This document shows, in pieces, positions 1 through 64,000 of a stretch of DNA of 64,000 nt; position 1 is the first letter of the stretch; each line of letters begins with the position of its first letter. Source of the stretch: Rhizobium sp. Q54 (lineage in GTDB: Bacteria > Pseudomonadota > Alphaproteobacteria > Rhizobiales > Aestuariivirgaceae). The DNA is taken from contig CAMDBX010000009.1 in NCBI GenBank assembly GCA_945889445.1, positions 1-64,000 of the forward strand. Reading direction: 5' to 3'. Both the position numbers and the translations under genes were made by a program. The notes beneath the pieces are model-generated. The model was not told the DNA's origin, ran no database searches, and saw only the letters and a program-made list of their open reading frames with translations.

Positions 1-118
1 CGTCGATCAGCTTCTGCATGCCGCCCTTTTCGTCCTAGAGCGGCGAACCCGGCATGGCGCCGATATGCGCCATGGCGATGATCACCTTCTTCTTGGATCC
101 GAAAAAGTCGAATACCAT
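1..118 (-). pseudogene. BtpA/SgcQ-family gene, 5' end, interrupted by an in-frame stop
   Basis: A start codon at 118-116 follows a good ribosome binding site (AGGAG, 7 bases upstream). It opens a frame whose residues 15-27 read AMAHIGAMPGSPL, the N-terminal signature of the BtpA/SgcQ family (TIM-barrel proteins, often beside sugar transport genes). Codon 28 is TAG (37-35) where the family normally has tyrosine; after it the same frame continues with family-like DEKGGMQKLID to the window edge. The gene therefore looks intact except for a TAC-to-TAG change, either a recent nonsense mutation or a base-calling error. The rest lies outside the window. Function beyond the family name is not claimed. 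Confidence 0.65.
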
Positions 119-170
119 GTCTGTGCTCCTGGATAAGCGCCAGAAGCAACACGTTCCGGGCCGCGAGGAT

Positions 171-245
171 TGGAGCGGGCGATGGGAATCGAACCCACGA
201 CATGCAGCTTGGGAAGCTGCCGTTCTACCACTGAACTACGCCCGC
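171..245 (-). tRNA. tRNA-Gly (anticodon CCC)
   Basis: The minus strand folds as a complete cloverleaf: 7-bp acceptor stem GCGGGCG/CGCCCGC, D arm GTTC/GAAC, anticodon stem GCAGC/GCTGC with loop TTCCCAA (anticodon CCC), T arm GTGGG/CCCAT with TTCGATT loop, discriminator T and an encoded CCA end. Length is 75 nt including CCA. The flanking region beyond its 5' end carries decayed partial copies of this locus at 1045-1110 and 6343-6379, so it may have served as an insertion or duplication point. Confidence 0.97.
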
Positions 246-354
246 ATTGGATCGGAGATTAGTGGAGGTGTGGCAGGGCGGCAAGGGGGGCGGCTAAGCT
301 TGATGCAGAAAGGCCCCAGCCGGGAGAATGAACCTGATTGGCCTGGTTACAGGT

Positions 355-765
355 TCAGAACGGTACCGGATAAGCGAGTTGAGCAAGACGCAGAATAGCA
401 ATGGCGATTGAGGCTGTCATGATGACAGTTAACGTCAATATCATCCCTGAAACGCGAAACGTGAAGTTCTCTTTCTGCTGAGAAACCCCCCAAGCATGAA
501 TAACTCGCCCAGCAAGAAGAACCACAAAAAGCGCATGAAGCAGGAGGGAGTTACCCCCTGATTGTTCAAGGATCAGGAGTATTAACAGCGTGATTGGCAC
601 ATACTCGGAGAAGTTTGCGTGCACGCGCATAGCGCGCTCAACGGCCACGTTGCCTCCGGACCCCAAACCGACCTTCTCGCGCCTGCGCGTCCTTATCACG
701 TTCACCGAAAGGAATACAAAAAGCAGTGCAAAGACAGGAATGTATATGGCTATGATAGAATCCAT
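355..765 (-). CDS. MAPEG family integral membrane protein
   Basis: A 136-residue protein with four hydrophobic segments (roughly residues 3-20, 55-68, 72-88 and 105-125), the size and topology of bacterial MAPEG proteins (membrane-associated proteins in eicosanoid and glutathione metabolism). The family signature appears as an R-x-x-R-x-H-x-N-F-x-E-Y segment around residues 42-56, which in the family contributes to the glutathione site. The start at 765 is chosen because GGGAG lies just upstream; a longer reading from 813 would add 16 poorly hydrophobic residues. It stands alone next to tRNA-Gly. Substrate unknown. Confidence 0.82.
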   Translation of the reverse strand: MDSIIAIYIPVFALLFVFLSVNVIRTRRREKVGLGSGGNVAVERAMRVHANFSEYVPITLLILLILEQSGGNSLLLHALFVVLLAGRVIHAWGVSQQKENFTFRVSGMILTLTVIMTASIAIAILRLAQLAYPVPF

Positions 766-939
766 GATCTCCCGCTCGAATCGACACCTGCTTGAACGAA
801 AGAAAGATAGCACGGATCATGCCGGGCCCTGACCCTATCTTGAACCATCTTGACCGCAGCGAAGCACATGTTGAGTAGGACGTGCCCGATGTGAGCTCGA
901 TCGGCACCAACCGCCCACCTCGCTGGTGCAGAGGCCCCC

Positions 940-1036
940 ACCAGACAACCGCCACCTTTGCCCGCTGATTGTCCGCCACGATAGGATCCAGCGCGATGCG
1001 GTTCTCTTTGCGATAGATGATGGTCTTGGCGATCCG
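940..1036 (-). pseudogene. fragment of a small-protein gene related to the one at 3040-3207
   Basis: Read on the minus strand, this stretch encodes IAKTIIYRKENR...QRAKVAVVW. It aligns without gaps to VTKAVIYRNRDR...QSARVMVAV in the small gene at 3040-3207, about 11 identities in 31 residues with several synonymous codon differences. The copy has no start codon of its own: its upstream end runs straight into the decayed tRNA-Gly copy at 1045-1110. I read it as a 5'-truncated relic. The family is not one I recognise. The remainder of 766-1202 holds no gene I can support. Confidence 0.45.
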
Positions 1037-1044
1037 TAACACAC

Positions 1045-1110
1045 CAGCTTGGGAAGCCGCCGCTCTACCACCGGACGACGTCCGAGTTGAAGCAGAGATG
1101 AGTGGAGGTG
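1045..1110 (-). repeat. decayed partial copy of the tRNA-Gly locus
   Basis: These 66 bases align without gaps to 205-270 with 54 matches. They cover the anticodon arm, D arm and 5' acceptor strand of tRNA-Gly plus 25 bases beyond its 5' end (shared AGTGGAGGTG). The 3' half of the tRNA is missing, so it cannot encode a functional tRNA. Orientation is the same as the intact gene. Confidence 0.8.
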
Positions 1111-1202
1111 CAACGAGGCGGCCCGTGGCGCGGGCGACGCCGCACCGGCCACCCGCGGAAAGGTTAGGCAGCATCGCCGAGCCATGCCGGCGGAAAGCCT
1201 GC

Positions 1203-1424
1203 TCACAAAATTCTTTTGTCTGCCTTTCCGATAAGCTCTAGGGCCGTGGCGATCGCAACTGCATGAGCCTTCGTTTGCGCACCCAGTTTCCGCTCGCCCT
1301 TTGCCAGATACATGGCCACGGCTGACTCGCTTACACCAAGCACATTGGCCGTCTGTTTTGCCGTAAGCCCGCTAGCCGCCAGTCTCAGTACCTCAAGTTC
1401 GCGTTGGCTGAGTTCTTGCTTCAT
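1203..1424 (-). CDS. stand-alone LuxR/GerE-type helix-turn-helix protein
   Basis: A 73-residue protein that is almost only a LuxR C-terminal DNA-binding domain: LSQRELEVLRLAASGLTAKQ, then a recognition-helix region VSESAVAMYL and an RKLGAQTK tail. The usual N-terminal sensor or receiver domain is absent, so any regulation must come from partners or expression level. A GGGA lies 5 bases before the start. Its neighbour upstream on the same strand is the orphan at 1604-1909. The target is unknown; solo HTH proteins like this often act in quorum-sensing or stationary-phase circuits, but nothing here shows which. Confidence 0.8.
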   Translation of the reverse strand: MKQELSQRELEVLRLAASGLTAKQTANVLGVSESAVAMYLAKGERKLGAQTKAHAVAIATALELIGKADKRIL

Positions 1425-1444
1425 CGGTTCCCAGAGTCTGGAAG

Positions 1445-1464
1445 CCCCGTCCGTGAGGACGGGG
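1445..1464. other. perfect 8-bp hairpin upstream of the LuxR-type gene
   Basis: CCCCGTCC and GGACGGGG are separated by the tetraloop GTGA. It lies just upstream of the start at 1424, with no U-tract on either strand. It resembles the GC hairpins at ends of IS200/IS605-type elements, but no transposase gene is nearby, so it is listed only as a structure. Confidence 0.5.
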
Positions 1465-1603
1465 AGGAAAGACCCTGCTCCACTAAGTTCAACTTGACCC
1501 TCTCAAGCGGAGCGCCGCCAGCACTGGCAGCAAACGAGGATGGCGACCACAGACCGCCTGTCGAGCGCTGGCGGGCAATTTCAGTACTGTACTGTTATAG
1601 TGA

Positions 1604-1909
1604 CTACCGGCCGACACGGGCGATGACAACATCAACGCCCCTTTCACCGGAAACGACGCCTTCGATCGAGGGTTCTCGACCAAGCCCACGAGCTATGGCG
1701 GAAAGTCTACGGCAACTTGAATATGCGATACTCATGACTCTGTGACCCAGGCCAAGCCGTGTCTTTGCAAAGGAATGAAGTTTGACGAGAGCCGTATCCC
1801 ACCACTTGTAAACGCTAACCTTAAACCGGTGAGACCGATGCCTCTGGAGCCTTGCCCGGATCGTCGATGCAAGTGCGCTGATATCTGCCTCGAGGCAGGA
1901 TGATGACAT
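1604..1909 (-). CDS. hypothetical small basic protein
   Basis: A 101-residue frame with an excellent ribosome binding site (GGAGG, 9 bases before ATG 1909; a GTG at 1912 is also possible). It opens off an AT-rich upstream region. The product is rich in Arg and Lys (KWWDTALVKLHSFAK near the middle) with no membrane segment or signal peptide. I recognise no family. The strong start signals and the promoter-like region argue it is real; the low-complexity accessory setting argues for caution. It may be co-transcribed with the LuxR-type gene 180 bp downstream. Confidence 0.5.
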   Translation of the reverse strand: MSSSCLEADISALASTIRARLQRHRSHRFKVSVYKWWDTALVKLHSFAKTRLGLGHRVMSIAYSSCRRLSAIARGLGREPSIEGVVSGERGVDVVIARVGR

Positions 1910-1919
1910 CACCTTAATC

Positions 1920-2060
1920 CTCCACCGACTTGACTACGAATAAGTCTATATTAGTTTGCGCGAAATACGAATTCGTAGATACGCTTATTCATCCGTATTT
2001 GTTTCGAGAGGCTCATATATAAGATCTGCTAAATATGTTAGATCTAATATAGTATTTGGC
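1920..2060 (-). promoter_or_regulatory. AT-rich region with inverted repeats, probable promoter of the 1604-1909 gene
   Basis: This stretch is much more AT-rich than anything else in the window and carries dyads: CTACGAA near 1935 against TTCGTAG near 1973, AGATCTGCTAAATATGTTAGATCT around 2022-2045, and ATAAGTC/GCTTATTC arms. Such symmetry suggests binding of a dimeric regulator. No specific box is assigned. Confidence 0.4.
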
Positions 2061-2522
2061 ATCGCCCTTAGAGCGCGGGGCGTTTCGATACCGCACTCAC
2101 ATCGATTTCAGCGACTTCCACACACCCCCGTCTTTGAAAGAGTCCGGCGTAGAACACACCCGGATGCCTTCCCTTCCGTTTGGTGCTTTGTCCTCTGAGC
2201 GAGTGTAGCGCCGACGAGCGGCATGTTTCTGTGAGCGCAGTCCATACATGGCCGCTTTCAAGAGCTAAGCGCCCGGGGAATTCCCTTGGGAAATCATAGT
2301 GGCCCCTACAGCGACTTCCATAACAAGAAACGATCGCTTCATTCCGTTTGTGGGCAGAGGAATGGCTCGGTTCAGGGGGGCACGGGTGTGTGTTACCGTG
2401 CGCGGCACCCAGCATCGGGAACGCGGCAATTTCATTCCTGATCACAGCTTCCTCAGTGAAGTCGCTGAGCTCGAGATGAGCCACCTCTCCAATCCGAAGC
2501 GCTAGACGCGTTGAAGCGAATT
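2061..2522. other. stretch without a supported gene, holding a decayed repeat
   Basis: Open frames here have no ribosome binding site or recognisable family. Bases 2331-2395 resemble 6200-6262 (shared AATGGCTCGG, a G-rich run, then TGTGTGTT), roughly three quarters identical. The minus-strand pseudo-translation (SAHKRNEA and similar) recalls common non-coding interspersed repeats in rhizobia-like genomes. I see no functional element. Confidence 0.4.
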
Positions 2523-2563
2523 GGTCTCAGGGCGAACGGCTTGGTGTCAAACGCCCTGAGACC
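2523..2563 (-). terminator. 12-bp hairpin downstream of peptide A gene
   Basis: GGTCTCAGGGCG (2523-2534) pairs perfectly with CGCCCTGAGACC (2552-2563) across a 17-base loop. It starts 12 bases beyond the stop codon of the peptide A gene. No T-run follows, so it could be a weak terminator or an mRNA-stabilising end. Confidence 0.55.
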
Positions 2564-2574
2564 CAGAAAAGCGT

Positions 2575-2940
2575 TTACTCTCCGCAGTTTGTGCCAACAG
2601 GGCAACCAGATGAATTGTCGTCTGGGTTGACATTGCCAGCATCGCTGCTGTCAGAGCCGTTACCATTCGAGTTGTCATCGTTGCCAGAGCCGTCGTTTCC
2701 GCTGTCGTCGCTACCCGAGCCATCACTTCCGTTGTCGTCGTTGCCCGAGCTGTCGTTTCCGCCGTCATGGTTCGAACCGCCATCTTGGGAGTCATGGCCA
2801 CCGCCATCGTTGCCGCCCGAGTCATTGTCTGAGCCACCGTCGCTGTCGGCATGAGCAGCCACGGGCAGGAACCCAGCACCTGCGGCATAGAGTGAAGCAG
2901 TGCTGAGGGCGAGGGTAAGGGCGAAGGTCTTGAAGTTCAT
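2575..2940 (-). CDS. exported Asp/Gly/Ser/Asn-rich low-complexity peptide A with C-terminal CxxGTNC
   Basis: A 121-residue protein. ATG 2940 is chosen because AGGAG lies 7 bases upstream. Residues 1-36 form a Sec-type signal peptide (MNFK start, hydrophobic core, AHA before DSDGG). Residues 37-105 are a repeat body of Asp, Gly, Ser and Asn, and the C-terminus reads CPVGTNC then GE (Cys 113 and 119). The same ending occurs in the peptides at 12818-13189 and 14725-15048. Upstream, CTGAC and CTGAA half-sites sit 11 bp apart as in those genes. It stands far from the putative modification genes. Family unnamed as far as I know; role inferred only as precursor or structural exported peptide. Confidence 0.75.
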   Translation of the reverse strand: MNFKTFALTLALSTASLYAAGAGFLPVAAHADSDGGSDNDSGGNDGGGHDSQDGGSNHDGGNDSSGNDDNGSDGSGSDDSGNDGSGNDDNSNGNGSDSSDAGNVNPDDNSSGCPVGTNCGE

Positions 2941-2997
2941 GAGAGGCTCCTGATGTTTCAATCGTTGATATCGATGGCGCGTTCTTGCCCGGTCATC

Positions 2998-3013
2998 CTG
3001 ACAACAACCTGAA
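2998..3013 (-). promoter_or_regulatory. 11-bp direct repeat (CTGAC/CTGAA) upstream of peptide A
   Basis: On the plus strand CTGAC starts at 2998 and CTGAA at 3009, exactly 11 bp apart (GTCAG-type half-sites on the coding strand), 58 bp upstream of the start. The same half-site and spacing precede peptides B and C. Direct repeats at 11 bp are typical of OmpR/PhoB-family response regulators. Confidence 0.5.
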
Positions 3014-3039
3014 GGACAGGATAAAATTCAAAGAGAAAA

Positions 3040-3207
3040 TCAATGTTCGACTGCCACCATCACCCTGGCGCTCTGATGTTCCTTGGCGGTCGGCTTCCAG
3101 GCCTTCCTGTCACGGTTGCGGTAGATGACAGCTTTGGTGACTGGGAAGGCCTGCAACTCCGACAATAAATCTGGCTCTGAGTGCGTGGTCTGTGCCTCAG
3201 TCAGCAC
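3040..3207 (-). CDS. small hypothetical protein (55 aa) with a decayed paralogue
   Basis: GTG at 3207 with a run of G five bases upstream opens a 55-residue frame ending at TGA 3042-3040. The second half, FPVTKAVIYRNRDR...QSARVMVAVEH, has a gapless homologue on the same strand at 940-1036, with synonymous differences between the two; this supports coding. The protein is hydrophilic and basic with no signal peptide. It lies just upstream of the peptide A regulatory repeats on the same strand. Function unknown; the start codon is uncertain. Confidence 0.45.
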   Translation of the reverse strand: MLTEAQTTHSEPDLLSELQAFPVTKAVIYRNRDRKAWKPTAKEHQSARVMVAVEH

Positions 3208-3306
3208 CGGGCAACCCCCATCTGAGAGTTCAATAAGTACTTATCGCTAGTCGAGAATCTCAGTGATTGCTTGACCAATGATAGATACCCGGCGAACATT
3301 GATCAT

Positions 3307-3648
3307 ATGAATACACTCAAGCGCCAGATTGATGGGATCACGGTTGTCGACTTATCGGGCCGTGTTGATAGCTCGGTGTCCGGGCAGGTCATGGATGACC
3401 TTAACGAGGTTGTGGGCGCAGGGACTGCCAAGCTGGTCGTCAATCTGCAGAACGTCACATATATCAGCAGCGCCGGTTTGCGGAGCATCCTTGTTGCGGC
3501 GAAATTGGCCAAATCTTCAAAAGGTGAAATGCGTCTTTGTCAGGCGAGCGATCTCGTCAGGAAAATCCTGGAGGAGTCTGGCTTCACCAATCTCATCAGA
3601 ATTGATGATCACGAAGGCCAGTCCATCGCCGCACTCCGAACTCTTTGA
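3307..3648 (+). CDS. STAS-domain protein (anti-sigma factor antagonist type)
   Basis: A 113-residue single STAS domain: GITVVDLSGRVDSS at the first strand, LVVNLQNVTYISSAGLRSIL around residues 48-67 with the serine (ISSAGL) that partner kinases phosphorylate in SpoIIAA-type antagonists, then MRLCQASDLVRKIL. Length fits the family. ATG 3307 matches family N-termini although no clear ribosome binding site is present; an upstream start at 3271 would add 12 residues. No anti-sigma kinase or sigma factor is adjacent, so its partners are elsewhere. Confidence 0.8.
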   Translation: MNTLKRQIDGITVVDLSGRVDSSVSGQVMDDLNEVVGAGTAKLVVNLQNVTYISSAGLRSILVAAKLAKSSKGEMRLCQASDLVRKILEESGFTNLIRIDDHEGQSIAALRTL

Positions 3649-3815
3649 CTCCGAGCCGCCCGACTACCGCCCGCGCGAATCTGCTCTGGCGAGATTGCTC
3701 CAACTCCCCAGCGGCGTGGCCCTCGTCAACCAAGTGAAGTGAGGAGTGGCATTGTCTCAGTCAAGAATATCCTTTGTTTCCCGCGCAGAACGGCTGCGCC
3801 TTTGGAGATGATCAC

Positions 3816-4421
3816 ATGCGCATCGCTGTTTCGGGATCTCACTCGCTCGGCAAGTCAACAGTCGTCAACGACTGGATTTCGCTTCATCCGGAGTTCGTGC
3901 GCGAAGAAGAGCCCTATCGAGCCTTGAGCTTGCATGGCCCGTACGAAATCCTGTTCCGTGATGAATCCACGCGGCTGCACAATGGCATCCAACTCTTCTA
4001 CAGCATCAGCCGCATTCATCGCTATGCCAGCCGGAAGGACCGCGTGATCTTCGATCGCGCACCGGTCGACTACATCGCGTATTCCCAGTACACCGCGGAT
4101 CAAGGCACGTCAGACATCGACCAGTCATTCGTTGAGACAATGGTTCCGGCGGTCCGGGAAGCGCTTGATCGCATCGACCTGCTTGCATTTGTTCCGCGAT
4201 CAGACGAATGGCCGATTGCCCTCGAGAACGACGGAATACGCCCCGTAGACCAGGCCTATCGGGATGACGTTGACGAGATCTTCAGGCAAATATACCGGCA
4301 CGGCCGCTATGGTCTATTCCCATTGCCTGGCGGCCCAAAAGTGATTGAACTGTGTGGCCCGCCAGACCAGAGGATCATGCAGATTGAAGACGCCATCAGC
4401 GATCTCCGCTTGAACGCGTGA
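3816..4421 (+). CDS. AAA-type P-loop ATPase/kinase-like protein
   Basis: A 201-residue protein beginning MRIAVSGSHSLGKST, a clear Walker A loop at residues 7-14. A DRAPVDYIAY segment near residue 75 resembles the thymidylate-kinase-like or AAA_28 (NadR-like) lid and acceptor region. GGAG lies 8 bases before ATG 3816. The rest matches small nucleotide-binding ATPases that act as nucleoside or cofactor kinases, but I cannot name a substrate. It follows the STAS gene by 167 bp on the same strand; no functional link is evident. Confidence 0.7.
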   Translation: MRIAVSGSHSLGKSTVVNDWISLHPEFVREEEPYRALSLHGPYEILFRDESTRLHNGIQLFYSISRIHRYASRKDRVIFDRAPVDYIAYSQYTADQGTSDIDQSFVETMVPAVREALDRIDLLAFVPRSDEWPIALENDGIRPVDQAYRDDVDEIFRQIYRHGRYGLFPLPGGPKVIELCGPPDQRIMQIEDAISDLRLNA

Positions 4422-4585
4422 CCTGAGCTCCCTCATCAAGCGCTCGCGCCTGCACCTCAGCGATCATGACCCATGCCCCTGACGCTGAAGACGGCCGCAA
4501 CAGCAATGCGGGGGTCAACTGTCTGTGGTCATTCGTAGACGTTGCTGGAGAAGGCTCCCACGAAGCGATCGGCGGCACGAGCGGT

Positions 4586-4825
4586 TCATGGTAGCATGGT
4601 TGACGTGCCGATTGTCTTCCAGCTCCAATTCATCACCAAGTCGTCTTTGCCATGGCGGATCGTGAGCTTGCCGCCCAGACATTCGAAGATGACCAGGTCG
4701 CCCGAGGCGTCGGAGGCGGACAGCTGGACTGTGCACGGCTCATCCTTGGGAGCCTTGTTGGCCACGACGCGGAAACCCTCACTGCGCAGACCTTTGACGG
4801 GGTGGCATAGCTGTCGAACGCGCAT
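4586..4825 (-). CDS. hypothetical protein, doubtful
   Basis: A 79-residue frame with protein-like composition in its second half (DLVIFECLGGKLTIRHGKDD, alternating hydrophobic residues as in a beta-sheet protein). The frame is open upstream to 4963, and no ribosome binding site marks the ATG at 4825. No family recognised. Listed because the stretch 4422-4957 otherwise holds no gene; it may be a remnant. Confidence 0.28.
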   Translation of the reverse strand: MRVRQLCHPVKGLRSEGFRVVANKAPKDEPCTVQLSASDASGDLVIFECLGGKLTIRHGKDDLVMNWSWKTIGTSTMLP

Positions 4826-4957
4826 TGTACACGGGCCGCGTTCGGGATTGTGGGGCGCTTGCCGTCCGCTCCATGGCCCGTAAGGGGCATGCTCGTACAG
4901 GAGATGCCTCCGCCCGCCAATGAGCGGCGCTCCAGCCGAATCAAGGCAATCCGTATT

Positions 4958-5149
4958 GAGCAATAGCGAACAGCCTGCCTTGATTTCTGGACATAGTGTT
5001 ACGCCTCATCCAGGACAGATGCGGTGGCATTCCCTGAGAGGGTCGACCCCGACGATGAGATTGGCGATGTCGATCCCGTGACCATCAGCGCGATCATTTC
5101 CCGATACGGTAGCGAAGTCGGTCCGATGGAGATCAACGGTTTGTGCTGA
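4958..5149 (+). pseudogene. dead copy of the gene at 8983-9276
   Basis: In this frame the translation matches the later gene: RT, then SSRTDAV, FPE, IGDVDP, ISRYGS against RT, SSRTDAV, LPE, IGDVDP, VARYCS. Two in-frame TAG codons (4964 and 4994) interrupt it, one at a lysine position of the other copy, and it ends early at TGA 5147 without the C-terminal helix. It is the left part of a duplicated segment of about 650 bp. Confidence 0.65.
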
Positions 5150-5327
5150 AAGCAGTGACCAGGCAGTCACCTGGTGAACCCGACTGAATTCTGAACATGC
5201 GGCATAGCGCCCGGGATTTGTCGGGGTAAGTAATAAAGTTGTAAATTGACATGCGAGTCATCATGTAGGTGTCAGGGCATTCATGCTTGGCTCGGCAATT
5301 GGCTTCGGCAACGATGCATGCGTGCAC

Positions 5328-5504
5328 ATGGATGCAATCCTGCGTATCGCGGCGAGCGTCCATGCGGACGCCGATGCCAATTTGACCACCGATAGGCACG
5401 GGCCTGTCGACGTTCTTCATCTCGAGTTTCCGCTCATCACTCGGGAAACACGCGTCGCGCTTGTTGAAGGGTCGACCCGGACTATCGGCGGAATGATATC
5501 CTAA
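5328..5504 (+). CDS. small hypothetical protein of a duplicated pair (copy 1)
   Basis: A 58-residue frame starting MDAILRIAASVHADAD and continuing LHLEFPLITRETRVALVEGS. It aligns gaplessly with the frame at 9433-9609 over 48 residues, and most differences fall in third codon positions (GCA/GCT, CAC/CAT, CCG/CCC, GAA/GAG), the signature of selection on this plus-strand frame. No ribosome binding site is obvious, so the start is by homology. No family recognised; no membrane or signal segment. Confidence 0.5.
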   Translation: MDAILRIAASVHADADANLTTDRHGPVDVLHLEFPLITRETRVALVEGSTRTIGGMIS

Positions 5505-5682
5505 GAGCGGTTGGTATCTTCCGGAGTTGGCGCCAGCTGCGCACGGCGCCATGAAGTCCATGCCGAATGAACCTCCGTGTCGTGGCCCGTCAATAGGGCT
5601 GTTCTGAGAAGAGAGTGCAGAAGGTTTGAGACCCTAATTGCAGGGTATCAGAGTTCAATGATCTCATGTGAGGAGTAAGTTT

Positions 5683-6030
5683 ATGAGAGTCAGAAATGAC
5701 TTTGTTCAAAGTCCTGCCCTCCTCTTCGGTGAGATAATCGATGAAGCCGGCAAGCGCGTTCATGTCGGTGTAATCATGGCGGCAGGGCGTGACTGGGTTG
5801 AGATCAGCGTTCCCGAACTCCTCAATCTTGGATCAGCCAGGAATATTCGGTTCTTGCCGGCATTGCTCACACATGCTGTCACGATTGGCTGGCGCACGCT
5901 CGACAGGGTTGGCTTGGCATATGTGAATGGTGGACCGGCAGACGACAGGTTCGCAGGCCTTCCTGGGTTGAAGAATTCACGTTCTGCCGATGAAATGCGG
6001 ACCTATACCCCAACTTGGCGACGTGTCTGA
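5683..6030 (+). CDS. PilZ-like small protein
   Basis: A 115-residue protein with a strong ribosome binding site (GAGGAG, 7 bases before ATG 5683). The core GVIMAAGRDWVEISVPE and the closing strand TIGWRTLDRVGLAYV follow the pattern of a PilZ beta-barrel, whose last strands typically end in a W-R-x(4)-G-x-x-F/Y motif. The canonical RxxxR and D/NxSxxG c-di-GMP contacts are not clear, so cyclic-di-GMP binding is not claimed. Isolated gene between two decayed stretches. Confidence 0.55.
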   Translation: MRVRNDFVQSPALLFGEIIDEAGKRVHVGVIMAAGRDWVEISVPELLNLGSARNIRFLPALLTHAVTIGWRTLDRVGLAYVNGGPADDRFAGLPGLKNSRSADEMRTYTPTWRRV

Positions 6031-6564
6031 CGAGCTACTCGGAAGAACAATCAGGTAGGTGCGTCATCCGGCCGTCTGATGGGGTGATGGGCTCGTTCGT
6101 CATTCTGGGCCTTAGTCGTGAGGTTCCAGTCCGATGCCGAGTCCATCCCTTCGCCTGCCTGAGGACTTTACACTGAAAGCCCCGAATTGAGTCCACGACG
6201 CCATTTCGTCGCTGCGCAGAGTAATGGCTCGGATTGAGGGGCAGGTCTGTGTGTTGCAGCGTTGAATGACCAGCGTGAGGTGGCATGCCGCTTGTACGGC
6301 AGCGACATGACCTAGCCATGCCAATCGGACGCACGACACGACGCTTGGGAAGCTGCCGTTCGACCACTGGACGACGCGCACGGCGGGGATGACACGAGGC
6401 GGAGCGGGGGGGCAAGCAGTGGCTGCCAAATACTCATTGGGCCTTTGCGCCGGATCGACAACCTGCGAAGGACCGCAGTTCTCGGCCGTGCCGACGGCTC
6501 CGTGGGACCATGCGAGGATCGGACGGGCCAGCAGCCCCCACCGAAGTGGGGTGCCGCGATGGTG
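6031..6564. other. stretch without a supported gene; decayed repeat and tRNA relic
   Basis: Bases 6200-6262 are the second copy of the repeat seen at 2331-2395, and 6343-6379 copy part of tRNA-Gly (separate entry). No frame here has a ribosome binding site or recognisable product. The end overlaps the 3' side of the next minus-strand gene, whose terminator is not obvious. Confidence 0.4.
6343..6379 (-). repeat. second decayed partial copy of tRNA-Gly
   Basis: About 33 of 37 bases match the anticodon arm to 5' end of the tRNA-Gly gene (GCTTGGGAAGCTGCCGTTC is identical). As with the copy at 1045-1110, only the 5' half is present and the orientation is conserved. Confidence 0.75.
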
Positions 6565-7365
6565 CTACTTCTTTTCGGGGAACAGGAACGTCAGGGTGGC
6601 CCGGGCACCCCAGCCCGTCGGTCCGGCGCCCTCGGGCGTATGCGCCCAGTAGCGGGCGGCTACGGCCAGGCTCACCGGCTGCTTGTCAAAATGTACAAGC
6701 TTCGACACCTGGGCGTTGAAGGGCACCGACCATTCGCCGGTATCCCAGTAATAGGTCGACTCGGAATTGAGGTTGAAGGTCCAGGCGTTCTTGGTGGTGT
6801 AGGCAATGAAGGGCTGGAAATAGGCCTGGTTGATGTCTGACTCCTTAGGGTCGCCCGCGAAGGACCAGATCTGGTTGGCGAGGATGCCGACGGTCCAAGG
6901 CCCCTTCATCGTCAGGACGACGGCGGTGGGGCCAGCGCCCCACTTCTCCGGCCCCAGCAGCGGGTCCGAAGCGGTATTGAGATAGGCGATCGGCCCGACG
7001 CCCCAGATGATGCCGTGGGTGGGCTTCGAGGGCGAGAAGAACAGGCTCTGCTGGGTGTTGCCCAAGCCCCACTGATTGCCGGATTTCCCGGCAATGTCAT
7101 TCTGCGAGGTGATCGGCAGGATGGTTCGCGAGATCAGGTTCCAGTCTTCGTTCAGCTTGAAGGGAATGACGGGCTGGACATTGACATAGGTCTGGTCACC
7201 ATCATCCGGACCGATGCCGTGGTTCCAGTTGGCCTGGAAGGGAACGCTGATCAGCGAAGCAACCGGGTTGGTCAGCTCCTGGGCGAGGTCCTTTGAGTCA
7301 TCAGCAAATGCCAGTCCGGACAGAGACATCATCGCGGCTGCAGAGAGCAATATCGTCTTGATCAT
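6565..7365 (-). CDS. outer-membrane beta-barrel protein, transporter-like
   Basis: A 266-residue protein with a Sec signal peptide (MIKTILLSAAAMMSLSGLAFA, residues 1-21). The mature part is rich in alternating aromatic and polar strands (WNHGIGPDDGDQTYVNVQPV, WGLGNTQQSLFFSP) and ends in a phenylalanine-rich strand FLFPEKK. This resembles the family of uncharacterised 'transporter' barrels related to the MetA-pathway phenol-degradation proteins (neuromedin-U-like). GGTGAT precedes the start. It lies 138 bp downstream of the choloylglycine-hydrolase-type gene on the same strand and may share its transcript, hinting at uptake or release of an amide substrate or product. Confidence 0.7.
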   Translation of the reverse strand: MIKTILLSAAAMMSLSGLAFADDSKDLAQELTNPVASLISVPFQANWNHGIGPDDGDQTYVNVQPVIPFKLNEDWNLISRTILPITSQNDIAGKSGNQWGLGNTQQSLFFSPSKPTHGIIWGVGPIAYLNTASDPLLGPEKWGAGPTAVVLTMKGPWTVGILANQIWSFAGDPKESDINQAYFQPFIAYTTKNAWTFNLNSESTYYWDTGEWSVPFNAQVSKLVHFDKQPVSLAVAARYWAHTPEGAGPTGWGARATLTFLFPEKK

Positions 7366-7503
7366 CATGATCACCAGTATCGTTTGTTGAGAAACCTGCC
7401 GTTGCAGGATTGTTGATCCCACGCTTTGCATCGAAAGTAGAACGCGATTGAGCCGGAGAACAATCACCGCCGCCGGGGCGGCAGTGGCGAGGGCGTGATG
7501 TGA

Positions 7504-8616
7504 CTACTTCAGCTCCGCGCTCATGTCGGCGATCGGCTGATCCGAGTCGACGGGGAACGTCTTGATATCCTTGGCATCGAGGTCAAGCTGCTTCATGTCG
7601 ATCATGCGGATCGACTGATCCTTGTAGCTCCTGTAGTAGTAACGCAAATTGAACCCTTCGCGCGCGACTGTGAACTGCGAGTAATCGGCAGAGACGGTGC
7701 CGCTGGAGTCCATCCCACGGCCGATGCCCTTCGGGATGTCGAAGTTGTTGAGTACATGGAAGATATGGGGGATGCCCTCTTCGGCATTGTCCGAGGGAAT
7801 GGCATTGGCGCTGAACAGCGCGGCGCGCACGAAGCGCGACGGCGGGCTGAAGTCACCCGGGATGCTCCACATGCCGTTGCCGAGATCGAAGGCCTTCAGC
7901 TCGACCGGGCCGATCTTGCCGCTGTCGACGTTGTTGGGCTGCACCGTGATGTAGTTGCGGAGATTGGTCATCTGCCAGTCGAAGGTCGGCGAGTTCGTGA
8001 CCACGCCAAGCGGATTGTCGTGAACGACCAGCTTGCCGTCGATGGCCTCAATGACGATTGCAGCGCCCGTCGTGTCATAGACCGCATAGTGGAACGGTGG
8101 CGGCTCCTTGCCCCAGCCACTCAAGACGGTCGGGGTGATGACGACGTCGCCAGCTTCCACGGCCTGGCGCACCTCATCGACGGAGCCGAACTGCGTGAGG
8201 ATCCAGTTCGGGAACTCGGCGGAAGAGACGCCCTTGGCCTGGTTGTCCGCCGTGACGGGCGTGTATGTGGAAAACTGCGGGAGATAAAAGGCACCTGCCA
8301 TCATGCCGGCATCGTTGAGGCCATCCATGATCTTCACGTCGGTATAGGCATACATGCCAACGACTGCGTGCTTGGCGGTATACTTCATGCCGTCACCGGC
8401 GGGCGTCTGGCCGGTGAAGGTCTGGCCGCGGGGGATCAGGGCGACATAACCGTCGATCTCGATGCCGAACTCGACGGTACGTCCGCTGACGGTGGTGCCG
8501 TCCTTGTTCGTCAGGCGCAAGTCGGTGCAGGCCTGTGAAGGCGCCATCGAGGTTGCCAGGATGGTGGCCGAGGCGAGGACCATGCGACCGAGCTTGGAGA
8601 TGCAGGAAGACAACAC
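7504..8616 (-). CDS. secreted choloylglycine hydrolase/penicillin V acylase family enzyme
   Basis: A 370-residue Ntn-hydrolase. GTG 8616 is chosen (AAAGG 8 bases upstream) because it gives a signal peptide of 29 residues ending SQA, directly before Cys 30 in ACTDLRL: in this family the N-terminal cysteine exposed by processing is the nucleophile. Further family positions are GRTVEFGIE (Arg contact), the NDAGMM loop near residue 125, AAIVIEAIDG and TNSPTFDWQ (Asn and Trp region). It cleaves linear amides such as bile-salt or acyl-homoserine-lactone-type bonds; the substrate here is unknown. A degraded paralogue lies at 9893-10300. Confidence 0.85.
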   Translation of the reverse strand: MLSSCISKLGRMVLASATILATSMAPSQACTDLRLTNKDGTTVSGRTVEFGIEIDGYVALIPRGQTFTGQTPAGDGMKYTAKHAVVGMYAYTDVKIMDGLNDAGMMAGAFYLPQFSTYTPVTADNQAKGVSSAEFPNWILTQFGSVDEVRQAVEAGDVVITPTVLSGWGKEPPPFHYAVYDTTGAAIVIEAIDGKLVVHDNPLGVVTNSPTFDWQMTNLRNYITVQPNNVDSGKIGPVELKAFDLGNGMWSIPGDFSPPSRFVRAALFSANAIPSDNAEEGIPHIFHVLNNFDIPKGIGRGMDSSGTVSADYSQFTVAREGFNLRYYYRSYKDQSIRMIDMKQLDLDAKDIKTFPVDSDQPIADMSAELK

Positions 8617-8982
8617 GGGAAAATACCTTTCATTGATCGTTGCCGGTCCATACCAGATCGGCTGGCTGTTGAAAGTCCTGGTAATAGCAGATAGCCACAG
8701 CCTGAGGTTTGGTATTTTCACGCACCCTGCGGGCGGCGAGGGCTCGAGTCTCTGCCGACCAGGCAAGAAGGACAACCGCTGGCAAGTCCGCGCGCGGATG
8801 CAGGTGGCCGCACTCGACTGCGTGAAAGACCCCTTCCATGAGATCCCTTTTGTGATTGCTGTGGAGCGTCGCGTCCACTCTTCCCGAATGGTGCGTGGCT
8901 CAGTCTGGATTGCCTTGTTGGGTTGTCGCCGAATGAAATAGGGACAAGGCTTCAAGGTATGTCCCGGCCCTGAGTTCATTAC
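8617..8982. other. intergenic stretch with no supported gene
   Basis: Open frames exist on both strands but none has a ribosome binding site, family resemblance or paralogue. The divergent arrangement of the hydrolase (minus) and the 8983 gene (plus) means promoters for both probably lie here; I cannot place them. Confidence 0.4.
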
Positions 8983-9276
8983 TTGCAGCTTGGGCTGGCG
9001 CAGGCCAGTTCGTCGTGCAGAGGCGCACCTGACGATCCATGCGGTGAGCAAAAGCGAACAGTCCCACTTGAAGAAGAAGTGTATTGCTATCTCTCATCAA
9101 GGACTGATGCAGTGACACTTCCTGAGACGCGCGAGCCTGTTGATGCGATTGGCGACGTCGACCCGGCAGCCATCGGCGCCATCGTCGCCCGATACTGCAG
9201 CGGGGTCAGTCCGTTGGACATCATCCGGCTTGTGCTTGAAGTGTTGGCCCGGAAGTCAGTCGGTGAGAGCGACTGA
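8983..9276 (+). CDS. hypothetical protein, intact copy of the duplicated gene
   Basis: The C-terminal 70 residues are supported by the paralogue at 4958-5149 (shared SSRTDAV, IGDVDP, RY). The product ends in an amphipathic helix PLDIIRLVLEVLARKSVGESD that the dead copy lacks. It is acidic and soluble, with no signal peptide. The frame opens at a TTG (8983) without a clear ribosome binding site, so the real start could be 20-30 codons later. No family recognised. The gene at 9433 follows, as in the other copy. Confidence 0.45.
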   Translation: MQLGLAQASSSCRGAPDDPCGEQKRTVPLEEEVYCYLSSRTDAVTLPETREPVDAIGDVDPAAIGAIVARYCSGVSPLDIIRLVLEVLARKSVGESD

Positions 9277-9432
9277 ATTGCGATCATGCGGCAAAGCGAC
9301 CACGTAGAGGCTTAGCAGACAGTAATACATCGCAAATGGGCCTGTGAGCCATCATATAAGCATCAGGGCATTCACGCCAGACTTGGCTCTGTGCTTCGGC
9401 AGTATTGCCGTGCAAAGGACTTGAGAATTCAT

Positions 9433-9609
9433 ATGGATGCTATCCTGCGTATCACGGCGATTCTTCAGGCAAACGCCGATGCCGGTCGGGCAACAGACAA
9501 GCATGGTCTTGTCGATGATCTTCATCTCGAGTTTCCCCTCATTGCCCGAGAGGTGCTTCTCGCCCTTGTCGAAAGCTCGATCGCAACGGGTCACGGCGCG
9601 ACGCCCTGA
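9433..9609 (+). CDS. small hypothetical protein of a duplicated pair (copy 2)
   Basis: A 58-residue frame starting MDAILRITAILQANAD and containing LHLEFPLIAREVLLALVESS, homologous to 5328-5504 with mainly synonymous differences. GAGAA lies upstream of ATG 9433. The intergenic sequence before it (TCAGGGCATTCA and flanks) is also shared between copies. No family recognised. Confidence 0.5.
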   Translation: MDAILRITAILQANADAGRATDKHGLVDDLHLEFPLIAREVLLALVESSIATGHGATP

Positions 9610-9892
9610 ACCGCGCCACTGTCTCGCACCCGGTATTCGGCTGTTCTTGCGCGCCATTGAATTGCGCTGATGAATGACTGGGCCGCACGTCACCAGGAGA
9701 TCCAGCCAGAGCTGCCACGTTTCAAGATGCTGGCGCATTGGCGTGCACAAAGGCGGCCCCGCCCGCATTCGCCATTAGCTCCACGGAGCTGCGTCTCCCT
9801 CCATCCGCTGAGGTGCGGCGCACAAACACTTCGATACCGAATGACCGAAGTGGGGTAGCCTGCCCGTTCATTGCGAATTCCGGGAGGTACTC

Positions 9893-10300
9893 ATGACACG
9901 TCATTTCATCAGGCGGGGCATGCTGGCTGCGCTGCCCAGCCTGTCGCTGGCAACAAATGGCCTTGCCTGCACGGTGCTCATGCTCAAGGATGCGCGTGGC
10001 AACAGGTATCAGGGCAGGACCAACGAATACCCTGGAATGCAAGCCGGATGAGCCGACCTACTATCCCGCTGGATCGACGATTGAATCTGTGACGCCCGAT
10101 GGCAAGGAGGGCCTGGCGTTCAACACCAGGCACGCCATTCTCGGGGTCACGCTGAAGGGAATGGTTCCCAACGCCCGGTAGGACGCGCTGCACGAGGGCG
10201 TGAATGACCAGTGCATGACCTTCACTGTCAACGCTTTCCTTTGCCCTTTACGACAGATCAGGCGGCGCCATCGTCATTGAATCAGCTTCGACAGGTTCAA
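9893..10300 (+). pseudogene. degraded choloylglycine hydrolase-type gene
   Basis: GGGAGG precedes ATG 9893. The frame begins with an intact-looking Tat-like or Sec signal (RHFIRRGMLAALPSL) and the catalytic start LACTVLMLKDARGNRYQGRT, then Asn-Glu-Tyr as in the family. It shifts frame near 10040, continues in a second frame (TIESVTPDGKEGLAFNTRHAILGV), meets a stop near 10180, and later shows SGGAIVIES, which corresponds to GAAIVIEA in the intact gene at 7504-8616, after a large deletion. The orientation is opposite to that of the intact paralogue. Confidence 0.75.
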
Positions 10301-10389
10301 CGCGTCAACCAGCTTCGATGGCACCGATCTCTTTGTGAAATAGCTCTCACGCTGCCGATGCGGTGCAGAACGGCGCAGCAGCGGTGCCT

Positions 10390-10734
10390 TCACGCGCCGT
10401 CCTGCTGGTTCGGCGGCAGGTAATCGGTGGCGGTGTCATGGCTCATCAGCAGTGCCAGCTTGTATTCGGACGGGCTCAGCAGCTGTTCGCACTCGTGCTT
10501 GAGAAAGCCACCCGTGGCCAGCGCGTGGACCGAGTGCGCGGCGGCGTGAATGACATCCGGAAACGAAAAGATGCCCATGCCGTCATAGGCGCCCATGCGG
10601 TTGTACATGCTGACGATCGAGCCATGGAATGCCTCTGCCAGCCTCACCGAGGTCGCGTAGCGGTCGAGCGGCTTCTGCCTCATGGTCTCGAAGGATTGTG
10701 GATTGAACTTCCACTGAACCAGAAAATGCGGCAC
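10390..10734 (-). CDS. GYD-domain protein
   Basis: A 114-residue protein: MPHFLVQWKFNPQSFETM at the start, KPLDRYATSVRLAEAFHGSI, then the domain signature MGAYDGMGIFSFPD around residues 47-60 and a final helix region. This matches small GYD proteins, which are alpha/beta-barrel-like dimers of unknown function that often carry Y-D-G in the centre. No neighbour suggests a role. Start by family length; no strong ribosome binding site. Confidence 0.65.
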   Translation of the reverse strand: MPHFLVQWKFNPQSFETMRQKPLDRYATSVRLAEAFHGSIVSMYNRMGAYDGMGIFSFPDVIHAAAHSVHALATGGFLKHECEQLLSPSEYKLALLMSHDTATDYLPPNQQDGA

Positions 10735-11029
10735 CGGTCGTCTCCATGCCCATGAGCTTTGGTCGGGTAACCTTCGTCGCGGCCGTCAAGAATGGCTGCA
10801 CTGCGGGCGAGAGGGTTGCTGCGGGGTGCCCCGCGCCGCCTCGGGCAATTCAGTCAGTGCCTGTCATACCGTTCCGCACTGCGTCAGGAAAGAAACTTGT
10901 GTCACCGAATAAACGCGTAAAAGTTGCGATTTCAGGGCATGTACACGCAACATGCCCCACGACTTCGCCATGACCTCATGTTGGGCATCTTCGATATGCT
11001 GAACCGCGACTGACCTCGGCGGCTTGATG
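10735..11029. other. intergenic stretch without a supported gene
   Basis: Only a 24-codon plus-strand frame (10939-11013, ending IFDMLNRD) looks protein-like, and it has no ribosome binding site. It separates the eroded accessory region from the minus-strand peptide cluster. No terminator for the cluster is obvious. Confidence 0.35.
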
Positions 11030-11623
11030 CTAGCCGCGTGGCGTGGCCCTGCCGCTGCGTGAACGGACGAGCACGCGGTTCAGCTTCGGCAGTCCCCACA
11101 CCGCCAGCCCCGAGACGCCGAAGCTGATGAGGATGATCGAAAAGGCATCTGCCAGAAAACTGCCGAAGGGTGAGGCAACCAGACCGCGCTTGTGGAACTC
11201 GCTGAGGATGCGCCCCCAGTAGAACTTGCTGTCGAGTAGGCTGCCGTCTCCGGCATAAAGCGTGCGCCGATAGGGCGCGCGGACCACGTATTGCGCGCTG
11301 TTTTTGAAGACGACAAGCTCGCTGTCGTCCTTGAGCGCAATGAACCACGCTGGGTGCCCATAGTAGACACCGTCCTTCAGGCTCTTGCTGATGGGTGCAA
11401 AGGGCTGCTGGTGCAGCCAGTCCTTGGCTTGCTCGGCATCGCCGCGCAGGCCCGGCTGGTCGTCAACCAGTGCCTGTTCAATATGGTCGCGCGGGAACAG
11501 TGAGAGGATGAGGTCGCCATGGTTCATGTAGAGCCCGGTCAGGCCATAGATGATGACCCATGGAAACAGGATCAGCCCCATCCATCTGTGCAGGGCTCTG
11601 AGCTTTTGGGAAAGGGCAAGCAT
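11030..11623 (-). CDS. PepSY-type transmembrane protein
   Basis: A 197-residue membrane protein. N-terminal LRALHRWMGLILFPWVIIYGLTG is the typical first helix of PepSY-associated membrane proteins; a periplasmic region of about 110 residues follows (VYYGHPAWFIALKDDSELVVF), then a C-terminal helix AFSIILISFGVSGLAVWGLP and a basic tail RVLVRSRSGR. Its ATG overlaps the stop of the kinase/PqqD gene (TAATG), so the two are translationally coupled. PepSY domains are thought to interact with or inhibit exported proteins; here the partner could be the exported peptides. It is the last gene of the cluster. Confidence 0.7.
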   Translation of the reverse strand: MLALSQKLRALHRWMGLILFPWVIIYGLTGLYMNHGDLILSLFPRDHIEQALVDDQPGLRGDAEQAKDWLHQQPFAPISKSLKDGVYYGHPAWFIALKDDSELVVFKNSAQYVVRAPYRRTLYAGDGSLLDSKFYWGRILSEFHKRGLVASPFGSFLADAFSIILISFGVSGLAVWGLPKLNRVLVRSRSGRATPRG

Positions 11624-12780
11624 TAGGGTGACTCTGAATTGATCCGGAAGGACTGGGCGCGGGAAATGTCGATGAGGCCGGCCTCGGCGAACTGCCGCAG
11701 GCAGAGCGCAAGCTGTTTGGCGAGCTCGCGCCGGGGTGCGTCGGGGTAGATCGCGCAGAGCATGTCCCAGGCTGTCTCGTCGTCGTCGAATTTCTGCAGC
11801 ACGGTGAGCATGACGTGGGCGCTCTCGTTGATCTCGAAGACCCGCCCCGTCTCGTCGTCGGCGATGATGGCGCCACGGTCGGTCCGGGTGATGTGCAGGT
11901 CGTCGCGCTGGCTGCTCTCGTGCAGGGATCGCGGCGCGGCGGTGGCTGCGGACATCTCGCCGCGCAGCAGGAGGCGTGCGGCCTGTCCGGCATCGGCGAA
12001 GTGCAGGATGCTGCCGCGAAGGCTCTCGGCCAGCCGCGCCGCCATGCCGGCGATTGCCGAGGGCGCGTGGTGGCGTGACATGTTGTGCCAGAGAATGCGC
12101 GGGATGAGCGTCCCGTGCGAAGCCGGCTCCAGCAGCGGCAGCGCTTCCGCTGTGTCGGGGGCACGATTGAGCAGAACGATGTCGGTCAGGGGCCGCGCGC
12201 CCGCCGTCAGCGCCTCGGTCGTGAGGTAGGCATAGCGCTTGCCGCGCATGATGCTGCGCGCGTCGATCCAGTCTCGCATGGCGGGTCCCGCGCTTTTGAC
12301 GAAGCCCTGCCGCAGCCGCATCGGAATGCGCAGGCCGGCAATCGTCAGCGCCTGCGTGTCCACCAGCACCACGTCGTCAGCCAGGATGTCGGCGCCCAGC
12401 GCGGCAAGCTCGGCCACCAGGCTGCTCTTGCCACCGCCGAAGGGCGCGAGAACGAGGTAGCTGTTCCCGTTCATGCTGGCGCAGGCGCCATGAATGCAGA
12501 GCATGTTGGGGGGCACGGCCAGGCTCTTGCAGGCGGCCAGCCCCGCCATGATGGAGCCCGCAACCGCGTCCAGCCCCTCGACGCTGAAGGGGCTCAGATA
12601 GGCAGGGCCGGAAAGATGGAACTTTCCGGCCCTCGACTTTACGATGATCGATGCAGGCCCGGGTTCTGCGGCCTCCTCGGCGGGAACGCCGAACGAGGCG
12701 AGCGCAACGAACAGTTCCGGCGGACAATCGATGTCCGCCGGAACCGTGCAGCCCTCAAAGTCAAAGTGAACCCGGGCCAA
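11623..12780 (-). CDS. HPr-kinase-like ATPase fused to a PqqD domain
   Basis: A 385-residue protein. The start is TTG 12780: AAGGA lies 6 bases upstream and every upstream ATG in frame would overlap the peptide B gene. Residues 95-260 form an HprK-related fold: IHGACA, Walker A APFGGGKSS (112-120) and ADDVVLVD (134-141). Residues 295-372 form a PqqD-like domain (ITRTDRGAIIADDETGRVFEIN, then a C-terminal helical half). In known systems these are separate proteins (HprK-related kinase A and 'HPr-rel-A' PqqD chaperone), and PqqD domains bind RiPP leader peptides. It sits 37 bp downstream of peptide B. Kinase activity on the peptides is inference. Confidence 0.8.
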   Translation of the reverse strand: MARVHFDFEGCTVPADIDCPPELFVALASFGVPAEEAAEPGPASIIVKSRAGKFHLSGPAYLSPFSVEGLDAVAGSIMAGLAACKSLAVPPNMLCIHGACASMNGNSYLVLAPFGGGKSSLVAELAALGADILADDVVLVDTQALTIAGLRIPMRLRQGFVKSAGPAMRDWIDARSIMRGKRYAYLTTEALTAGARPLTDIVLLNRAPDTAEALPLLEPASHGTLIPRILWHNMSRHHAPSAIAGMAARLAESLRGSILHFADAGQAARLLLRGEMSAATAAPRSLHESSQRDDLHITRTDRGAIIADDETGRVFEINESAHVMLTVLQKFDDDETAWDMLCAIYPDAPRRELAKQLALCLRQFAEAGLIDISRAQSFRINSESP

Positions 12781-12817
12781 TTTAGTCCTTACTTTCGGCT
12801 CACGCCGACCATGCAGC

Positions 12818-13189
12818 TCAGCCCTTCGAGCAGTTGGTGCCGACTGAGCAGGAAGAGTCATCGGTGTCGTCGTCCGTCGAACCCGAGCTCGAACCGCCCG
12901 AGCTCGAGCCACTCGAGCTTGAACCGCCGGAGCTCGAACCACCCGAGCTTGAACCGCCGGAGCTTGAACCGCCGGAGCTCGAACCACCCGAGCTCGAACC
13001 GCTGGAGTCAGAACCACCCGAGCTGCCGCCGCCGTCGCTGCCGCCGGAGCTGCCGCCGCTGTTGTTGCCAGAAGCGCGGGCGCTGCTCACCTGCAGGATG
13101 GCAGGAGCAACGAAGGCGCCAACGGCGCCCAGGCCGAGAAGCGACAGCAGCTTGCGGCGGTCCTTGTTCATGTTCACGGTGTCGGTCAT
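12818..13189 (-). CDS. exported Ser/Gly-rich low-complexity peptide B with C-terminal CxxGTNC
   Basis: A 123-residue protein with a perfect AAGGAG 6 bases before ATG 13189. Residues 10-16 (DRRKLLS) and the hydrophobic stretch to ARA (about residue 38) make a twin-arginine-like signal. The body is near-pure Ser and Gly (GGSSSGGSSS repeats), then acidic DDDTDD, and the end reads CSVGTNC followed by SKG (Cys 114 and 120). The kinase/PqqD gene follows after 37 bp. Tat export would fit modification or folding in the cytoplasm before export. The repeat body offers dozens of serines; whether they are modified is unknown. Confidence 0.8.
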   Translation of the reverse strand: MTDTVNMNKDRRKLLSLLGLGAVGAFVAPAILQVSSARASGNNSGGSSGGSDGGGSSGGSDSSGSSSGGSSSGGSSSGGSSSGGSSSGGSSSSGSSSGGSSSGSTDDDTDDSSCSVGTNCSKG

Positions 13190-13253
13190 GTCGTTCTCCT
13201 TGTTTGCCGTCGTCCGGAACACGTCTTAATCCCAGATAACGATTGAACTTACC

Positions 13254-13291
13254 CTGACACAATGGCGTAGTCAGCCTGTCGCGAGGCTGAC
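13254..13291 (-). promoter_or_regulatory. 11-bp lattice of CTGAC/CTGTC half-sites upstream of peptide B
   Basis: CTGAC starts at 13254, CTGTC at 13276 and CTGAC at 13287; position 13265 is degenerate. All fall on one 11-bp lattice, 65 bp upstream of the start. A hairpin GTCAGCCT/AGGCTGAC (13270-13291) overlaps two of the sites. Confidence 0.55.
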
Positions 13292-13353
13292 AAAATCCGG
13301 AATGGCGCGGAATGCTGGGCAAGCAGTGGCTGTCCCGGTCCTTGCGGCCGGCG

Positions 13354-14547
13354 TCAGCGGTGCGGCGTGCCGCGGCGGCCCTCCGTCAGGGCATAGTTCA
13401 GGAAGTGGCGCACCTGGCCCAGCACCTCGGCGTTGGACAGCATGCCTTGCCCTTCCGGGCGGAAATCAGGGTGGGCGAGCGCCATGGCGTCCAGCGCCTC
13501 CCGGCCTGACGCGTAGCTGGCCAGTGCCAGGTCGCTGCACAGGAAGGAGGTGATCGAGGCGCTCCCCGACCATTGCGCCGGGTCGGCGTCCGATCCCGCC
13601 GGCTTGTGGAAGGGGATCTTGCCCGGCCCCGTGCCCACCTTGGCCTGGAAGCTCTTGTAGTCATCCGCCAGGCGCTGGCTCGCTGCAATGCCCACCTCCG
13701 CCGCGGAAATCGGGCGCGGGGCGCCGGGGCCGCCGGTCTCGCCCGCCTTGCGCGACAGGCGGTACATGATCTTGCCGATCATGTACTGCGACGGGTCTGG
13801 CTGCAGGAATACAACCTGTTTGATGTTGGCCAGCGTCATGATGCCGGAGCACTGCGCGCAGGATTCGAGCGAGGTGTAGATCGTCACGCTCGACAGCGAC
13901 TTGCCGTAGTCGTCGTCCATCTGGCCCCGCATCGGCGCCTTCTCGCCCGCCGGTGAGAGGTTCCAGCGGTCATCCGTTCCCAGCGCGCTGTCCCAGTCCT
14001 GGTGGATGTCGGCGAGGCTGAAGATGCGCTTGATCAGCCGCGCCTCGGCATGTTCCACCGAGCTGTTGAAGATCGAGTTGTGATTGAAGTCGAAGTCGAT
14101 GATGTCACCGTCGCCATCGACCGCGATGCAGCAGATGTTGTGGCCAAGGTATCGCCCGCCCGCATAGAGTGACTGCGTCCCGGTGCCGGCAATGCGCTGT
14201 GATGGCTGCCACGGATATTCGCCGGTTTCGCCATCCTTGTTGCCGTTGAAATAGCCATGCAGCAGCGCGAGCACGAGATTGGCATAGACGCGGTGCCGTT
14301 CCATCTCGGCGGGCGTTGCGTTGTAGGGGCCGATGTCGACGAGCTCGGACAGCGGCTTGTTCCAGTAATGCGCCATCGCATCGTCGGCGCTCAGGCCCTC
14401 GGGCGGCAGGCTCTCGGCTTGGGCCTCGGCTGCCGGCAGGCCCGCGGCGGCCGCGGCCGCCAGCGAACCACCCATCATCGAGGTCACGAAATTGCGGCGG
14501 TTCTGCTTGGCCTGGTCTGTCATCTCGCACCCGTCTGACGTGAACAT
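13354..14547 (-). CDS. Tat-exported protein with cytidine-deaminase-like zinc motifs
   Basis: A 397-residue protein (start 14547; ATG 14523 eight codons later is equally possible). Residues 16-43 form a Tat signal (QNRRNFVTS, Ala-rich core). The body carries H-A-E (166-168) and a distant S-C-A-Q-C (229-233), the zinc ligands and catalytic Glu of the deaminase fold, except that the usual PCxxC has Ser for Pro. The spacing between motifs, about 60 residues, is longer than in nucleoside deaminases. It lies between peptides C and B on the same strand. A periplasmic location is odd for nucleotide deamination, so another substrate, perhaps the peptides, is possible. Function not established. Confidence 0.65.
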   Translation of the reverse strand: MFTSDGCEMTDQAKQNRRNFVTSMMGGSLAAAAAAGLPAAEAQAESLPPEGLSADDAMAHYWNKPLSELVDIGPYNATPAEMERHRVYANLVLALLHGYFNGNKDGETGEYPWQPSQRIAGTGTQSLYAGGRYLGHNICCIAVDGDGDIIDFDFNHNSIFNSSVEHAEARLIKRIFSLADIHQDWDSALGTDDRWNLSPAGEKAPMRGQMDDDYGKSLSSVTIYTSLESCAQCSGIMTLANIKQVVFLQPDPSQYMIGKIMYRLSRKAGETGGPGAPRPISAAEVGIAASQRLADDYKSFQAKVGTGPGKIPFHKPAGSDADPAQWSGSASITSFLCSDLALASYASGREALDAMALAHPDFRPEGQGMLSNAEVLGQVRHFLNYALTEGRRGTPHR

Positions 14548-14666
14548 GCTCCCGTCCCGGCGGGTGGGGCACAGGGTCCTTACTCGTTCATCGTGGCGGG
14601 GCAGGGCAATCCGTGATTCTGCCTAGCAGTGGCGGGCATGCCGCGCCGCACCTTCCGGAACCAACG

Positions 14667-14696
14667 AAAATCGGCGGGGCTTGGGGGCCCCGCCGA
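14667..14696 (-). terminator. intrinsic terminator after peptide C
   Basis: TCGGCGGGGC (14671-14680) pairs perfectly with GCCCCGCCGA (14687-14696). On the minus strand the stem is followed directly by TTTTCG. It sits 28 bases after the stop codon of peptide C and 120 bases before the deaminase-like gene, so most transcripts from the peptide C promoter should end here. Confidence 0.8.
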
Positions 14697-14724
14697 AGCA
14701 GCCGATGCGGAAGTGGCTAGGGGC

Positions 14725-15048
14725 TCAGCCCTTCGAGCAGTTGGTGCCGGCTGCGCAGGCCCGGCCGCCGCGGTTGCGGGTGGAGGCGCCGGGGTTGTCA
14801 TCTACCGAGTCGTCGCCGGCGTTGTCGTCGCTGCCGTCGTCGTCGCTGCCGTCGTCGTCGCTGCCGTTGTCGTCGCTGCCGTTGTCGTCGCTACCGTTGT
14901 CGTCGCTGCCGCTGTCGTCGTTGCCGCCGCCATCATGGCTGCTGCCCTTGTCGGCGAAGGCGGGGCCCACGTAGCCGGCCGCCGTGGTGGCGAACAGCAC
15001 GAGCGTGCAGAGGGCGATGGTGGACAGAAGCTTGCGGCGATCGATCAT
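14725..15048 (-). CDS. exported Asp/Gly/Ser/Asn-rich low-complexity peptide C with C-terminal CxxGTNC
   Basis: A 107-residue protein with AGGAG 6 bases before ATG 15048. The signal MIDRRKLLSTIALCTLVLF (twin arginine at 4-5) ends around PAFA (residue 32). The body repeats D-D-N-G-S units (GSDDNGSDDNGSDD), and the end reads CAAGTNC then SKG (Cys 98 and 104). The signal closely resembles that of peptide B (DRRKLLS) while the body resembles peptide A, so it links the three. Four half-sites on an 11-bp lattice lie upstream and a strong terminator follows. Confidence 0.8.
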   Translation of the reverse strand: MIDRRKLLSTIALCTLVLFATTAAGYVGPAFADKGSSHDGGGNDDSGSDDNGSDDNGSDDNGSDDDGSDDDGSDDNAGDDSVDDNPGASTRNRGGRACAAGTNCSKG

Positions 15049-15127
15049 GATATTCTCCTGGTTGTCGTTGTCCGGAGCCTCATGGCGCCGTGTCACTGGA
15101 TGACGCATGCACACTTGCGCATCTGGC

Positions 15128-15165
15128 CTGTCGCAACACTGACGCTATCCTGACGGCAAGCTGAC
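15128..15165 (-). promoter_or_regulatory. four half-sites on an 11-bp lattice upstream of peptide C
   Basis: CTGTC at 15128 and CTGAC at 15139, 15150 and 15161 are spaced exactly 11 bp. On the coding strand this reads as four G(T/A)CAG repeats. The layout matches tandem OmpR/PhoB-family sites (one helical turn), about 80 bp before the start codon. The half-site differs from the classical Pho box (GTCAT) by its final base. Confidence 0.65.
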
Positions 15166-15222
15166 AGGCGCGCAGTGCCGCCACGCGGGAGAGACATGAA
15201 AATCCGGTCGATTGCGTGCGCC

Positions 15223-16335
15223 TCAGCGCTGGGCGGGGTCGAAGGCCTTGAAGTGCTTCGACAGCTTCAGGCCCTGCTTCTGGTAGTTGGAGCCGATGCC
15301 CTGGCCATAGACGCGCTCGGGCGCTTCGGTGAGCGGTTCATAGACCAGCCGCCCGATGATCTGCCCGTCCTCGAGAATGAACGGCACCTCGTGGCTCCGC
15401 ACTTCCAGCACGGCGCGCGCACCCTCTCCGTGTCCTGACAAATGCCCGAAGCCGGGGTCGAAGAAGCCGGCGTAATGAACGCGGAACTCGCCCACCAGCG
15501 GGTTGAACGGCACCATCTCGGCGGCAAAGGCCGGCGGCACGCGCACCGCTTCCTTGGAGGCGAGGATGTAGAACTGGTCGGGGTCCAGCACCAGCGAGCC
15601 GCGCTGCCAGATCGGTTCCCAGAAATCGTGAACCGCAAGCGCGCCCTTGGCGTCCACGTCGACGAGCCCCGCATGGCGCTTGGCGCGGAAGCCCACCGGG
15701 CCATCCGCTCCAAGCGTCGAGAGGTCGACGGAAAGTGCCAGCCCGTTGTCGATGTTCACTTCGCCCGACGAGATCAGACCTTCCTTGTCATGCAACGCGC
15801 GGATCAGCGCGTCGGTGGCAAGCGTTGCCCCCTGGCGGAAGCGGATCTGCGACAGGCGCGAGCCCTCGCGCACCAGGATGGGGAAGGTGCGCGGCGAGAT
15901 CTCGGCATAGAGCGGGCCCTCATAGGCCTCCGGCACCTTGTCGAACTCCTGCGCATGATCGGTGATGACGCGGGTGAAGATGTCCAGCCGCCCGGTGGAG
16001 CTCTTGGGATTGGCCGCAGCCGCCACGCCCTTCGGCAGCTTCAGGCTTTCCTGGAGCGGCACGATATAGACGCAACCCGTCTCCAGCACCGCGCCATCGG
16101 TCAGCGGCATGCGGTGCAGCGCCAGTTCCTTCACCCGGGCTTCCACGGTGGACCGTGGACCTGGCAGGAAGGAGGCGCGCACCCGATAGGCCCACGGCCC
16201 CAGCCGCAGGTCAAGGCTGGCCGGCTGGATCTGGTCGGCATCCACCGGCCGGGCAAGCCGGATCAGCCCTTCCTCGCAATAGCGGGCAATGGCGCGGGCG
16301 GGCAGGATGCCGCGGGGCTCGAGCGTGGTTCCCAT
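15223..16335 (-). CDS. dcd: dCTP deaminase, long form
   Basis: A 370-residue 2'-deoxycytidine 5'-triphosphate deaminase of the long alphaproteobacterial type (about twice the length of the E. coli enzyme, with two related dUTPase-fold halves). Family positions are QPASLDLRLG near residue 40, ANPKSSTGRLDIF near 113 (the S-S-x-G-R catalytic loop), and NPLVGEFRVHYAGFFDPGFG near 275. It makes dUTP from dCTP for thymidylate synthesis. Start 16335 gives MGTTLEPRG with GGAGG immediately upstream; a longer reading from 16398 adds unlikely sequence. Divergent from apaG. Confidence 0.88.
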   Translation of the reverse strand: MGTTLEPRGILPARAIARYCEEGLIRLARPVDADQIQPASLDLRLGPWAYRVRASFLPGPRSTVEARVKELALHRMPLTDGAVLETGCVYIVPLQESLKLPKGVAAAANPKSSTGRLDIFTRVITDHAQEFDKVPEAYEGPLYAEISPRTFPILVREGSRLSQIRFRQGATLATDALIRALHDKEGLISSGEVNIDNGLALSVDLSTLGADGPVGFRAKRHAGLVDVDAKGALAVHDFWEPIWQRGSLVLDPDQFYILASKEAVRVPPAFAAEMVPFNPLVGEFRVHYAGFFDPGFGHLSGHGEGARAVLEVRSHEVPFILEDGQIIGRLVYEPLTEAPERVYGQGIGSNYQKQGLKLSKHFKAFDPAQR

Positions 16336-16414
16336 GCCTCCACATGGCGGAAATGATGCGGGCTTGGCAAGTGTTCGCTGTGGAAAACCCCGCAACATGG
16401 GCTAAACTGCCGCC

Positions 16415-16807
16415 ATGTATGAGCGCATCACCCAGGGCGTGAAGGTCATTGTCCACCCGAAATACCTCGACGGCCAGTCCAAGCCGGAGGAGAGCCATTT
16501 CGTCTGGGCCTATGCCATCACCATCGAGAACCACAGTCGCGAAGCGGTTACGCTGCGCACCCGCTACTGGAAGATCACCGATGCGTCGGGCCACGTGCAG
16601 GAGGTTCGCGGCGCGGGTGTGGTGGGCGAACAGCCGGTGATCAAGCCGGGTGACAGCTACAGCTACACGTCCGGCTGCCCCCTGAAAACCTCATCGGGCT
16701 TCATGGTCGGCGCCTACCAGATGCAGCTCGCCTCCGGCGAATTGATCAACGTCGAGATTCCGCCCTTCTCGCTCGACAGCCCGCACGAGAAACACGCCAT
16801 CAACTGA
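16415..16807 (+). CDS. apaG: ApaG protein
   Basis: A 130-residue ApaG: VKVIVHPKYLDGQSKPEESHFVWAY at the start, ITIENHS and the signature GVVGEQPVIKPGDSYSYTSGCPL, SSGFMVGAYQM. The fold is a fibronectin-III-like sandwich; E. coli ApaG is linked to Co2+/Mg2+ efflux, though the molecular role is unclear. It is followed by argE after 7 bases, so the two are probably co-transcribed. Confidence 0.95.
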   Translation: MYERITQGVKVIVHPKYLDGQSKPEESHFVWAYAITIENHSREAVTLRTRYWKITDASGHVQEVRGAGVVGEQPVIKPGDSYSYTSGCPLKTSSGFMVGAYQMQLASGELINVEIPPFSLDSPHEKHAIN

Positions 16808-16814
16808 AGTGACC

Positions 16815-17972
16815 ATGACAGGCAAAACCTATTCCACCGAGGAGATGCTGGCCCGCCTCATCGCCTTCGACACGACAAGCCGTGACGGCAACATTCCCTT
16901 GATCGAATTCGTCGAGGACTATCTCGACGGCTGGGGCGTGCCGCATTTCCGCGTCGACTATGAGGCGAACCGCAAGACCAACCTCTTCGCCACCATCGGC
17001 CCCGCCATTGCCGGCGGCATCGTGCTGTCGGGTCACACCGACGTGGTGCCGGTCGATGGCCAGCCCTGGACGTCGAACCCCTTCGAACTGACGGCGCGTG
17101 ACGACAGGCTCTTCGGCCGCGGCACCTGTGACATGAAGGGCTTTCTTGCCGTCTGCCTGGCGGAAGTGCCCAACTTCCTCAAGGCCAACTTGAAGTCGCC
17201 CATCCATCTGGCGCTGTCCTGCGACGAGGAAGTGGGCTGCAAGGGTGTCCGCCCGCTCGTTGCCCACATGCGTGACAATCTGCCCAAGCCGCGCGCCGTC
17301 ATCGTCGGCGAGCCCACCTCCATGAAGGTGGTCAACGCCCACAAGTCCGCCGTCACCTTCTCCACCGAAGTGACGGGCCTCGAGGCGCACTCCAGCCTCA
17401 CCCACCATGGCGTCAACGCCATCATGGTGGCGGGCGAGTTGTTGTCCGAGATGGGCCGCATCCGCGAGCACCTGATCGCGCTGGGCGATCCCACCCACCG
17501 CTTCGACCCGCCCTATTCGACCATCCATGTGGGCGTGATCGGCGGCGGCACCGCCAAGAACATCATTCCGCGCAAGTGTTCCTTCCAGTGGGAGACGAGA
17601 CTCCTTCCCACCGCCGACCCCGATTACGTTCCGCACCGCTTCGACACCTTCTCCCGCAAGCTGGAACCCGCGATGAAGGCACTGGCCCCGGAAACGGGGA
17701 TTGCCACCGAGGCGGTCAACAGCGTTCCCGGCCTTGCCCCGGAGAAGGATTCCCCGGCGGAGAATCTGGCCCTCCACCTGGCGGGCGCCAATTCCACCCA
17801 TGCGGTGAGCTACTGCACCGAGGCCGGCCTCTTCCAGCAGATCGGAATCCCGGCCGTCATCTGCGGCCCCGGCTCCATCGAGCAGGCCCACAAGCCGGAC
17901 GAGTGGATCGAAACGTCTGAACTCCGGAAGTGCGAGGCCTTCATGGGCAAGCTGGTCGCCCAGCTGTCCTAG
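16815..17972 (+). CDS. argE: acetylornithine deacetylase
   Basis: A 385-residue M20-family metallopeptidase. Visible landmarks: LSGHTDVVPVDGQPW (metal-binding His and the Asp two residues on), LFGRGTCDMKGF (bridging Asp), CDEEVGC (catalytic Glu pair), GEPTSMKVVNAHKS, and the C-terminal His in CGPGSIEQAHKPDEWI. It removes acetate from N-acetylornithine to give ornithine, feeding argF. A GTG at 16809 is an alternative start. argD and argF lie 17 kb away in a separate operon. Confidence 0.92.
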   Translation: MTGKTYSTEEMLARLIAFDTTSRDGNIPLIEFVEDYLDGWGVPHFRVDYEANRKTNLFATIGPAIAGGIVLSGHTDVVPVDGQPWTSNPFELTARDDRLFGRGTCDMKGFLAVCLAEVPNFLKANLKSPIHLALSCDEEVGCKGVRPLVAHMRDNLPKPRAVIVGEPTSMKVVNAHKSAVTFSTEVTGLEAHSSLTHHGVNAIMVAGELLSEMGRIREHLIALGDPTHRFDPPYSTIHVGVIGGGTAKNIIPRKCSFQWETRLLPTADPDYVPHRFDTFSRKLEPAMKALAPETGIATEAVNSVPGLAPEKDSPAENLALHLAGANSTHAVSYCTEAGLFQQIGIPAVICGPGSIEQAHKPDEWIETSELRKCEAFMGKLVAQLS

Positions 17973-18090
17973 AAGCTTTCCGAGTACCCATCCGACCAGC
18001 CATGTGAGGAACATCACCATGGCCGGGAATGTAGCATTCTAGGAATAAAAAGTCAAGGATAAAATTCCTCAACCGATTGCATGACCGCCC

Positions 18091-18579
18091 TCATCTTGGC
18101 CGGGTCACCATCGCGCCAATCGCCAGCCCCAGCCCGAAGCTCGAATGGTGCACCAGCGTGCGCCCGATGATCAGCCAGGGCGTTGCCGTGGCGCTCGCCA
18201 GCACGCCCATCCCCATCAGCGGCATCTGCACCAGGAAGGGAAACGCCATGGTCACCCAGCCGAACAGCAGCCCGTTCCAGAGCGAAGGCTCCCGCTTCGT
18301 CGCCTTCAACAGCAGAAGGTACACGCCCGCGAAGATCACCGAGATCGTGTAATAGGCCGCATGCCCGGCAATCAGCTCATGGGGCAGCGCCGGCGCCGCG
18401 CCCACATTGGCCACATAGGGCTGGCCCTGCAGCACCATCAGGAACCACCGCCCGGTGACGCTCCAGTTCACCGCCGGAAATCCGGTCAGCGCCTGGTAAA
18501 TGGTCCGCCCGATATCCGCCGCCGTCGCCGCGGCAAGCCCGGTGATCAGAATGCGCAGAAGCAGGGGGAGGCGGTTCAC
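18091..18579 (-). CDS. DUF2938-like integral membrane protein
   Basis: A 162-residue protein with four hydrophobic segments (roughly residues 6-25, 72-92, 100-120 and 130-155), consistent with the DUF2938 family by length and the GHAAYYTISVIFAGVYLL and HHSSFGLGLAIGAM stretches. Its ATG overlaps the stop of the CocE-type hydrolase by four bases, so it is the second gene of that transcript. Function unknown. Confidence 0.65.
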   Translation of the reverse strand: MNRLPLLLRILITGLAAATAADIGRTIYQALTGFPAVNWSVTGRWFLMVLQGQPYVANVGAAPALPHELIAGHAAYYTISVIFAGVYLLLLKATKREPSLWNGLLFGWVTMAFPFLVQMPLMGMGVLASATATPWLIIGRTLVHHSSFGLGLAIGAMVTRPR

Positions 18580-20594
18580 TGCAGCAACCTCGGGATTTCC
18601 TCGTTGAATTCCCGCTCGAACACCAGCTCCTCGCCCTCATAGGCTTCGATCTTGCCCCACACGACCCAGTGCCGCGCGGTCGACGTCAGCCGCCCGTAGG
18701 TTTCGGTGCGAATGTTCCAGTCGCCGCGGCGGCGCGTTTCCGTCCAGTGGGTTTCCATTTTCGCCGAGAGCGGGTCGTCCGGCATGATCGAGTACTTCTC
18801 GCGCCCCGCGCCGCCGATCACCAGCCCGTGCGGGTGCAGCTCCTGTTCGCCGAAGTCGTCGACGATCTCGATCTTGAGTTCGCCGGTCTCGGGGTCGGTC
18901 ACCGTCTCGCGCTTGTTCCAGGCGGGCGTGATCTCCGTCTGGTCCACCGGTGCTGCCGCCTCGGCCTCCGGCCATGTGACGGGCGATTCGCCTGCCACGT
19001 CCTTGCGGAGCGGCAGGTGCAGCTGCGACTTGCCCGCATAGACCGTCACCGTGGCGGCCTCGGGTGCCGGCCACATGATCGGGAAGTAGGAGGTGGAAAT
19101 CGCCACGCGCAGCTTGTGGCCTTTCGGCACCCGCCAGGCGATGTCGTCGAGCTTGATCTTCATGCGATAGTGCTTGCCCGGTTCCAGCGGCATCGGGTTC
19201 TCGCGGCTGTCCCTCATGCACAGGTTCTGCAGGTGATAGGTGATGCGCGAAACCTCGCCCGTGGGCCACACGTCGTTGAGCCTGACCGCGATATGCGCCA
19301 CCGGCTTGTCCACCGAGAACTCGAGGTCGAGGGCCGGCGGGCCCACGATGTCGATGTCGGTCACCAGCGCCGGCGTCTCGAAGGTGATCGATTGGGCATC
19401 GTCCTTCGCCTGGTCGCCCGGGAATTCGGGGCCAAGCCAGATGATGCAGTATTCGCCGCCGTCAGCGCCCGTGGTCTGCTTCGAGCAGATGGAGAGTGGC
19501 GTCTCCTTGCCCGCCGTGGGCCCGATGCCGCCGGCGTTGAGCCACCACTTCTTCACCTCCACATGGCCGAAGCCCCAGAAGCTGTCGCCGATCCAGCGGC
19601 CCTCGATCTTCGTCGGGAAGGAACCGGGCTTCCACGGCTCCATCACGTAATAGCGATAGTCCGGGTCGCGTGAGATGTGGGTGGCCGATCCCTTCAGCCA
19701 CTGGTCCCACCAGCGCAAGGCTTCCTGCAGGAAGCCGATGCGCGGTTCCGGCACGGCAAAGTGCGGGTACTTGTGCGCCCATGGCCCGATGATGGCCTTC
19801 CTGGTGGTGCGCATCCCCTTCATCAGGCGCGGCACCGCGTTGGAATAGGCGTCGTTCCAGCCGCCCACCACCAGCGTGGGAGCCTCGATCTTGGCGTAGT
19901 CCTCGCACACCGAGCCGTGCTTCCAGTAATCGTCGCGGTGCGGGTGGCTGAGCCAGGGAATGACGAGGAAGGGCTCGTTCTCCAAACGCTCCATCCACAT
20001 CTCGCGCCAGCGCTCGCCCACGATCAGGGGGTCCGGCGGGCGTGAGGAATAGGCCAGCATGGTGGCGGCCCAGCCCAGCATCTCGTTGATCACCGTGCCG
20101 CCCTTGTAGTGGACGTCATCCTCATAGCGGTCATCGGTCGAACAGATGGTGACGATGGCCTTCAGCGCAGGGGGCTTCCTGGCCGCCACCTGCAGCGCGT
20201 TGAAGCCGCCCCAGGAAATGCCGAACATGCCGACCTTGCCGTTGCACCAGGGCTGGGTGGCCAGCCAGGCGATCACCTCCAGCGCGTCGTCCTGCTCCTG
20301 TTGCGCATATTCGTCGAACATCAGCCCTTCCGAGTCGCCGTTGCCGCGCATGTCGACGCGGATCGCGGCATAGCCGTGGCCTGCGAAGTAAGGGTGGGTC
20401 AGGGCATCGCGCACATGCGTGCCGTCGCGCTTCCTGTAGGGAAGATACTCGAGCAGGACGGGAACCGGGTTTTCCTCGGCATCCACCGGAAGCCACATGC
20501 GCGCGGCCAGCTTCGTGCCGTCGGAAAGCGGGATCCACAGGTTCTCGATTTCCTTCACGGACGAGGGAAAGTCGGTCTTGGTGGTGATGGTCAT
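18576..20594 (-). CDS. CocE/NonD family hydrolase
   Basis: A 672-residue serine hydrolase of the X-Pro dipeptidyl-peptidase S15/CocE class. The nucleophile elbow is GISWGGFNALQ, preceded by VDMRGNGDSEG (oxyanion and acid region), YLPYRKRDGTH near the N-terminus, and a GPWAHKYPH motif carrying the catalytic histidine. The C-terminal part forms the jelly-roll domain of the family. No signal peptide, so cytoplasmic. Start ATG 20594 directly follows the stop of the upstream HSL-type esterase. Substrates of such proteins are amides or esters of acylated compounds; none is indicated here. Confidence 0.85.
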   Translation of the reverse strand: MTITTKTDFPSSVKEIENLWIPLSDGTKLAARMWLPVDAEENPVPVLLEYLPYRKRDGTHVRDALTHPYFAGHGYAAIRVDMRGNGDSEGLMFDEYAQQEQDDALEVIAWLATQPWCNGKVGMFGISWGGFNALQVAARKPPALKAIVTICSTDDRYEDDVHYKGGTVINEMLGWAATMLAYSSRPPDPLIVGERWREMWMERLENEPFLVIPWLSHPHRDDYWKHGSVCEDYAKIEAPTLVVGGWNDAYSNAVPRLMKGMRTTRKAIIGPWAHKYPHFAVPEPRIGFLQEALRWWDQWLKGSATHISRDPDYRYYVMEPWKPGSFPTKIEGRWIGDSFWGFGHVEVKKWWLNAGGIGPTAGKETPLSICSKQTTGADGGEYCIIWLGPEFPGDQAKDDAQSITFETPALVTDIDIVGPPALDLEFSVDKPVAHIAVRLNDVWPTGEVSRITYHLQNLCMRDSRENPMPLEPGKHYRMKIKLDDIAWRVPKGHKLRVAISTSYFPIMWPAPEAATVTVYAGKSQLHLPLRKDVAGESPVTWPEAEAAAPVDQTEITPAWNKRETVTDPETGELKIEIVDDFGEQELHPHGLVIGGAGREKYSIMPDDPLSAKMETHWTETRRRGDWNIRTETYGRLTSTARHWVVWGKIEAYEGEELVFEREFNEEIPRLLQ

Positions 20595-21563
20595 TCAGGT
20601 CCTCTCAGGCGGAAGGCGGCCGAAATGCGCAAGGCTTGCGCAGGCGGCGGTGATGGCGTCGAAGCTCGCCCGTGCGGGCAGGCTCATGTTCCGTGCACGG
20701 AGAAAAGCGTGGACGAGCAGGGGTTCGTCACGAACCATGGCGGGCACGCCTGCCGCGGCGAGCCGCGCGGCATAGGCGAAGCAGTCGTCGTGCAGCGGGT
20801 CGAGGGCGGCGGCCACGAGGAAGGCCGGTGGCAGGCCGCGGTAATTGGTTTCGCGCAGTGGTTCGGCGAATTTCGCGCCGCCCCCCTTGTAGGTGTCGCG
20901 GTAAAACTGGACGTCAGCCGTCGAGAGCCCCGGTGCCGTGGCCTGGGTGACATAGGAGCCGGCGGTCATGTCGCCGCCCAGCCCGGGGTAGATCAGCACC
21001 TGGCCCTTGAGGCGCGGGGCCTCTTCGTCGCGGGCCTTGAGTGCTAGTGCGGCGGCGAGGTTGCCGCCCGCGCTGTCGCCGCCGACGATGATCTCGGCAT
21101 TGGTGGAGGCGATGGCCGTCAGCGCCGCCCAGCAGTCCTCGAAGGCGGCCGGGAAGGGGTGCTCGGGGGCAAGGCGATAGTCCACCGCCACCACCTCGAT
21201 CCGGGCGCCGTCGCAGATCTCCGCACAGACGTCGTCATGGCTGTCGAGCCCGCCCAGCACGAAGCCGCCGCCGTGCAGGTAGACCATGAGCGGCGCGTTG
21301 GCGGCCCCCTTCGGCCGGTAATGCCGGCAGGGCACGCCTCCATAGCGCCCGTCTTCGGCTGAAACCCCCGCGGGCCGGGCCTTCCGGAAATGCGCGCAAT
21401 AGCGGTCATAGAAGGCGCGCTGCTCGGCCATGGTGAAGTTCACCGCATCGGGCGGGTAGAAGCGCTCGCCCGCGATCAGGAAGTCGCGGATGCCCGCATC
21501 TTCGAGGCCGGCATGTTTTCTTTCGATTTCGTCCAAGATTTTTCGCCGTGTGACGCCCGGCAC
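20595..21563 (-). CDS. alpha/beta hydrolase, hormone-sensitive-lipase type
   Basis: A 322-residue esterase with HGGGFVLGG (oxyanion hole), GGDSAGGNLAAAL (nucleophile Ser), YRLAPEHPFPAA, and DPLHDD carrying the acid, followed by a His in the LLVHAF segment. GTG 21563 is the start. The stop abuts the CocE-type hydrolase gene. Family is clear, substrate is not; a related enzyme is encoded at 24501-25457. Confidence 0.85.
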   Translation of the reverse strand: MPGVTRRKILDEIERKHAGLEDAGIRDFLIAGERFYPPDAVNFTMAEQRAFYDRYCAHFRKARPAGVSAEDGRYGGVPCRHYRPKGAANAPLMVYLHGGGFVLGGLDSHDDVCAEICDGARIEVVAVDYRLAPEHPFPAAFEDCWAALTAIASTNAEIIVGGDSAGGNLAAALALKARDEEAPRLKGQVLIYPGLGGDMTAGSYVTQATAPGLSTADVQFYRDTYKGGGAKFAEPLRETNYRGLPPAFLVAAALDPLHDDCFAYAARLAAAGVPAMVRDEPLLVHAFLRARNMSLPARASFDAITAACASLAHFGRLPPERT

Positions 21564-21658
21564 AGAAACCGGCCGGGCCTGAGGTTACAAGCTCAGACAT
21601 CGAAAGCAAGCGATCGCCGGAACAGACCGGCGGCCAACAGGGATCAAGGGAAACGGCC

Positions 21659-22267
21659 ATGAACAAGCTCTTCACCACCATCGCCTCCGCTGCCTTCGGG
21701 CTTGGCCTCCTCGCCACCACCGCCTTCGCGGGCCAGGTCGCCCCCAGCCAGCAGGATGGCACCATCCAGGGCATCACCATTGTCCCGGCCTCGGCCAGCC
21801 CCGATGACGTCACCGGCCAGATACAGGGCTTCAAGCGCGGCAAGCTCGTTGCCTTCGAGGCTGCGGCCAATCCGGGCGACATCATCATCAACACCAGAGA
21901 GAACCGGCTCTACTATGTGCTGGGTGACGGCCAGGCGGTGATGTATCGCGTCGCCACCGCCAAGAAGGGCTTCGAGTGGAAGGGCTCGCACCAGGTCTCC
22001 TCCAAGGTCAAGTGGCCGGACTGGCGCCCGCCGGCGGAAATGCGCAAGCGCCGCCCCGACCTTCCCCGCCACATGGCAGGCGGCCCCAACAACCCGCTCG
22101 GCGCCCGCGCCATCTACCTCGGCTCGTCAATCTACCGCATCCACGGCACCAACGAGCCCTCCTCCATCGGCAAGGCCGCCTCCTCGGGTTGCATCCGCAT
22201 GCTGAACGAGGACGTGAGCGAGCTCTACCGCTACGTCAAGCTCGGCGCCCGCGTCACCGTGCTCTGA
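21659..22267 (+). CDS. L,D-transpeptidase (YkuD family)
   Basis: A 202-residue protein with a Sec signal peptide (MNKLFTTIASAAFGLGLLATTAFA). The catalytic signature is HGTNEPSSIGKAASSGCIRM (residues 159-178), with the nucleophile Cys in SGCIRM and the His of HGT. It crosslinks peptidoglycan via 3-3 bonds or attaches outer membrane proteins, in the periplasm. RxNRLYYVLGDG upstream is the usual start of the YkuD domain. Followed by an intrinsic terminator at 22298-22326. Confidence 0.92.
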   Translation: MNKLFTTIASAAFGLGLLATTAFAGQVAPSQQDGTIQGITIVPASASPDDVTGQIQGFKRGKLVAFEAAANPGDIIINTRENRLYYVLGDGQAVMYRVATAKKGFEWKGSHQVSSKVKWPDWRPPAEMRKRRPDLPRHMAGGPNNPLGARAIYLGSSIYRIHGTNEPSSIGKAASSGCIRMLNEDVSELYRYVKLGARVTVL

Positions 22268-22297
22268 ACCGGTCCCAGTTCTCCCAAGCCAAACTCC

Positions 22298-22326
22298 AAG
22301 GCCCCGCTCGCGGGGCCTTTTTCTTT
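22298..22326 (+). terminator. intrinsic terminator after the L,D-transpeptidase gene
   Basis: AAGGCCCCG and CGGGGCCTT pair around loop CTCG, followed by TTTCTTT. It lies 31 bases after the stop codon. Confidence 0.85.
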
Positions 22327-22487
22327 GCCGCACGGAACCCCGGCGGCACATTCACGTTGTAATCGGGCTGGAGAGGGCCATATTCGGGGGGAACCGCACG
22401 TTTTCTCGACATGCCAGCGTGGGATCACCGAACTGCCGCTGGCCGTGCCTGCGGCGCGCTTCTGAACCTCCCTGAGATGTCCCCCGC

Positions 22488-23489
22488 ATGACCGTCGGCT
22501 CGAACGCCTGGAAGCTCCGCCTCGATAGCTACAAAAGTCCCGACAATCGCCGCGCCACCTTCGAACTGGTGGTGACTTCGCTGCTCCTCGCAGGCCTGTG
22601 GGCAGCGATGTGGCTGATGGCAGGGGTGAGTGCGTGGCTGCCCGCGCTGCTGGCGATCCCCTCGGGCGCGCTGCTCGTCAGGCTGTTCATGATCCAGCAC
22701 GACTGCGGCCACAATGCCTTTTTCTCCTCGCGCCTGGCCAATGACTGGACCGGCCGCGTGCTGGGCGTGCTGACGCTCACACCCTTCGACTTCTGGCGCC
22801 ACTCGCACGCGCTGCACCACGCGGGCTCCGGCAACCTTGGCCGCCGCGGCATCGGCGACATCGACACGCTGACGGTTGAGGAATATCTCGCGCGCGGCCG
22901 CTGGGGCCGCATCAAGTATCGCCTCTATCGCCACCCGCTGGTGATGTTCGGGCTGGGGCCCAGCTTCCTGTTCCTGCTCCAGCACCGGCTGCCGGTGGGC
23001 GCCACCAGGCTGGGCCGCATGCCGTGGCTCAGCACCATGCTGACGAACCTTGGCATCGCGGTGCTCTTCGCGCTCGCCATCTGGCTCATGGGCCCCTCCA
23101 CCTTCCTGCTGCTCTACCTGCCGATGATGGTGGTGGGCGCCTCGATCGGCGTCTGGCTGTTCTATGTGCAGCACCAGTTCGAGCAGACCTACTGGCAGCC
23201 CGCCACCGACTGGTCGCAACCGGATGCGGCACTGCATGGCAGTTCCTTCTACGACCTGCCGCGCTGGCTGATGTGGCTCACCGGAAACATCGGCATCCAC
23301 CACCTTCACCATCTCTCCAGCCGCATTCCCTTTTACCGCCTGCCCGAGGCGCTGGCCGACTATCCCGAGCTGCGCACCATCGGGCGCCTCACCCTGTGGC
23401 AGAGCCTTGCCTGCGTGCGCCTCACCCTGTGGGACGCGGGCCGCCGCCAGATGGTGCCCTTTGCCGCCCTGCGGCAGCGCGCCGCCTGA
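22488..23489 (+). CDS. membrane fatty acid desaturase
   Basis: A 333-residue diiron desaturase. The three histidine boxes are present: HDCGHNAFF (about residue 68), HSHALHH (about 104) and HHLHHLSSR (about 266). Four or more hydrophobic segments frame them. ATG follows a region of modest similarity to a ribosome binding site. It introduces a double bond into acyl chains, using electrons from a ferredoxin or cytochrome partner not encoded nearby. The HxxxH and HxxHH pattern resembles delta-12/omega-6 type enzymes, but regiospecificity cannot be read from sequence. Confidence 0.88.
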   Translation: MTVGSNAWKLRLDSYKSPDNRRATFELVVTSLLLAGLWAAMWLMAGVSAWLPALLAIPSGALLVRLFMIQHDCGHNAFFSSRLANDWTGRVLGVLTLTPFDFWRHSHALHHAGSGNLGRRGIGDIDTLTVEEYLARGRWGRIKYRLYRHPLVMFGLGPSFLFLLQHRLPVGATRLGRMPWLSTMLTNLGIAVLFALAIWLMGPSTFLLLYLPMMVVGASIGVWLFYVQHQFEQTYWQPATDWSQPDAALHGSSFYDLPRWLMWLTGNIGIHHLHHLSSRIPFYRLPEALADYPELRTIGRLTLWQSLACVRLTLWDAGRRQMVPFAALRQRAA

Positions 23490-23565
23490 AGCTGCAACGG
23501 GCAGGGGGTTGAAGCGGGCCGTCGCGGCCCTATCATGCGCGCCAACGCCAAGGAGTGCTTCGCAG

Positions 23566-24513
23566 ATGACCCAGTTCAACCAGCCGCTCGGCGGCAACGA
23601 CATGCCGCGCTTCGCCGGCCCCGCCACCATGATGCGGCTGCCGACGCAGACGACCGCGAAAGGACTCGACGTCTGCTTCGTCGGCGTGCCGATCGACATC
23701 GGGTCTTCGAACCGCTCCGGCACGCGCCATGGGCCGCGCCAGATCCGCGCCGAGTCCTGCATGATCCGCCCCTACAACATGGCCACTCGCGCCAAGCCCT
23801 TCGAGTCCTTCCAGGTGGCCGACATCGGCGACGTGGCGATCAACACCTTCGACCTGAAGAAGACGGTGGGCATCATCGAGACGGCCTATGACGCGATCCT
23901 GGCCGAGAACTGCACGCCCCTCACGCTGGGTGGCGACCACACGCTGACGCTTCCCATCCTGCGCGCCATGAAGAAGAGGCACGGCCCCGTGGCGCTGATC
24001 CATATCGATGCCCATGCCGACATCAACGACGAGATGTTCGGCGAGAAGATCGCCCATGGCACGCCCTTTCGCCGCGCGGTGGAGGAGGGCCTTCTCGCCT
24101 GCGACAAGAGCTTCCAGATCGGCCTGCGCGGCTCGGGCTATTCGCCCGATGATTTCGACTGGACCAGGCAGCAGGGCTTCACCGTGGTGACCGCCGAGGA
24201 GTGCTGGTACAAGTCGCTCGCTCCCCTGATGGAGCAGGTGCGCGCCAAGATCGGCAACCAGCCGGCCTATCTCACCTATGACATCGACAGCCTCGACCCG
24301 GCCTTCGCGCCCGGCACCGGCACGGTCGAAGTGGGCGGCCTTTCGACGTGGCAGGCGCTCGAGATCATCCGCGGCTGCCGGGGCCTGAACCTCGTGGGTG
24401 GTGATCTCGTCGAGGTGTCTCCGCCTCTCGATCCTGTCGGCAACACCGCACTGATCGGGGCGAACTTCCTCTTTGAAATGCTCTGCGTGCTGCCCGGCTG
24501 TCAGTACGGCTGA
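23566..24513 (+). CDS. speB: ureohydrolase: agmatinase or guanidinobutyrase
   Basis: A 315-residue arginase-superfamily enzyme with all manganese ligands: GGDHTLTLP, IDAHADIND and YDIDSLDPAFAPGTGT. The stretch NDEMFGEKIAHGTPFRRAVEEGLL is characteristic of the guanidinobutyrase/guanidinopropionase branch rather than strict agmatinase, so the symbol is tentative. It releases urea from a guanidino substrate. Start by AAGGAG upstream. Its 3' end overlaps the convergent HSL-type gene by 13 bases. Confidence 0.82.
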   Translation: MTQFNQPLGGNDMPRFAGPATMMRLPTQTTAKGLDVCFVGVPIDIGSSNRSGTRHGPRQIRAESCMIRPYNMATRAKPFESFQVADIGDVAINTFDLKKTVGIIETAYDAILAENCTPLTLGGDHTLTLPILRAMKKRHGPVALIHIDAHADINDEMFGEKIAHGTPFRRAVEEGLLACDKSFQIGLRGSGYSPDDFDWTRQQGFTVVTAEECWYKSLAPLMEQVRAKIGNQPAYLTYDIDSLDPAFAPGTGTVEVGGLSTWQALEIIRGCRGLNLVGGDLVEVSPPLDPVGNTALIGANFLFEMLCVLPGCQYG

Positions 24514-25457
24514 AGCGCGCCCGCGTGTGCCAGATGACGAACCGCCTGCGCGATCGCCCTGAAGCCTGCCATCGCCGCCTTGCTGTGGTGGCGTGAGCGC
24601 CAGTAGGAGTGGGCGAGCGTGGGCTCCTCGCGCAGGCTGACGGGAACGCCCGCCGCCTTAAGCTTCGCCGCGAAGACCACGCCATCGTCATGCAGCGGGT
24701 CGTGTGCGGCCACGGTGATGAAGGTTGGTGGCAGGCCGGACACGTCCTGCGCCGTGTTGGGCGCACCCAGCGGGTCGCTCCAGTTTGCCGAGCCTTGCGG
24801 CCCGAGCAGCGCCTCGAGGCTTTCGATCATCTCCGCCCGGCTCAAAGCCGGAGAATTGGCGTGTTCAAGGTAGGACCTTGTCTCGATGTCCGCGCCGACG
24901 GCGGGGTTGATGAGCACCAGGCCGCGCAGGCGAGGCCCGCCGTCCCGCTTGATCGCCAGTGCCACGCCCGCCGCCACCTGGCCGCCTGCGCTGTCACCCG
25001 CCGCGATGATGTGGGTGGGGTCGATGCCGATGGCGCGGCCGCCGCTTTTCATCCAGTCCAGCACCGTCAGCGCGTCCTCGACCTGCGCGGGGCTTTGGTG
25101 TTCGGGCGCCAGGCGATAGTCGAAGCACACCACCACCACGTCCGCCTGGTCGGCCAGCTCGGCGCAGAGGTCGTCATGGGTTTCGCAGGAGCCCATGGTC
25201 CAGCCGCCGCCATGAGCATAGAGCACGCCGGGCTTGGGGTGCTCGCCCGGCGGGCGATAGATGCGCACGTGGATCGAGCCGACATCGAGGTCTTCCACCA
25301 TCAGCCGGTCGGGGCGGCGCGCGCGCACCCGCTTGCACTGGTCCTCCCACACCTGGCGCTGGCGGGCCAGCGGCCAGGCCGGGTCCCACGGGCCTGCGTC
25401 CTTCGCCTGGGCCGCGAGGTGGGACCGGCTTTCGGCATCGAAAGGCGCAGTCGTCAT
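24501..25457 (-). CDS. alpha/beta hydrolase, hormone-sensitive-lipase type
   Basis: A 318-residue esterase: HGGGWTMGSCETHDD (oxyanion hole), AAGDSAGGQVAAGVAL (nucleophile), YRLAPEHQSP and AAHDPLHDD (acid), and an AHSYWRSRHH His near the end. Similar in plan to the protein at 20595-21563, probably an ancient paralogue. Divergent from phoR with only 53 bases between them. Confidence 0.85.
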   Translation of the reverse strand: MTTAPFDAESRSHLAAQAKDAGPWDPAWPLARQRQVWEDQCKRVRARRPDRLMVEDLDVGSIHVRIYRPPGEHPKPGVLYAHGGGWTMGSCETHDDLCAELADQADVVVVCFDYRLAPEHQSPAQVEDALTVLDWMKSGGRAIGIDPTHIIAAGDSAGGQVAAGVALAIKRDGGPRLRGLVLINPAVGADIETRSYLEHANSPALSRAEMIESLEALLGPQGSANWSDPLGAPNTAQDVSGLPPTFITVAAHDPLHDDGVVFAAKLKAAGVPVSLREEPTLAHSYWRSRHHSKAAMAGFRAIAQAVRHLAHAGALQPY

Positions 25458-25510
25458 GGCTCTAGGCTCCCGGCAATTGATCTGTCATATGAGGCTGCAA
25501 TCCTGCGTCA

Positions 25511-26566
25511 ATGCAGATGCTTCGTCCATTGCTCCGAGCGTTCCGGCCCATGCCTTCCAACGTGCCGCTGCCTGTCGACCTCGTCCATGCCATGCCCGAT
25601 CCGGCGCTGGTGGTGGATGCGCAGGGCATGGTGACGCTGGCCAACGAGCAGGCCGTCGAGGTGCTCGAGTCCGATCCGGTCGGCCGCCATCTTTCGGCAT
25701 CATTGCGCGTGCCTGCCGTGCTCGATGCTGTGAATGAAGCGGCGATGGGCGAGGGCGGGGCCAATGTCGACTATGACGTGCGCGTGCCGGTGCCGCGCAG
25801 CTTTCGTGCCCATGTCTCCTGCCTTGGCCACGGCAAGGGCGTTCTCATCACGCTGCGCGACCTGACGCGCGAGCAGCAGATCGAGCGCATGCGCGCCGAC
25901 TTCGTGGCCAATGCCAGCCATGAGCTGAGGACTCCGCTCGCCGCACTCTCGGGCTTCCTCGAGACGATCCAGGGAGCCGCGAAGAACGACCCGAAGGCGC
26001 AGGAAAAATTCCTGGGGCTCATGAAGAGCCAGGCCGAGCGCATGCGCCGCCTCATCGACGACCTGCTGTCGCTCTCGCGCATCGAGATGAACGAACATGT
26101 CAAGCCATCGGGCGAGGTCGACCTCACGCAGGTTGCCGCCCATGTGCGCGATGTGCTCTCCGGCATGGCACGCGACTTCGGCTGCGAGATCACCGTCGAC
26201 AGCGATGGACCCTTCGCGGTGCCGGGAACCCGCGACGAACTGGTGCAGGTGATCCAGAACCTGACCGAGAACGCGCTGAAATATGGCAGCTCCGGCAAGC
26301 TCGTCGAGATCATCGTGCGCAAGAACGGCGAGTGGGCCGAAGTCAGCGTGCGCGACCATGGACCGGGCATCGCCGAGCAGCATATTCCGCGCCTCACCGA
26401 GCGCTTCTATCGGGTGAACGTGCAGGACAGCCGCTCGCGCGGCGGCACCGGCCTGGGGCTGGCCATCGTCAAGCACATCGTCAACCGTCACCGCGGACGG
26501 CTGGTCATCACCTCCGAAATCGGCAGGGGCAGCACCTTCACGATGCGGCTGCCGCTGGCGGAGTAG
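25511..26566 (+). CDS. phoR: PhoR-like sensor histidine kinase without membrane segments
   Basis: A 351-residue kinase: PAS domain (PDPALVVDAQGMVTLANEQA, about residues 29-110), HisKA with His 137 in NASHELRTPLAAL, and a HATPase with N box QNLTENALKYG, G1 DHGPGI and G2 GTGLGLAIV. It heads the pst-pho gene block, as in many alphaproteobacteria. Typical PhoR proteins have N-terminal transmembrane helices; this one begins directly with a short basic stretch and the PAS domain, so it must be soluble or dock on PhoU/PstSCAB. It presumably phosphorylates PhoB at low phosphate. The start codon could be later (25550). Confidence 0.85.
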   Translation: MQMLRPLLRAFRPMPSNVPLPVDLVHAMPDPALVVDAQGMVTLANEQAVEVLESDPVGRHLSASLRVPAVLDAVNEAAMGEGGANVDYDVRVPVPRSFRAHVSCLGHGKGVLITLRDLTREQQIERMRADFVANASHELRTPLAALSGFLETIQGAAKNDPKAQEKFLGLMKSQAERMRRLIDDLLSLSRIEMNEHVKPSGEVDLTQVAAHVRDVLSGMARDFGCEITVDSDGPFAVPGTRDELVQVIQNLTENALKYGSSGKLVEIIVRKNGEWAEVSVRDHGPGIAEQHIPRLTERFYRVNVQDSRSRGGTGLGLAIVKHIVNRHRGRLVITSEIGRGSTFTMRLPLAE

Positions 26567-26596
26567 CTGGTCCCGCCGCCGCGCGTTCGCGCTCAC

Positions 26597-26620
26597 CTCC
26601 CCCGGACTTCGATCCGGGCG
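26597..26620. repeat. short interspersed GC palindrome
   Basis: CCCGGA-CTTCGA-TCCGGG preceded by CTCACCTCC and followed by GTCCTTTTCGG. The same unit, CTCACCTCC, palindrome, GTCCCTTTTGG, occurs at 51801-51840. Another hairpin (GCGCGGA/TCCGCGC) lies at about 26650. Confidence 0.6.
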
Positions 26621-26727
26621 TCCTTTTCGGAAGCCGTGGCAAAGGATGCGCGGACCAAGTCCGCGCAAAGTGACAAGCGAAGGGCCGCGCCTTCTTTAAT
26701 CAGAACAAAAAATCAATTACTTAGATC

Positions 26728-26754
26728 TTCATAATAGTGTAATCCAACAGTCAC
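26728..26754 (+). promoter_or_regulatory. probable Pho box of pstS
   Basis: TTCAT (26728), GTAAT (26739) and GTCAC (26750) are three half-sites spaced exactly 11 bp. The last is close to the PhoB half-site GTCAT/C. They end 57 bp before the pstS start, a position that fits activation by PhoB encoded downstream. Confidence 0.5.
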
Positions 26755-26810
26755 ATATCCGTTTTGCGGGGTCCCTAGCTTCCGGCTGCCTCAGACAGGA
26801 GAGACCTAAC

Positions 26811-27851
26811 ATGAAACGCCTTCTTTTGACCGCCAGCCTCGTGGCGCTTACCGCTGTGCCGGCCTTTGCAGCACGCGACCAGATCCGCATCGTCGGTTCC
26901 TCGACGGTTTATCCCTTCACCACCGCCGTGGCCGAGCAGTTCGGCAAGTCCACCGGCATGAAGACCCCGGTCGTCGAATCGACCGGCACCGGTGGCGGCC
27001 TCAAGCTGTTCTGCTCCGGCGTCGGCGAGGATACCCCTGATTTCGCCAATGCCTCGCGCCCCATCAAGAAGGCCGAGTTCGAGGATTGCGCCAAGAACGG
27101 CGTGACCGACATCGTTGAGCTCGAGATCGGCTTCGACGGCCTCTCCGTCGCCCAGTCGAAGGATGCCCAGCCGCTGGAACTTTCCAAGCTGCAGCTGTTC
27201 CTCGCTCTGGCCAAGGAAATCCCGGACAAGGACGGCAAGCTTGTTGCCAACCCCAACAAGACCTGGAAGGACGTCGACGCGTCGCTTCCCGACGTCAAGA
27301 TCGAAGTGCTGGGCCCGCCGCCCACCTCCGGCACGCGTGACAGCTTCGCCGAACTCGCCCTCGAGGCCGGCGCCCTGAAGATCCCCGCCATGGCCGACAT
27401 GAAGAAGGCCGACGCGAAGGCCTTTGAAAAGGTCTGGAAGTCGATCCGCGAAGACGGCGCCTATGTGGAAGCCGGCGAGAACGACAACCTGATCGTCCAG
27501 AAGCTGGTCGCCAACCCGAACGCGCTCGGCATCTTCGGCTTCTCCTTCGTTGAGCAGAACGCCAACGCCATCAAGGACATTCCGATCGACGGCGTGGAAG
27601 CCAAGTACGAGACCATCGCCGATGGCTCCTACAAGCTGTCGCGTCCGCTCTTCATCTACGCCAAGAAGCAGCACGTCGGCACCATCCCCGGCATGGCCGA
27701 ATTCGTCGCCGAGTATGTGTCTGACAAGGCCATCGGCGAAGACGGCTACCTCGCCGAAAAGGGCATCGTGACGCTTCCGGGCGCCGAAGCCGACAAGACC
27801 CGTGCAGTTGCCAAGGACATGACGCCGATGTCGGCGGAAGGCCTCAAGTAA
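26811..27851 (+). CDS. pstS: phosphate ABC transporter substrate-binding protein
   Basis: A 346-residue periplasmic protein with a signal peptide (MKRLLLTASLVALTAVPAFA). IRIVGSSTVYPF near the start, ESTGTGGGLKLFC and PPPTSGTRDSF are the phosphate-binding loops. A hydrogen-bonding Thr/Ser set (SST, TGT, SGTR) is visible. It captures phosphate for PstC/PstA. AGGAGAG precedes ATG 26811. First gene of the Pst block, with Pho-box-like repeats upstream. Confidence 0.95.
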   Translation: MKRLLLTASLVALTAVPAFAARDQIRIVGSSTVYPFTTAVAEQFGKSTGMKTPVVESTGTGGGLKLFCSGVGEDTPDFANASRPIKKAEFEDCAKNGVTDIVELEIGFDGLSVAQSKDAQPLELSKLQLFLALAKEIPDKDGKLVANPNKTWKDVDASLPDVKIEVLGPPPTSGTRDSFAELALEAGALKIPAMADMKKADAKAFEKVWKSIREDGAYVEAGENDNLIVQKLVANPNALGIFGFSFVEQNANAIKDIPIDGVEAKYETIADGSYKLSRPLFIYAKKQHVGTIPGMAEFVAEYVSDKAIGEDGYLAEKGIVTLPGAEADKTRAVAKDMTPMSAEGLK

Positions 27852-27934
27852 CTGCATACGTGAGGGATCAGGGGGACCGCGGATGAACCGGCCCCCTGGT
27901 CTTTAGTTTCTTTTGACGTGAGTTGGAGCCTTTC

Positions 27935-29113
27935 ATGTTCCTCTGGACCGTCCTGCTGATCGTGCTGATGTCCGCTATCGCCTATGTGGCGGGCCGGTCG
28001 CGTGCCGCGGGGCTGGTGGTGGCTGATGGGCCGCGGCTTCACTCCTTGCCTTCCTATCACGGCCTGCTGGTGGCCGCCGGCGCGATGCTCGGCGGGCTGG
28101 CGCTGGCCATCCTCAGCGCCCTCGTGCTGGGCACGCAGTCCGTCGTCACCCCCGCCGCAGCCGTCATCGGCGCGGCCATCGCTGCCGTCCCGCTCTATTC
28201 CCGAAGTGCCGCCGACTTCCGCGCCCGCAACGCCTTCGAGCGGGTGGTGCTGGTGGTTCTGGTCGCCTGCTCGGCGGTGGCCGTGCTCACCACCATCGGC
28301 ATCGTCTTCTCGGTGCTGTTCGAGACGATGATCTTCTTCCGCTCCGTCTCGCCCATTGAATTCCTGTTCGGCAGCCACTGGTCGCCCACTGGCACGCCCG
28401 CCTCCTTCGGCCTGATCCCGCTGCTCGTCGGCACGCTGCTCATCACCGTGATCGCCATCGCGGTGGCAGGGCCGCTCGGCCTGCTGTCGGCAATCTACAT
28501 GGCGGAATATGCCTCGCCGCGCCTGCGCAACGTGCTGAAGCCGGTGCTGGAGATCCTCGCTGGCATTCCCACCGTGGTGCTGGGCTTCTTCGCGGCCCTC
28601 ACCGTGGCGCCGCTGATCCGGCGCACGGGCGAAGCCATCGGCCTCGACGTCGCCTCGGAATCGGCACTGGCTGCCGGCCTCGTCATGGGCATGATGATCG
28701 TGCCGCTGATCTCTTCACTGTCGGACGACATCATCAACGCCGTGCCGCAGAGCCTGCGCGACGGTTCCTATGCCATGGGTGCAACGAAGTCGGAGACCAT
28801 CAAGCGGGTGGTGCTGCCCGCGGCCCTGCCCGGCATCGTCTCGGCCTTCATGCTGGCCATCTCGCGCGCCGTGGGCGAAACCATGATCGTGGTCATGGCG
28901 GCCGGTCTTGCCGCCAACCTCTCGATCAACCCGCTGGACGCCGTCACCACCATCACCGTTCAGATCGCCACCCTGCTGGTGGGCGACCAGGAATTCGACT
29001 CGCCCAAGACGCTGTCGGCTTTCGCGCTGGGCTTCGTCTTGTTCTTCTTCACGCTCGCCCTCAACTACATCGCACTGCGCATCGTGCAGAAATACCGGGA
29101 ACAGTATGACTGA
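27935..29113 (+). CDS. pstC: phosphate ABC transporter permease
   Basis: A 392-residue permease with about eight hydrophobic segments and the coupling loop SYAMGATKSETIKRVVLPAALPGI (EAA-type motif). ATG 27935 is chosen for GGAG 6 bases upstream; a TTG at 27923 is the alternative. Overlaps pstA by 8 bases, implying coupled translation. The N-terminal three-helix extension is typical of alphaproteobacterial PstC. Confidence 0.9.
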   Translation: MFLWTVLLIVLMSAIAYVAGRSRAAGLVVADGPRLHSLPSYHGLLVAAGAMLGGLALAILSALVLGTQSVVTPAAAVIGAAIAAVPLYSRSAADFRARNAFERVVLVVLVACSAVAVLTTIGIVFSVLFETMIFFRSVSPIEFLFGSHWSPTGTPASFGLIPLLVGTLLITVIAIAVAGPLGLLSAIYMAEYASPRLRNVLKPVLEILAGIPTVVLGFFAALTVAPLIRRTGEAIGLDVASESALAAGLVMGMMIVPLISSLSDDIINAVPQSLRDGSYAMGATKSETIKRVVLPAALPGIVSAFMLAISRAVGETMIVVMAAGLAANLSINPLDAVTTITVQIATLLVGDQEFDSPKTLSAFALGFVLFFFTLALNYIALRIVQKYREQYD

Positions 29114-30614
29114 GGTCAGGGACGAACTGGTCAAGAAGCGCTACGCTTCCGAGCGTCGCTTCCGCTTCTATGGCGCGGCGGCCCTCGCCCTCACGGCGCT
29201 GTTCCTCGCCATCCTGCTCGTCGACATCGTGGCCAGGGGCCTGCCGGCCTTCACCGAGAAGACCGTGGCGCTGGACGTCAAGGTGGACCCCGCCGAGATC
29301 GATCCCGCGCAGCTTGCCGGCGGCAACTACGACAAGCTGGTGAAGGATGCCTTCCGGGCCGAGTTCCCGCAGGTCACCGGCCGCGCGGAGCGCAAGGCTC
29401 TGGGCGCGCTTCTGTCCACCGGCGGTGGTGATGCGCTGCGCCAGATGGTGGTGGCCGACCCCGCGCTGATCGGCAAGACGGTCAGCGTGCCGGTGCTGCT
29501 GGGCGCCGATGCCGGCATCTATCTACAGGGCATGCTGACCGATCTGACCACGGTCGCCGGCAAGGCCACGCTGAACATCGCCCGGCTTGAGGGCGAGGAA
29601 GGCTATGTGCTGTCCGGTGATACATCGGGCGAGTCGGCGGAACAGCAGCTCGGCCTCACGGCGGGCCAGGTGGTGCGCTTCAAGGGCGGTGCCCTGCGCG
29701 TCACCGGCATGCAGAACGGCTATGTCAGGGCGGAGGCGATCTTGCCGCCCGAGCTTCCCGTCATCACCCTTCCGGCCGGGCAGTGGGACAGCCTCACCTT
29801 CTCCGTACCGGAATCCAACCGCCGCATCAGCGACGCCCAGGCCGTGTGGCTCGAGGACCTGAAGAGCGAAGGTCGTATCCAGACATCCTTCGCCTGGCGC
29901 TTCTTCGAGTCGGGCGACTCGCGCGAGCCGGAGCTCGCGGGCATCCGCGGCGCGCTGGTGGGGTCGCTCCTCACCGTGGCCGTGGCGCTTGCGCTGGCCC
30001 TGCCGCTCGGCATTGCGGCGGCGGTCTATCTCGAGGAATTCGCGCCCAAGAACAAGTTGACGGACCTGATCGAGGTGAACATCAACAACCTCGCCGCCGT
30101 GCCCTCCATCATCTTCGGCCTCCTGGGCCTGGCGGTGTTCCTGAACTTCTTCGGATTGCCGCGCTCGGCCCCCGTGGTGGGCGGCCTCGTGCTGGCGCTG
30201 CTGGTGCTGCCAACCATCATCATCGCGTCGCGCGCTGCCCTCAAGGCCGTGCCGCCGTCGATCACCGAGGCCGCGCTCGGCGTGGGTGCATCGAAGCAGC
30301 AGGCGGTGTTCCAGCACGTGCTGCCGCTGGCCTTGCCCGGCATCATGACCGGCACCATCCTGGGGCTGGCCCGCGCCTTCGGCGAGACGGCACCTCTGCT
30401 CATGATCGGCATGATCGCCTTCATCGCCGACATTCCGCAGGGTTTCACCAGTGCCGCCACCGTGCTGCCGGTCCAGGTGTTCCTGTGGTCGGACCTGCCG
30501 GAGATCGCCTTCAAGTCCAAGACAGCCGCCGCCATCATGGTGCTGCTGGTCGTTCTCTTCGCACTCAACGCCGTCGCCATCTACCTGCGCAAGCGCTTCG
30601 ACCGCCGCTGGTAA
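29106..30614 (+). CDS. pstA: phosphate ABC transporter permease with long periplasmic insert
   Basis: A 502-residue protein: first helix about residues 18-40 (FRFYGAAALALTALFLAILLV), a periplasmic region of roughly 230 residues, then the core permease helices and the EAA loop ITEAALGVGASKQQAVFQHVLPLALPGI near residue 380. E. coli PstA is about 300 residues, so the insert is the main difference; long PstA proteins occur in alphaproteobacteria (DUF3333-type N-terminal region). Pairs with PstC in the membrane. Confidence 0.88.
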   Translation: MTEVRDELVKKRYASERRFRFYGAAALALTALFLAILLVDIVARGLPAFTEKTVALDVKVDPAEIDPAQLAGGNYDKLVKDAFRAEFPQVTGRAERKALGALLSTGGGDALRQMVVADPALIGKTVSVPVLLGADAGIYLQGMLTDLTTVAGKATLNIARLEGEEGYVLSGDTSGESAEQQLGLTAGQVVRFKGGALRVTGMQNGYVRAEAILPPELPVITLPAGQWDSLTFSVPESNRRISDAQAVWLEDLKSEGRIQTSFAWRFFESGDSREPELAGIRGALVGSLLTVAVALALALPLGIAAAVYLEEFAPKNKLTDLIEVNINNLAAVPSIIFGLLGLAVFLNFFGLPRSAPVVGGLVLALLVLPTIIIASRAALKAVPPSITEAALGVGASKQQAVFQHVLPLALPGIMTGTILGLARAFGETAPLLMIGMIAFIADIPQGFTSAATVLPVQVFLWSDLPEIAFKSKTAAAIMVLLVVLFALNAVAIYLRKRFDRRW

Positions 30615-30629
30615 CCGAGGATCAGACCC

Positions 30630-31451
30630 ATGAACGCCCACGTCCCCCACCAGACCCTTGTCACGCCCGAGAAGCCGCGGGCGCTTGCCAGCGGCCAGTT
30701 CAAGGTTACCGCGCGTGACGTTGACGTCTATTATGGTGAAAAGCAAGCCATCAAGAAGCTGTCGATCGACATCCCCGACCGCGCCGTCTCGGCCTTCATC
30801 GGACCTTCGGGCTGCGGCAAGTCCACCTTCCTGCGCTGCATCAACCGCATGAACGACACGATCCCGACCTGCAAGGTGACAGGGCTCATCGATGTCGACA
30901 AGCATGACATCTATGACCCCAAGATCGACGTGGTCCAGCTGCGCGCCAAGGTCGGCATGGTGTTCCAGAAGCCCAATCCCTTCCCCAAGTCGATCTTCGA
31001 GAACGTGGCCTATGGTCCGCGCATCCATGGCCTTGCCGCCGGCAAGACCGAGCTCGACGAGATTGTCGAGAAGAGCCTGCGCAAGGCCGGCCTGTGGGAA
31101 GAGGTGAAGGATCGGCTTGCGCAGCCGGGCACCGGCCTGTCCGGCGGCCAGCAGCAGCGCCTTTGCATTGCCCGCGCCATTGCAGTGAACCCCGAGGTGA
31201 TCCTGATGGACGAGCCGTGTTCGGCGCTCGACCCCATCGCCACAGCCAGGATCGAGGAGCTGATCGACGAGCTCCGCCAGAACTACTGCATCGTCATCGT
31301 CACGCACTCCATGCAGCAGGCTGCCCGCGTCTCGCAGCTCACCGCCTTCTTCCACTTAGGCACCCTGGTTGAATACGGCGACACCGACGAGATGTTCACC
31401 GCGCCGCAGGAAAAGCGCACCCAGGATTACATCACCGGCCGCTTCGGCTGA
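30630..31451 (+). CDS. pstB: phosphate ABC transporter ATP-binding protein
   Basis: A 273-residue ATPase: Walker [14 protein letters not shown], PstB-specific [30 protein letters not shown], signature [16 protein letters not shown], Walker [13 protein letters not shown] and H-loop [11 protein letters not shown]. It drives phosphate import. Ribosome binding site GAGGATC upstream; 15 bases after pstA. Confidence 0.96.
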
Positions 31452-31461
31452 GGAGAGAGAA

Positions 31462-32184
31462 ATGTCTGAACACATCGTGAAGTCCTATGACGAGGACCTC
31501 TCGCAGCTGAATACCATGCTGGCCCAGATGGGCGGCCTGGTGGAACAGCAGCTCGACGACGCCATCGACGCACTGACCAGGCGTGACACGGCACTCGCCG
31601 ACCGGGTAATCCAGAACGACGACCGCGTCGATGCACTGGAACACCAGATCGAGGAAAGGGCGATCCTGACCATCGCCAGGCGCCAGCCGGTGGCGCGCGA
31701 CCTGCGCGAGATCATGGTGGCGATCCGCGTTGCCTCCGACCTCGAACGCATCGGCGACCTTGCCAAGAACACGGCGAAGCGCACCCACGCCATGTCGGAC
31801 CAGTTGCCGCGCAAGCTGATGGCCGGTGTCACCCGCATGGGCCGCCTGGCGCAGGTTGAACTCAAGAACATCCTCGACGCCTACTCGCGCACCGACGCGG
31901 AGATGGCAATGGAGGTGTGGCGCTCCGACGAGGAGCTGGACGCGCTCTACAACTCGATCTTCCGCGAACTCCTCACCTACATGATGGAAGATCCGCGCAA
32001 CATCTCGCTGTGCACGCATCTGCTGTTCGGCGCCAAGAACATGGAGCGCATCGGCGACCACGCCACCAACATCGCCGAGAACATTTACTACCTCGTGCAC
32101 GGCAAGCCGCTGACCGATGAACGCCCGAAGAAGGACGTGACCAGCGCGATGCGCATCGACATCGAGGGGTCAGACGACAGATGA
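31462..32184 (+). CDS. phoU: phosphate signalling protein PhoU
   Basis: A 240-residue all-helical protein with two PhoU repeats; metal-binding E/D clusters appear as RVASDLERIGDLAKNTAKR and GAKNMERIGDHATNIAENI. AGGAGAG precedes ATG 31462. It links Pst transport to PhoR/PhoB output. It overlaps phoB by four bases (ATGA). Confidence 0.95.
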   Translation: MSEHIVKSYDEDLSQLNTMLAQMGGLVEQQLDDAIDALTRRDTALADRVIQNDDRVDALEHQIEERAILTIARRQPVARDLREIMVAIRVASDLERIGDLAKNTAKRTHAMSDQLPRKLMAGVTRMGRLAQVELKNILDAYSRTDAEMAMEVWRSDEELDALYNSIFRELLTYMMEDPRNISLCTHLLFGAKNMERIGDHATNIAENIYYLVHGKPLTDERPKKDVTSAMRIDIEGSDDR

Positions 32185-32876
32185 GCGCGTCCATCCTGGT
32201 CGTCGAGGACGAGGAGCCGATCCAGATTCTCCTCAGCTATAATCTGGAATCGGAAGGCTATCGTGTCCGCCACACGGCGGAAGGCGAAGAGGTGGTGCAA
32301 CTCGTCAGCGATGAGCGCCCCGACCTGATCGTGCTGGACTGGATGCTGCCGGGGATTTCCGGCATCGAGGTCTGCCGGCTGCTCAGGGCCAAGCCCGAGA
32401 CGCGTGACATCCCCGTCATCATGCTCACCGCGCGGAGCGAGGAGGCCGAGCGCGTGCGCGGCCTCGCCACGGGCGCAGACGACTACATGGTGAAACCTTT
32501 CTCGGTGCCGGAACTGCTGGCCCGCATCCGCTCCATCCTGCGCCGGGTGAACCCGGAAGCGGTGGCTGACCAGCTCAATGCCGGTGACCTTTCGCTCGAC
32601 CGCAAGACCAGGCGGGTGACGCGTGGTGCGCGTGACATCAACCTCTCGCCGACCGAGTTCAAGCTGCTCGAACACCTGATGCGCAATCCCGGCCGCGTCT
32701 ATTCGCGCGCGCAATTGCTGGACACGGTGTGGGGCCACGACGTCTATGTCGACGAACGCACGGTCGATGTGCATGTCGGGCGGCTCAGGAAGTCGCTGAG
32801 CCGCGGCAGGGAAATGGACCCGATCCGCACGGTGCGCGGCATGGGCTATTCGTTTGATGAGAGGTTCGGCCGCTAG
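32181..32876 (+). CDS. phoB: phosphate regulon response regulator
   Basis: A 231-residue OmpR-family regulator: receiver with VVEDEEP, phospho-acceptor Asp 53 in IVLDWMLPG and MVKPFSVPEL; winged helix with PTEFKLLEHLM and VYVDERTVDVHVGRLRKSL. It activates genes with Pho boxes. Last gene of the operon, followed by a bidirectional terminator. Being the only OmpR-family regulator in the window, it is a candidate (not proof) for the 11-bp lattices near the peptide genes. Confidence 0.94.
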   Translation: MSASILVVEDEEPIQILLSYNLESEGYRVRHTAEGEEVVQLVSDERPDLIVLDWMLPGISGIEVCRLLRAKPETRDIPVIMLTARSEEAERVRGLATGADDYMVKPFSVPELLARIRSILRRVNPEAVADQLNAGDLSLDRKTRRVTRGARDINLSPTEFKLLEHLMRNPGRVYSRAQLLDTVWGHDVYVDERTVDVHVGRLRKSLSRGREMDPIRTVRGMGYSFDERFGR

Positions 32877-32898
32877 GGCTTGGTCCGCAACGGCAACA

Positions 32899-32930
32899 AA
32901 AAGGCCCTCTTGCGAGGGCCTTTTCCATTT
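32899..32930. terminator. bidirectional terminator between phoB and gcrA
   Basis: AAAAAGGCCCTC and GAGGGCCTTTT pair around a short loop TTGC. A-run before and T-run after the stem let it work on both strands. It overlaps the gcrA stop region. Confidence 0.85.
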
Positions 32931-33465
32931 ATCCGAAGTTCACCTTGCGGTTCCGCCGGTCCTGCATCGGCTGGTAGGCCAGCCTGGCGTGGTATTCGCA
33001 GTAGGGCGATCCTTCGCGGGGGCCGTGGCCGCAGAAGCAGAATTCCTCACTGCCCGGGTCACCGATCGGCCATTTGCAGGTCTTGTCGGAGAGGTGGAGG
33101 ATGGTGACGCGGCCGTCCTTCGACAGGTCGACGAGGCGCAGCGGCTGCGGCTCGGGGATCGCCGCCGGGCGAATGTGGGTTTCGGCCCGCATCATCGGCT
33201 TCAGCGCCGAGGAGCCCGCGGTGGGCATGCTCGGCATCGAGCCGCCGGCGCGCGGCGCCAGGCTTGGCTCGCGCTGCTTCCGGGGCTGGCGCGGCTGCGC
33301 CACGCGCTGCTGCTGCACCCGGCCCGAAAGGTTGAGGCGGTGAACCTTGCCGATCACGGCGTTACGGGTGACGCCATTGCCAAGCCGGCCGGCGATCTGG
33401 CTGGCGCTCAGCCCTTCCGTCCAGAGCTTCTTGAGAAGCTCGACGCGCTCATCTGTCCAGGACAA
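32929..33465 (-). CDS. gcrA: GcrA cell-cycle regulator
   Basis: A 178-residue GcrA: N-terminal SWTDERVELLKKLWTEGLSA helix-turn-helix region, NAVIGKVHRLNLSGR, a flexible Pro/Arg middle, and a C-terminal Cys-rich segment (TCKWPIGDPG, FCFCG, YCEYH). The start is TTG 33465: family members begin MSWTDER and GGAGG lies about 10 bases upstream. A reading from ATG 33507 would add 14 residues not seen in the family. GcrA binds sigma70 holoenzyme and activates promoters with CcrM-methylated GANTC sites; eight such sites lie immediately upstream. Confidence 0.92.
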   Translation of the reverse strand: MSWTDERVELLKKLWTEGLSASQIAGRLGNGVTRNAVIGKVHRLNLSGRVQQQRVAQPRQPRKQREPSLAPRAGGSMPSMPTAGSSALKPMMRAETHIRPAAIPEPQPLRLVDLSKDGRVTILHLSDKTCKWPIGDPGSEEFCFCGHGPREGSPYCEYHARLAYQPMQDRRNRKVNFG

Positions 33466-33510
33466 TTTATTAGCCCCTCCAAGATTGACTTCATGCTGTG
33501 CAGTCAAACG

Positions 33511-33783
33511 GAATCCCTCAAACGTCGCCGGACTCGCTCTGTCCCGGCGTGCTCATTCACCAAACTGACCGTTAGGCGCTACATCTCGTAGCTGATGGTC
33601 GCGACCCTACAATACGCGGTGACTCACCCGCAACCTTCAGTGCCAGAATCGGAACCGTTTTCCCCAGTTTCCGTGCTCAGCACTTTGGTTAACCAAACCT
33701 TATCAGTGGCAGGAATCGTCTGTCCCTGCGCTGTTTTGACTCAGTGTGGACAACTGTGAATCACGCCTTGAGTTCCGTGAATC
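33511..33783. promoter_or_regulatory. cluster of eight GANTC sites between gcrA and argD
   Basis: GANTC occurs at 33511, 33531, 33621, 33646, 33713, 33738, 33758 and 33779. Chance expectation for 273 bases is about one. These are CcrM methylation sites, and GcrA activates genes with methylated sites, so the region probably controls gcrA, argD or both. Apart from these sites I see no gene in 33466-33897. Confidence 0.75.
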
Positions 33784-33897
33784 ATTCAGGGCCAGCGCAT
33801 GATTGACCCCGCGTGGCCTTGGAATTATAAGGTTTTTGTTCCGAGGCGCGCGTCCAACACGGCGGGCGCCTTTTGATTTCGACAACAGGGTTCCGCC

Positions 33898-35076
33898 ATG
33901 ATCACGCCCGTTCTGCCGACTTATGCCCGCGCGAAGGTGGCCTTCGACCGCGGCGAGGGCGTGCGCGTGTTCACCCCCGAGGGCGAGGCCTATCTTGATT
34001 TCGGTGCGGGCGTGGCGGTGACGAGCTGCGGCCATTCCCACCCGCACCTGGTGGAAGCCCTCACCGAACAGGCGCGGAAGATCTGGCACACATCCAACCT
34101 TTACCAGATGCCGGGGCAGGAGAGGCTGGCCCAGCGGCTGATCGATGCGAGCTTCGCCGACACGGTGTTCTTCACCAATTCCGGTGCCGAGGCGCTGGAG
34201 TGCGCCATCAAGATGGCGCGCAAGTATCATGCCGCCAACGGCCACCCGGAACGCTACCGCCTCATCACCTTCGAGGGCGCCTTCCATGGCCGCACGCTGG
34301 CCACCATTGCCGCCGGCGGCCAGGCGAAATATCTCGAGGGCTTCGGCCCCAGGGTCGAAGGCTTCGACCAGCTGCCCTTCGGCGACCATGAGGCGCTCAA
34401 ACATGCCATCGGCCCCGAAACGGCCGGCATCCTGATCGAGCCGGTGCAGGGCGAGGGCGGCATCCGCCCGGTGCCGCCGCAGTGCCTGAAGGGCCTGCGC
34501 GACCTGTGCGACGAACATGGCATCCTGCTGATCTATGACGAGGTCCAGTGCGGCATCGGCCGCACCGGCAAGCTCTTTGCCCATGAATGGGCAGGCGCCG
34601 AGCCCGACATCATGGCGATTGCCAAGGGCATCGGCGGCGGCTTCCCCATGGGCGCCTGCCTCGCCACCGAGAAAGCCGCGATGGGCATGACGGCGGGCAC
34701 CCACGGCTCCACATTTGGCGGCAACCCGCTGGCCACCGCAGTGGGCAATGCCGTGCTCGACGTGGTGCTGGCGCCGGGCTTCCTCGACAGCGTGCGGCAG
34801 CGCGCCCTGACGCTGAAGCAGAAGCTCGCCGCGCTGAAGGACAATCATCCCGCCATCATCGAGGACATCCGCGGTGAGGGGCTGATGATGGGCATGAAGT
34901 GCAAGGTGCCCAACACCGCCTTGCAGGCGGCAGCGCTCGACCAGCATCTTCTCACCATCGGGGCGGGCGACAATGTGGTGCGGCTGCTGCCGCCGCTGAT
35001 CGTCACCGATGCCGACATCACCGAAGCCGTGGACAAGCTTGACCGCGCCTGCAAGGCGCTCGAAGCCAAGGCCTGA
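33898..35076 (+). CDS. argD: acetylornithine aminotransferase
   Basis: A 392-residue class-III PLP aminotransferase: [14 protein letters not shown] near the start, [16 protein letters not shown] (phosphate loop), [34 protein letters not shown] with the PLP lysine (AKGIGGG), and [15 protein letters not shown]. It transfers an amino group to N-acetylglutamate semialdehyde. It precedes argF by 25 bases. Confidence 0.94.
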
Positions 35077-35101
35077 TACACACCATTTCATGACGGTTCC
35101 C

Positions 35102-36031
35102 ATGAGTTCTCCCAAGCATTTCCTCGATATTTCCGATTTCGATGCCGCCACGCTGAACGGCATCATCGCCACGGCGCGCGCCATGAAGGATGCGCGCACG
35201 GGCCTTCCCAAGGGCCTGCGCGAGGTCAATGAGCCGTTGAAGGGCCGCATGCTGGCGCTGATCTTTGAGCGCCCGTCGACCAGGACGCGCGTCTCCTTCG
35301 AAGTCGGCATGCGCCAGCTTGGTGGCGAGACGCTGGTGCTGTCGTCCAACGACATGCAGCTCGGCCGTGGCGAGACCATCGCCGATACGGCGCGCGTGCT
35401 GTCGCGCTATGTCGATGCCATCATGATCCGCGCCGCGCGCCACTCCAACCTCACGGAGCTCGCCGCGGCGGCCACCATTCCGGTCATCAACGGCCTCACC
35501 AACCTCACGCATCCGTGCCAGGTGATGGCCGACGTGATGACGCTCGAGGAGCACGTGGCACCGCTGAAGGACCTCACGGTGAGCTGGGTCGGCGACGGCA
35601 ACAATGTCGCGGCCTCCTGGGTGCATGCGGTGGGCCGCATGGGCGGCAAGCTCAGGATCGGCGCGCCGAAGGAATTGGCGCCGGCACCGGAAGTGCTGGC
35701 CTGGGCCCGGGCGCAAGGTGCCGACGTCAGCGTCATGGCCTCGCCCGAAGAGGCGGTGGAAGGCGCGGACTGCGTCATCACCGATGCCTGGGTGTCGATG
35801 CACGACACCGACGGCGAGACCCGCCACAACCTGCTCAAGCCCTATCAGGTGAACGGCGCATTGATGAAGCGCGCCAAGCGCGATGCCAAGTTCATGCACT
35901 GCCTGCCCGCGCACCGCGGCGAGGAGGTGACGGACGAGGTGATGGACTCCAGGAACTCGCTGATCTTCGACGAGGCGGAGAACCGGCTGCACGTCCAGAA
36001 GTCGATCTTGCTGCATTGCCTGGGGGCGTGA
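35102..36031 (+). CDS. argF: ornithine carbamoyltransferase
   Basis: A 309-residue transcarbamoylase: carbamoyl-phosphate site [26 protein letters not shown], ornithine site [12 protein letters not shown], and [13 protein letters not shown] near the end. It joins ornithine and carbamoyl phosphate. ATG 35102 gives the family N-terminus [10 protein letters not shown]; an ATG at 35090 would add four residues. Its TGA overlaps the hslO ATG (TGATG). Confidence 0.94.
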
Positions 36032-36981
36032 TGACGGACGCGATGAACCTTGCCGCGGACGACCTCGTCCTGCCCTTCGAGATCAAGCCGCTCGGCGTGC
36101 GCGGCCGGCTGGTGCGGCTCGGGCCGGCGGTGGACGACATCCTGCACCGCCATGCCTATCCGGCCTCGGTCTCGGCACTCCTGGCCGAAGCGGTGTCGCT
36201 CGCGGCCATCCTCGGCGCCATGCTGAAGTTCGACGGCAAGTTCATCCTGCAGACCAAGACCGACGGCCCGGTGGACATGATCGTCGCCGACTATGTGGCC
36301 CCCGGCAAGGTCAGGGGCTATGCCCGCTTCGACGCGGAGCGCGTGGCGGCGCTGAAGAACCCGGGCCAGGTCGACCTGCTCGGCACCGGCTATCTCGCGA
36401 TGACGGTGGACCAGGGCCCCGACATGGAGCGCTACCAGGGCATCGTGCCGCTCGACGGGGCGGACCTCACGGCGGCGGCCCACAGCTATTTCGAGAAGTC
36501 CGAGCAGATCCCCACCCGCATCCGCATGGCGGCCGGCCCGCTCTTCCAGCGCGGCGCCAAGGGCGAGGCCTGGCGGGCCGGCGCCATCATGGTGCAGCAC
36601 CTGCCGCGGGAAGGGGGGTCGAGCCCGCTTCCCAGCCACTCCGGCGATGCCCCGGAGGGGGTTGATGTTGCACCGCAAGAAAACGATGACTGGGTGAAGG
36701 CGCGGCTCCTCCTCGACACCGTGGAGGCGCATGAACTGCTCGACCCGCAGCTTTCGGCCGAGCAGCTTATCTACCGGCTCTATCACGAGGATGGCGTCAC
36801 CGCTTATCCGGCGACACACTTGGAGCGTTATTGCAGCTGCTCACAGGACAGCATCACCCGGATGCTGGCGCGGTTTCCGGCAGAGGACCGGGCCGACATG
36901 GTGACCGATGGCGAGATCTCCGTGACCTGCGAGTTCTGCTCCACCACCTACAAGGTGCAGCCCGGCAACCTCACGCCATGA
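36031..36981 (+). CDS. hslO: redox-regulated chaperone Hsp33
   Basis: A 316-residue protein with the C-terminal zinc switch CSCSQDS and CEFCSTTY (CxC...CxxC) that releases zinc on oxidation to activate holdase function. Core landmarks are DGPVDMIVADYV and GYLAMTVDQGPDMERYQGIV. It carries a roughly 30-residue insert SSPLPSHSGDAPEG around residue 200 compared with the E. coli protein. Coupled to argF by overlap, an arrangement common in alphaproteobacteria. Confidence 0.93.
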   Translation: MTDAMNLAADDLVLPFEIKPLGVRGRLVRLGPAVDDILHRHAYPASVSALLAEAVSLAAILGAMLKFDGKFILQTKTDGPVDMIVADYVAPGKVRGYARFDAERVAALKNPGQVDLLGTGYLAMTVDQGPDMERYQGIVPLDGADLTAAAHSYFEKSEQIPTRIRMAAGPLFQRGAKGEAWRAGAIMVQHLPREGGSSPLPSHSGDAPEGVDVAPQENDDWVKARLLLDTVEAHELLDPQLSAEQLIYRLYHEDGVTAYPATHLERYCSCSQDSITRMLARFPAEDRADMVTDGEISVTCEFCSTTYKVQPGNLTP

Positions 36982-37073
36982 TCACGGGCGCGTGTCGCAT
37001 TTCGCCCGAAACCTGTCCAAATCGTTAGTAGTATTCACCACCACCCTATGCAACTCTGATTGACGGCGGCAAG

Positions 37074-37215
37074 TCCGCGTGACAGGCTCACGCGGATAAG
37101 GGCCAAAGGCCCCAAGCATAAAGAAGAATGGACGTGGGAGAGGCGACGGAGAGCAGTCACGAGGAGCACCTTCAGGGTGCGGCCTGCGGCACTCCAGCAC
37201 CAATCCCCACCCCGA
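37074..37215 (+). other. structured leader upstream of the first peptide-binding protein
   Basis: Successive hairpins: TCCGCGTGA/TCACGCGGA (37074-37096), GGGCC-AAA-GGCCC just after, GCACC-TTCA-GGGTGC near 37180, and distal pairing of GTGGG near 37135 with CCCAC near 37207. The folded stretch ends about 30 bases before the ribosome binding site AAGGAGA. I could not match it to a known riboswitch class. Confidence 0.3.
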
Positions 37216-37244
37216 TCACTGACGACCCTTAAGGAGAGAGACGC

Positions 37245-38840
37245 ATGACCGAATTCGAAATGAAACTGAAGGCAGCCGAGAAGGCCGTTGGCCTTGGCAA
37301 GCTGTCGCGCCGCGACTTCATCCAGTTCGCGGTAGCCTCGGGCGTTACGCTCGCGGCGGCCCAGGCGATGTTTACCCGCGCCGCGCGCGCCGAGCCCAAG
37401 CAGGGCGGCACCTTCAAGGCTGCCGTTGGCCACGGCCAGACGACTGACTCGCTCGATCCGGCCACTTGGTCGAACGGCTTCACCTTCGCCTGGGGCAAGT
37501 CCGTGATGGGCGCGCCGCTCGTGCAGATCAGCCCGAAGAACGAAGTCATCCCGCACGTTGCCGAGAGCTTCGAGCCCTCCGATGGCGCCAAGAAGTGGGT
37601 CTTCAAGATCCGCAAGGGCATCACCTTCCACAACGGCAAGACGCTGACCGCCGATGACGTGGTCGCCACCATCAACTACCACATTGGCCCCGACTCCAAG
37701 TCGCCGGCCAAGGGCGTTCTCTCGAACCTCGTGTCGGTCAAGGCCGACGGCCCGGACACCGTGGTGTTCGAACTTTCCGGCGGCAACGCCGACTTCCCCT
37801 ATCTCGTGTCCGACTACCACCTTTCGATCTATCCGTCCGAGGGCGGCAAGATTCAGTGGGACAAGGGCATCGGCGCCGGCCCCTATATCCTGAAGTCCTT
37901 CGAGCCGGGCGTGAAGGTGACCGCCGAGCGCAACCCGAACTACTTCGGCAAGAGCTACTTCGATGCCGTCGAGGTTCTCTCGATCATCGACGTGGCGGCC
38001 CGCACCAACGCCTATCTCTCGGGCGAAGTGCACTTCATCGACCGCGCCGACCTCAAGACCATCGACATGCTGAAGAACGCACCGGACACCGCGCTCTACA
38101 ACGTGTCGGGCACCGCGCTCTATTCGGCGCCGATGCTGGTTGACGTGGCACCCTTCGACAAGGTCGAAGTGCGCCAGGCGCTGAAGTGGGCGATCAACCG
38201 CCAGGAACTGGTGGACAAGATCCTCTACGGCTATGGCTCTGCCGGCAACGACAACATGCTCTCCCCGTCGCTCAAGTATGCGATCCAGCCCGAGCCGGTC
38301 TACACCTACGATCCGGACAAGGCCAAGTCGCTGCTCAAGAAGGCCGGCATGGAAAACCTCACGGTCGACCTCTCGGCTTCGGATGCAGCCTTCCCGGGCG
38401 GCGTCGATGCGGCTCTGCTGATGGCCGAGCAGGCCAAGGCAGCCGGCATCACCATCAATGTGGTGCGCGAGCCGAACGACAGCTACTGGGACAACGTCTG
38501 GATCAAGAAGCCCTGGTGCCAGTGCTACTGGGGTGGCCGTCCGACGGCGGATGCCTTCCTGTCGATCTCCATGGCGGCCGACGCTGCCTGGAACGACACC
38601 AAGTGGAAGAACCCGCGCTTCAACGAACTGCTCGTCGCGGCCCGCGCCGAGACGGACGAAGCCAAGCGTCAGGCGATGTATGCCGAGATGCAGCAGCTCG
38701 CCCACGACGACGGCGGCCAGGTCGTGCTGATGTTCAACAACTACGTCGGCGCGCTGTCGAACAAGGTCGCGCATGGCGAGTTCAACACGGACTTCGACCA
38801 CGACGGCGGCTACATGTACGAGCGCTGGTGGATGGCGTAA
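37245..38840 (+). CDS. peptide-family ABC transporter substrate-binding protein 1 (Tat-exported)
   Basis: A 531-residue family-5 binding protein. A Tat signal, LSRRDFIQFAVASGVTLAAA (residues 20-39), precedes the mature domain: DSLDPATWSN, VPHVAES-like HVAESFEPSDGAKKWVFKIRKGITFHNGK, ALKWAINRQELVDKILYGYG and a C-terminal YMYERWWM. AAGGAGAG lies upstream. A terminator follows. It likely captures oligopeptides or a related cationic/amide ligand in the periplasm for the permeases at 40750-42620. Confidence 0.9.
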   Translation: MTEFEMKLKAAEKAVGLGKLSRRDFIQFAVASGVTLAAAQAMFTRAARAEPKQGGTFKAAVGHGQTTDSLDPATWSNGFTFAWGKSVMGAPLVQISPKNEVIPHVAESFEPSDGAKKWVFKIRKGITFHNGKTLTADDVVATINYHIGPDSKSPAKGVLSNLVSVKADGPDTVVFELSGGNADFPYLVSDYHLSIYPSEGGKIQWDKGIGAGPYILKSFEPGVKVTAERNPNYFGKSYFDAVEVLSIIDVAARTNAYLSGEVHFIDRADLKTIDMLKNAPDTALYNVSGTALYSAPMLVDVAPFDKVEVRQALKWAINRQELVDKILYGYGSAGNDNMLSPSLKYAIQPEPVYTYDPDKAKSLLKKAGMENLTVDLSASDAAFPGGVDAALLMAEQAKAAGITINVVREPNDSYWDNVWIKKPWCQCYWGGRPTADAFLSISMAADAAWNDTKWKNPRFNELLVAARAETDEAKRQAMYAEMQQLAHDDGGQVVLMFNNYVGALSNKVAHGEFNTDFDHDGGYMYERWWMA

Positions 38841-38872
38841 GCCACGACTGGAGCGACGATTTAATGAAACTG

Positions 38873-38905
38873 GACCCCGTCAAGCGATTGACGGGGTCTT
38901 TTCGT
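38873..38905 (+). terminator. intrinsic terminator after binding protein 1
   Basis: GACCCCGTCAA pairs with TTGACGGGGTC (11 bp) around GCGA, followed by TTTTCGT. Separates the two paralogous binding-protein genes. Confidence 0.9.
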
Positions 38906-39003
38906 CATGTGAACCTTCAATTTGGGCGGCACGAACCCGACTTCGAGAACGGGAATGCCGGCCGGGGAATCAGCACGGCCGCACAGGCCACAGGGAGATC
39001 GCG

Positions 39004-40611
39004 ATGAACGAGACGCAGAACAAACTCAATGCCGCACTGGGCCAGGCCGTGAGGGGCCGCATCACGCGGCGTGAATTCACCCAGCTGGCGCTTGCCTCCG
39101 GCGTCAGCCTGGCCGCGGCGAACAGCATGTTCACCAAGGCCTACGCCGACGAGCCCAAGAAGGGCGGCAACTTCAAGGTCGGCGTTGGCCATGGCGCCAC
39201 CACCGACTCGATGGACCCCGGCCTCTATCCGGACCAGTTCACCGGCACGGCGCTGTGGGGCACGCTTGCCAACAGCCTCACCGAGATCGACGCCGATGGC
39301 AACGTGGTGGGCGACGTGGCCGAAAGCTTCGAGTCTTCCGACGGCGCCAAGAAGTGGGTGTTCAAGGTCAGGAACGGCATCACCTTCCACAATGGCAGGA
39401 CGGTCACGGCTGATGACGTGATCGCCTCGCTGCAGCACCATCTGGGCGAGAATTCCAAGTCGGCGGCGAAGTCGCTGCTGAAGGAAGTCGCGACGATGAA
39501 GGCCGACGGGCCGAACACCGTGGTGTTCGAACTGACCGGCGGCAACGCCGACTTCCCCTACACCGTCTCGGACTATCACATGCCGATCATGCCGAAGAAC
39601 CCCGACGGCACGGTGGACTGGCAGTCCGGCATCCGCACCGGCGCCTACAAGCTCGACAAGTTCGATCCCGGCGTGCAGGCCTCCTTCAGCAAGAACGAGA
39701 ACTACTACAAGACCGGCAAGGGCTGGTTCGACTCGGTGCAGTTCCTGTCGATCAAGGACGCGGCGGCCCGCACCAATGCGCTGCTGTCGGGTGAGGTCCA
39801 CTACATGGACCGCTGCGATCTCAAGACGCTCGACCAGCTCAAGGCCAGCCCGGACATCACCGTCTCGGAGATCACCGGCTACGGCCACTACATCTACGTG
39901 ATGAACGTCACGCAGAAGCCCTTCGACGATGTCAACGTGCGCACCGCCATCAAGTATTCGATGCCGCGCGATGAAATCCTCGAGAAGGTGTTCCTCGGCC
40001 ACGGCACGGTTGGCAACGATAACCCGATTGCCCCGACGGTGAAGTTCGCCATCGACCCCACGCCGAAGCACAGCTACGACCCGGCCATGGCGAAGGAGTA
40101 CCTCAAGAAGGCTGGCCTCGAGAGCCTCGCCTTCGACCTCTCGGTGGCCGATGCCGCCTTCGCCGGCGCCGTCGACTCCGCCATCCTCTGGAAGGAAAAG
40201 GCGAAGGCCTGCGGCATCGACATCAACGTCATCAAGGAGCCGGAAGACGGCTACTGGGACAATGTCTGGCTGAAGAAGCCCTTCGTCGCCTCCTACTGGA
40301 GCGGCCGCCCGACGGTGGACTGGATGATGACCACGGCCTATGCCGCGGACGCCTCCTGGAACGACACCTTCTGGAAGAACCCGAAGTTCAACGAGCTGCT
40401 CGTCGCCGCTCGCTCGGAGTCCGACGAAGCCAAGCGTGCCGCAATGTATGCCGAGATGCAGCAGATCCTGCACGACGATGGCGGGTTGGTGAACATGCTG
40501 TTCAACTCCTACGTCGAGGCGCATGCGAAGAACCTCGGCCACGGCAAGGTGGCCGCCAACTGGCAGCTTGACGGCATGCGCGTTGCCGAACGTTGGTGGT
40601 TCACTTCGTAA
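39004..40611 (+). CDS. peptide-family ABC transporter substrate-binding protein 2 (Tat-exported)
   Basis: A 535-residue paralogue of the previous gene product: Tat signal ITRREFTQLALASGVSLAAAN, then VAESFESSDGAKKWVFKVRNGITFHNG, the same NADFPYTVSDYHMPI region and ending MRVAERWWF. It resembles the first protein throughout, but ligand-contact regions differ (for example WSGRPTVDWMMTTAYAADAS versus WGGRPTADAFLSISMAADAA). ATG 39004 after GGGAGATC. Probably feeds the same permeases with another ligand. Confidence 0.9.
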   Translation: MNETQNKLNAALGQAVRGRITRREFTQLALASGVSLAAANSMFTKAYADEPKKGGNFKVGVGHGATTDSMDPGLYPDQFTGTALWGTLANSLTEIDADGNVVGDVAESFESSDGAKKWVFKVRNGITFHNGRTVTADDVIASLQHHLGENSKSAAKSLLKEVATMKADGPNTVVFELTGGNADFPYTVSDYHMPIMPKNPDGTVDWQSGIRTGAYKLDKFDPGVQASFSKNENYYKTGKGWFDSVQFLSIKDAAARTNALLSGEVHYMDRCDLKTLDQLKASPDITVSEITGYGHYIYVMNVTQKPFDDVNVRTAIKYSMPRDEILEKVFLGHGTVGNDNPIAPTVKFAIDPTPKHSYDPAMAKEYLKKAGLESLAFDLSVADAAFAGAVDSAILWKEKAKACGIDINVIKEPEDGYWDNVWLKKPFVASYWSGRPTVDWMMTTAYAADASWNDTFWKNPKFNELLVAARSESDEAKRAAMYAEMQQILHDDGGLVNMLFNSYVEAHAKNLGHGKVAANWQLDGMRVAERWWFTS

Positions 40612-40640
40612 GGTTGGCGGAAACGTCCAAACAACGGTCG

Positions 40641-40680
40641 GGAGCCGGACTGCGCAAGCGCAGTTCGGCTCCTATCATTT
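40641..40680 (+). terminator. long hairpin after binding protein 2
   Basis: GGAGCCGGACTGCG pairs with CGCAGTTCGGCTCC (14 bp, one G-T) around CAAG, then TATCATTTT. It could reduce read-through into the permease genes, giving more binding protein than permease. Confidence 0.75.
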
Positions 40681-40749
40681 TGCTGGGCAGGCTCAGTAGT
40701 TCTGCTACTATCGTTTGAACGGGTCTAGGAAGAGGCCCAGGGGAGAGGC

Positions 40750-41721
40750 ATGCATCCGGTTCTGAAAACCGTACTGCAGCGCTTGGGACTAGGGTTGCTG
40801 ACGCTGTTCGTGGTGTCAGTGTTGATCTTCGCGTCCCTCGAAATGCTGCCTGGTGGCTTCGCGGAAGCCATTCTCGGACAAGGCGCCACGCCGGAAACGG
40901 TGGCGGCGTTCAACAAGCAGATCGGCTTGGATCGGCCCGCTGCCGTGCGCTATGTGGAGTGGATCTGGAACATCCTGCATGGCGACTTCGGCTATTCCTA
41001 TGCCGGCATGGGTGGCTCCATCAAGCGCAGCGTGTCCGACCTGATCGCACCGCGCCTCTACAACACCTTCTTCCTCGCCATCATGACGGCGATCGTGGCC
41101 GTGCCGCTGTCGCTGTTCCTCGGCATCATGGCAGCGCTCTACCGCAACAGCTGGTATGACCGCACCGTCAACGCCGTGACGCTCACCACCATCGCCACGC
41201 CGGAATTCTTCATCGCCTACCTGCTGATGTTCTTCCTAGCGATCAAGGCCAAGTGGTTCCCGACGCTCTCGACGGTCAGTGAAAGCACCACCTTGCTCGA
41301 GCATCTGTGGCGTGCCGGCTTGCCGGCCATCACCCTCACGCTGGTGATTGTGGCGCACATGATGCGCATGACCCGTGCCGCGCTCATCAACCTGCTCGCC
41401 AGCCCCTACATGGAAATGGCCCAGCTCAAGGGCGTGCCGCGGCGCGAGGCCATCGTCAAGCACGCGCTGCCCAATGCCTGGGCGCCCATTGCAACCGTCA
41501 TCGCCTTCAACCTCGCCTATCTGGTGGTGGGTGTCGTGGTGGTCGAGGTGGTGTTCGTCTATCCCGGCATCGGCCAGCTGATGGTGGACGCGGTGTCCAG
41601 CCGCGACATGCCTGTGGTGCAGGCTTGCGCACTGATCTTCGCGGCAACCTACATCCTGCTGAACCTGTCAGCCGACGTCGTGTCGATCATCACCAATCCT
41701 CGACTGTTGCATCCCAAATGA
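40750..41721 (+). CDS. peptide-family ABC permease (DppB/OppB type)
   Basis: A 323-residue permease with six hydrophobic segments, N-terminal RLGLGLLTLFVVSVLIFASLE, and the inner-membrane coupling loop EMAQLKGVPRREAIVKHALPNA. Length and helix layout fit DppB. Overlaps the next permease (ATGA). Confidence 0.9.
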   Translation: MHPVLKTVLQRLGLGLLTLFVVSVLIFASLEMLPGGFAEAILGQGATPETVAAFNKQIGLDRPAAVRYVEWIWNILHGDFGYSYAGMGGSIKRSVSDLIAPRLYNTFFLAIMTAIVAVPLSLFLGIMAALYRNSWYDRTVNAVTLTTIATPEFFIAYLLMFFLAIKAKWFPTLSTVSESTTLLEHLWRAGLPAITLTLVIVAHMMRMTRAALINLLASPYMEMAQLKGVPRREAIVKHALPNAWAPIATVIAFNLAYLVVGVVVVEVVFVYPGIGQLMVDAVSSRDMPVVQACALIFAATYILLNLSADVVSIITNPRLLHPK

Positions 41722-42620
41722 CCGCGCAAGCCCCCAACCTTCGCTCCGTCCGCGCCCGGCGCAGCTTCCTTGAGAGTGCCAGGCGCACCCTTGCAACCGC
41801 GCCGTGGAGTGCCTGGTTCGGCATGATCGTCATCGTGATCTATGTGATCGCGGCGGTGTTCGCGCCTTGGCTTGCGCCCTATGGCGAGTCCGACGTGGTG
41901 GGCAAGGCCTACCAGCCGTCCGGCCCGGAATTCTGGCTCGGCACCGACCAGATCGGCCGCGACCTGCTGTCCCGCCTGATTTATGGCGCACGCAACACCA
42001 TCGGCATCGCCTTCCTCACCACCATGCTGTCCTTTGCCATTGGCGGCACGCTGGGCGTGCTCACCGCGCATCGCCGCGGCTGGCTTGATCAGCTGGTGTC
42101 GCGCGTGGTGGATGCCTTCCTGGCGATTCCGGTGCTGATCTTCGCGCTGATGCTGCTGGCCGTTGCCGGCAAGAGCATCATCAACCTGATCCTCATCCTC
42201 GCACTGCTTGACTCGACCCGCGTGTTCCGTCTCGCCCGCGCCACGGCGCTGAACGTGGTGGTTATGGACTATGTGGAGGCGGCCAAGCTGCGCGGCGAAG
42301 GTATGGGCTGGATCATCTTCAAGGAAGTTCTGCCCAACATCCTGCCGCCGCTTATCACCGAGTTCGGCCTGCGCTTCTGCTTCGTGTTCCTGACCATTGC
42401 CGCGCTGTCCTTCCTTGGCGTCGGCATCCAGCCGCCCACCGCCGACTGGGGCTCCATGGTGGCCGAGAGCAAGACGCTCATCACCTTCCCGGTGCGTACC
42501 TTCCCGTGGATCCCGGCGCCCTTCTATCCGGCCATCGCCATCGCGCTGCTGACGGTCGCGATCAATTTCGTGGTGGACTGGTTCCTCCACAAGACCAGTG
42601 GGCTCCGCGATGAAAAGTGA
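41718..42620 (+). CDS. peptide-family ABC permease (DppC/OppC type)
   Basis: A 300-residue permease with a first helix after an N-terminal arginine-rich segment, the DppC signature FWLGTDQIGRDLLSRLIYGAR, and EAAKLRGEGMGWIIFKEVLPN as the coupling loop. It overlaps both neighbours by short ATGA-like junctions. Confidence 0.9.
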   Translation: MTAQAPNLRSVRARRSFLESARRTLATAPWSAWFGMIVIVIYVIAAVFAPWLAPYGESDVVGKAYQPSGPEFWLGTDQIGRDLLSRLIYGARNTIGIAFLTTMLSFAIGGTLGVLTAHRRGWLDQLVSRVVDAFLAIPVLIFALMLLAVAGKSIINLILILALLDSTRVFRLARATALNVVVMDYVEAAKLRGEGMGWIIFKEVLPNILPPLITEFGLRFCFVFLTIAALSFLGVGIQPPTADWGSMVAESKTLITFPVRTFPWIPAPFYPAIAIALLTVAINFVVDWFLHKTSGLRDEK

Positions 42621-44250
42621 TACGCAACGCGTCAAGGGCGAGGCCCTTCTCGAGATCCGGGGCCTCAAGATCGAGGGCAATTCGGACGGTGTCTGGCACC
42701 CGATCGTCAAGGGCGTGGACCTCACGCTGAAACGCGGTGAGGTGCTTGGCCTCATCGGTGAATCGGGTGCAGGCAAGTCAACCATCGGCCTTGCCGCCAT
42801 GGGCTTCGCAAGGCCCGGCTGCCGCATCGTCGACGGCACCATCATGTTCGACGGCATCGACCTGCGGGCTGCGTCTGAAGCAGAGAAGCGGCATCTCTGG
42901 GGCGCGCGCATCGCCTATGTGGCGCAAAGTGCTGCGGCAGCCTTCAATCCTGCCCACCGGCTGATCGACCAGACCGTCGAGACCGCGGTGCGTGACGGCA
43001 TCAGGACCAGGGACCAGGCCGTCGCGGATTCCGTCGACTTGTATCGCCGCCTGCAACTGCCGAACCCCGAACACATCGGCGACCGCTTTCCGCATCAGGT
43101 GTCGGGCGGCCAGCTGCAGCGCGCCATGACCGCCATGGCCATGTCCTGCCGTCCCGACCTCATCATCTTCGACGAACCGACGACGGCACTGGACGTGACC
43201 ACGCAGGTCGAGGTGCTGGCGGCAATGCGCAACATCGTTGAGCAGTTCCACACCGCGGCGATCTACATCACCCATGACCTTGCGGTGGTGGCGCAGATGG
43301 CCGACCGCATCATGGTGCTGCGCCATGGCCTCGAGGTGGAGGAAGCCCCCACCCGCGAGATGCTGAAGGAGCCGAAGCAGGACTACACCAAGACCCTGTG
43401 GGCGGTGCGCAGCCTCGTGAAGGAAGAATCGATCAGCGACGACGTGACCTTGAGCGTGCGCAACGTCGATGCGAGCTATTCCGGCGTGGTGAAGGTTCTC
43501 GACAACGTCACCGTCTGCCTGCCGCGCGGCCGCACCGTTGCGGTGGTGGGCGAATCCGGCTCCGGCAAGTCAACGCTGGCGCGCGCCATCACCGGGCTGC
43601 TGCCACCCAGCAAGGGCGAGATCCAGTTCAACGGCAAGGTGCTGCCCAAGGCGCTGAAGGACCGCGACAAGGACACGCTTCGCCGCATCCAGATGATCTA
43701 CCAGTCGGCCGATACGTCGCTGAACCCGAGGCAGACGATCCGTGACATCATCGGCCGTCCGCTGGAGTTCTATCATGGCGTCAAGGGGGCCGCGCGCGAC
43801 CGGCGCGTGGCCGAACTGCTCGACGCCATCGAACTTGACGAGAGCTACATCGACCGCCTGCCGACGGAGCTTTCGGGCGGCCAGAAGCAGCGCATCTCGA
43901 TCGCCCGGGCTCTTGCCGCCCAGCCCGACATCATCATCTGCGATGAAGTGACCTCGGCGCTGGACCAGATCGTGCAGGAAGAAATCCTGACCCTGCTGAT
44001 GAAGCTGCAGAAGGAGACCAACGTCTCCTACCTGTTCATCACCCATGACATCGCCACGGTGCGGGCGATCTCGGACGAGATCGTGGTCATGCACCAGGGC
44101 AAGGTGGTGCAGCAGGGGCCGAAGACGCAGGTTTTGAACCCGCCCCATCCGCCCTATACGGAACTGTTGCTGTCGTCCGTGCCGCAGATGGACCCGGACT
44201 GGCTGACCAACCTTCTGGCCGACCGTGCCCGGGCAAAGGTCAAGGCCTGA
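42610..44250 (+). CDS. peptide-family ABC transporter, two ATPase domains in one protein
   Basis: A 546-residue fusion of DppD- and DppF-like ATPases. Domain 1: GESGAGKST, VSGGQLQRAMTAMAM, IIFDEPTTALD. Domain 2: GESGSGKSTLARAI, LSGGQKQRISIARALA, IICDEVTSALD. The domain-2 Walker B reads CDEV rather than the usual DEP, but Glu is retained. Drives the permeases upstream; starts inside the previous gene. Confidence 0.9.
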   Translation: MKSDTQRVKGEALLEIRGLKIEGNSDGVWHPIVKGVDLTLKRGEVLGLIGESGAGKSTIGLAAMGFARPGCRIVDGTIMFDGIDLRAASEAEKRHLWGARIAYVAQSAAAAFNPAHRLIDQTVETAVRDGIRTRDQAVADSVDLYRRLQLPNPEHIGDRFPHQVSGGQLQRAMTAMAMSCRPDLIIFDEPTTALDVTTQVEVLAAMRNIVEQFHTAAIYITHDLAVVAQMADRIMVLRHGLEVEEAPTREMLKEPKQDYTKTLWAVRSLVKEESISDDVTLSVRNVDASYSGVVKVLDNVTVCLPRGRTVAVVGESGSGKSTLARAITGLLPPSKGEIQFNGKVLPKALKDRDKDTLRRIQMIYQSADTSLNPRQTIRDIIGRPLEFYHGVKGAARDRRVAELLDAIELDESYIDRLPTELSGGQKQRISIARALAAQPDIIICDEVTSALDQIVQEEILTLLMKLQKETNVSYLFITHDIATVRAISDEIVVMHQGKVVQQGPKTQVLNPPHPPYTELLLSSVPQMDPDWLTNLLADRARAKVKA

Positions 44251-44257
44251 AGGCCCC

Positions 44258-45646
44258 ATGCCGACCAGCAGCATCGGCGGCAGCCGCCATAGCGAGAAGG
44301 GTGAGGGCGAGCCGGTTCTGTTCATCGGTGGCGATGCGCGCGCTCATCTCGACGCCTTTTCAGGCCAGTTCCGCGCCATTTCCATGGCCGATGAGCCGGG
44401 CGATGCGCTCACCCAGCTGCGCCGGCTGCTCGATGACCTAGCGATCACCTCCGTCAGTCTCGTCGGCCACGGGTCTGGCGCCGCGGTGGCACTCAGCGCC
44501 GCGGCCGCCTTTCCCCATCGCGTGCGGCGGGTCGCGCTGGTCGACGCCGTGCCGGACCGTGATCCGGCAACACCCATTCTCTGCCCTGTTCTCGTCATCA
44601 CCTCCGAGGTTCAACGTGCGGCGGCCGAGGCGCTGGCAAGCGGCCTGCAGCGCGGCCGCTCCGCCGTTGCGGCGCCGGGCGCAACAGATGCGTTGCTCGG
44701 CACCTTCCTCGCCGAACGCCTGAGCAGCTTCGACAATCGCGAGCTTCGCTCCGCCTTCGGCAGCTTCATGACTGGCGTCACCATCGTCACCACGGCGGGG
44801 GTGGATGGCCAGCCGCGCGGCTTCACCGCCAACAGCTTCACCTCCGTCTCGCTGGAACCGCCGCTGCTGATGATCTGCATCGGCAAGCAGGCCGCGAGCA
44901 TGGAGGTGTTCCGCCACGCCCGGGGCTTCGCCGTCAACATCCTGTCGGAGGCGCAAAAGGAGATTTCGGTGCTCTTCGCCTCGAAGCGGGCCGACAAGTT
45001 CGAGGCGGCCAAGTGGCGGGCAGGGCCTTTCGGCAACCCGCTGATCGAGGGTTCTGCCGCCTGGTTCGACTGCGCCCGCTACCAGGTGATCGACTCCGGC
45101 GACCACATCATCCTGATGGGCCACGTCGAGGCCTTCTCCTATTCCGACGCCAACCCCCTGGGCTATGCGCGCGGCCACTACATCACGCTGGGGCTCGAGC
45201 AGGCGGCGGTGAATGCCGCCTCCTCCGCCAGCCGCACCGTGGTCGGCGCCATCCTTGAGAACGACAACCGTCTCGTGCTGCTGCCGGATCCCGCACGGCC
45301 CAATGGTCTGGTGCTGCCGGAAGTGGGCCGCCACGGCCACTCTGGCAGCGCCTCTCAACTGCATGACCTGCTGGCCCGCGAAGGCATGGATGCCACGCTG
45401 GGCTTCCTCTTCGCGGTATTCGAAAATCCCGGTACCCGCGAGCAGTGCATCTACTATCGCGGGGAAGCGCTGCTGCACGCCCGCGGCCGCACCGTGCTGG
45501 CCGATTTCGACGACATTCCCTGGGACAGGCTGCCGGACGAGGCGACCTGCTCCATGCTCCGGCGCTATGCCGCCGAGCGCAAGATCGGCCGCTTCAAGGT
45601 CTACTCCGGTGATCACCTGCAGGGCACCGTCAAAGCCGTCGACTGA
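44258..45646 (+). CDS. fusion: truncated alpha/beta hydrolase, flavin reductase, Nudix-like domain
   Basis: A 462-residue protein with three apparent parts. Residues 1-150 resemble an alpha/beta hydrolase with a nucleophile elbow LVGHGSGAAVALS, but the fold is short and catalytic His is not evident. Residues about 160-330 are a flavin-reductase split barrel: FGSFMTGVTIVTT, FTANSFTSVSLEPPLLMI and a C-terminal barrel strand with GHVEAF. Residues 330-462 look like a Nudix fold (AILENDNRLVLLPD, GLVLPEVG, LGFLFAVFE), without a complete Nudix box. AAGG precedes ATG 44258. It is on the same strand and directly after the transporter, so a role in processing the imported compound is possible. Confidence 0.6.
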   Translation: MPTSSIGGSRHSEKGEGEPVLFIGGDARAHLDAFSGQFRAISMADEPGDALTQLRRLLDDLAITSVSLVGHGSGAAVALSAAAAFPHRVRRVALVDAVPDRDPATPILCPVLVITSEVQRAAAEALASGLQRGRSAVAAPGATDALLGTFLAERLSSFDNRELRSAFGSFMTGVTIVTTAGVDGQPRGFTANSFTSVSLEPPLLMICIGKQAASMEVFRHARGFAVNILSEAQKEISVLFASKRADKFEAAKWRAGPFGNPLIEGSAAWFDCARYQVIDSGDHIILMGHVEAFSYSDANPLGYARGHYITLGLEQAAVNAASSASRTVVGAILENDNRLVLLPDPARPNGLVLPEVGRHGHSGSASQLHDLLAREGMDATLGFLFAVFENPGTREQCIYYRGEALLHARGRTVLADFDDIPWDRLPDEATCSMLRRYAAERKIGRFKVYSGDHLQGTVKAVD

Positions 45647-45705
45647 ACCGCTGATAGACGCCTGTCAGGAATTGACGAAATCTAGCGGGCAGGCTTTGAT
45701 GAAGC

Positions 45706-46731
45706 ATGGTCAAAGCCACCATCGAGGATGTCGCCGTGGAGGCGGGTGTCAGCGTTGCCACCGTCGACCGCGTGCTGAACGGCCGTGCCGCCGTGCGGCC
45801 GCCAACGGCCGAACGCGTGGAAAAGGCCATCCGCCGCCTCAACTACCAACCAGACCGGCTGGCCGCCCGCCTCGCGCGGGGGCGCGAATATCGTTTCTGC
45901 TTCATCCTGCCCGAGGGCAGCAATGCCTTCATGGCCACGCTCGCCGAAGCCGTGCAGACAGAAGCGCTGCGCATGGAGCGGGAGAAGGTGGTCATCGATC
46001 TTCTCCACACCGATGTCTTCGACGCCCAGCAGCTCGCCACAACGCTCGATACCATCGGCTCCATCTATGATGGCGTTGCCGTGGTGGCGCTCGACCATCC
46101 GCGCGTTCGTGAAGCACTCAACGCGCTTGCGGAGCGCGGCGTCACCGTGGTGACACTGGTTTCGGACGTGCCAAGCTCCAGGCGCGTCCATTACGTCGGC
46201 ATCGACAATTCGGCGGCGGGCCGGACCGCGGCCACGCTGATGGGGCGCTATCTCTCGGACCGCCGGGGCAAGGTGGGGCTGATCGCGGGGTCGCTGTCGT
46301 TGCGTGATCACATCGAACGCCAGTTCGGCTTCGAGCAGGTGATGGCGCATGATTTCCCCAACCTGACCCTTCTGCCCGTGCGCGAAGGTCGCGATGATCG
46401 GGTGAAGGTGCAAGGGGTCGCCGAACAGCTTCTCGCCGACCACAAGGATTTGATCGGCCTCTACAATGTGGGCGCAGGCTCCGGCGGCATCGCCGCCGCG
46501 CTGGAGCAGGCAGGCCGCGCCCGCGACATGGTGTTCATCACCCATGAGCTGACCGACGACACGCGCCGTGCCCTGATTGACGGCACGATCGACATCATCA
46601 TCAATCAGGATGCCGGCCATGAGGTGCGGAGCGCCATCCGTGTGCTCATGTCCAAGGCCGACCGTGCGCCCATCGTCGAGCAGATGGAACGCATCCGCAT
46701 CGACATCTATCTCCGCGACAACATTCCTTAA
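45706..46731 (+). CDS. LacI-family transcriptional regulator, probable xyl regulator
   Basis: A 341-residue regulator: N-terminal HTH TIEDVAVEAGVSVATVDRVLNG, hinge YQPDRLAARLARG, then a periplasmic-binding-like domain (GVAVVALDHPRVREAL, HYVGIDNSAAGRTAA). ATG 45706, divergent-free, 11 bases before xylB. Its position suggests it senses a sugar such as xylose and controls the genes following it. Confidence 0.88.
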   Translation: MVKATIEDVAVEAGVSVATVDRVLNGRAAVRPPTAERVEKAIRRLNYQPDRLAARLARGREYRFCFILPEGSNAFMATLAEAVQTEALRMEREKVVIDLLHTDVFDAQQLATTLDTIGSIYDGVAVVALDHPRVREALNALAERGVTVVTLVSDVPSSRRVHYVGIDNSAAGRTAATLMGRYLSDRRGKVGLIAGSLSLRDHIERQFGFEQVMAHDFPNLTLLPVREGRDDRVKVQGVAEQLLADHKDLIGLYNVGAGSGGIAAALEQAGRARDMVFITHELTDDTRRALIDGTIDIIINQDAGHEVRSAIRVLMSKADRAPIVEQMERIRIDIYLRDNIP

Positions 46732-46742
46732 GAGGACGCGAC

Positions 46743-48200
46743 ATGTATCTGGGACTGGACTTCGGCACCTCATCGGTGAAGGGCGTGCTGATCGACGCGA
46801 AACAGAAGATCGTGGCAACGGCATCCGCACCCCTCAAGGTGTCGCGCCCGCAGCCGGGCTGGTCGGAACAGAGCCCGGAGGACTGGTGGAAGGCCTGCAA
46901 CACGGTCGTCAAGACGCTGGGCAAGATGAAGCCAAAGGCCATTGCCGCCGTTGAAGGCATCGGCCTGTCCGGCCAGCAGCATGGCGCGACGCTGCTCGGC
47001 AAGGATGGCAAGGCGCTGCGCCCCTGCATCCTGTGGAACGATGCGCGCTCCTTCAGGGAGTGCGAAGACATCGAGAAGGCGGAATCCCGCGCACGGGAAA
47101 TTTCCGGCAACATCCCGCTCGCCGGCTTCACCGCGCCCAAGCTCTTGTGGGTGAAGAAGCATGAGCCCAAGATCTTTTCTCAGGTGGCCAAGGTTCTGTT
47201 GCCCAAGGACTACATCCGCTTCCGCATGACCGGCGACTATGCCTCCGACATGTCGGACAGTTCCGGCACCTACTGGCTCGACATCGCCAGGCGCGACTGG
47301 TCCGACAAGCTGCTCGCCGCCGGCAGCATGAGCATCGACCAGATGCCGAAGCTCTATGAAGGCACCGATGCAACGGGCAGGCTCACCCCCGCTGTCGCCA
47401 AGTCTTGGGGCATGCCGAAGCGGCCCGTGGTCGCGGGTGGCGGCGGCGACAATGCCGCAGCGGCCTGCGGCATCGGCGCGGTGACGGACAATTCGGCGCT
47501 GGTCTCCATCGGCACCTCCGGCGTGCTGTTTGTTTCCAACGACACGTTCCGCCCCAACGCCGGCCGCGCCGTCCATGCCTTCTGCCATGCGGTGCCCGGC
47601 ACGTGGCACCAGATGGGCGTCATCCTGTCCGCCGCTGCCAGCCTCGAATGGCTGGCGACGATTCTCGGCAAGCCCGCGCCGATGCTCACGGCGGCACTCG
47701 GCAATACGCTCACCGGCCCGTCGCCCGCCCTCATGCTGCCCTATCTCTCGGGCGAGCGCACGCCGGTGGCGGACGCTCAGGTGAGGGGCCTCATCATGGG
47801 GCTCGGCCATGAGAGCGACCACAAGACGCTCACCCACGCGGCACTCGATGCCGTTGCCTTTGCCTTCCGCGATTCTCTCGAGGCCCTGAAGGATGCGGGA
47901 ACGGAAGTGAAGCGCGTCACCGCCGTGGGCGGTGGTTCCAAGTCCGAACTCTGGCTCAAGATCATCGCCACCGTGCTGGGCGTTCCGGTCGATCTGCCCG
48001 CAGCGGGCGACGTGGGCGGCGCCTTCGGTGCTGCACGCCTGGGCCTCATCGCTGCCACGGGTGTCGACTTCCGCAAGGTGCTGACAGCACCCAAGACCGC
48101 CCGCACCATCAAGCCAGAGCCCAAGGCGCGTGATGCCTATGAAGCGCATTACCGCCGCTATGCATCCATCTATCCCGCCATCAAGGAGATTTACCGCTGA
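46743..48200 (+). CDS. xylB: xylulokinase
   Basis: A 485-residue FGGY carbohydrate kinase: N-terminal [39 protein letters not shown], and C-terminal [16 protein letters not shown] with [12 protein letters not shown]. It phosphorylates D-xylulose to xylulose 5-phosphate. Overlaps xylA by one base (the final A of its TGA-type junction). Confidence 0.92.
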
Positions 48201-49513
48201 TGTCCGCCTTCTATTCCATCAAGGACCCGATCAGGTACGAGGGCCCGAATTCCAGGAGCGAACTCGCCTTCCGCTGGTACAACCCCGACCAGCTCGTCAT
48301 GGGCAAGACCATGCGCGAGCAGATGCGCTTCGCGGTGGCCTACTGGCACACGCTGTGCTGGCCGGGTGGCGATCCCTTCGGCGGTGACACCTTCATGCGC
48401 CAGTGGCACCACATGTCGGACGACATGGCGGCCGCCCGCATGAAGGCTGACCGGATGTTCGAAACACTCGAACTGCTCGACATCGACTTCTTCTGCTTCC
48501 ATGACCTCGACATCGCGCCCGAGGGCAAGTCGCTGAAGGAGTTCAACGCCAACGTCACGGAGATCGCGAAGATCTTCGAGAAGAAGATGGCGGCCAAGAA
48601 CAAGAAGCTCCTGTGGGGCACCGCCAACATGTTCTCCAACCGCCGCTTCATGGCGGGAGCCGCAACGAACCCGGATCCGGACGTGTTTGCCTACTGCGCC
48701 GCGCAGGTGAAGCACTGCATGGACGTGACCAAGGACCTCGACGGCGCCAATTACGTGATGTGGGGCGGCCGCGAGGGCTATGAGACGCTCATCAACACCA
48801 ACATCGGCCATGAGCTGGAACAGGCCAAACGCTTCCTTGGCCTTGTGGTCGAGTACAAGCACAAGATTGGCTTCAAGGGACCGATCCTGATCGAGCCGAA
48901 GCCGCAGGAGCCCACCAAGCACCAGTATGACTATGACGTCGCCACCGTCTACGCCACCATCGCATCGCTCGGCCTGCAGAACGACGTGAAGGTCAACATC
49001 GAGCAGAACCACGCGATCCTCGCCGGCCATACCTTCGAGCACGAGATTGCGCTGGCCTCCGCACTCGGCATTTTCGGTTCGATCGACATCAACCGTGGCG
49101 ACTACCAGTCGGGCTGGGACACCGACCAGTTCGCCATGAACATCCCCGAAATGTCGCTGGCCTTCCTCGAAATCCTGAAGGCCGGGGGCTTCACCACCGG
49201 CGGTCTCAACTTCGATGCCAAGATCCGCCGCCAGTCCATCGACCCGGACGACATTCTCCATGCCCATGCCGCCTCCATGGACGCCTGCGCGCGTGGCCTT
49301 CTGATCGCCGCGACGATCCTCGAGGATGGCAAGCTCGGCCGCATCGTCGACGAGCGTTACGGCAAGTGGAACGAGCCCAAGAACAAGGCGATGCTGGATG
49401 GCAAGGAGACGCTGGAGTCCATCGCCAAGCGGGCCCTTGCCGAAGGCCTCGACCCGCAACCCAAATCCGGAAGACAGGAGCGCATCGAAGCGCTTCTCAA
49501 CTCTTATATCTGA
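48200..49513 (+). CDS. xylA: xylose isomerase
   Basis: A 437-residue class-II xylose isomerase: [14 protein letters not shown] (active-site His/Asp), [43 protein letters not shown] and [19 protein letters not shown] carrying metal ligands. Length fits the long class. Converts D-xylose to D-xylulose. Confidence 0.95.
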
Positions 49514-49534
49514 TCCGTCCAGGGAGGACCCAAC

Positions 49535-50593
49535 ATGCCAACCGATATCAAGGGACCCGCCATTTTCCTCGCCCAGTTTGCAGGCGATGCAGCGCCCTTC
49601 AACTCATGGGACTCGATCACCAAGTGGGCCGCATCGCTCGGCTACAAGGGCGTGCAGATCCCCACATGGGACGGCCGCCTCTTCGACCTCAAGAAGGCCG
49701 CCGACTCCAAGACCTATGCCGACGAGGTGCTGGGCGTTGCCCGCGCCAATGGCGTTGAAGTGACGGAGCTCTCAACCCACCTTCAGGGCCAGCTCGTTGC
49801 CGTTCACCCCGCCTATGACGAGGGCTTCGACGCCTTTGCGCCGGGTGCGGTCCACGGAAAGCCGAAGGACCGCCGCGCCTGGGGCGAGGAGCAGGTGAAG
49901 CTTGCCGCCAAGGCGTCGAAGAACATGGGCCTCACGTCGCACGTCACCTTCTCGGGTGCGCTGGCCTGGCCCTTCATCTATTCCTGGCCGCCGCGCCCGC
50001 CGGGCCTCATCGAGGAAGCCTTCGACGAATTGGCCCGCCGCTGGAAGCCGCTGCTCGACGTGATGGATGAGAATGGCGTCGACGTGGGCTATGAGCTGCA
50101 CCCGGGCGAAGACCTGATCGACGGCATCACCTTCGAGATGTTCCTCGAGCGCCTCAACAATCATCCGCGCGCCCAGATCAACTATGATCCGTCGCACTTC
50201 GTGTTGCAGCAGCTCGACTATCTCGACTTCATCGACATCTACCATGAGCGCATCTGCGCCTTCCACGTGAAGGACGCGGAGTTCAACCCCACGGGCCGGC
50301 AAGGCGTCTATTCCGGCTTCCAGCCCTGGCTGAAGCGCGCCGGCCGCTTCCGCTCGCTGGGTGACGGGCAGGTGGATTTTGGCGCCATCTTCTCCAAGCT
50401 GGCGGGCTACAACTATGACAGCTGGGCCGTGCTTGAATGGGAATGCTGCATCAAGGACGCCGTGCAGGGTGCAGCCGAGGGCGCGCCCTTCATCGAGAGC
50501 CACATCATCAAGACCACCGCCAAGTCCTTCGACGATTTTGCGGGCGGCAAGCCGGACACGACCAAGGCCCGCCGCATGCTCGGCCTGGCCTGA
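49535..50593 (+). CDS. sugar phosphate isomerase/epimerase-family TIM barrel protein
   Basis: A 352-residue xylose-isomerase-like TIM barrel. Metal-binding positions resemble the family: GYELHPGEDLIDG, NYDPSHFVLQQLDYLDFI, CAFHVKDAEF and VLEWECCIKDA. Sits between xylA and a Gfo/Idh/MocA gene with GGGAGG upstream. Exact substrate unknown; a keto-sugar or inositol-type intermediate is plausible. Confidence 0.82.
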   Translation: MPTDIKGPAIFLAQFAGDAAPFNSWDSITKWAASLGYKGVQIPTWDGRLFDLKKAADSKTYADEVLGVARANGVEVTELSTHLQGQLVAVHPAYDEGFDAFAPGAVHGKPKDRRAWGEEQVKLAAKASKNMGLTSHVTFSGALAWPFIYSWPPRPPGLIEEAFDELARRWKPLLDVMDENGVDVGYELHPGEDLIDGITFEMFLERLNNHPRAQINYDPSHFVLQQLDYLDFIDIYHERICAFHVKDAEFNPTGRQGVYSGFQPWLKRAGRFRSLGDGQVDFGAIFSKLAGYNYDSWAVLEWECCIKDAVQGAAEGAPFIESHIIKTTAKSFDDFAGGKPDTTKARRMLGLA

Positions 50594-50608
50594 TCGGAGG
50601 AGGACATC

Positions 50609-51778
50609 ATGGTATCAGGACGCAGTGACGCGAATACGGGCCGCATCAGGCTCGGCATGGTGGGCGGCGGGCAGGGGGCCTTCATCGGCGCCGTGCACCG
50701 CCTGGCCGCGCGCATGGATGATCAATACGAGTTCGTGGCCGGCGCACTCTCCGCCGACGCGAAGAAGGCCAGGGCCTCGGGCGCGGAACTGGGCTTGGCA
50801 CCCGATCGCATCTACACCGACTTCCGCGAGATGGCGAAGGCAGAGGCCAAGCGCGCCGATGGCATCGAGGTCGTCTCCATCGTCACGCCGAACCATGTTC
50901 ACGTGCCCGCAGCACTCGCCTTCATCGAGGCTGGCATCCATGTGATCTGCGACAAGCCCTTGTCGCTGAACCTCAAGGAGGCGAAGCAGCTGGAAAGGGC
51001 GCTGGCGAAGCACCCGCACGTGATCTTCGCGCTCACCCACAATTATTCAGGCTACCCGATGATCCGCCAGGCCAAGGCCATGGTGAAGGCGGGTGAGTTG
51101 GGCGAGATCCGCCTCGTGCAGGGCGAATATCCGCAGGACTGGCTCACCACGGCGCTTGAGAAAACAGGCCAGAAGCAGGCCGCGTGGCGCACCGACCCGA
51201 AGCGCTCAGGCGCAGGCGGCTGCGTGGGCGACATCGGCACCCACACCTATCAGCTGATGTGTGACGTCTCTGGCCTCGCGGCGGATGAGATCTCGGCCGA
51301 TCTCACCACCTTCGTGAAGGGCCGCGCGCTGGACGACAACGTGCATGTGATGCTGCGCTTCAACAATGGTGCGCGCGGCATGATCTGGGCCAGCCAGGTG
51401 GCGCCGGGCAACGAGAACGGCTTGAAGCTGCGCGTCTACGGCACCAAGGGCGGCCTTGAGTGGACGCAGGCTGACCCGAACTATCTCTGGTACACGCCCT
51501 TCGGCGAACCGAAGCGGTTGATCACGCGCGGTGGTGCGGGCTCAGGCCCCGCGGCAGGCCGCGTGACGCGGGTGCCGCCCGGCCACCCCGAGGGCTATCT
51601 CGAAGGTTTCGCCAACGTCTACACGGAGGTCGCCCGCGCCATCAAGGCGAAGCGCGCGGGCAAGAAGGCCGACAAGGACGTGGCCTTCCCCGGCATTGCC
51701 GACGGTGTTGCCGGAATGGCCTTCATCGAGGCCTGCGTGACGTCGTCGGGCAAGAACGGGAAGTGGACGAAGCTGTAG
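50609..51778 (+). CDS. Gfo/Idh/MocA family oxidoreductase
   Basis: A 389-residue NAD(P)-dependent dehydrogenase: Rossmann loop IRLGMVGGGQGAFIGAVHR, VVSIVTPNHVHVPAAL, EKP-like CDKPLSLNLKEA (catalytic Lys) and GGCVGDIGTHTYQLM. GGAGGA upstream of ATG 50609. Likely acts with the preceding isomerase in sugar or polyol oxidation. Last gene of the sugar operon, followed by palindromic repeats. Confidence 0.88.
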   Translation: MVSGRSDANTGRIRLGMVGGGQGAFIGAVHRLAARMDDQYEFVAGALSADAKKARASGAELGLAPDRIYTDFREMAKAEAKRADGIEVVSIVTPNHVHVPAALAFIEAGIHVICDKPLSLNLKEAKQLERALAKHPHVIFALTHNYSGYPMIRQAKAMVKAGELGEIRLVQGEYPQDWLTTALEKTGQKQAAWRTDPKRSGAGGCVGDIGTHTYQLMCDVSGLAADEISADLTTFVKGRALDDNVHVMLRFNNGARGMIWASQVAPGNENGLKLRVYGTKGGLEWTQADPNYLWYTPFGEPKRLITRGGAGSGPAAGRVTRVPPGHPEGYLEGFANVYTEVARAIKAKRAGKKADKDVAFPGIADGVAGMAFIEACVTSSGKNGKWTKL

Positions 51779-51809
51779 GGCTTTATCTCCAGCATCCAAG
51801 CACTCACCT

Positions 51810-52067
51810 CCGCCGGGCTTGGCCCGGCGGTCCCTTTTGGTGGCCACCAGTCGCCTCCTTGCCGACATCCCGGCGAAGGCCGGGTCCAGCTTTCCTTGGA
51901 TGGCACCGCAGGCGAGGGCCAGACGCATTTGGAGGGGTCTGCAGCAGGTTTCTGACAGGATCATGTAGGGGGCTACAGGCGCCTGCATTCGCCCAAAAGC
52001 AATCGTTACGAACGTCAGGGTTGGCCCCGCTCCGCAGCCCAAAGCTGGGCCCCGGCTTTTGCCGGGG
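51810..52067. repeat. three GC palindromes in an intergenic stretch
   Basis: CCGCCGGGC/GCCCGGCGG (51810-51830), CCCGGC/GCCGGG (51869-51884) and CCCCGGC/GCCGGGG (52050-52067). The first sits in the same flanking context (CTCACCTCC...GTCCCTTTTGG) as 26597-26620. Otherwise I see no gene in 51779-52082. The last hairpin may terminate the convergent genes. Confidence 0.65.
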
Positions 52068-52082
52068 TGACGGTACAGGGCC

Positions 52083-53384
52083 TCAGTCCTTCTCCGAACT
52101 CAGGATATGCTTCCTGAGCCGCCTGATCCCGTACCACACGAGGAACACCACGACCGGGATGACGGCCAGGCTGACGAGCTTTGTTTCCACATGGGCATAG
52201 ACGCCGATGCCCTCGATGAGCTTCGACAGGATGCCGATCAGGTAGTAGCTGATCGCGACCACCGACAGTCCTTCGACCGTCTGCTGCAGCCTCAGCTGCT
52301 GGTGGCTGCGCTTTTCCATTGACTGCAGGACCTGCTGGTTCTGCGCCTCCAGTGCCACTTCCACGCGGGTGCGGAGCAGGTTGGAGGCCCGCTCGCTGCG
52401 CTCGGCAAGGCTCTTGATGCGCTCGCTCACCGCCTGGCAGGTTGCCATGGCAGGCGAGAAGCGGCGATCCAGGAACACGCCGATGCGCTGGAAGCTCTGC
52501 ACCTTCTCTTCTCCCAGTTCGGCAATGCGCTTGTCGACGAGAGCGGAATAGGCGCGGGCCGCCGAGAAGCGATAGCTGGTGCGGCTCGAAATCTCTTCGA
52601 CGTCACGGGCGATGCGGCTGAGACCCGTCAGGAGTTCCGCGTCTTCATGGCTCTCGCGCGCCGAAAGCATGTCTGCCGTGACCTTCGACAGTGAGCGTTC
52701 CAGTGCCGCCAGCTCCCCCTGCACCCTGCGGGCCAGCGGCAAGGCCAGCAACGCCATCATGCGGTAGGTCTCGATTTCGTGGATGCGGCGGATGACCCGG
52801 CCGAGCCTGAACGGCGAGAGGCCATGGTCCTTGACCAGCATCCGGGTATAGCCGTCCGAACCGATGCGGAAGTCGGTCCACACCGTTGCGAGGCCGGAAC
52901 TGACCCGCGAACCGGCAATTTCCTCATGGCCGAACAGCGCCACCAGGGAGGACGCGTCGGGTTCCGGCTCGTCCGTGGACATGATGCGGGTGTGGATGCC
53001 GACGAGGCGGGAGCCCGGCAGGCCGTCCACCCAGCCGACCGGCAGGATGGCCAGTGCCTCGCCCTTTTCGGGCCCGCCCTCTGCCACCACGCTGATCCGG
53101 TAGAATTCGCCGTGCCGCTCATACTTGAACTGGCCCCCGGCAATGTCGGCCGCATGGTGTGCGGCCCCCGGCGGCGGGGGCTTCACCCCCAGCGCGTCGC
53201 ACAGCACGCGGACCTGCTCCAGCGGGTCTCCGTCACCCTCCGTAAGCGTGAAAGCGAGATGCGTGATGCGCGCCGGCGCAACCACGGGCAGGCCAGGCCT
53301 GCCATGCAGTTCGTCATTCAGCACCGATCTCAAGTCATGGTCGCGCATGTATTGCCTTACGAGTAACGACCGCCGCAGGGTCAT
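52083..53384 (-). CDS. DUF3422 family membrane-anchored protein
   Basis: A 433-residue protein: N-terminal region RSVLNDELHGRPGLPV near residue 20 is the DUF3422 hallmark, the middle is coiled-coil-rich (residues 230-370), and two C-terminal helices (VVAISYYLIGILSKLI and LAVIPVVVFLVWYGI) anchor it in the membrane. ATG 53384 is preferred to 53429. Function unknown; conserved in alphaproteobacteria. Confidence 0.8.
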   Translation of the reverse strand: MTLRRSLLVRQYMRDHDLRSVLNDELHGRPGLPVVAPARITHLAFTLTEGDGDPLEQVRVLCDALGVKPPPPGAAHHAADIAGGQFKYERHGEFYRISVVAEGGPEKGEALAILPVGWVDGLPGSRLVGIHTRIMSTDEPEPDASSLVALFGHEEIAGSRVSSGLATVWTDFRIGSDGYTRMLVKDHGLSPFRLGRVIRRIHEIETYRMMALLALPLARRVQGELAALERSLSKVTADMLSARESHEDAELLTGLSRIARDVEEISSRTSYRFSAARAYSALVDKRIAELGEEKVQSFQRIGVFLDRRFSPAMATCQAVSERIKSLAERSERASNLLRTRVEVALEAQNQQVLQSMEKRSHQQLRLQQTVEGLSVVAISYYLIGILSKLIEGIGVYAHVETKLVSLAVIPVVVFLVWYGIRRLRKHILSSEKD

Positions 53385-53446
53385 GTCCCGGGGACGGCCC
53401 GGCTTCAGGCTTTCCCCGTGCCAAACCATTCACTATGCTCCGCCCC

Positions 53447-54094
53447 ATGGCAAGTGCGCGACAAACGGAAACCACACCCCAGCGCAAGGCGACGCGCCCG
53501 GTGCGCCGCCAGCAGCTGATCGATTCGACCATCGCCGTGCTGGCCCGCAAGGGCTATGCGGGCCTCACCGTGGCGGACGTTGCCAAGGAAGCCGGCCTGT
53601 CCGCCGGCATCGTGATTTTTCATTTCAACAGCAAGGATGAGCTGCTCGCCGCCGTCCTTGGCGCGCTGACCGCGGAATACCGTGCGCACTGGGAGGCCAG
53701 CATGAACGCCGCCGGCCCTTCCGCGGCAGACCGGCTGAAGGCCTTGCTGCTCTCCGACTTCGACACCGAGGTCTATACGCGCGAGAAGCTGGCCGCCTGG
53801 GTGGCCTTCTGGGGCGAGATCCAGGGTCGCCCCTTCTATGACCAGACCTGCGCCGGTTCCGATGCCGAGCGCCAGGCGACCACCGAGGCGCTGTGCCATG
53901 AGGTTATCGCTGAAGGTGGCTATGGCCTGGATGCGGGCCTCGCCGCGCGGGGGCTGGAATCGCTGGGGGATGGCCTTTGGGTCAGCCTCGGCGGCGGTGG
54001 CTACAAGGGCCAGGTCAGCGACACCAGAGCCAAGCAGGTGATGGCCACGGCGTTGGCCGCCTTCTTCCCGAAGCACTATGCCACCCAGTTCTGA
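53447..54094 (+). CDS. TetR-family regulator, BetI-like
   Basis: A 215-residue regulator: HTH at residues 20-65 (RRQQLIDSTIAVLARKGYAGL, VADVAKEAGLSAGIVIFHFNSKDELL) and a C-terminal ligand domain with WVAFWGEIQGRPFYD, typical of BetI-like proteins. Divergent from the DUF3422 gene with overlapping upstream ends. Target genes unknown; no bet genes nearby. Confidence 0.8.
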   Translation: MASARQTETTPQRKATRPVRRQQLIDSTIAVLARKGYAGLTVADVAKEAGLSAGIVIFHFNSKDELLAAVLGALTAEYRAHWEASMNAAGPSAADRLKALLLSDFDTEVYTREKLAAWVAFWGEIQGRPFYDQTCAGSDAERQATTEALCHEVIAEGGYGLDAGLAARGLESLGDGLWVSLGGGGYKGQVSDTRAKQVMATALAAFFPKHYATQF

Positions 54095-54185
54095 GTTGCG
54101 CACCTCAGAATCCCCCTTTCGCGGCGCAGCAAAATCTCTATAACAGCCGCCGACAATCAACCGCCCATCATCCGGAGAGCTTCCC

Positions 54186-55202
54186 ATGACGAAAGTCCGT
54201 GTCGGCATCAACGGCTTCGGCCGCATCGGCCGCAACATCGTTCGCGCCATTTACGAGTCCGGCCGCAAGGACATCGACGTCGTGGCCGTCAACGATCTGG
54301 GCCCGGTGGAGACCAACGCTCACCTGCTGCAGTTCGACTCCGTCCATGGCCGCTTCCCGCACGAAGTGACGGTGAACGGCGATTCGATCTCGATCGGGTC
54401 CGACCAGTTCAAGGTCACCGCCATCAAGGACCCGAGCCAGCTGCCGTGGAAGGATCTGGGCATTGACATTGCGCTCGAGTGCACGGGCATCTTCACGGCG
54501 CGCGACAAGGCGGCCGCCCATCTTGCCGCCGGCGCCAAGCGCGTCATCGTCTCGGCGCCGTCGGATGGCGCCGACTTCACGGTCGTCTATGGCGTGAACC
54601 ACGACAAGCTGTCGAAGGATCACCTGGTGATCTCCAACGCCTCGTGCACCACCAACTGCCTCGCGCCCGTCGCCAAGGTGCTGAATGACGGCATCGGCAT
54701 CGAGAAGGGCATGATGACGACGATCCACTCCTACACCGGCGACCAGCCGACGCTCGACACCATGCACAAGGACCTCTACCGCGCCCGCGCCGCGGCGCTG
54801 TCGATGATCCCGACCTCGACGGGTGCTGCCAAGGCCGTCGGCCTCGTGCTGCCGGAACTCAAGGGCAAGCTTGACGGCTTCGCCATGCGCGTGCCCACGC
54901 CCAATGTCTCGGTCGTCGACCTCAAGTTCATTGCCAAGCGCAAGACCACCAAGGAAGAGGTGAACGAGATGATCCTGAAGGCCGCCGCCAGCGGCCCGCT
55001 GAAGGGCATCCTCGGCACCACCGCGCGCCCCAATGTGTCGATCGACTTCAACCATGATCCGCACTCCTCCGTCTTCCACCTCGACCAGACCAAGGTGATG
55101 GACGACAACTTCGTGCAGATCCTGTCGTGGTACGACAATGAATGGGGCTTCTCGAACCGCATGGGCGACACGGCCGCCTATTTAGGCAAGCTGATCGCCT
55201 GA
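54186..55202 (+). CDS. gap: glyceraldehyde-3-phosphate dehydrogenase, type I
   Basis: A 338-residue enzyme: NAD loop [16 protein letters not shown], catalytic Cys in [17 protein letters not shown], phosphate site SSTG-like [10 protein letters not shown] and C-terminal [13 protein letters not shown]. Oxidises glyceraldehyde 3-phosphate. Rpe follows after 8 bases. Confidence 0.96.
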
Positions 55203-55210
55203 GGCCGGTG

Positions 55211-55882
55211 ATGAAGACGCGGCCCCTGCTCATTGCACCCTCGATCCTCGCCGCCGACTTTGCGCGGCTCGGTGAGGAGGTGCGCGCCATCGACGCGGCA
55301 GGGGCCGACTACATCCACATCGACGTCATGGATGGGCATTTCGTGCCCAACATCTCCTTTGGTACGCCAATCATGGAATCGATCCGCGGCGTCACGGCGA
55401 AGCCCTTCGACGTGCATCTGATGATCGCGCCCGTCGACCCCTATCTCGAAAGCTTTGCCAAGGCGGGGGCGGACATCATTACCGTCCACGCCGAAGCGGG
55501 GCCGCACCTCGACCGTTCGCTGCAGGCGATCCGCGCCATGGGCAAGAAGGCGGGCGTGTCGCTCAATCCGGCAACGCCTGCCTCGGTTCTGAAGCATGTC
55601 ATGGACCGGCTGGACCTCATTCTGGTGATGAGCGTCAATCCGGGGTTCGGCGGCCAGTCCTTCATTCCGGCCATGCTGGAGAAGATTTCCGAAGTCCGCG
55701 ACATGGTGGGCGGCCGCAACATCGACATCGAAGTCGATGGTGGCATTACGCGCCACAATGCGGGCGAGGTCGTTCGCGCCGGTGCCAACGTGCTGGTCGC
55801 CGGCTCGGCAATCTTCAAGACCAAGGACTATGCAGCAGAGATCCGCGCCATCCGCACGGCGGCAACGAGTGTCTCGGTCTAG
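55211..55882 (+). CDS. rpe: ribulose-phosphate 3-epimerase
   Basis: A 223-residue TIM barrel: [53 protein letters not shown] and [11 protein letters not shown] carry the active-site Asp, His and phosphate-binding residues. Interconverts ribulose and xylulose 5-phosphate, tying to xylB. Its TAG is immediately followed by the convergent FMN reductase stop. Confidence 0.95.
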
Positions 55883-56431
55883 CTAGGGCCGCGTTTCCAC
55901 CCACTCCAGGAACGACTCGAGCCACTTCGCGAGGTATCGGCGCGTCTCGGCATCCGTGAGGTTGCCTTGCGCGTCGAACTTCTCCTCGTTGTGGTTCACG
56001 AAGACCTCGGGCCGCGGCATGGTGATGGCCTGCAGGGCCTGCAGGTTCTGCCGGAAGTGATATTGCGCGCGCGCCGTGCCGACGAACTGCCCGCCGCCCG
56101 CACCGACGATGCCCACTCGCTTCCAGCGGAAGGGCGAGCCCCCGCGGGAGAGCCAGTCGGTGGCATTCTTGAGGACGCCGGGCACCGAGAAATTATATTC
56201 CGGGCAGGCAATCACGATGCCATCCGCGGCGCGGATCCTGGCATCCAGCGCTTTCACGCTCTCGGGCTTTCCTGTTGCCGCCTCGTCGTCCTCGTTGAAC
56301 ATCGGGATGCCGTGCAGGTCGGCGATGTCCATCTTCACATGCGCCGGAGCCATCTCCGCCAAGGCGCGCAGCAGCCCGGTGTTGGTGGAAGCCCGGCGCA
56401 GCGAGCCGGTGATGCCGAGAATGGTCGTCAT
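55883..56431 (-). CDS. NADPH-dependent FMN reductase family protein
   Basis: A 182-residue flavodoxin-fold reductase: ILGITGSLRRASTNTGLLRAL (FMN phosphate loop) and CPEYNFSVPGVLKNATDWLSR with GAGGGQFVGTARAQ. It reduces FMN or quinones with NADPH. The ATG overlaps the photolyase stop by four bases, suggesting one transcript. Confidence 0.88.
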   Translation of the reverse strand: MTTILGITGSLRRASTNTGLLRALAEMAPAHVKMDIADLHGIPMFNEDDEAATGKPESVKALDARIRAADGIVIACPEYNFSVPGVLKNATDWLSRGGSPFRWKRVGIVGAGGGQFVGTARAQYHFRQNLQALQAITMPRPEVFVNHNEEKFDAQGNLTDAETRRYLAKWLESFLEWVETRP

Positions 56432-57855
56432 GCGGATCCCTTGATCTCCTTGAAGGCAGCCAGCGCCCTGTCACGCGCCATGCCATGGTCGACAACAGGA
56501 TGAGGGTAGTTCTTGCCCAGTTCAACCCCGGCGGCCTTCAGCACCAAGGCAGGCGCCTCCCACGGATGGTGGATGAACTCATCCGGCATGTGCGCCAGCT
56601 CGGGCACCCACTTGCGCACGTAAGCGCCCTGCGCGTCGAACTTTTCGCCCTGCAGCACCGGGTTGAAGATGCGGAAATAGGGTGCCGCATCCGCGCCGCA
56701 TCCTGCCACCCATTGCCAGCTCGCGGCATTGCTGCCGATGTCGGCATCGACCAGCGTGTCCCAGAACCAGCGCTCGCCATCCTGCCAGGGAACCAGAAGG
56801 TCCTTGATCAGGAAGGAGGCCGCGATCATGCGCACGCGATTGTGCATGATGCCGGTCGCCCACAGCTCGCGCAGGCCGGCATCAACAATGGGATAGCCGG
56901 TGCGGCCCTTCTGCCAGGCCTTGAGGCCCTTCGGATTGTCGCTCCACGGGAAGGCTGAGAACTCCGGGCGGAACGGCTTCTCGGGCAGCGTTGGCCAGTG
57001 GTGCAGCAGGTGATAGGAAAATTCGCGCCACAGAACTTCCTTGAGGAACTTCTCGGCCACCCTGTCCAGCTTGCCGCCTGCCGCAGTCTGCGCGGCGCGC
57101 ACCGCATGCCAGCACTGGGCGGGGCTGATCTCGCCGAAATGGAGGTAGGGCGAAAGCCGCGAGGTCACGTCGCGGTCCGGGCGGTCGCGCTCGTCGGCAT
57201 AGTGTTCGAGGCCATCTGCAATGAATTCAGTGAGCCGGACAGCGGCGCCCGCCTCGCCGGGCGTCCAATGGGCAGCCATGCCCTTGGCCCAATCCGGCGT
57301 CGTCGGCTGAAGGCCCCAGTCGCTCAGCCGGTCGCTCTTCAGCGTGCCGGACCAGGCCGAGAGTTTCGGTACCTTCTTCAGCGGCCGTGGCTCGCCCGCA
57401 GCGAAGCACGCCTTCGAGAAGGGCGTGTAGACCCGGTAGGGCTCGCCGGATCCATTGCGGATCGATTCCGGCTCATGCAGCAGGAAGCCGCCATAGCGGT
57501 GGCAGCCCGCGCCCGCCGCATCGCATACACTCTTGATGCGGCGCTCAATCTCGCCTGACCAGGGCGCATAGTCTCGCGTGAAGTGCACCGAGCCGGCCCC
57601 GCTCTCCGTCAGAACCTCGGCGATCACCTTGTCAGCTGGTCCCCGGCGCAGCACCAGTTCAACCTTGGCCGACAGGGCTTCGAGGCTCTTGTGCAGCCAC
57701 CAGCGCGATGCGCCGCCAAGGCGCCAGCTTCCTGGCGTCTCATCATCGAGTACATAGAGGACGATCACCGGGCCTTGCGCCGCCGCCGCCGTCAGCGCGG
57801 CATTGTCGGCGAGGCGAAGGTCGTTGCGAAGCCAGTAGAGGGAGGGCGAAGTCAT
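56428..57855 (-). CDS. phrB: deoxyribodipyrimidine photolyase
   Basis: A 475-residue photolyase: N-terminal alpha/beta domain LYWLRNDLRLADNAAL, then FAD-binding helices with SRLSPYLHFGEISP, EFSYHLLHHWP, GYPIVDAGLRELWATGIMHNRVRM and WFWDTLVDADIGSNAASWQWVAGCGADAAPYFRIFNP. Uses blue light to split cyclobutane dimers. ATG 57855 gives the standard N-terminus; AAAGAG lies upstream. Confidence 0.94.
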   Translation of the reverse strand: MTSPSLYWLRNDLRLADNAALTAAAAQGPVIVLYVLDDETPGSWRLGGASRWWLHKSLEALSAKVELVLRRGPADKVIAEVLTESGAGSVHFTRDYAPWSGEIERRIKSVCDAAGAGCHRYGGFLLHEPESIRNGSGEPYRVYTPFSKACFAAGEPRPLKKVPKLSAWSGTLKSDRLSDWGLQPTTPDWAKGMAAHWTPGEAGAAVRLTEFIADGLEHYADERDRPDRDVTSRLSPYLHFGEISPAQCWHAVRAAQTAAGGKLDRVAEKFLKEVLWREFSYHLLHHWPTLPEKPFRPEFSAFPWSDNPKGLKAWQKGRTGYPIVDAGLRELWATGIMHNRVRMIAASFLIKDLLVPWQDGERWFWDTLVDADIGSNAASWQWVAGCGADAAPYFRIFNPVLQGEKFDAQGAYVRKWVPELAHMPDEFIHHPWEAPALVLKAAGVELGKNYPHPVVDHGMARDRALAAFKEIKGSA

Positions 57856-57901
57856 GCCCTCTTTACGCACCGAAAGGGGGGCGGGATCAACCGCCCCCTG
57901 C

Positions 57902-58972
57902 TCAGTCGAGGTCCGACTGTTTTTCCTTCAGGACCTGGGCATAGACGTTGATGATCAGCGCCGCGAGCAGGATGAGGCCGCGGATCAGGATCTTGAGGAA
58001 ACTGTCGATCTGGATGTGGTCCAGCCCGTTGTTGACCACGCCCAGAACGAGCAGGCCGATGATGGTGTTGCCGATGCCGCCGCGCCCGCCGAACAGCGAC
58101 GTGCCGCCCACCACCACCGCGGCGATGGCATCGAGCAGGAAGGTGTCGAACTGGTTCTGCTGGGCGGACCCGAAATAGGCAACGCCGAGCATGCCGGCGA
58201 TGCCCGAACACATGGCGCAGATCACCATCACCGAGCCGATGATGAACTTGACGTTCACGCCCGAATACTCGGCCGCCTCGCGGTTGCCACCCACCATGTA
58301 GATGTAGCGGCCGTAGCGCGTATAGGTGAGCACCAGGTGGCCGACGAGCAGGAAGACGATGCAGACGATGATGGGCCAGCCGATCGGAATGAACATCGCC
58401 TTGCCAGCGGCATCGATGCCAAGCGGAATGGTGAAGGCCGTTCCCGAACCCAGCGTGGTGATGAGATCGGGGTATTGGTAGGCGATCTGACCGCGGATGA
58501 GGAGGGCCGAGACGCCGTTGGCAATCTGCATCATGGCCAGCGTCATGATGAAGGAGGGAATGCCGATGATGGTCATGCCGCCAGCCGTGACGAGGCCGAA
58601 GGCGAAGGCGGACGCCAGCGCGAGGATGATGGCGATCCAGCCCGGCAATGGAATGTTGGCGATGTTCACGTAGTCCGGCTGGATGGTGAAATAGGCCACC
58701 GTGATGCCCACCGCATTGGCCACCGCCGCAACGGAAAGGTCGATTTCCGCCGTGAGGATCACATAGGTGAGGCCAACGGCAATGATACCGGTGATGGAGA
58801 GCTGCCGGATGATGTTCAGCATGTTGTCGAGCGTCAGGAACGAGTTCGACGCGAAGCTGAAGAATACGACGAGGGCGACCAGCGTGAACACCGGGGCGAT
58901 GTTGCGCAGCTGATCGGCGAGGAAGCGCTTCAAGCTGAAGCTGCGGGGCGCTGCCGTGTCGGCGGTCGTCAT
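57902..58972 (-). CDS. sugar ABC transporter permease (RbsC/XylH type)
   Basis: A 356-residue permease of the BPD_transp_2 family with about nine hydrophobic segments: YVILTAEIDLSVAAVANAVG, VGGNREAAEYSGVN and VVVGGTSLFGGRGGIGNTIIG, typical of ribose/xylose-type exporters-importers. Follows the ATPase by 24 bases. Context (mtnK, mtnA) suggests methylthioribose as ligand. Confidence 0.88.
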   Translation of the reverse strand: MTTADTAAPRSFSLKRFLADQLRNIAPVFTLVALVVFFSFASNSFLTLDNMLNIIRQLSITGIIAVGLTYVILTAEIDLSVAAVANAVGITVAYFTIQPDYVNIANIPLPGWIAIILALASAFAFGLVTAGGMTIIGIPSFIMTLAMMQIANGVSALLIRGQIAYQYPDLITTLGSGTAFTIPLGIDAAGKAMFIPIGWPIIVCIVFLLVGHLVLTYTRYGRYIYMVGGNREAAEYSGVNVKFIIGSVMVICAMCSGIAGMLGVAYFGSAQQNQFDTFLLDAIAAVVVGGTSLFGGRGGIGNTIIGLLVLGVVNNGLDHIQIDSFLKILIRGLILLAALIINVYAQVLKEKQSDLD

Positions 58973-58996
58973 GGTGTCTTCTTCTCCATCGAAAGC

Positions 58997-60523
58997 TCAG
59001 GCTGCCGCCAGAAGGTCCGCCTTCTCGATATGGCCCGTTGAAAATTCGCGCGCCACGGTACCCTTGCGGATCACCGTCACCCGATCGGCAAGTGTCAGGA
59101 TGGTCTCGGGCTCGGTGGAGAGCACGAGGATGGCAACACCCCTGTCGCGCAGCGACCTGACGATGCGGATCACGTCTTCCTTGGCGCCCACGTCCATGCC
59201 GCGGGTTGGTTCGGAGAGGATCAGCACGCGCGGCAGGTGGGTGAGCCACTTGGCGAGCGCCACCTTCTGCTGGTTGCCGCCGGACAGCGAGCCGAGTGGA
59301 ATGGCGGTGCGCGGCGGCCTGATCTGCAAGTCCTTGATGTGCCCCTCGGTGATGCGCTTCTCGGCACGCGGCTTCAACCACAGGCGGTGGATGCGGTCGA
59401 GGATCGATATCGAAACGTTCTTGTAGACCGGCTCCTGCCGGAACAGCATCATCCGCCGGTTCTCCGGCACGAAGGCGATGCCCTTGGCTCGCGCGGCCGC
59501 AGTCGAGCGAAAGCGCACCGGCTTGCCATCGAGCCGCACCGAGCCCCGGCGCAGCGAGACCTTGCCGAACAAGGCGCGTGCGAGTTCGATCTGGCCTGAG
59601 CCCATGAAGCCATAGACCCCGGTGATTTCGCCGGCGCGCAGCTCGATCGAGAAGTCCCGCAGGTTCCTCCCGTCGCTCACGCCCTGAACGGACAGCACCA
59701 CCGGCTTGGCGTCGTCGCCTCTCAGCTCCGCCTCCTCGCCCATGTGCATGCCCTTGGAACCGCGCCCGATCATGTGGGCGATGACGCTGTCCTTGGTGAG
59801 GCTCCTGGTGTCCTCGGTGATGACCTTCTTGCCATTGCGGAACACTGTGACCCGGTCGGAAATTTCCAGGACGTCATCGAGGAAGTGCGAGATGAAGACG
59901 ATGGAGCGGCCCTCGGCGCGCAACCTGCGCAACACTTCGAAGAGCTGTCTCACCTCGGGTGGCGAGAGTGCGGAGGTTGGTTCGTCGAGAATGATGATCT
60001 GCGCGCCCGAGAACAGAACGCGCGAGAGTTCGACCAGTTGCTGCAGCCCAACCGGAAGCGCGCCCATGGTGGTGGTGGGATCGATGTCGAGGCCGAGGCT
60101 GGCGATCAGCTTCTTTGCGTCGCGGTTCATGCGGCCCCAGTCCACGGTGCCGATGGTGGTGAGGGGCTGGTTGCCGAGGAACACGTTCTCAGCGACCGTC
60201 AGGTCCGGAACGATGGAGAGTTCCTGGTGGACCATGCCAATGGAATTGGCCAGCGCATCGCCGGCCGACCGAAGCCGGACTTCACGGCCCTTGATTCGCA
60301 TGCTGCCGTCGAAATCCGTGTGCACCCCGGCGATGATCTTCATGGTGGTGGACTTGCCGGCACCGTTCTCGCCCACCAGGCCGTGGATTTCTCCCGGCAG
60401 TAGCGTGAAATCCACGTTCTGCAGCGCCATCACGCCGCCGAAGTGCTTCGAGACATTGGAAAGTTCGAGCAGGGGCTCTGGGCCCCCGCTCGCGTGTTGT
60501 GTCTGATCGGCAATCACGGTCAA
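58997..60523 (-). CDS. sugar ABC transporter ATP-binding protein (RbsA type, two domains)
   Basis: A 508-residue double ATPase. Domain 1 has Walker A GENGAGKSTTMKI and IIILDEPTSALSPPE; domain 2 has the degenerate GFMGSGQIELARAL and LSGGNQQKVALAKWL, VLILSEPTRGMDVGAKE, the normal pattern of RbsA-like proteins. Follows the binding-protein gene by two bases, so translation is linked. Confidence 0.9.
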   Translation of the reverse strand: MTVIADQTQHASGGPEPLLELSNVSKHFGGVMALQNVDFTLLPGEIHGLVGENGAGKSTTMKIIAGVHTDFDGSMRIKGREVRLRSAGDALANSIGMVHQELSIVPDLTVAENVFLGNQPLTTIGTVDWGRMNRDAKKLIASLGLDIDPTTTMGALPVGLQQLVELSRVLFSGAQIIILDEPTSALSPPEVRQLFEVLRRLRAEGRSIVFISHFLDDVLEISDRVTVFRNGKKVITEDTRSLTKDSVIAHMIGRGSKGMHMGEEAELRGDDAKPVVLSVQGVSDGRNLRDFSIELRAGEITGVYGFMGSGQIELARALFGKVSLRRGSVRLDGKPVRFRSTAAARAKGIAFVPENRRMMLFRQEPVYKNVSISILDRIHRLWLKPRAEKRITEGHIKDLQIRPPRTAIPLGSLSGGNQQKVALAKWLTHLPRVLILSEPTRGMDVGAKEDVIRIVRSLRDRGVAILVLSTEPETILTLADRVTVIRKGTVAREFSTGHIEKADLLAAA

Positions 60524-60525
60524 GA

Positions 60526-61551
60526 TCAGATCAGGAAGTTCTTCTGCAGCCAGAGATGGCCCGCAGCCGTTTCCTTGGTGATCACCGGACCGTCGGCCAG
60601 GATGAAGTCCGGAATGTCCTTGCCGGCCTGCTCGCCGCCCTGCACCGCGGCAACACCGGCCGCCACCGACCAGCCGTGGATGCGGCAGGAGGGGTTGCGC
60701 ACCGTCGCCACCATCACGCCTTCAAGCACCGCGTTCACGGCGGGCGGCATGGCATCGACGCCGGCGATGAGAATGTCGGTGCGGTTCTTGGCCTTCATGA
60801 CGTTGTGCGCGGCAAGCGCCATGTCGTCATTGTGGAAGAAGGCGCCCTTGATGTCCGGGTACTGCGTCAGCAGCGAGTCCCAGATGCGGGCGACCTTGGT
60901 CACGTCCCAGTCGGCGGGCTGTTCGTCGAGCACCTTGATGTTGGCGTTGCCGTCCACAACCTGGTGGAAGCCCTTGGCGCGACCTTGCGCACCGGAGTGG
61001 CCAAGCGCGCCCTGCGTCATCACCATGTTGCCCGCACCACCCATGGCACCAACCAGAGCGGAGGTAACGACCGAGCCCATCATCACGTTGTCAGGCGCGA
61101 TGAAGGTGTGGATCGGAATCGTGCCCGGCGGTGCGACGAGCGTGTCCATCGCGATCACCGGGGTGCCGGCATCGATCATCTTCTTGATCGGATCCGTCAG
61201 CGTGCCGATGCCGAACGTCTGGATCGCCACGAAATCCCACTTCTGCGAGGCCATGTTGTCAATGGCGGCGCGCTGCTTGGTGGCCGAGAGTTCACCGTCG
61301 AACCAGGTGATCTCCACATTCATGAGCTTGCCCCAGGCTTCCGCTGCCTGCTTGCCCTGGGCGCACCAAGTGGCCTGCAGTCCAGCGTTCGAGAACGCCG
61401 CCTTCATGGGCTTCCCCGAAGGAGCGAGCGCCTGCGCCATGGCAGGGTCGAACCCTGCGTCGGCCAGCAGGGCGGCACCGAGCGCGGTGGCGCCCAGCTT
61501 CTTGAATACGTCACGCCGATTGGCGGCTTCCTTGATAAGATCTTCGAGCAT
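60526..61551 (-). CDS. sugar-type ABC transporter substrate-binding protein
   Basis: A 341-residue periplasmic protein with a Tat-like signal (NRRDVFKKLGATALGAALLAD, residues 11-31). The mature part is a PBP1-like fold: QGKQAAEAWGKLMNVEITWFDG, AIDNMASQKWDFVAIQTFG, DTLVAPPGTIPIHTFIAPDN and DILIAGVDAMPPAVNAV. ATG 61551 has GGAGG 9 bases upstream. Divergent from mtnK across a 277-bp gap that holds no gene. Confidence 0.88.
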   Translation of the reverse strand: MLEDLIKEAANRRDVFKKLGATALGAALLADAGFDPAMAQALAPSGKPMKAAFSNAGLQATWCAQGKQAAEAWGKLMNVEITWFDGELSATKQRAAIDNMASQKWDFVAIQTFGIGTLTDPIKKMIDAGTPVIAMDTLVAPPGTIPIHTFIAPDNVMMGSVVTSALVGAMGGAGNMVMTQGALGHSGAQGRAKGFHQVVDGNANIKVLDEQPADWDVTKVARIWDSLLTQYPDIKGAFFHNDDMALAAHNVMKAKNRTDILIAGVDAMPPAVNAVLEGVMVATVRNPSCRIHGWSVAAGVAAVQGGEQAGKDIPDFILADGPVITKETAAGHLWLQKNFLI

Positions 61552-61828
61552 TGCGTTGGTCCTCCTCCAAGGCTGATGTTCTCTCGCGCGCCCGAGGGTG
61601 GTTTCGTGCCGGAACAGTCGGCCGAAACTTCTGGAAGGACGCCGATGGGAGAAAACATCCAACACGGATTGGGGTTTGTCCAGACCTTTTGTCCGACAAA
61701 TCTGTTTTGCTGCATGGCATCATCGCTTTTGCGCTTGCGAACGGAGCCGGGCGGTGCCGGGCATGGCTTGCATTTTCGGGGCATTCCGGTGCTCACTGCA
61801 GGGCATCGCCATCAACCAACAGCATGAC

Positions 61829-63118
61829 ATGCCAGCCATGATCGAAACTCCCGAAGGCTACGCGCCGCAAAAACCCGAAACGCTCTCTGCTTATCTTTCA
61901 GGCATCGATGCCGTACGAAGCATCCTGGGTGGCGCGCCGGAACAATGGACCATCGCCGAGGTCGGTGACGGCAACCTCAACCTGGTGTTCATCGTGAAAG
62001 GGCCAGAGGGCGGCGTTGCGGTCAAGCAGGCTCTCCCCTATGTGCGACTCGTCGGCGAGAGTTGGCCGCTGCCGCTCTCGCGTGCGCATTATGAGCACAT
62101 GGCGCTCACCGAGCAGGCCCGCCTGACCTGCGCGCTGGTGCCGAAGATCCATCACTATGACGAGCGCCAGGCCCTCATCGTCATGGAACTGCTCGAGCCC
62201 CACATCATCATGCGCCGCGGCATGATCGCGGCCACGGAGTATCCGAAGTTCGCGGACGACATCTCCACATTCATGGCGCGCACGCTTTACTTCACCTCCG
62301 ACCTGGCCCTGACGGCGGACCGGAAAAAGGCACTCATTGCCGCGTTCGCGGGCAATTCCGCGCTGTGCAAGATCACCGAGGACCTGATCTTTACCGACCC
62401 CTATCGTGTGGCGGAGCTCAACCGCTGGACCTCGCCGCAGCTTGACGCCTATGCGGCGCGCTGGCGCGAGGACGGCGATCTCAAGGTCGCCGTTTCCCGG
62501 TTGAAGTTGAAGTTCCTGTCGTCAGCGGAGGCCATGCTGCACGGCGACCTGCACACCGGTTCCATCATGCTGACGCCGGAAGACACCCGGATTATCGATC
62601 CCGAGTTCGCCTTCATCGGGCCGATGGGCTTCGACGTGGGTGCCATTGTCGCCAACTTCCTCATCAACTTCTTCGCTCAGGATGGGCATGAGAAGCGGCC
62701 AGGCGATCGTGATGCCTATCGCGACTGGGTGCTCTCGACGCTCGAAAAGATCATCACGCAGTTTCGTGAAAAGTTTCTCGCCCTGTGGCGCGAGAACCCA
62801 ACGGGCGATGCCTATCCCTCATCGCTGTTCCAGGGCAGCGGTGGAGAAGCACGGCTCGAGCTGGAACGTCAGGCCTACATGGACCGGCTTTGGGCGGACA
62901 CTGTTGGCTTCGCCGCCGCCAAGATGATCCGTCGCATCCTCGGCCTTGCCCACAACATCGATTTGGAGTTGATCGAAGATCCGGACCGCCGTGCCACTTG
63001 CGAAGCGCGGGCCCTGACACTGGCGCGGGACATGATGGTGAACAGTGCGCGCTATCCCACCATCGCGTCCGTCACCGAAGCCGCGCGGCGCGTGCGGATG
63101 GATATGGCGAGTTACTGA
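61829..63118 (+). CDS. mtnK: 5-methylthioribose kinase
   Basis: A 429-residue kinase of the APH fold: [13 protein letters not shown] (glycine-rich ATP loop), [33 protein letters not shown] (catalytic loop, HGDLHTG) and [18 protein letters not shown] (metal-binding DPE). Phosphorylates methylthioribose at C1 in methionine salvage. Start could also be 61838. Its stop overlaps the convergent mtnA stop by a few bases. Confidence 0.9.
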
Positions 63119-64000
63119 GTTGCACGCTCCGGGAAAGCCGTGGCGATGGCCTCTCGGTTGGCGGCAATCACCCCCCGTTCGGTGATGAGGCCTGTCACAA
63201 AGCGGGCCGGCGTGACGTCGAAGGCGTAGTTGGCGACCTTCGATCCACGGGGCACGATCTCCACCGTCTCGATCCGCCCGTCTTCGGTGCGCCCTGTCAT
63301 GTGAGAGACCTCGTGGCCGCCACGCTGCTCGATGGGAATTTCGCGGATGCCGTCCATCACGGTGAAGTCGATGGTGGGTGAGGGCAGCGCCACATAGAAG
63401 GGCACGCCATTGTCATGCGCTGCAAGAGCCTTCAGATATGTGCCGATCTTGTTGCAGACATCACCTTGCGCCGTGGTGCGGTCGGTGCCGACGATGGCCA
63501 TGTCGACGAGGCCGTGCTGCATCAGGTGGCCGCCGGTGTTGTCCGGGATCACGGTATGGGGCACGCCATGGTGGAGAAGCTCCCATGCGGTGAGTGAGGC
63601 GCCCTGGTTCCGCGGTCGGGTCTCGTCCACCCAGACATGAACGGGAAGGCCCGCATCATGGGCGGTGTAGATGGGTGCCGTGGCGGTGCCCCAATCAACC
63701 GTCGCCAGCCAGCCTGCGTTGCAGTGAGTGAGAATGTTGATCGCCTCTCCCGGCTTCTTGCCCGCGGCAATGCGCTTGATGATGTCGAAACCGTTGCGGC
63801 CGATGCTCTGGTTGATGGCAACGTCCTCATCCGCGATCTCGGCGGCACGCGCATAGGCGCGAACCGAACGGGCGCCTGCGGGAAGCGGCTTCAGAACCTG
63901 CATCATCTGGTCGAGCGCCCACTTGAGGTTGATCGCAGTGGGCCTTGTCTTCACCAGCAAGTCATAGGCGCTCGCCAGGGCCGCGTCGGAACTGTCCTGG
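63112..64000 (-). CDS. mtnA: methylthioribose-1-phosphate isomerase, C-terminal part
   Basis: Coding continues through the right window edge (the last codons read [22 protein letters not shown]). Visible motifs: [36 protein letters not shown] (catalytic Cys in HCNAG), [18 protein letters not shown] (catalytic Asp region follows), [20 protein letters not shown]. Converts methylthioribose 1-phosphate to methylthioribulose 1-phosphate. Convergent with mtnK. Confidence 0.93.

What the first reader, a model, noticed from the sequence alone, without database searches (positions are those of the whole stretch)
11030..15048. Candidate undescribed peptide system: two exported low-complexity peptides with an HprK-PqqD fusion, a Tat deaminase-fold protein and a PepSY protein
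Five minus-strand genes lie in order: peptide C, deaminase-like, peptide B, kinase/PqqD, PepSY. PqqD domains are known RiPP leader binders, and HprK-related kinases with PqqD partners are recorded as an uncharacterised peptide system. Here both are one protein, directly behind a peptide whose body is almost only Ser and Gly. That the peptides are substrates is inference from position and domain type.
Basis: partly seen in the sequence, partly recalled or inferred. Interest (0 to 1): 0.88.

Follow-up and report, generated by a model that had tools for sequence, protein, structure and literature searches.

The report
Kinase-tagged peptides exported by Tat
Many proteobacteria pair a small, serine-rich, exported peptide with a kinase whose attached docking domain appears to grip the peptide's own export signal, which suggests that the peptide is phosphorylated before it leaves the cell; the window holds a divergent example.

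Summary
The five minus-strand genes are real and where stated; as one system they hold only in part. The core is peptide B, the HprK-PqqD fusion and the PepSY protein. Peptide C belongs to an older locus shared with same-genus genomes without the kinase. The deaminase-like gene is not conserved. The CxxGTNC end is not the hallmark (1 of 31 kinase-linked peptides).

The hallmark is the leader. In 30 of 33 loci found with the fusion, a gene 5' of the kinase encodes a twin-arginine signal with Tyr-x-x-Pro, usually 15 residues after RR, then a mostly Ser-rich body (control 37 of 342). [Y/W]xxPx[L/V/I/F/A] is the docking motif of lasso and LPP leaders. The fusion's C-terminal domain is closest in the PDB to lasso/LPP docking domains and keeps the Asp that binds that Tyr in 30 of 31 (the window has Gln, and Phe in its leader). 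The kinase keeps the His, GKS and DD spacing of BsfK, a proven leader-guided Ser kinase.

Best reading: a new variant of phosphorylated RiPP whose Tat signal doubles as the leader. No modification has been shown, 13 of 29 class-wide kinase loci showed no such peptide nearby, and no published description was found in the searches made.

The parts
12818..13192 (-). Peptide B, the kinase-linked precursor (124 aa): leader residues 1-40, then a Ser/Gly body (48% Ser, 32% Gly) ending SCSVGTNCSKG
   Evidence: a small gene 5' of the kinase with such a leader in 30 of 33 homologous loci
13073..13192 (-). Leader of B with the Tat-type signal DRRKLLSLLGLGAVGAFVAPAILQVSSARA; FVAP (13103-13114) at the Tyr-x-x-Pro position
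   Evidence: R12, R13, P30, A38, A40 invariant and Y27 nearly invariant in 31 peptides; RR-to-Y spacing 15 in 29 of 31
11623..12780 (-). HprK-type kinase fused to a C-terminal PqqD/RRE domain (385 aa, TTG start)
   Evidence: H97, G117-K118-S119, D135, D136, R155, R157 invariant in 31 aligned fusions
11665..11895 (-). RRE (PqqD) domain of the fusion, residues 296-372
   Evidence: best PDB relatives of the family profile: TbiB1 3.3e-10, TfuB1, LppB, PbaB1, ahead of PqqD
11030..11623 (-). PepSY_TM membrane protein, start codon overlapping the kinase stop codon
   Evidence: PF03929 1.7e-9; homologues beside the cassette in L002 (38% id) and L059 (32% id)
13354..14523 (-). Tat-type deaminase-fold protein; probably an accessory or passenger gene, not a conserved part
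   Evidence: PF00383 5.7e-6; 2 of 385 class genomes including its own
14725..15048 (-). Peptide C: resident genus peptide (Asp/Ser/Gly-rich, ...CAAGTNCSKG) next to Dcd; not part of the kinase cassette
   Evidence: orthologues at the same place in L097, L098, L100 without the kinase
14671..14696 (-). Terminator-like hairpin (10 pairs, 9 G-C, TTTT) right after peptide C
   Evidence: 3 such sites in the region, 2.5 expected by chance; this one is the longest and lies at the gene end
2575..2940 (-). Peptide A: third CxxGTNC peptide (...SSGCPVGTNCGE), no RR, no YxxP; not shown to belong to the cassette

Best explanation
Peptide B and its counterparts are ribosomal precursor peptides whose Tat signal doubles as a RiPP leader. 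In the cytoplasm the RRE (PqqD) half of the fusion binds the Y/F-x-x-P-x-[L/V/I] stretch inside the signal. This holds the start of the Ser-rich body at the fused HprK-type kinase, which phosphorylates serine there (one Ser, possibly polyphosphorylated, as in LPP and lasso systems, or several). After release, the twin-arginine signal takes the peptide through Tat, signal peptidase cuts after AxA, and a PepSY protein (membrane-bound in the window; in Rhodobacteraceae a second Tat-YxxP protein, often with a two-component system) handles or senses it outside. Shown by sequence: the cassette, the shared leader motif and spacing, the RRE type, an intact kinase motif. Inferred: binding, phosphorylation, Tat export, the PepSY role.
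For: Co-occurrence: leader peptide 5' of the kinase in 30 of 33 loci against 37 of 342 other ORFs (Fisher p 2e-22; the loci are related, so p is indicative). In the class-wide set 16 of 29 kinase loci (17 regex hits, one, L024, dropped by eye as noise), 12 of them with kinase and PqqD in separate frames. A second protein 3' of the kinase carries the same RR...YxxP leader in 11 of 11 loci looked at. Motif: RR 31/31, P 31/31, Y 30/31 plus F in the window, spacing 15 in 29/31. A small, loose control: 16 Tat-like starts in the loci, of which only B and C have [YFW]xxP. RRE type. The LppB residue D70 that binds the leader Tyr (PMC13381572, section 8 read) is D in 30/31 fusion RREs and Q in the window, whose leader has F. 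Kinase: H97-K118-D135D136 has the same spacing (21, 17) as H148-K169-D186D187 of BsfK, which with its RRE phosphorylates Ser3 behind a YxxPxL leader (PMC10368454, passages). Ser lies 17-20 residues after the Y/F in 29/31, falling to 15-18 of 30 at 49-60; LppA and BsfA are modified on Ser 18 and 19 positions after Tyr (my count from the papers' numbering). Ser 21.4% and Thr 5.2% of the bodies. Fusions and the other family members form one side of a branch (96/91).
Against: No phosphorylated product is known. The window kinase is divergent (16-25% identity to the other 30 fusions; end branch 2.05), its leader has F, its RRE lacks D70; the pairing F with Q is not strict (L014 has Q but Y). 13 of 29 class-set loci show no leader peptide within 1.5 kb 5' (12 without a hit, L024 noise), L039 has none, and the same-genus G030 (kinase at a contig start) yielded no peptide anywhere in that genome. 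The bodies vary so much (SGG, SKG, SRP, SAP) that no defined product follows; L065 has its first Ser only 27 residues after the Tyr. Ser is common all along the bodies, so its place near the leader is weak evidence. The 11% control rate shows that the motif search is permissive.
Confidence: 0.6

Rival explanations
1. Export chaperone. The fusion is a signal-binding proofreading factor, like the maturation chaperones of Tat redox enzymes (recalled), that masks the Tat signal; ATP turnover of the HprK half drives release, and the peptide is not modified.
For: The docking motif lies inside the signal's hydrophobic stretch; a Tat signal with overlapping transport and chaperone-binding functions is known (PMC3712460, title and start of abstract in the listings).
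Against: Characterised HprK-like partners of RREs (BsfK, LppK) phosphorylate the peptide and the motif residues are all kept. Bodies are Ser-rich, not Thr-rich.
Confidence: 0.15
2. Another modification: the HprK-type domain primes Ser for further chemistry (glycosylation, lipid or dehydration) or transfers a group other than phosphate.
For: Related paeninodin and LPP clusters also encode an NTP transferase (PMC13381572 sections 6-7); the fold also resembles PEP carboxykinase.
Against: Among the gene clusters shared by 3 or more loci I saw no nucleotidyltransferase, glycosyltransferase or lyase; those named by Pfam are a methyltransferase, phosphoribosyltransferase, ferrochelatase, rhodanese and aminotransferase shared by 4-7 mostly Rhodobacteraceae loci, which looks like common synteny. 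Rarer neighbours were not examined.
Confidence: 0.12
3. The five genes form one operon-like system, with C a second substrate and the deaminase a tailoring enzyme.
For: Gene order; B and C share a tail and an operator-like TGTC-N8-GACAGG element upstream; the window's C happens to contain YVGPAF.
Against: C is resident in kinase-free relatives and a terminator-like hairpin follows it; the C leaders of those relatives lack the motif; the deaminase is nearly private to this genome.
Confidence: 0.08
4. The window copy is a decaying or repurposed cassette: the family works as above but this member no longer modifies B.
For: Long branch 2.05, F for Y, Q for D70, TTG start.
Against: All kinase motif residues and the reading frame are intact; F and Q occur together here; the RRE of W-reading PbaB1 also has Q at that place (Q79).
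Confidence: 0.05

Closest known systems
Linear polyphosphorylated peptides, LPP (LppA/K/B/S/D/N, Bacillota; PMC13381572: abstract and sections 6, 7, 8, 9 and 12 read, further passages searched)
   Same: HprK-like kinase, RRE of lasso B1 type, YxxPx[V/L] docking motif in the leader, linear Ser-containing core of variable sequence, no macrolactam synthetase
   Different: Here the RRE is fused to the kinase in the 31 aligned members, the leader is a Tat signal ending AxA, no SpI-like peptidase, MsbA-like exporter or NTP transferase was seen among recurrent neighbours, bodies are low-complexity, hosts are mostly proteobacteria
HPr-rel-A system (NCBIfam TIGR04352 HprK_rel_A and TIGR04353 PqqD_rel_X)
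   Same: HprK-type kinase plus PqqD-like protein; 18 of 30 loci matched an RR...P search 5' of the kinase, about 16 of them convincing by eye, e.g. RRRKLLKGLAAGVPAIITLQSGAALA
   Different: Window scores 25.7 bits against the 200-bit cut-off; HPr-rel-A forms its own side of the tree (100/100); none of the 18 has [YFW]xxP in the matched stretch, and 1 of 6 PqqDs readable at the place has the Asp (10 of 30 loci detected); separate PqqD frames in the three loci printed
Phosphorylated lasso peptides (BsfA/K/B1, PMC10368454 passages; ThcoK named there; paeninodin PadeK recalled)
   Same: RRE-stimulated HprK-like Ser kinase, YxxPxL leader, same H-GKS-DD spacing
   Different: No lasso cyclase or B2 peptidase seen among the recurrent neighbours; Tat-type leader
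SynChlorMet cassette (ScmC/ScmD, NCBIfam TIGR04249/TIGR04248)
   Same: 2 of 31 fusions match each model weakly
   Different: Other parts of that cassette were not looked for

Membership tests
RRE-dependent RiPP | RRE domain of leader-binding type | tested here: met
   PqqD Pfam matches 31 of 31 fusions at E 0.01 or better; best PDB relatives TbiB1, TfuB1, LppB, PbaB1
RRE-dependent RiPP | precursor leader with docking motif [Y/W]xxPx[L/V/I/F/A] | tested here: met
   YxxP in 30 of 31 peptides, chosen by a search that asked for [YFW]xxP; the window's B has FVAPAI, so for the window alone inconclusive
RRE-dependent RiPP | core is enzymatically modified and the leader removed | not testable with these tools
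   needs mass spectrometry
Linear polyphosphorylated peptides (LPP) | SpI-like peptidase, MsbA-like exporter, NTP transferase and discrete RRE beside the kinase | tested here: not met
   RRE fused in the 31 aligned members; none of the others seen, by eye and ten Pfam look-ups of which eight were neighbours, among gene clusters shared by 3 or more of the 33 loci within 7 kb (ORFs of 90 aa or more; the one ABC ATPase cluster is MalK-like and in 3 loci)
Linear polyphosphorylated peptides (LPP) | leader consensus YxxPxVLxHQxIxFETxxS | tested here: not met
   YxxP shared, the HQxIxFET part absent
HPr-rel-A system | kinase over the TIGR04352 cut-off of 200 bits | tested here: not met
   window 25.7 bits; 31 of 31 fusions match at E 1e-3 or better, best 5.3e-15; separate in the tree
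Lasso peptide | lasso cyclase and B2 leader peptidase in the cluster | tested here: not met
   none of the window's five ORFs; none seen among the recurrent neighbours of the 33 loci (by eye)
HPr kinase/phosphatase (HprK/P) | Hpr_kinase_C over cut-off | tested here: not met
   14.5 bits, cut-off 33.3; resemblance in fold and motif only
Tat substrate | twin Arg, hydrophobic stretch, AxA | tested here: met
   RR and AxA invariant in 31 of 31; the search asked for RR/KR-like pairs; NCBIfam's own Tat model matches only 1 of 31
Tat substrate | export depends on TatC | not testable with these tools
   bench test

The most novel reading that the evidence does not exclude
A Tat export signal is also the RiPP leader: one protein both reads the signal through its RRE and phosphorylates the Ser-rich body, so that only modified peptide is let out. 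This would make a widespread class of exported phosphoserine-repeat peptides in proteobacteria, read outside by PepSY proteins and two-component systems, and would give the uncharacterised HPr-rel-A system the same kind of precursor.
Probability: 0.35. Interest if true: 0.86.

Novelty: new variant of a known kind. Interest (0 to 1): 0.72.

Why it matters
RiPP leaders and export signals are usually separate things. Here one 30-residue stretch seems to be both, which would tie modification to export through a pathway that, as far as I recall, is not known to export any RiPP. It gives a concrete substrate, site region and binding code for a group of HprK-type kinases without known function, makes the HPr-rel-A system testable, and predicts extracytoplasmic phosphoserine repeats, whose role (cation or surface binding) would be new ground. 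Clean Y-type pairs in named strains make it a short bench test.

Tried and rejected
Rejected: (1) CxxGTNC as the system's signature (1 of 31 kinase-linked peptides; present in kinase-free genomes). (2) Peptide C as part of the cassette (synteny; hairpin). (3) Deaminase as a conserved part (no hit at E 1 in the other loci up to L069). (4) Ordinary HPr kinase (below cut-offs). (5) Membership in HPr-rel-A, LPP or lasso systems (see table). (6) Strict F/Q covariation: L014 breaks it. (7) Operator TGTC-N8-GACAGG: 10 hits with up to one mismatch against 4.05 expected, 3 of 100 shuffles as high, so only suggestive.

Led nowhere: alignment A3 too diverse for a collection scan; of the literature searches, 35 and 89 led to the LPP and Bsf papers, while 16, 45, 46, 90, 98 and 100 gave no description of the Tat-YxxP cassette (only the listed rows were seen, for example 25 of 701 papers and 12 of 237). 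No complex of fusion and leader could be modelled.

Rows left out: A6 holds 28 of the 33 loci plus window, L002 and L011; L056 and L062 were left out as partial and L045, L057, L068 were not captured by my script as one frame, so the 33 loci are relatives of the fusion, not 33 proven fusions. L008, L009, L010, L003 are the same loci as L040, L037, L044, L047 judging by contig coordinates and sequence, so the class-wide and collection counts overlap by these. Tree: 19 of 30 HPr-rel-A loci and 25 further class-set loci passed the length filter; the tool warns that the places of the window and of other long rows are unsure. In one search, of the 18 of 30 HPr-rel-A hits, L112 and L135 look doubtful by eye. 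The 16 control signals include a few that are hardly Tat signals.
Full report
Observation. The five genes are present, on the minus strand, in the order and at the coordinates given, with the domain assignments at the strengths listed above. The fusion is one continuous frame of 385 codons from a TTG 37 bases behind peptide B's stop, with TAAGGA in front; the PepSY start overlaps its stop. The model of the fusion is confident and resembles PEP carboxykinases and HprK/P. The B and C tails share 24 identical bases.

What belongs together. Homologues of the fusion were sought in 61 genomes, its own included (5 with a match; besides the window, L002 and L003 are HprK-PqqD fusions by reading), in 385 class genomes (66 with a match at 1e-6, of mixed kind) and in the named collection (33 loci, titles of Alpha-, Beta-, Gamma- and Deltaproteobacteria and Desulfobulbus). 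In 30 of the 33 a small gene 5' of the kinase (9 to 348 bases) encodes a twin-arginine leader with [YFW]xxP and a low-complexity, mostly Ser-rich body; the same test on 342 other large ORFs of these loci gives 37. The misses: L039 (none), L047 and L056 (kinase near a contig edge; L047 has such a peptide on the 3' side and L056 a Gly/Ser-rich frame 5'). In the class-wide set 16 of 29 loci have the peptide, including 12 where kinase and PqqD are in separate frames; 12 lack it within 1.5 kb and one regex hit (L024) was noise.

The leader. Aligned, 31 peptides including B share RR, a Pro, and AxA without exception and a Tyr in all but B, which has Phe (the search itself asked for a basic pair, [YFW]xxP and an Ala/Ser-rich end, so the sharpening to RR, Tyr and fixed spacing is the finding). 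The Tyr lies 15 residues after RR in 29 of 31. A second protein 3' of the kinase in 11 of 11 loci looked at carries the same RR...YxxP start. The published docking motif of lasso and LPP leaders is [Y/W]xxPx[L/V/I/F/A] (PMC13381572, section 8). The fusion's C-terminal domain is, by profile, closest to exactly those RREs (TbiB1 3.3e-10, TfuB1 1e-6, LppB 1.4e-5, PbaB1 6.5e-5) and far less to PqqD itself (0.28). LppB's D70, which bonds the leader Tyr, corresponds to an Asp in 30 of 31 fusions and in 19 of 20 further class-set loci for which the column could be read (some of these have no Tat-YxxP peptide nearby). The window has Gln there, as has PbaB1, which reads Trp. L014 has Gln with a Tyr leader, so this is a tendency, not a rule. 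In HPr-rel-A loci the leaders keep the Pro but not the aromatic residue, and 1 of 6 readable PqqDs has the Asp.

The kinase. H97, GKS 117-119, D135, D136, R155 and R157 are invariant in 31 fusions. BsfK's motif H148...K169...D186D187 has the same spacing; BsfK with the RRE BsfB1 phosphorylates Ser3 of BsfA behind a YxxPxL leader (PMC10368454, passages), and LppK does so on Ser3 of LppA (PMC13381572, section 7). Here a Ser lies 17-20 residues after the aromatic residue in 29 of 31; the share falls with distance to 15 of 30 at 57-60, as expected if the start of the body is the target, though Ser is common throughout.

PepSY and regulators. Nine loci share a homologous second protein 3' of the kinase; with L053 and L064 these are the 11. 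Pfam's PepSY passes its cut-off in two of the four kinase-linked ones tested (L055, L064; L074 just below, L059 not). Eight loci have a response-regulator homologue within 1.3 kb and ten a sensor-kinase homologue within 2 kb behind the kinase (one of each confirmed by Pfam). The window's PepSY_TM has relatives beside the cassette in L002 and L059. PepSY is thus a frequent but not universal partner.

What does not belong. Same-genus genomes G011, G018, G001 carry peptide C orthologues ending CxxGTNC in the same setting, without a kinase match. DNA alignment shows window 14662-19000, with Dcd and ApaG (Pfam), largely colinear with them, and the GYD gene at 10403-10755 matching L097, so that the stretch between (10756-14661) is the variable part. 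A hairpin with T-run follows C (not above chance as a class, but the longest and at the gene end). B's tail aligns at 86-91% with their C tails over 31-36 bases, so B probably took its CxxGTNC end from the resident gene; this is inference. The deaminase-like protein is nearly unique.

Placement. In a tree of 76 kinase domains, HPr-rel-A is its own side (100/100), fusions and the other class-set kinases are together (96/91), and the window pairs with L002 (99/99) on a long branch whose place the tool calls unsure. NCBIfam and Pfam give the peptides only weak partial hits: TIGR02811, a Tat-target model, in 5 of 31 (best 1.9e-5), others in one or two; ten and seven further peptides of both systems gave one weak hit each. 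RRE-Finder's paper holds the word kinase nowhere in its main text (passages); the LPP paper has no occurrence of 'Proteobacteria', 'Pseudomonadota' or 'signal peptide' at a word start. The listings of searches show no description of this cassette; subscription journals are largely absent from that library.

Host. The contig of L047 (4747 bases, Hyphomicrobiales MAG) matches G052:C388 in length, and G052 is listed as same order, so the window is probably from a Hyphomicrobiales genome (inference).

Verdict. The family is best described as a Tat-leader variant of phosphorylated RiPPs, and the window's member as a divergent one.

Noticed in passing
L110, L116-L124, L129, L131-L133, L136, L138 (HPr-rel-A loci, 5' of the kinase): A protein with a leader like ARRRKLLKGLAAGVPAIITLQSGAALA and a Cys-containing body lies 5' of HprK_rel_A: a candidate precursor for the uncharacterised HPr-rel-A system. 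The seven tested have no more than one weak hit in NCBIfam and Pfam.
   Followed up: partly
window 2575-2940, 14725-15048; L097, L098, L100, L101, L102, L103: A genus-wide family of exported Asp/Ser/Gly-rich peptides ending CxxGT[N/D]C, one group fixed beside Dcd/ApaG, independent of the kinase; role unknown.
   Followed up: partly
L105, L108 (same genus), L106 (own genome): Exported acidic Ser/Gly-rich proteins with a C-terminal PepSY-like domain (Pfam hit in L106 and L108; L105 by eye), found without a kinase search around them.
   Followed up: no
window 13275-13292 and 15127-15166, L098: Operator-like TGTC-N8-GACAGG elements upstream of peptides B and C and of a C orthologue, not in the stretches shown upstream of deaminase or kinase.
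   Followed up: partly
L048-L053, L055, L059-L061, L063, L064, L066, L067: 14 kinase-linked peptides, mostly of Rhodobacteraceae, hold two Cys, eight or so ending in a QC-x-x-DNG-like tail; a conserved end unlike the Cys-free peptides of other groups.
   Followed up: no
L139, L144 (G052): Two further Tat-YxxP-like peptide matches on other contigs of a genome that has the fusion: substrates may be scattered.
   Followed up: no
L022, L023, L025-L029, L031-L034, L036: Kinase loci of a second group that keep the Asp where it could be read but show no Tat-YxxP peptide within 1.5 kb 5'; by eye several lie next to a glycosyltransferase-like or RegA-like gene.
   Followed up: no
window 7504-8538 and about 9893-10181: An intact choloylglycine-hydrolase-like gene, and further along a frame that by eye resembles a fragment of a relative of it.
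   Followed up: no
window 13354-14523; L071/L072 (G271): A rare Tat-type deaminase-fold protein with HAE and CxxC stretches (signature recalled); one distant homologue in 384 other class genomes.
   Followed up: partly
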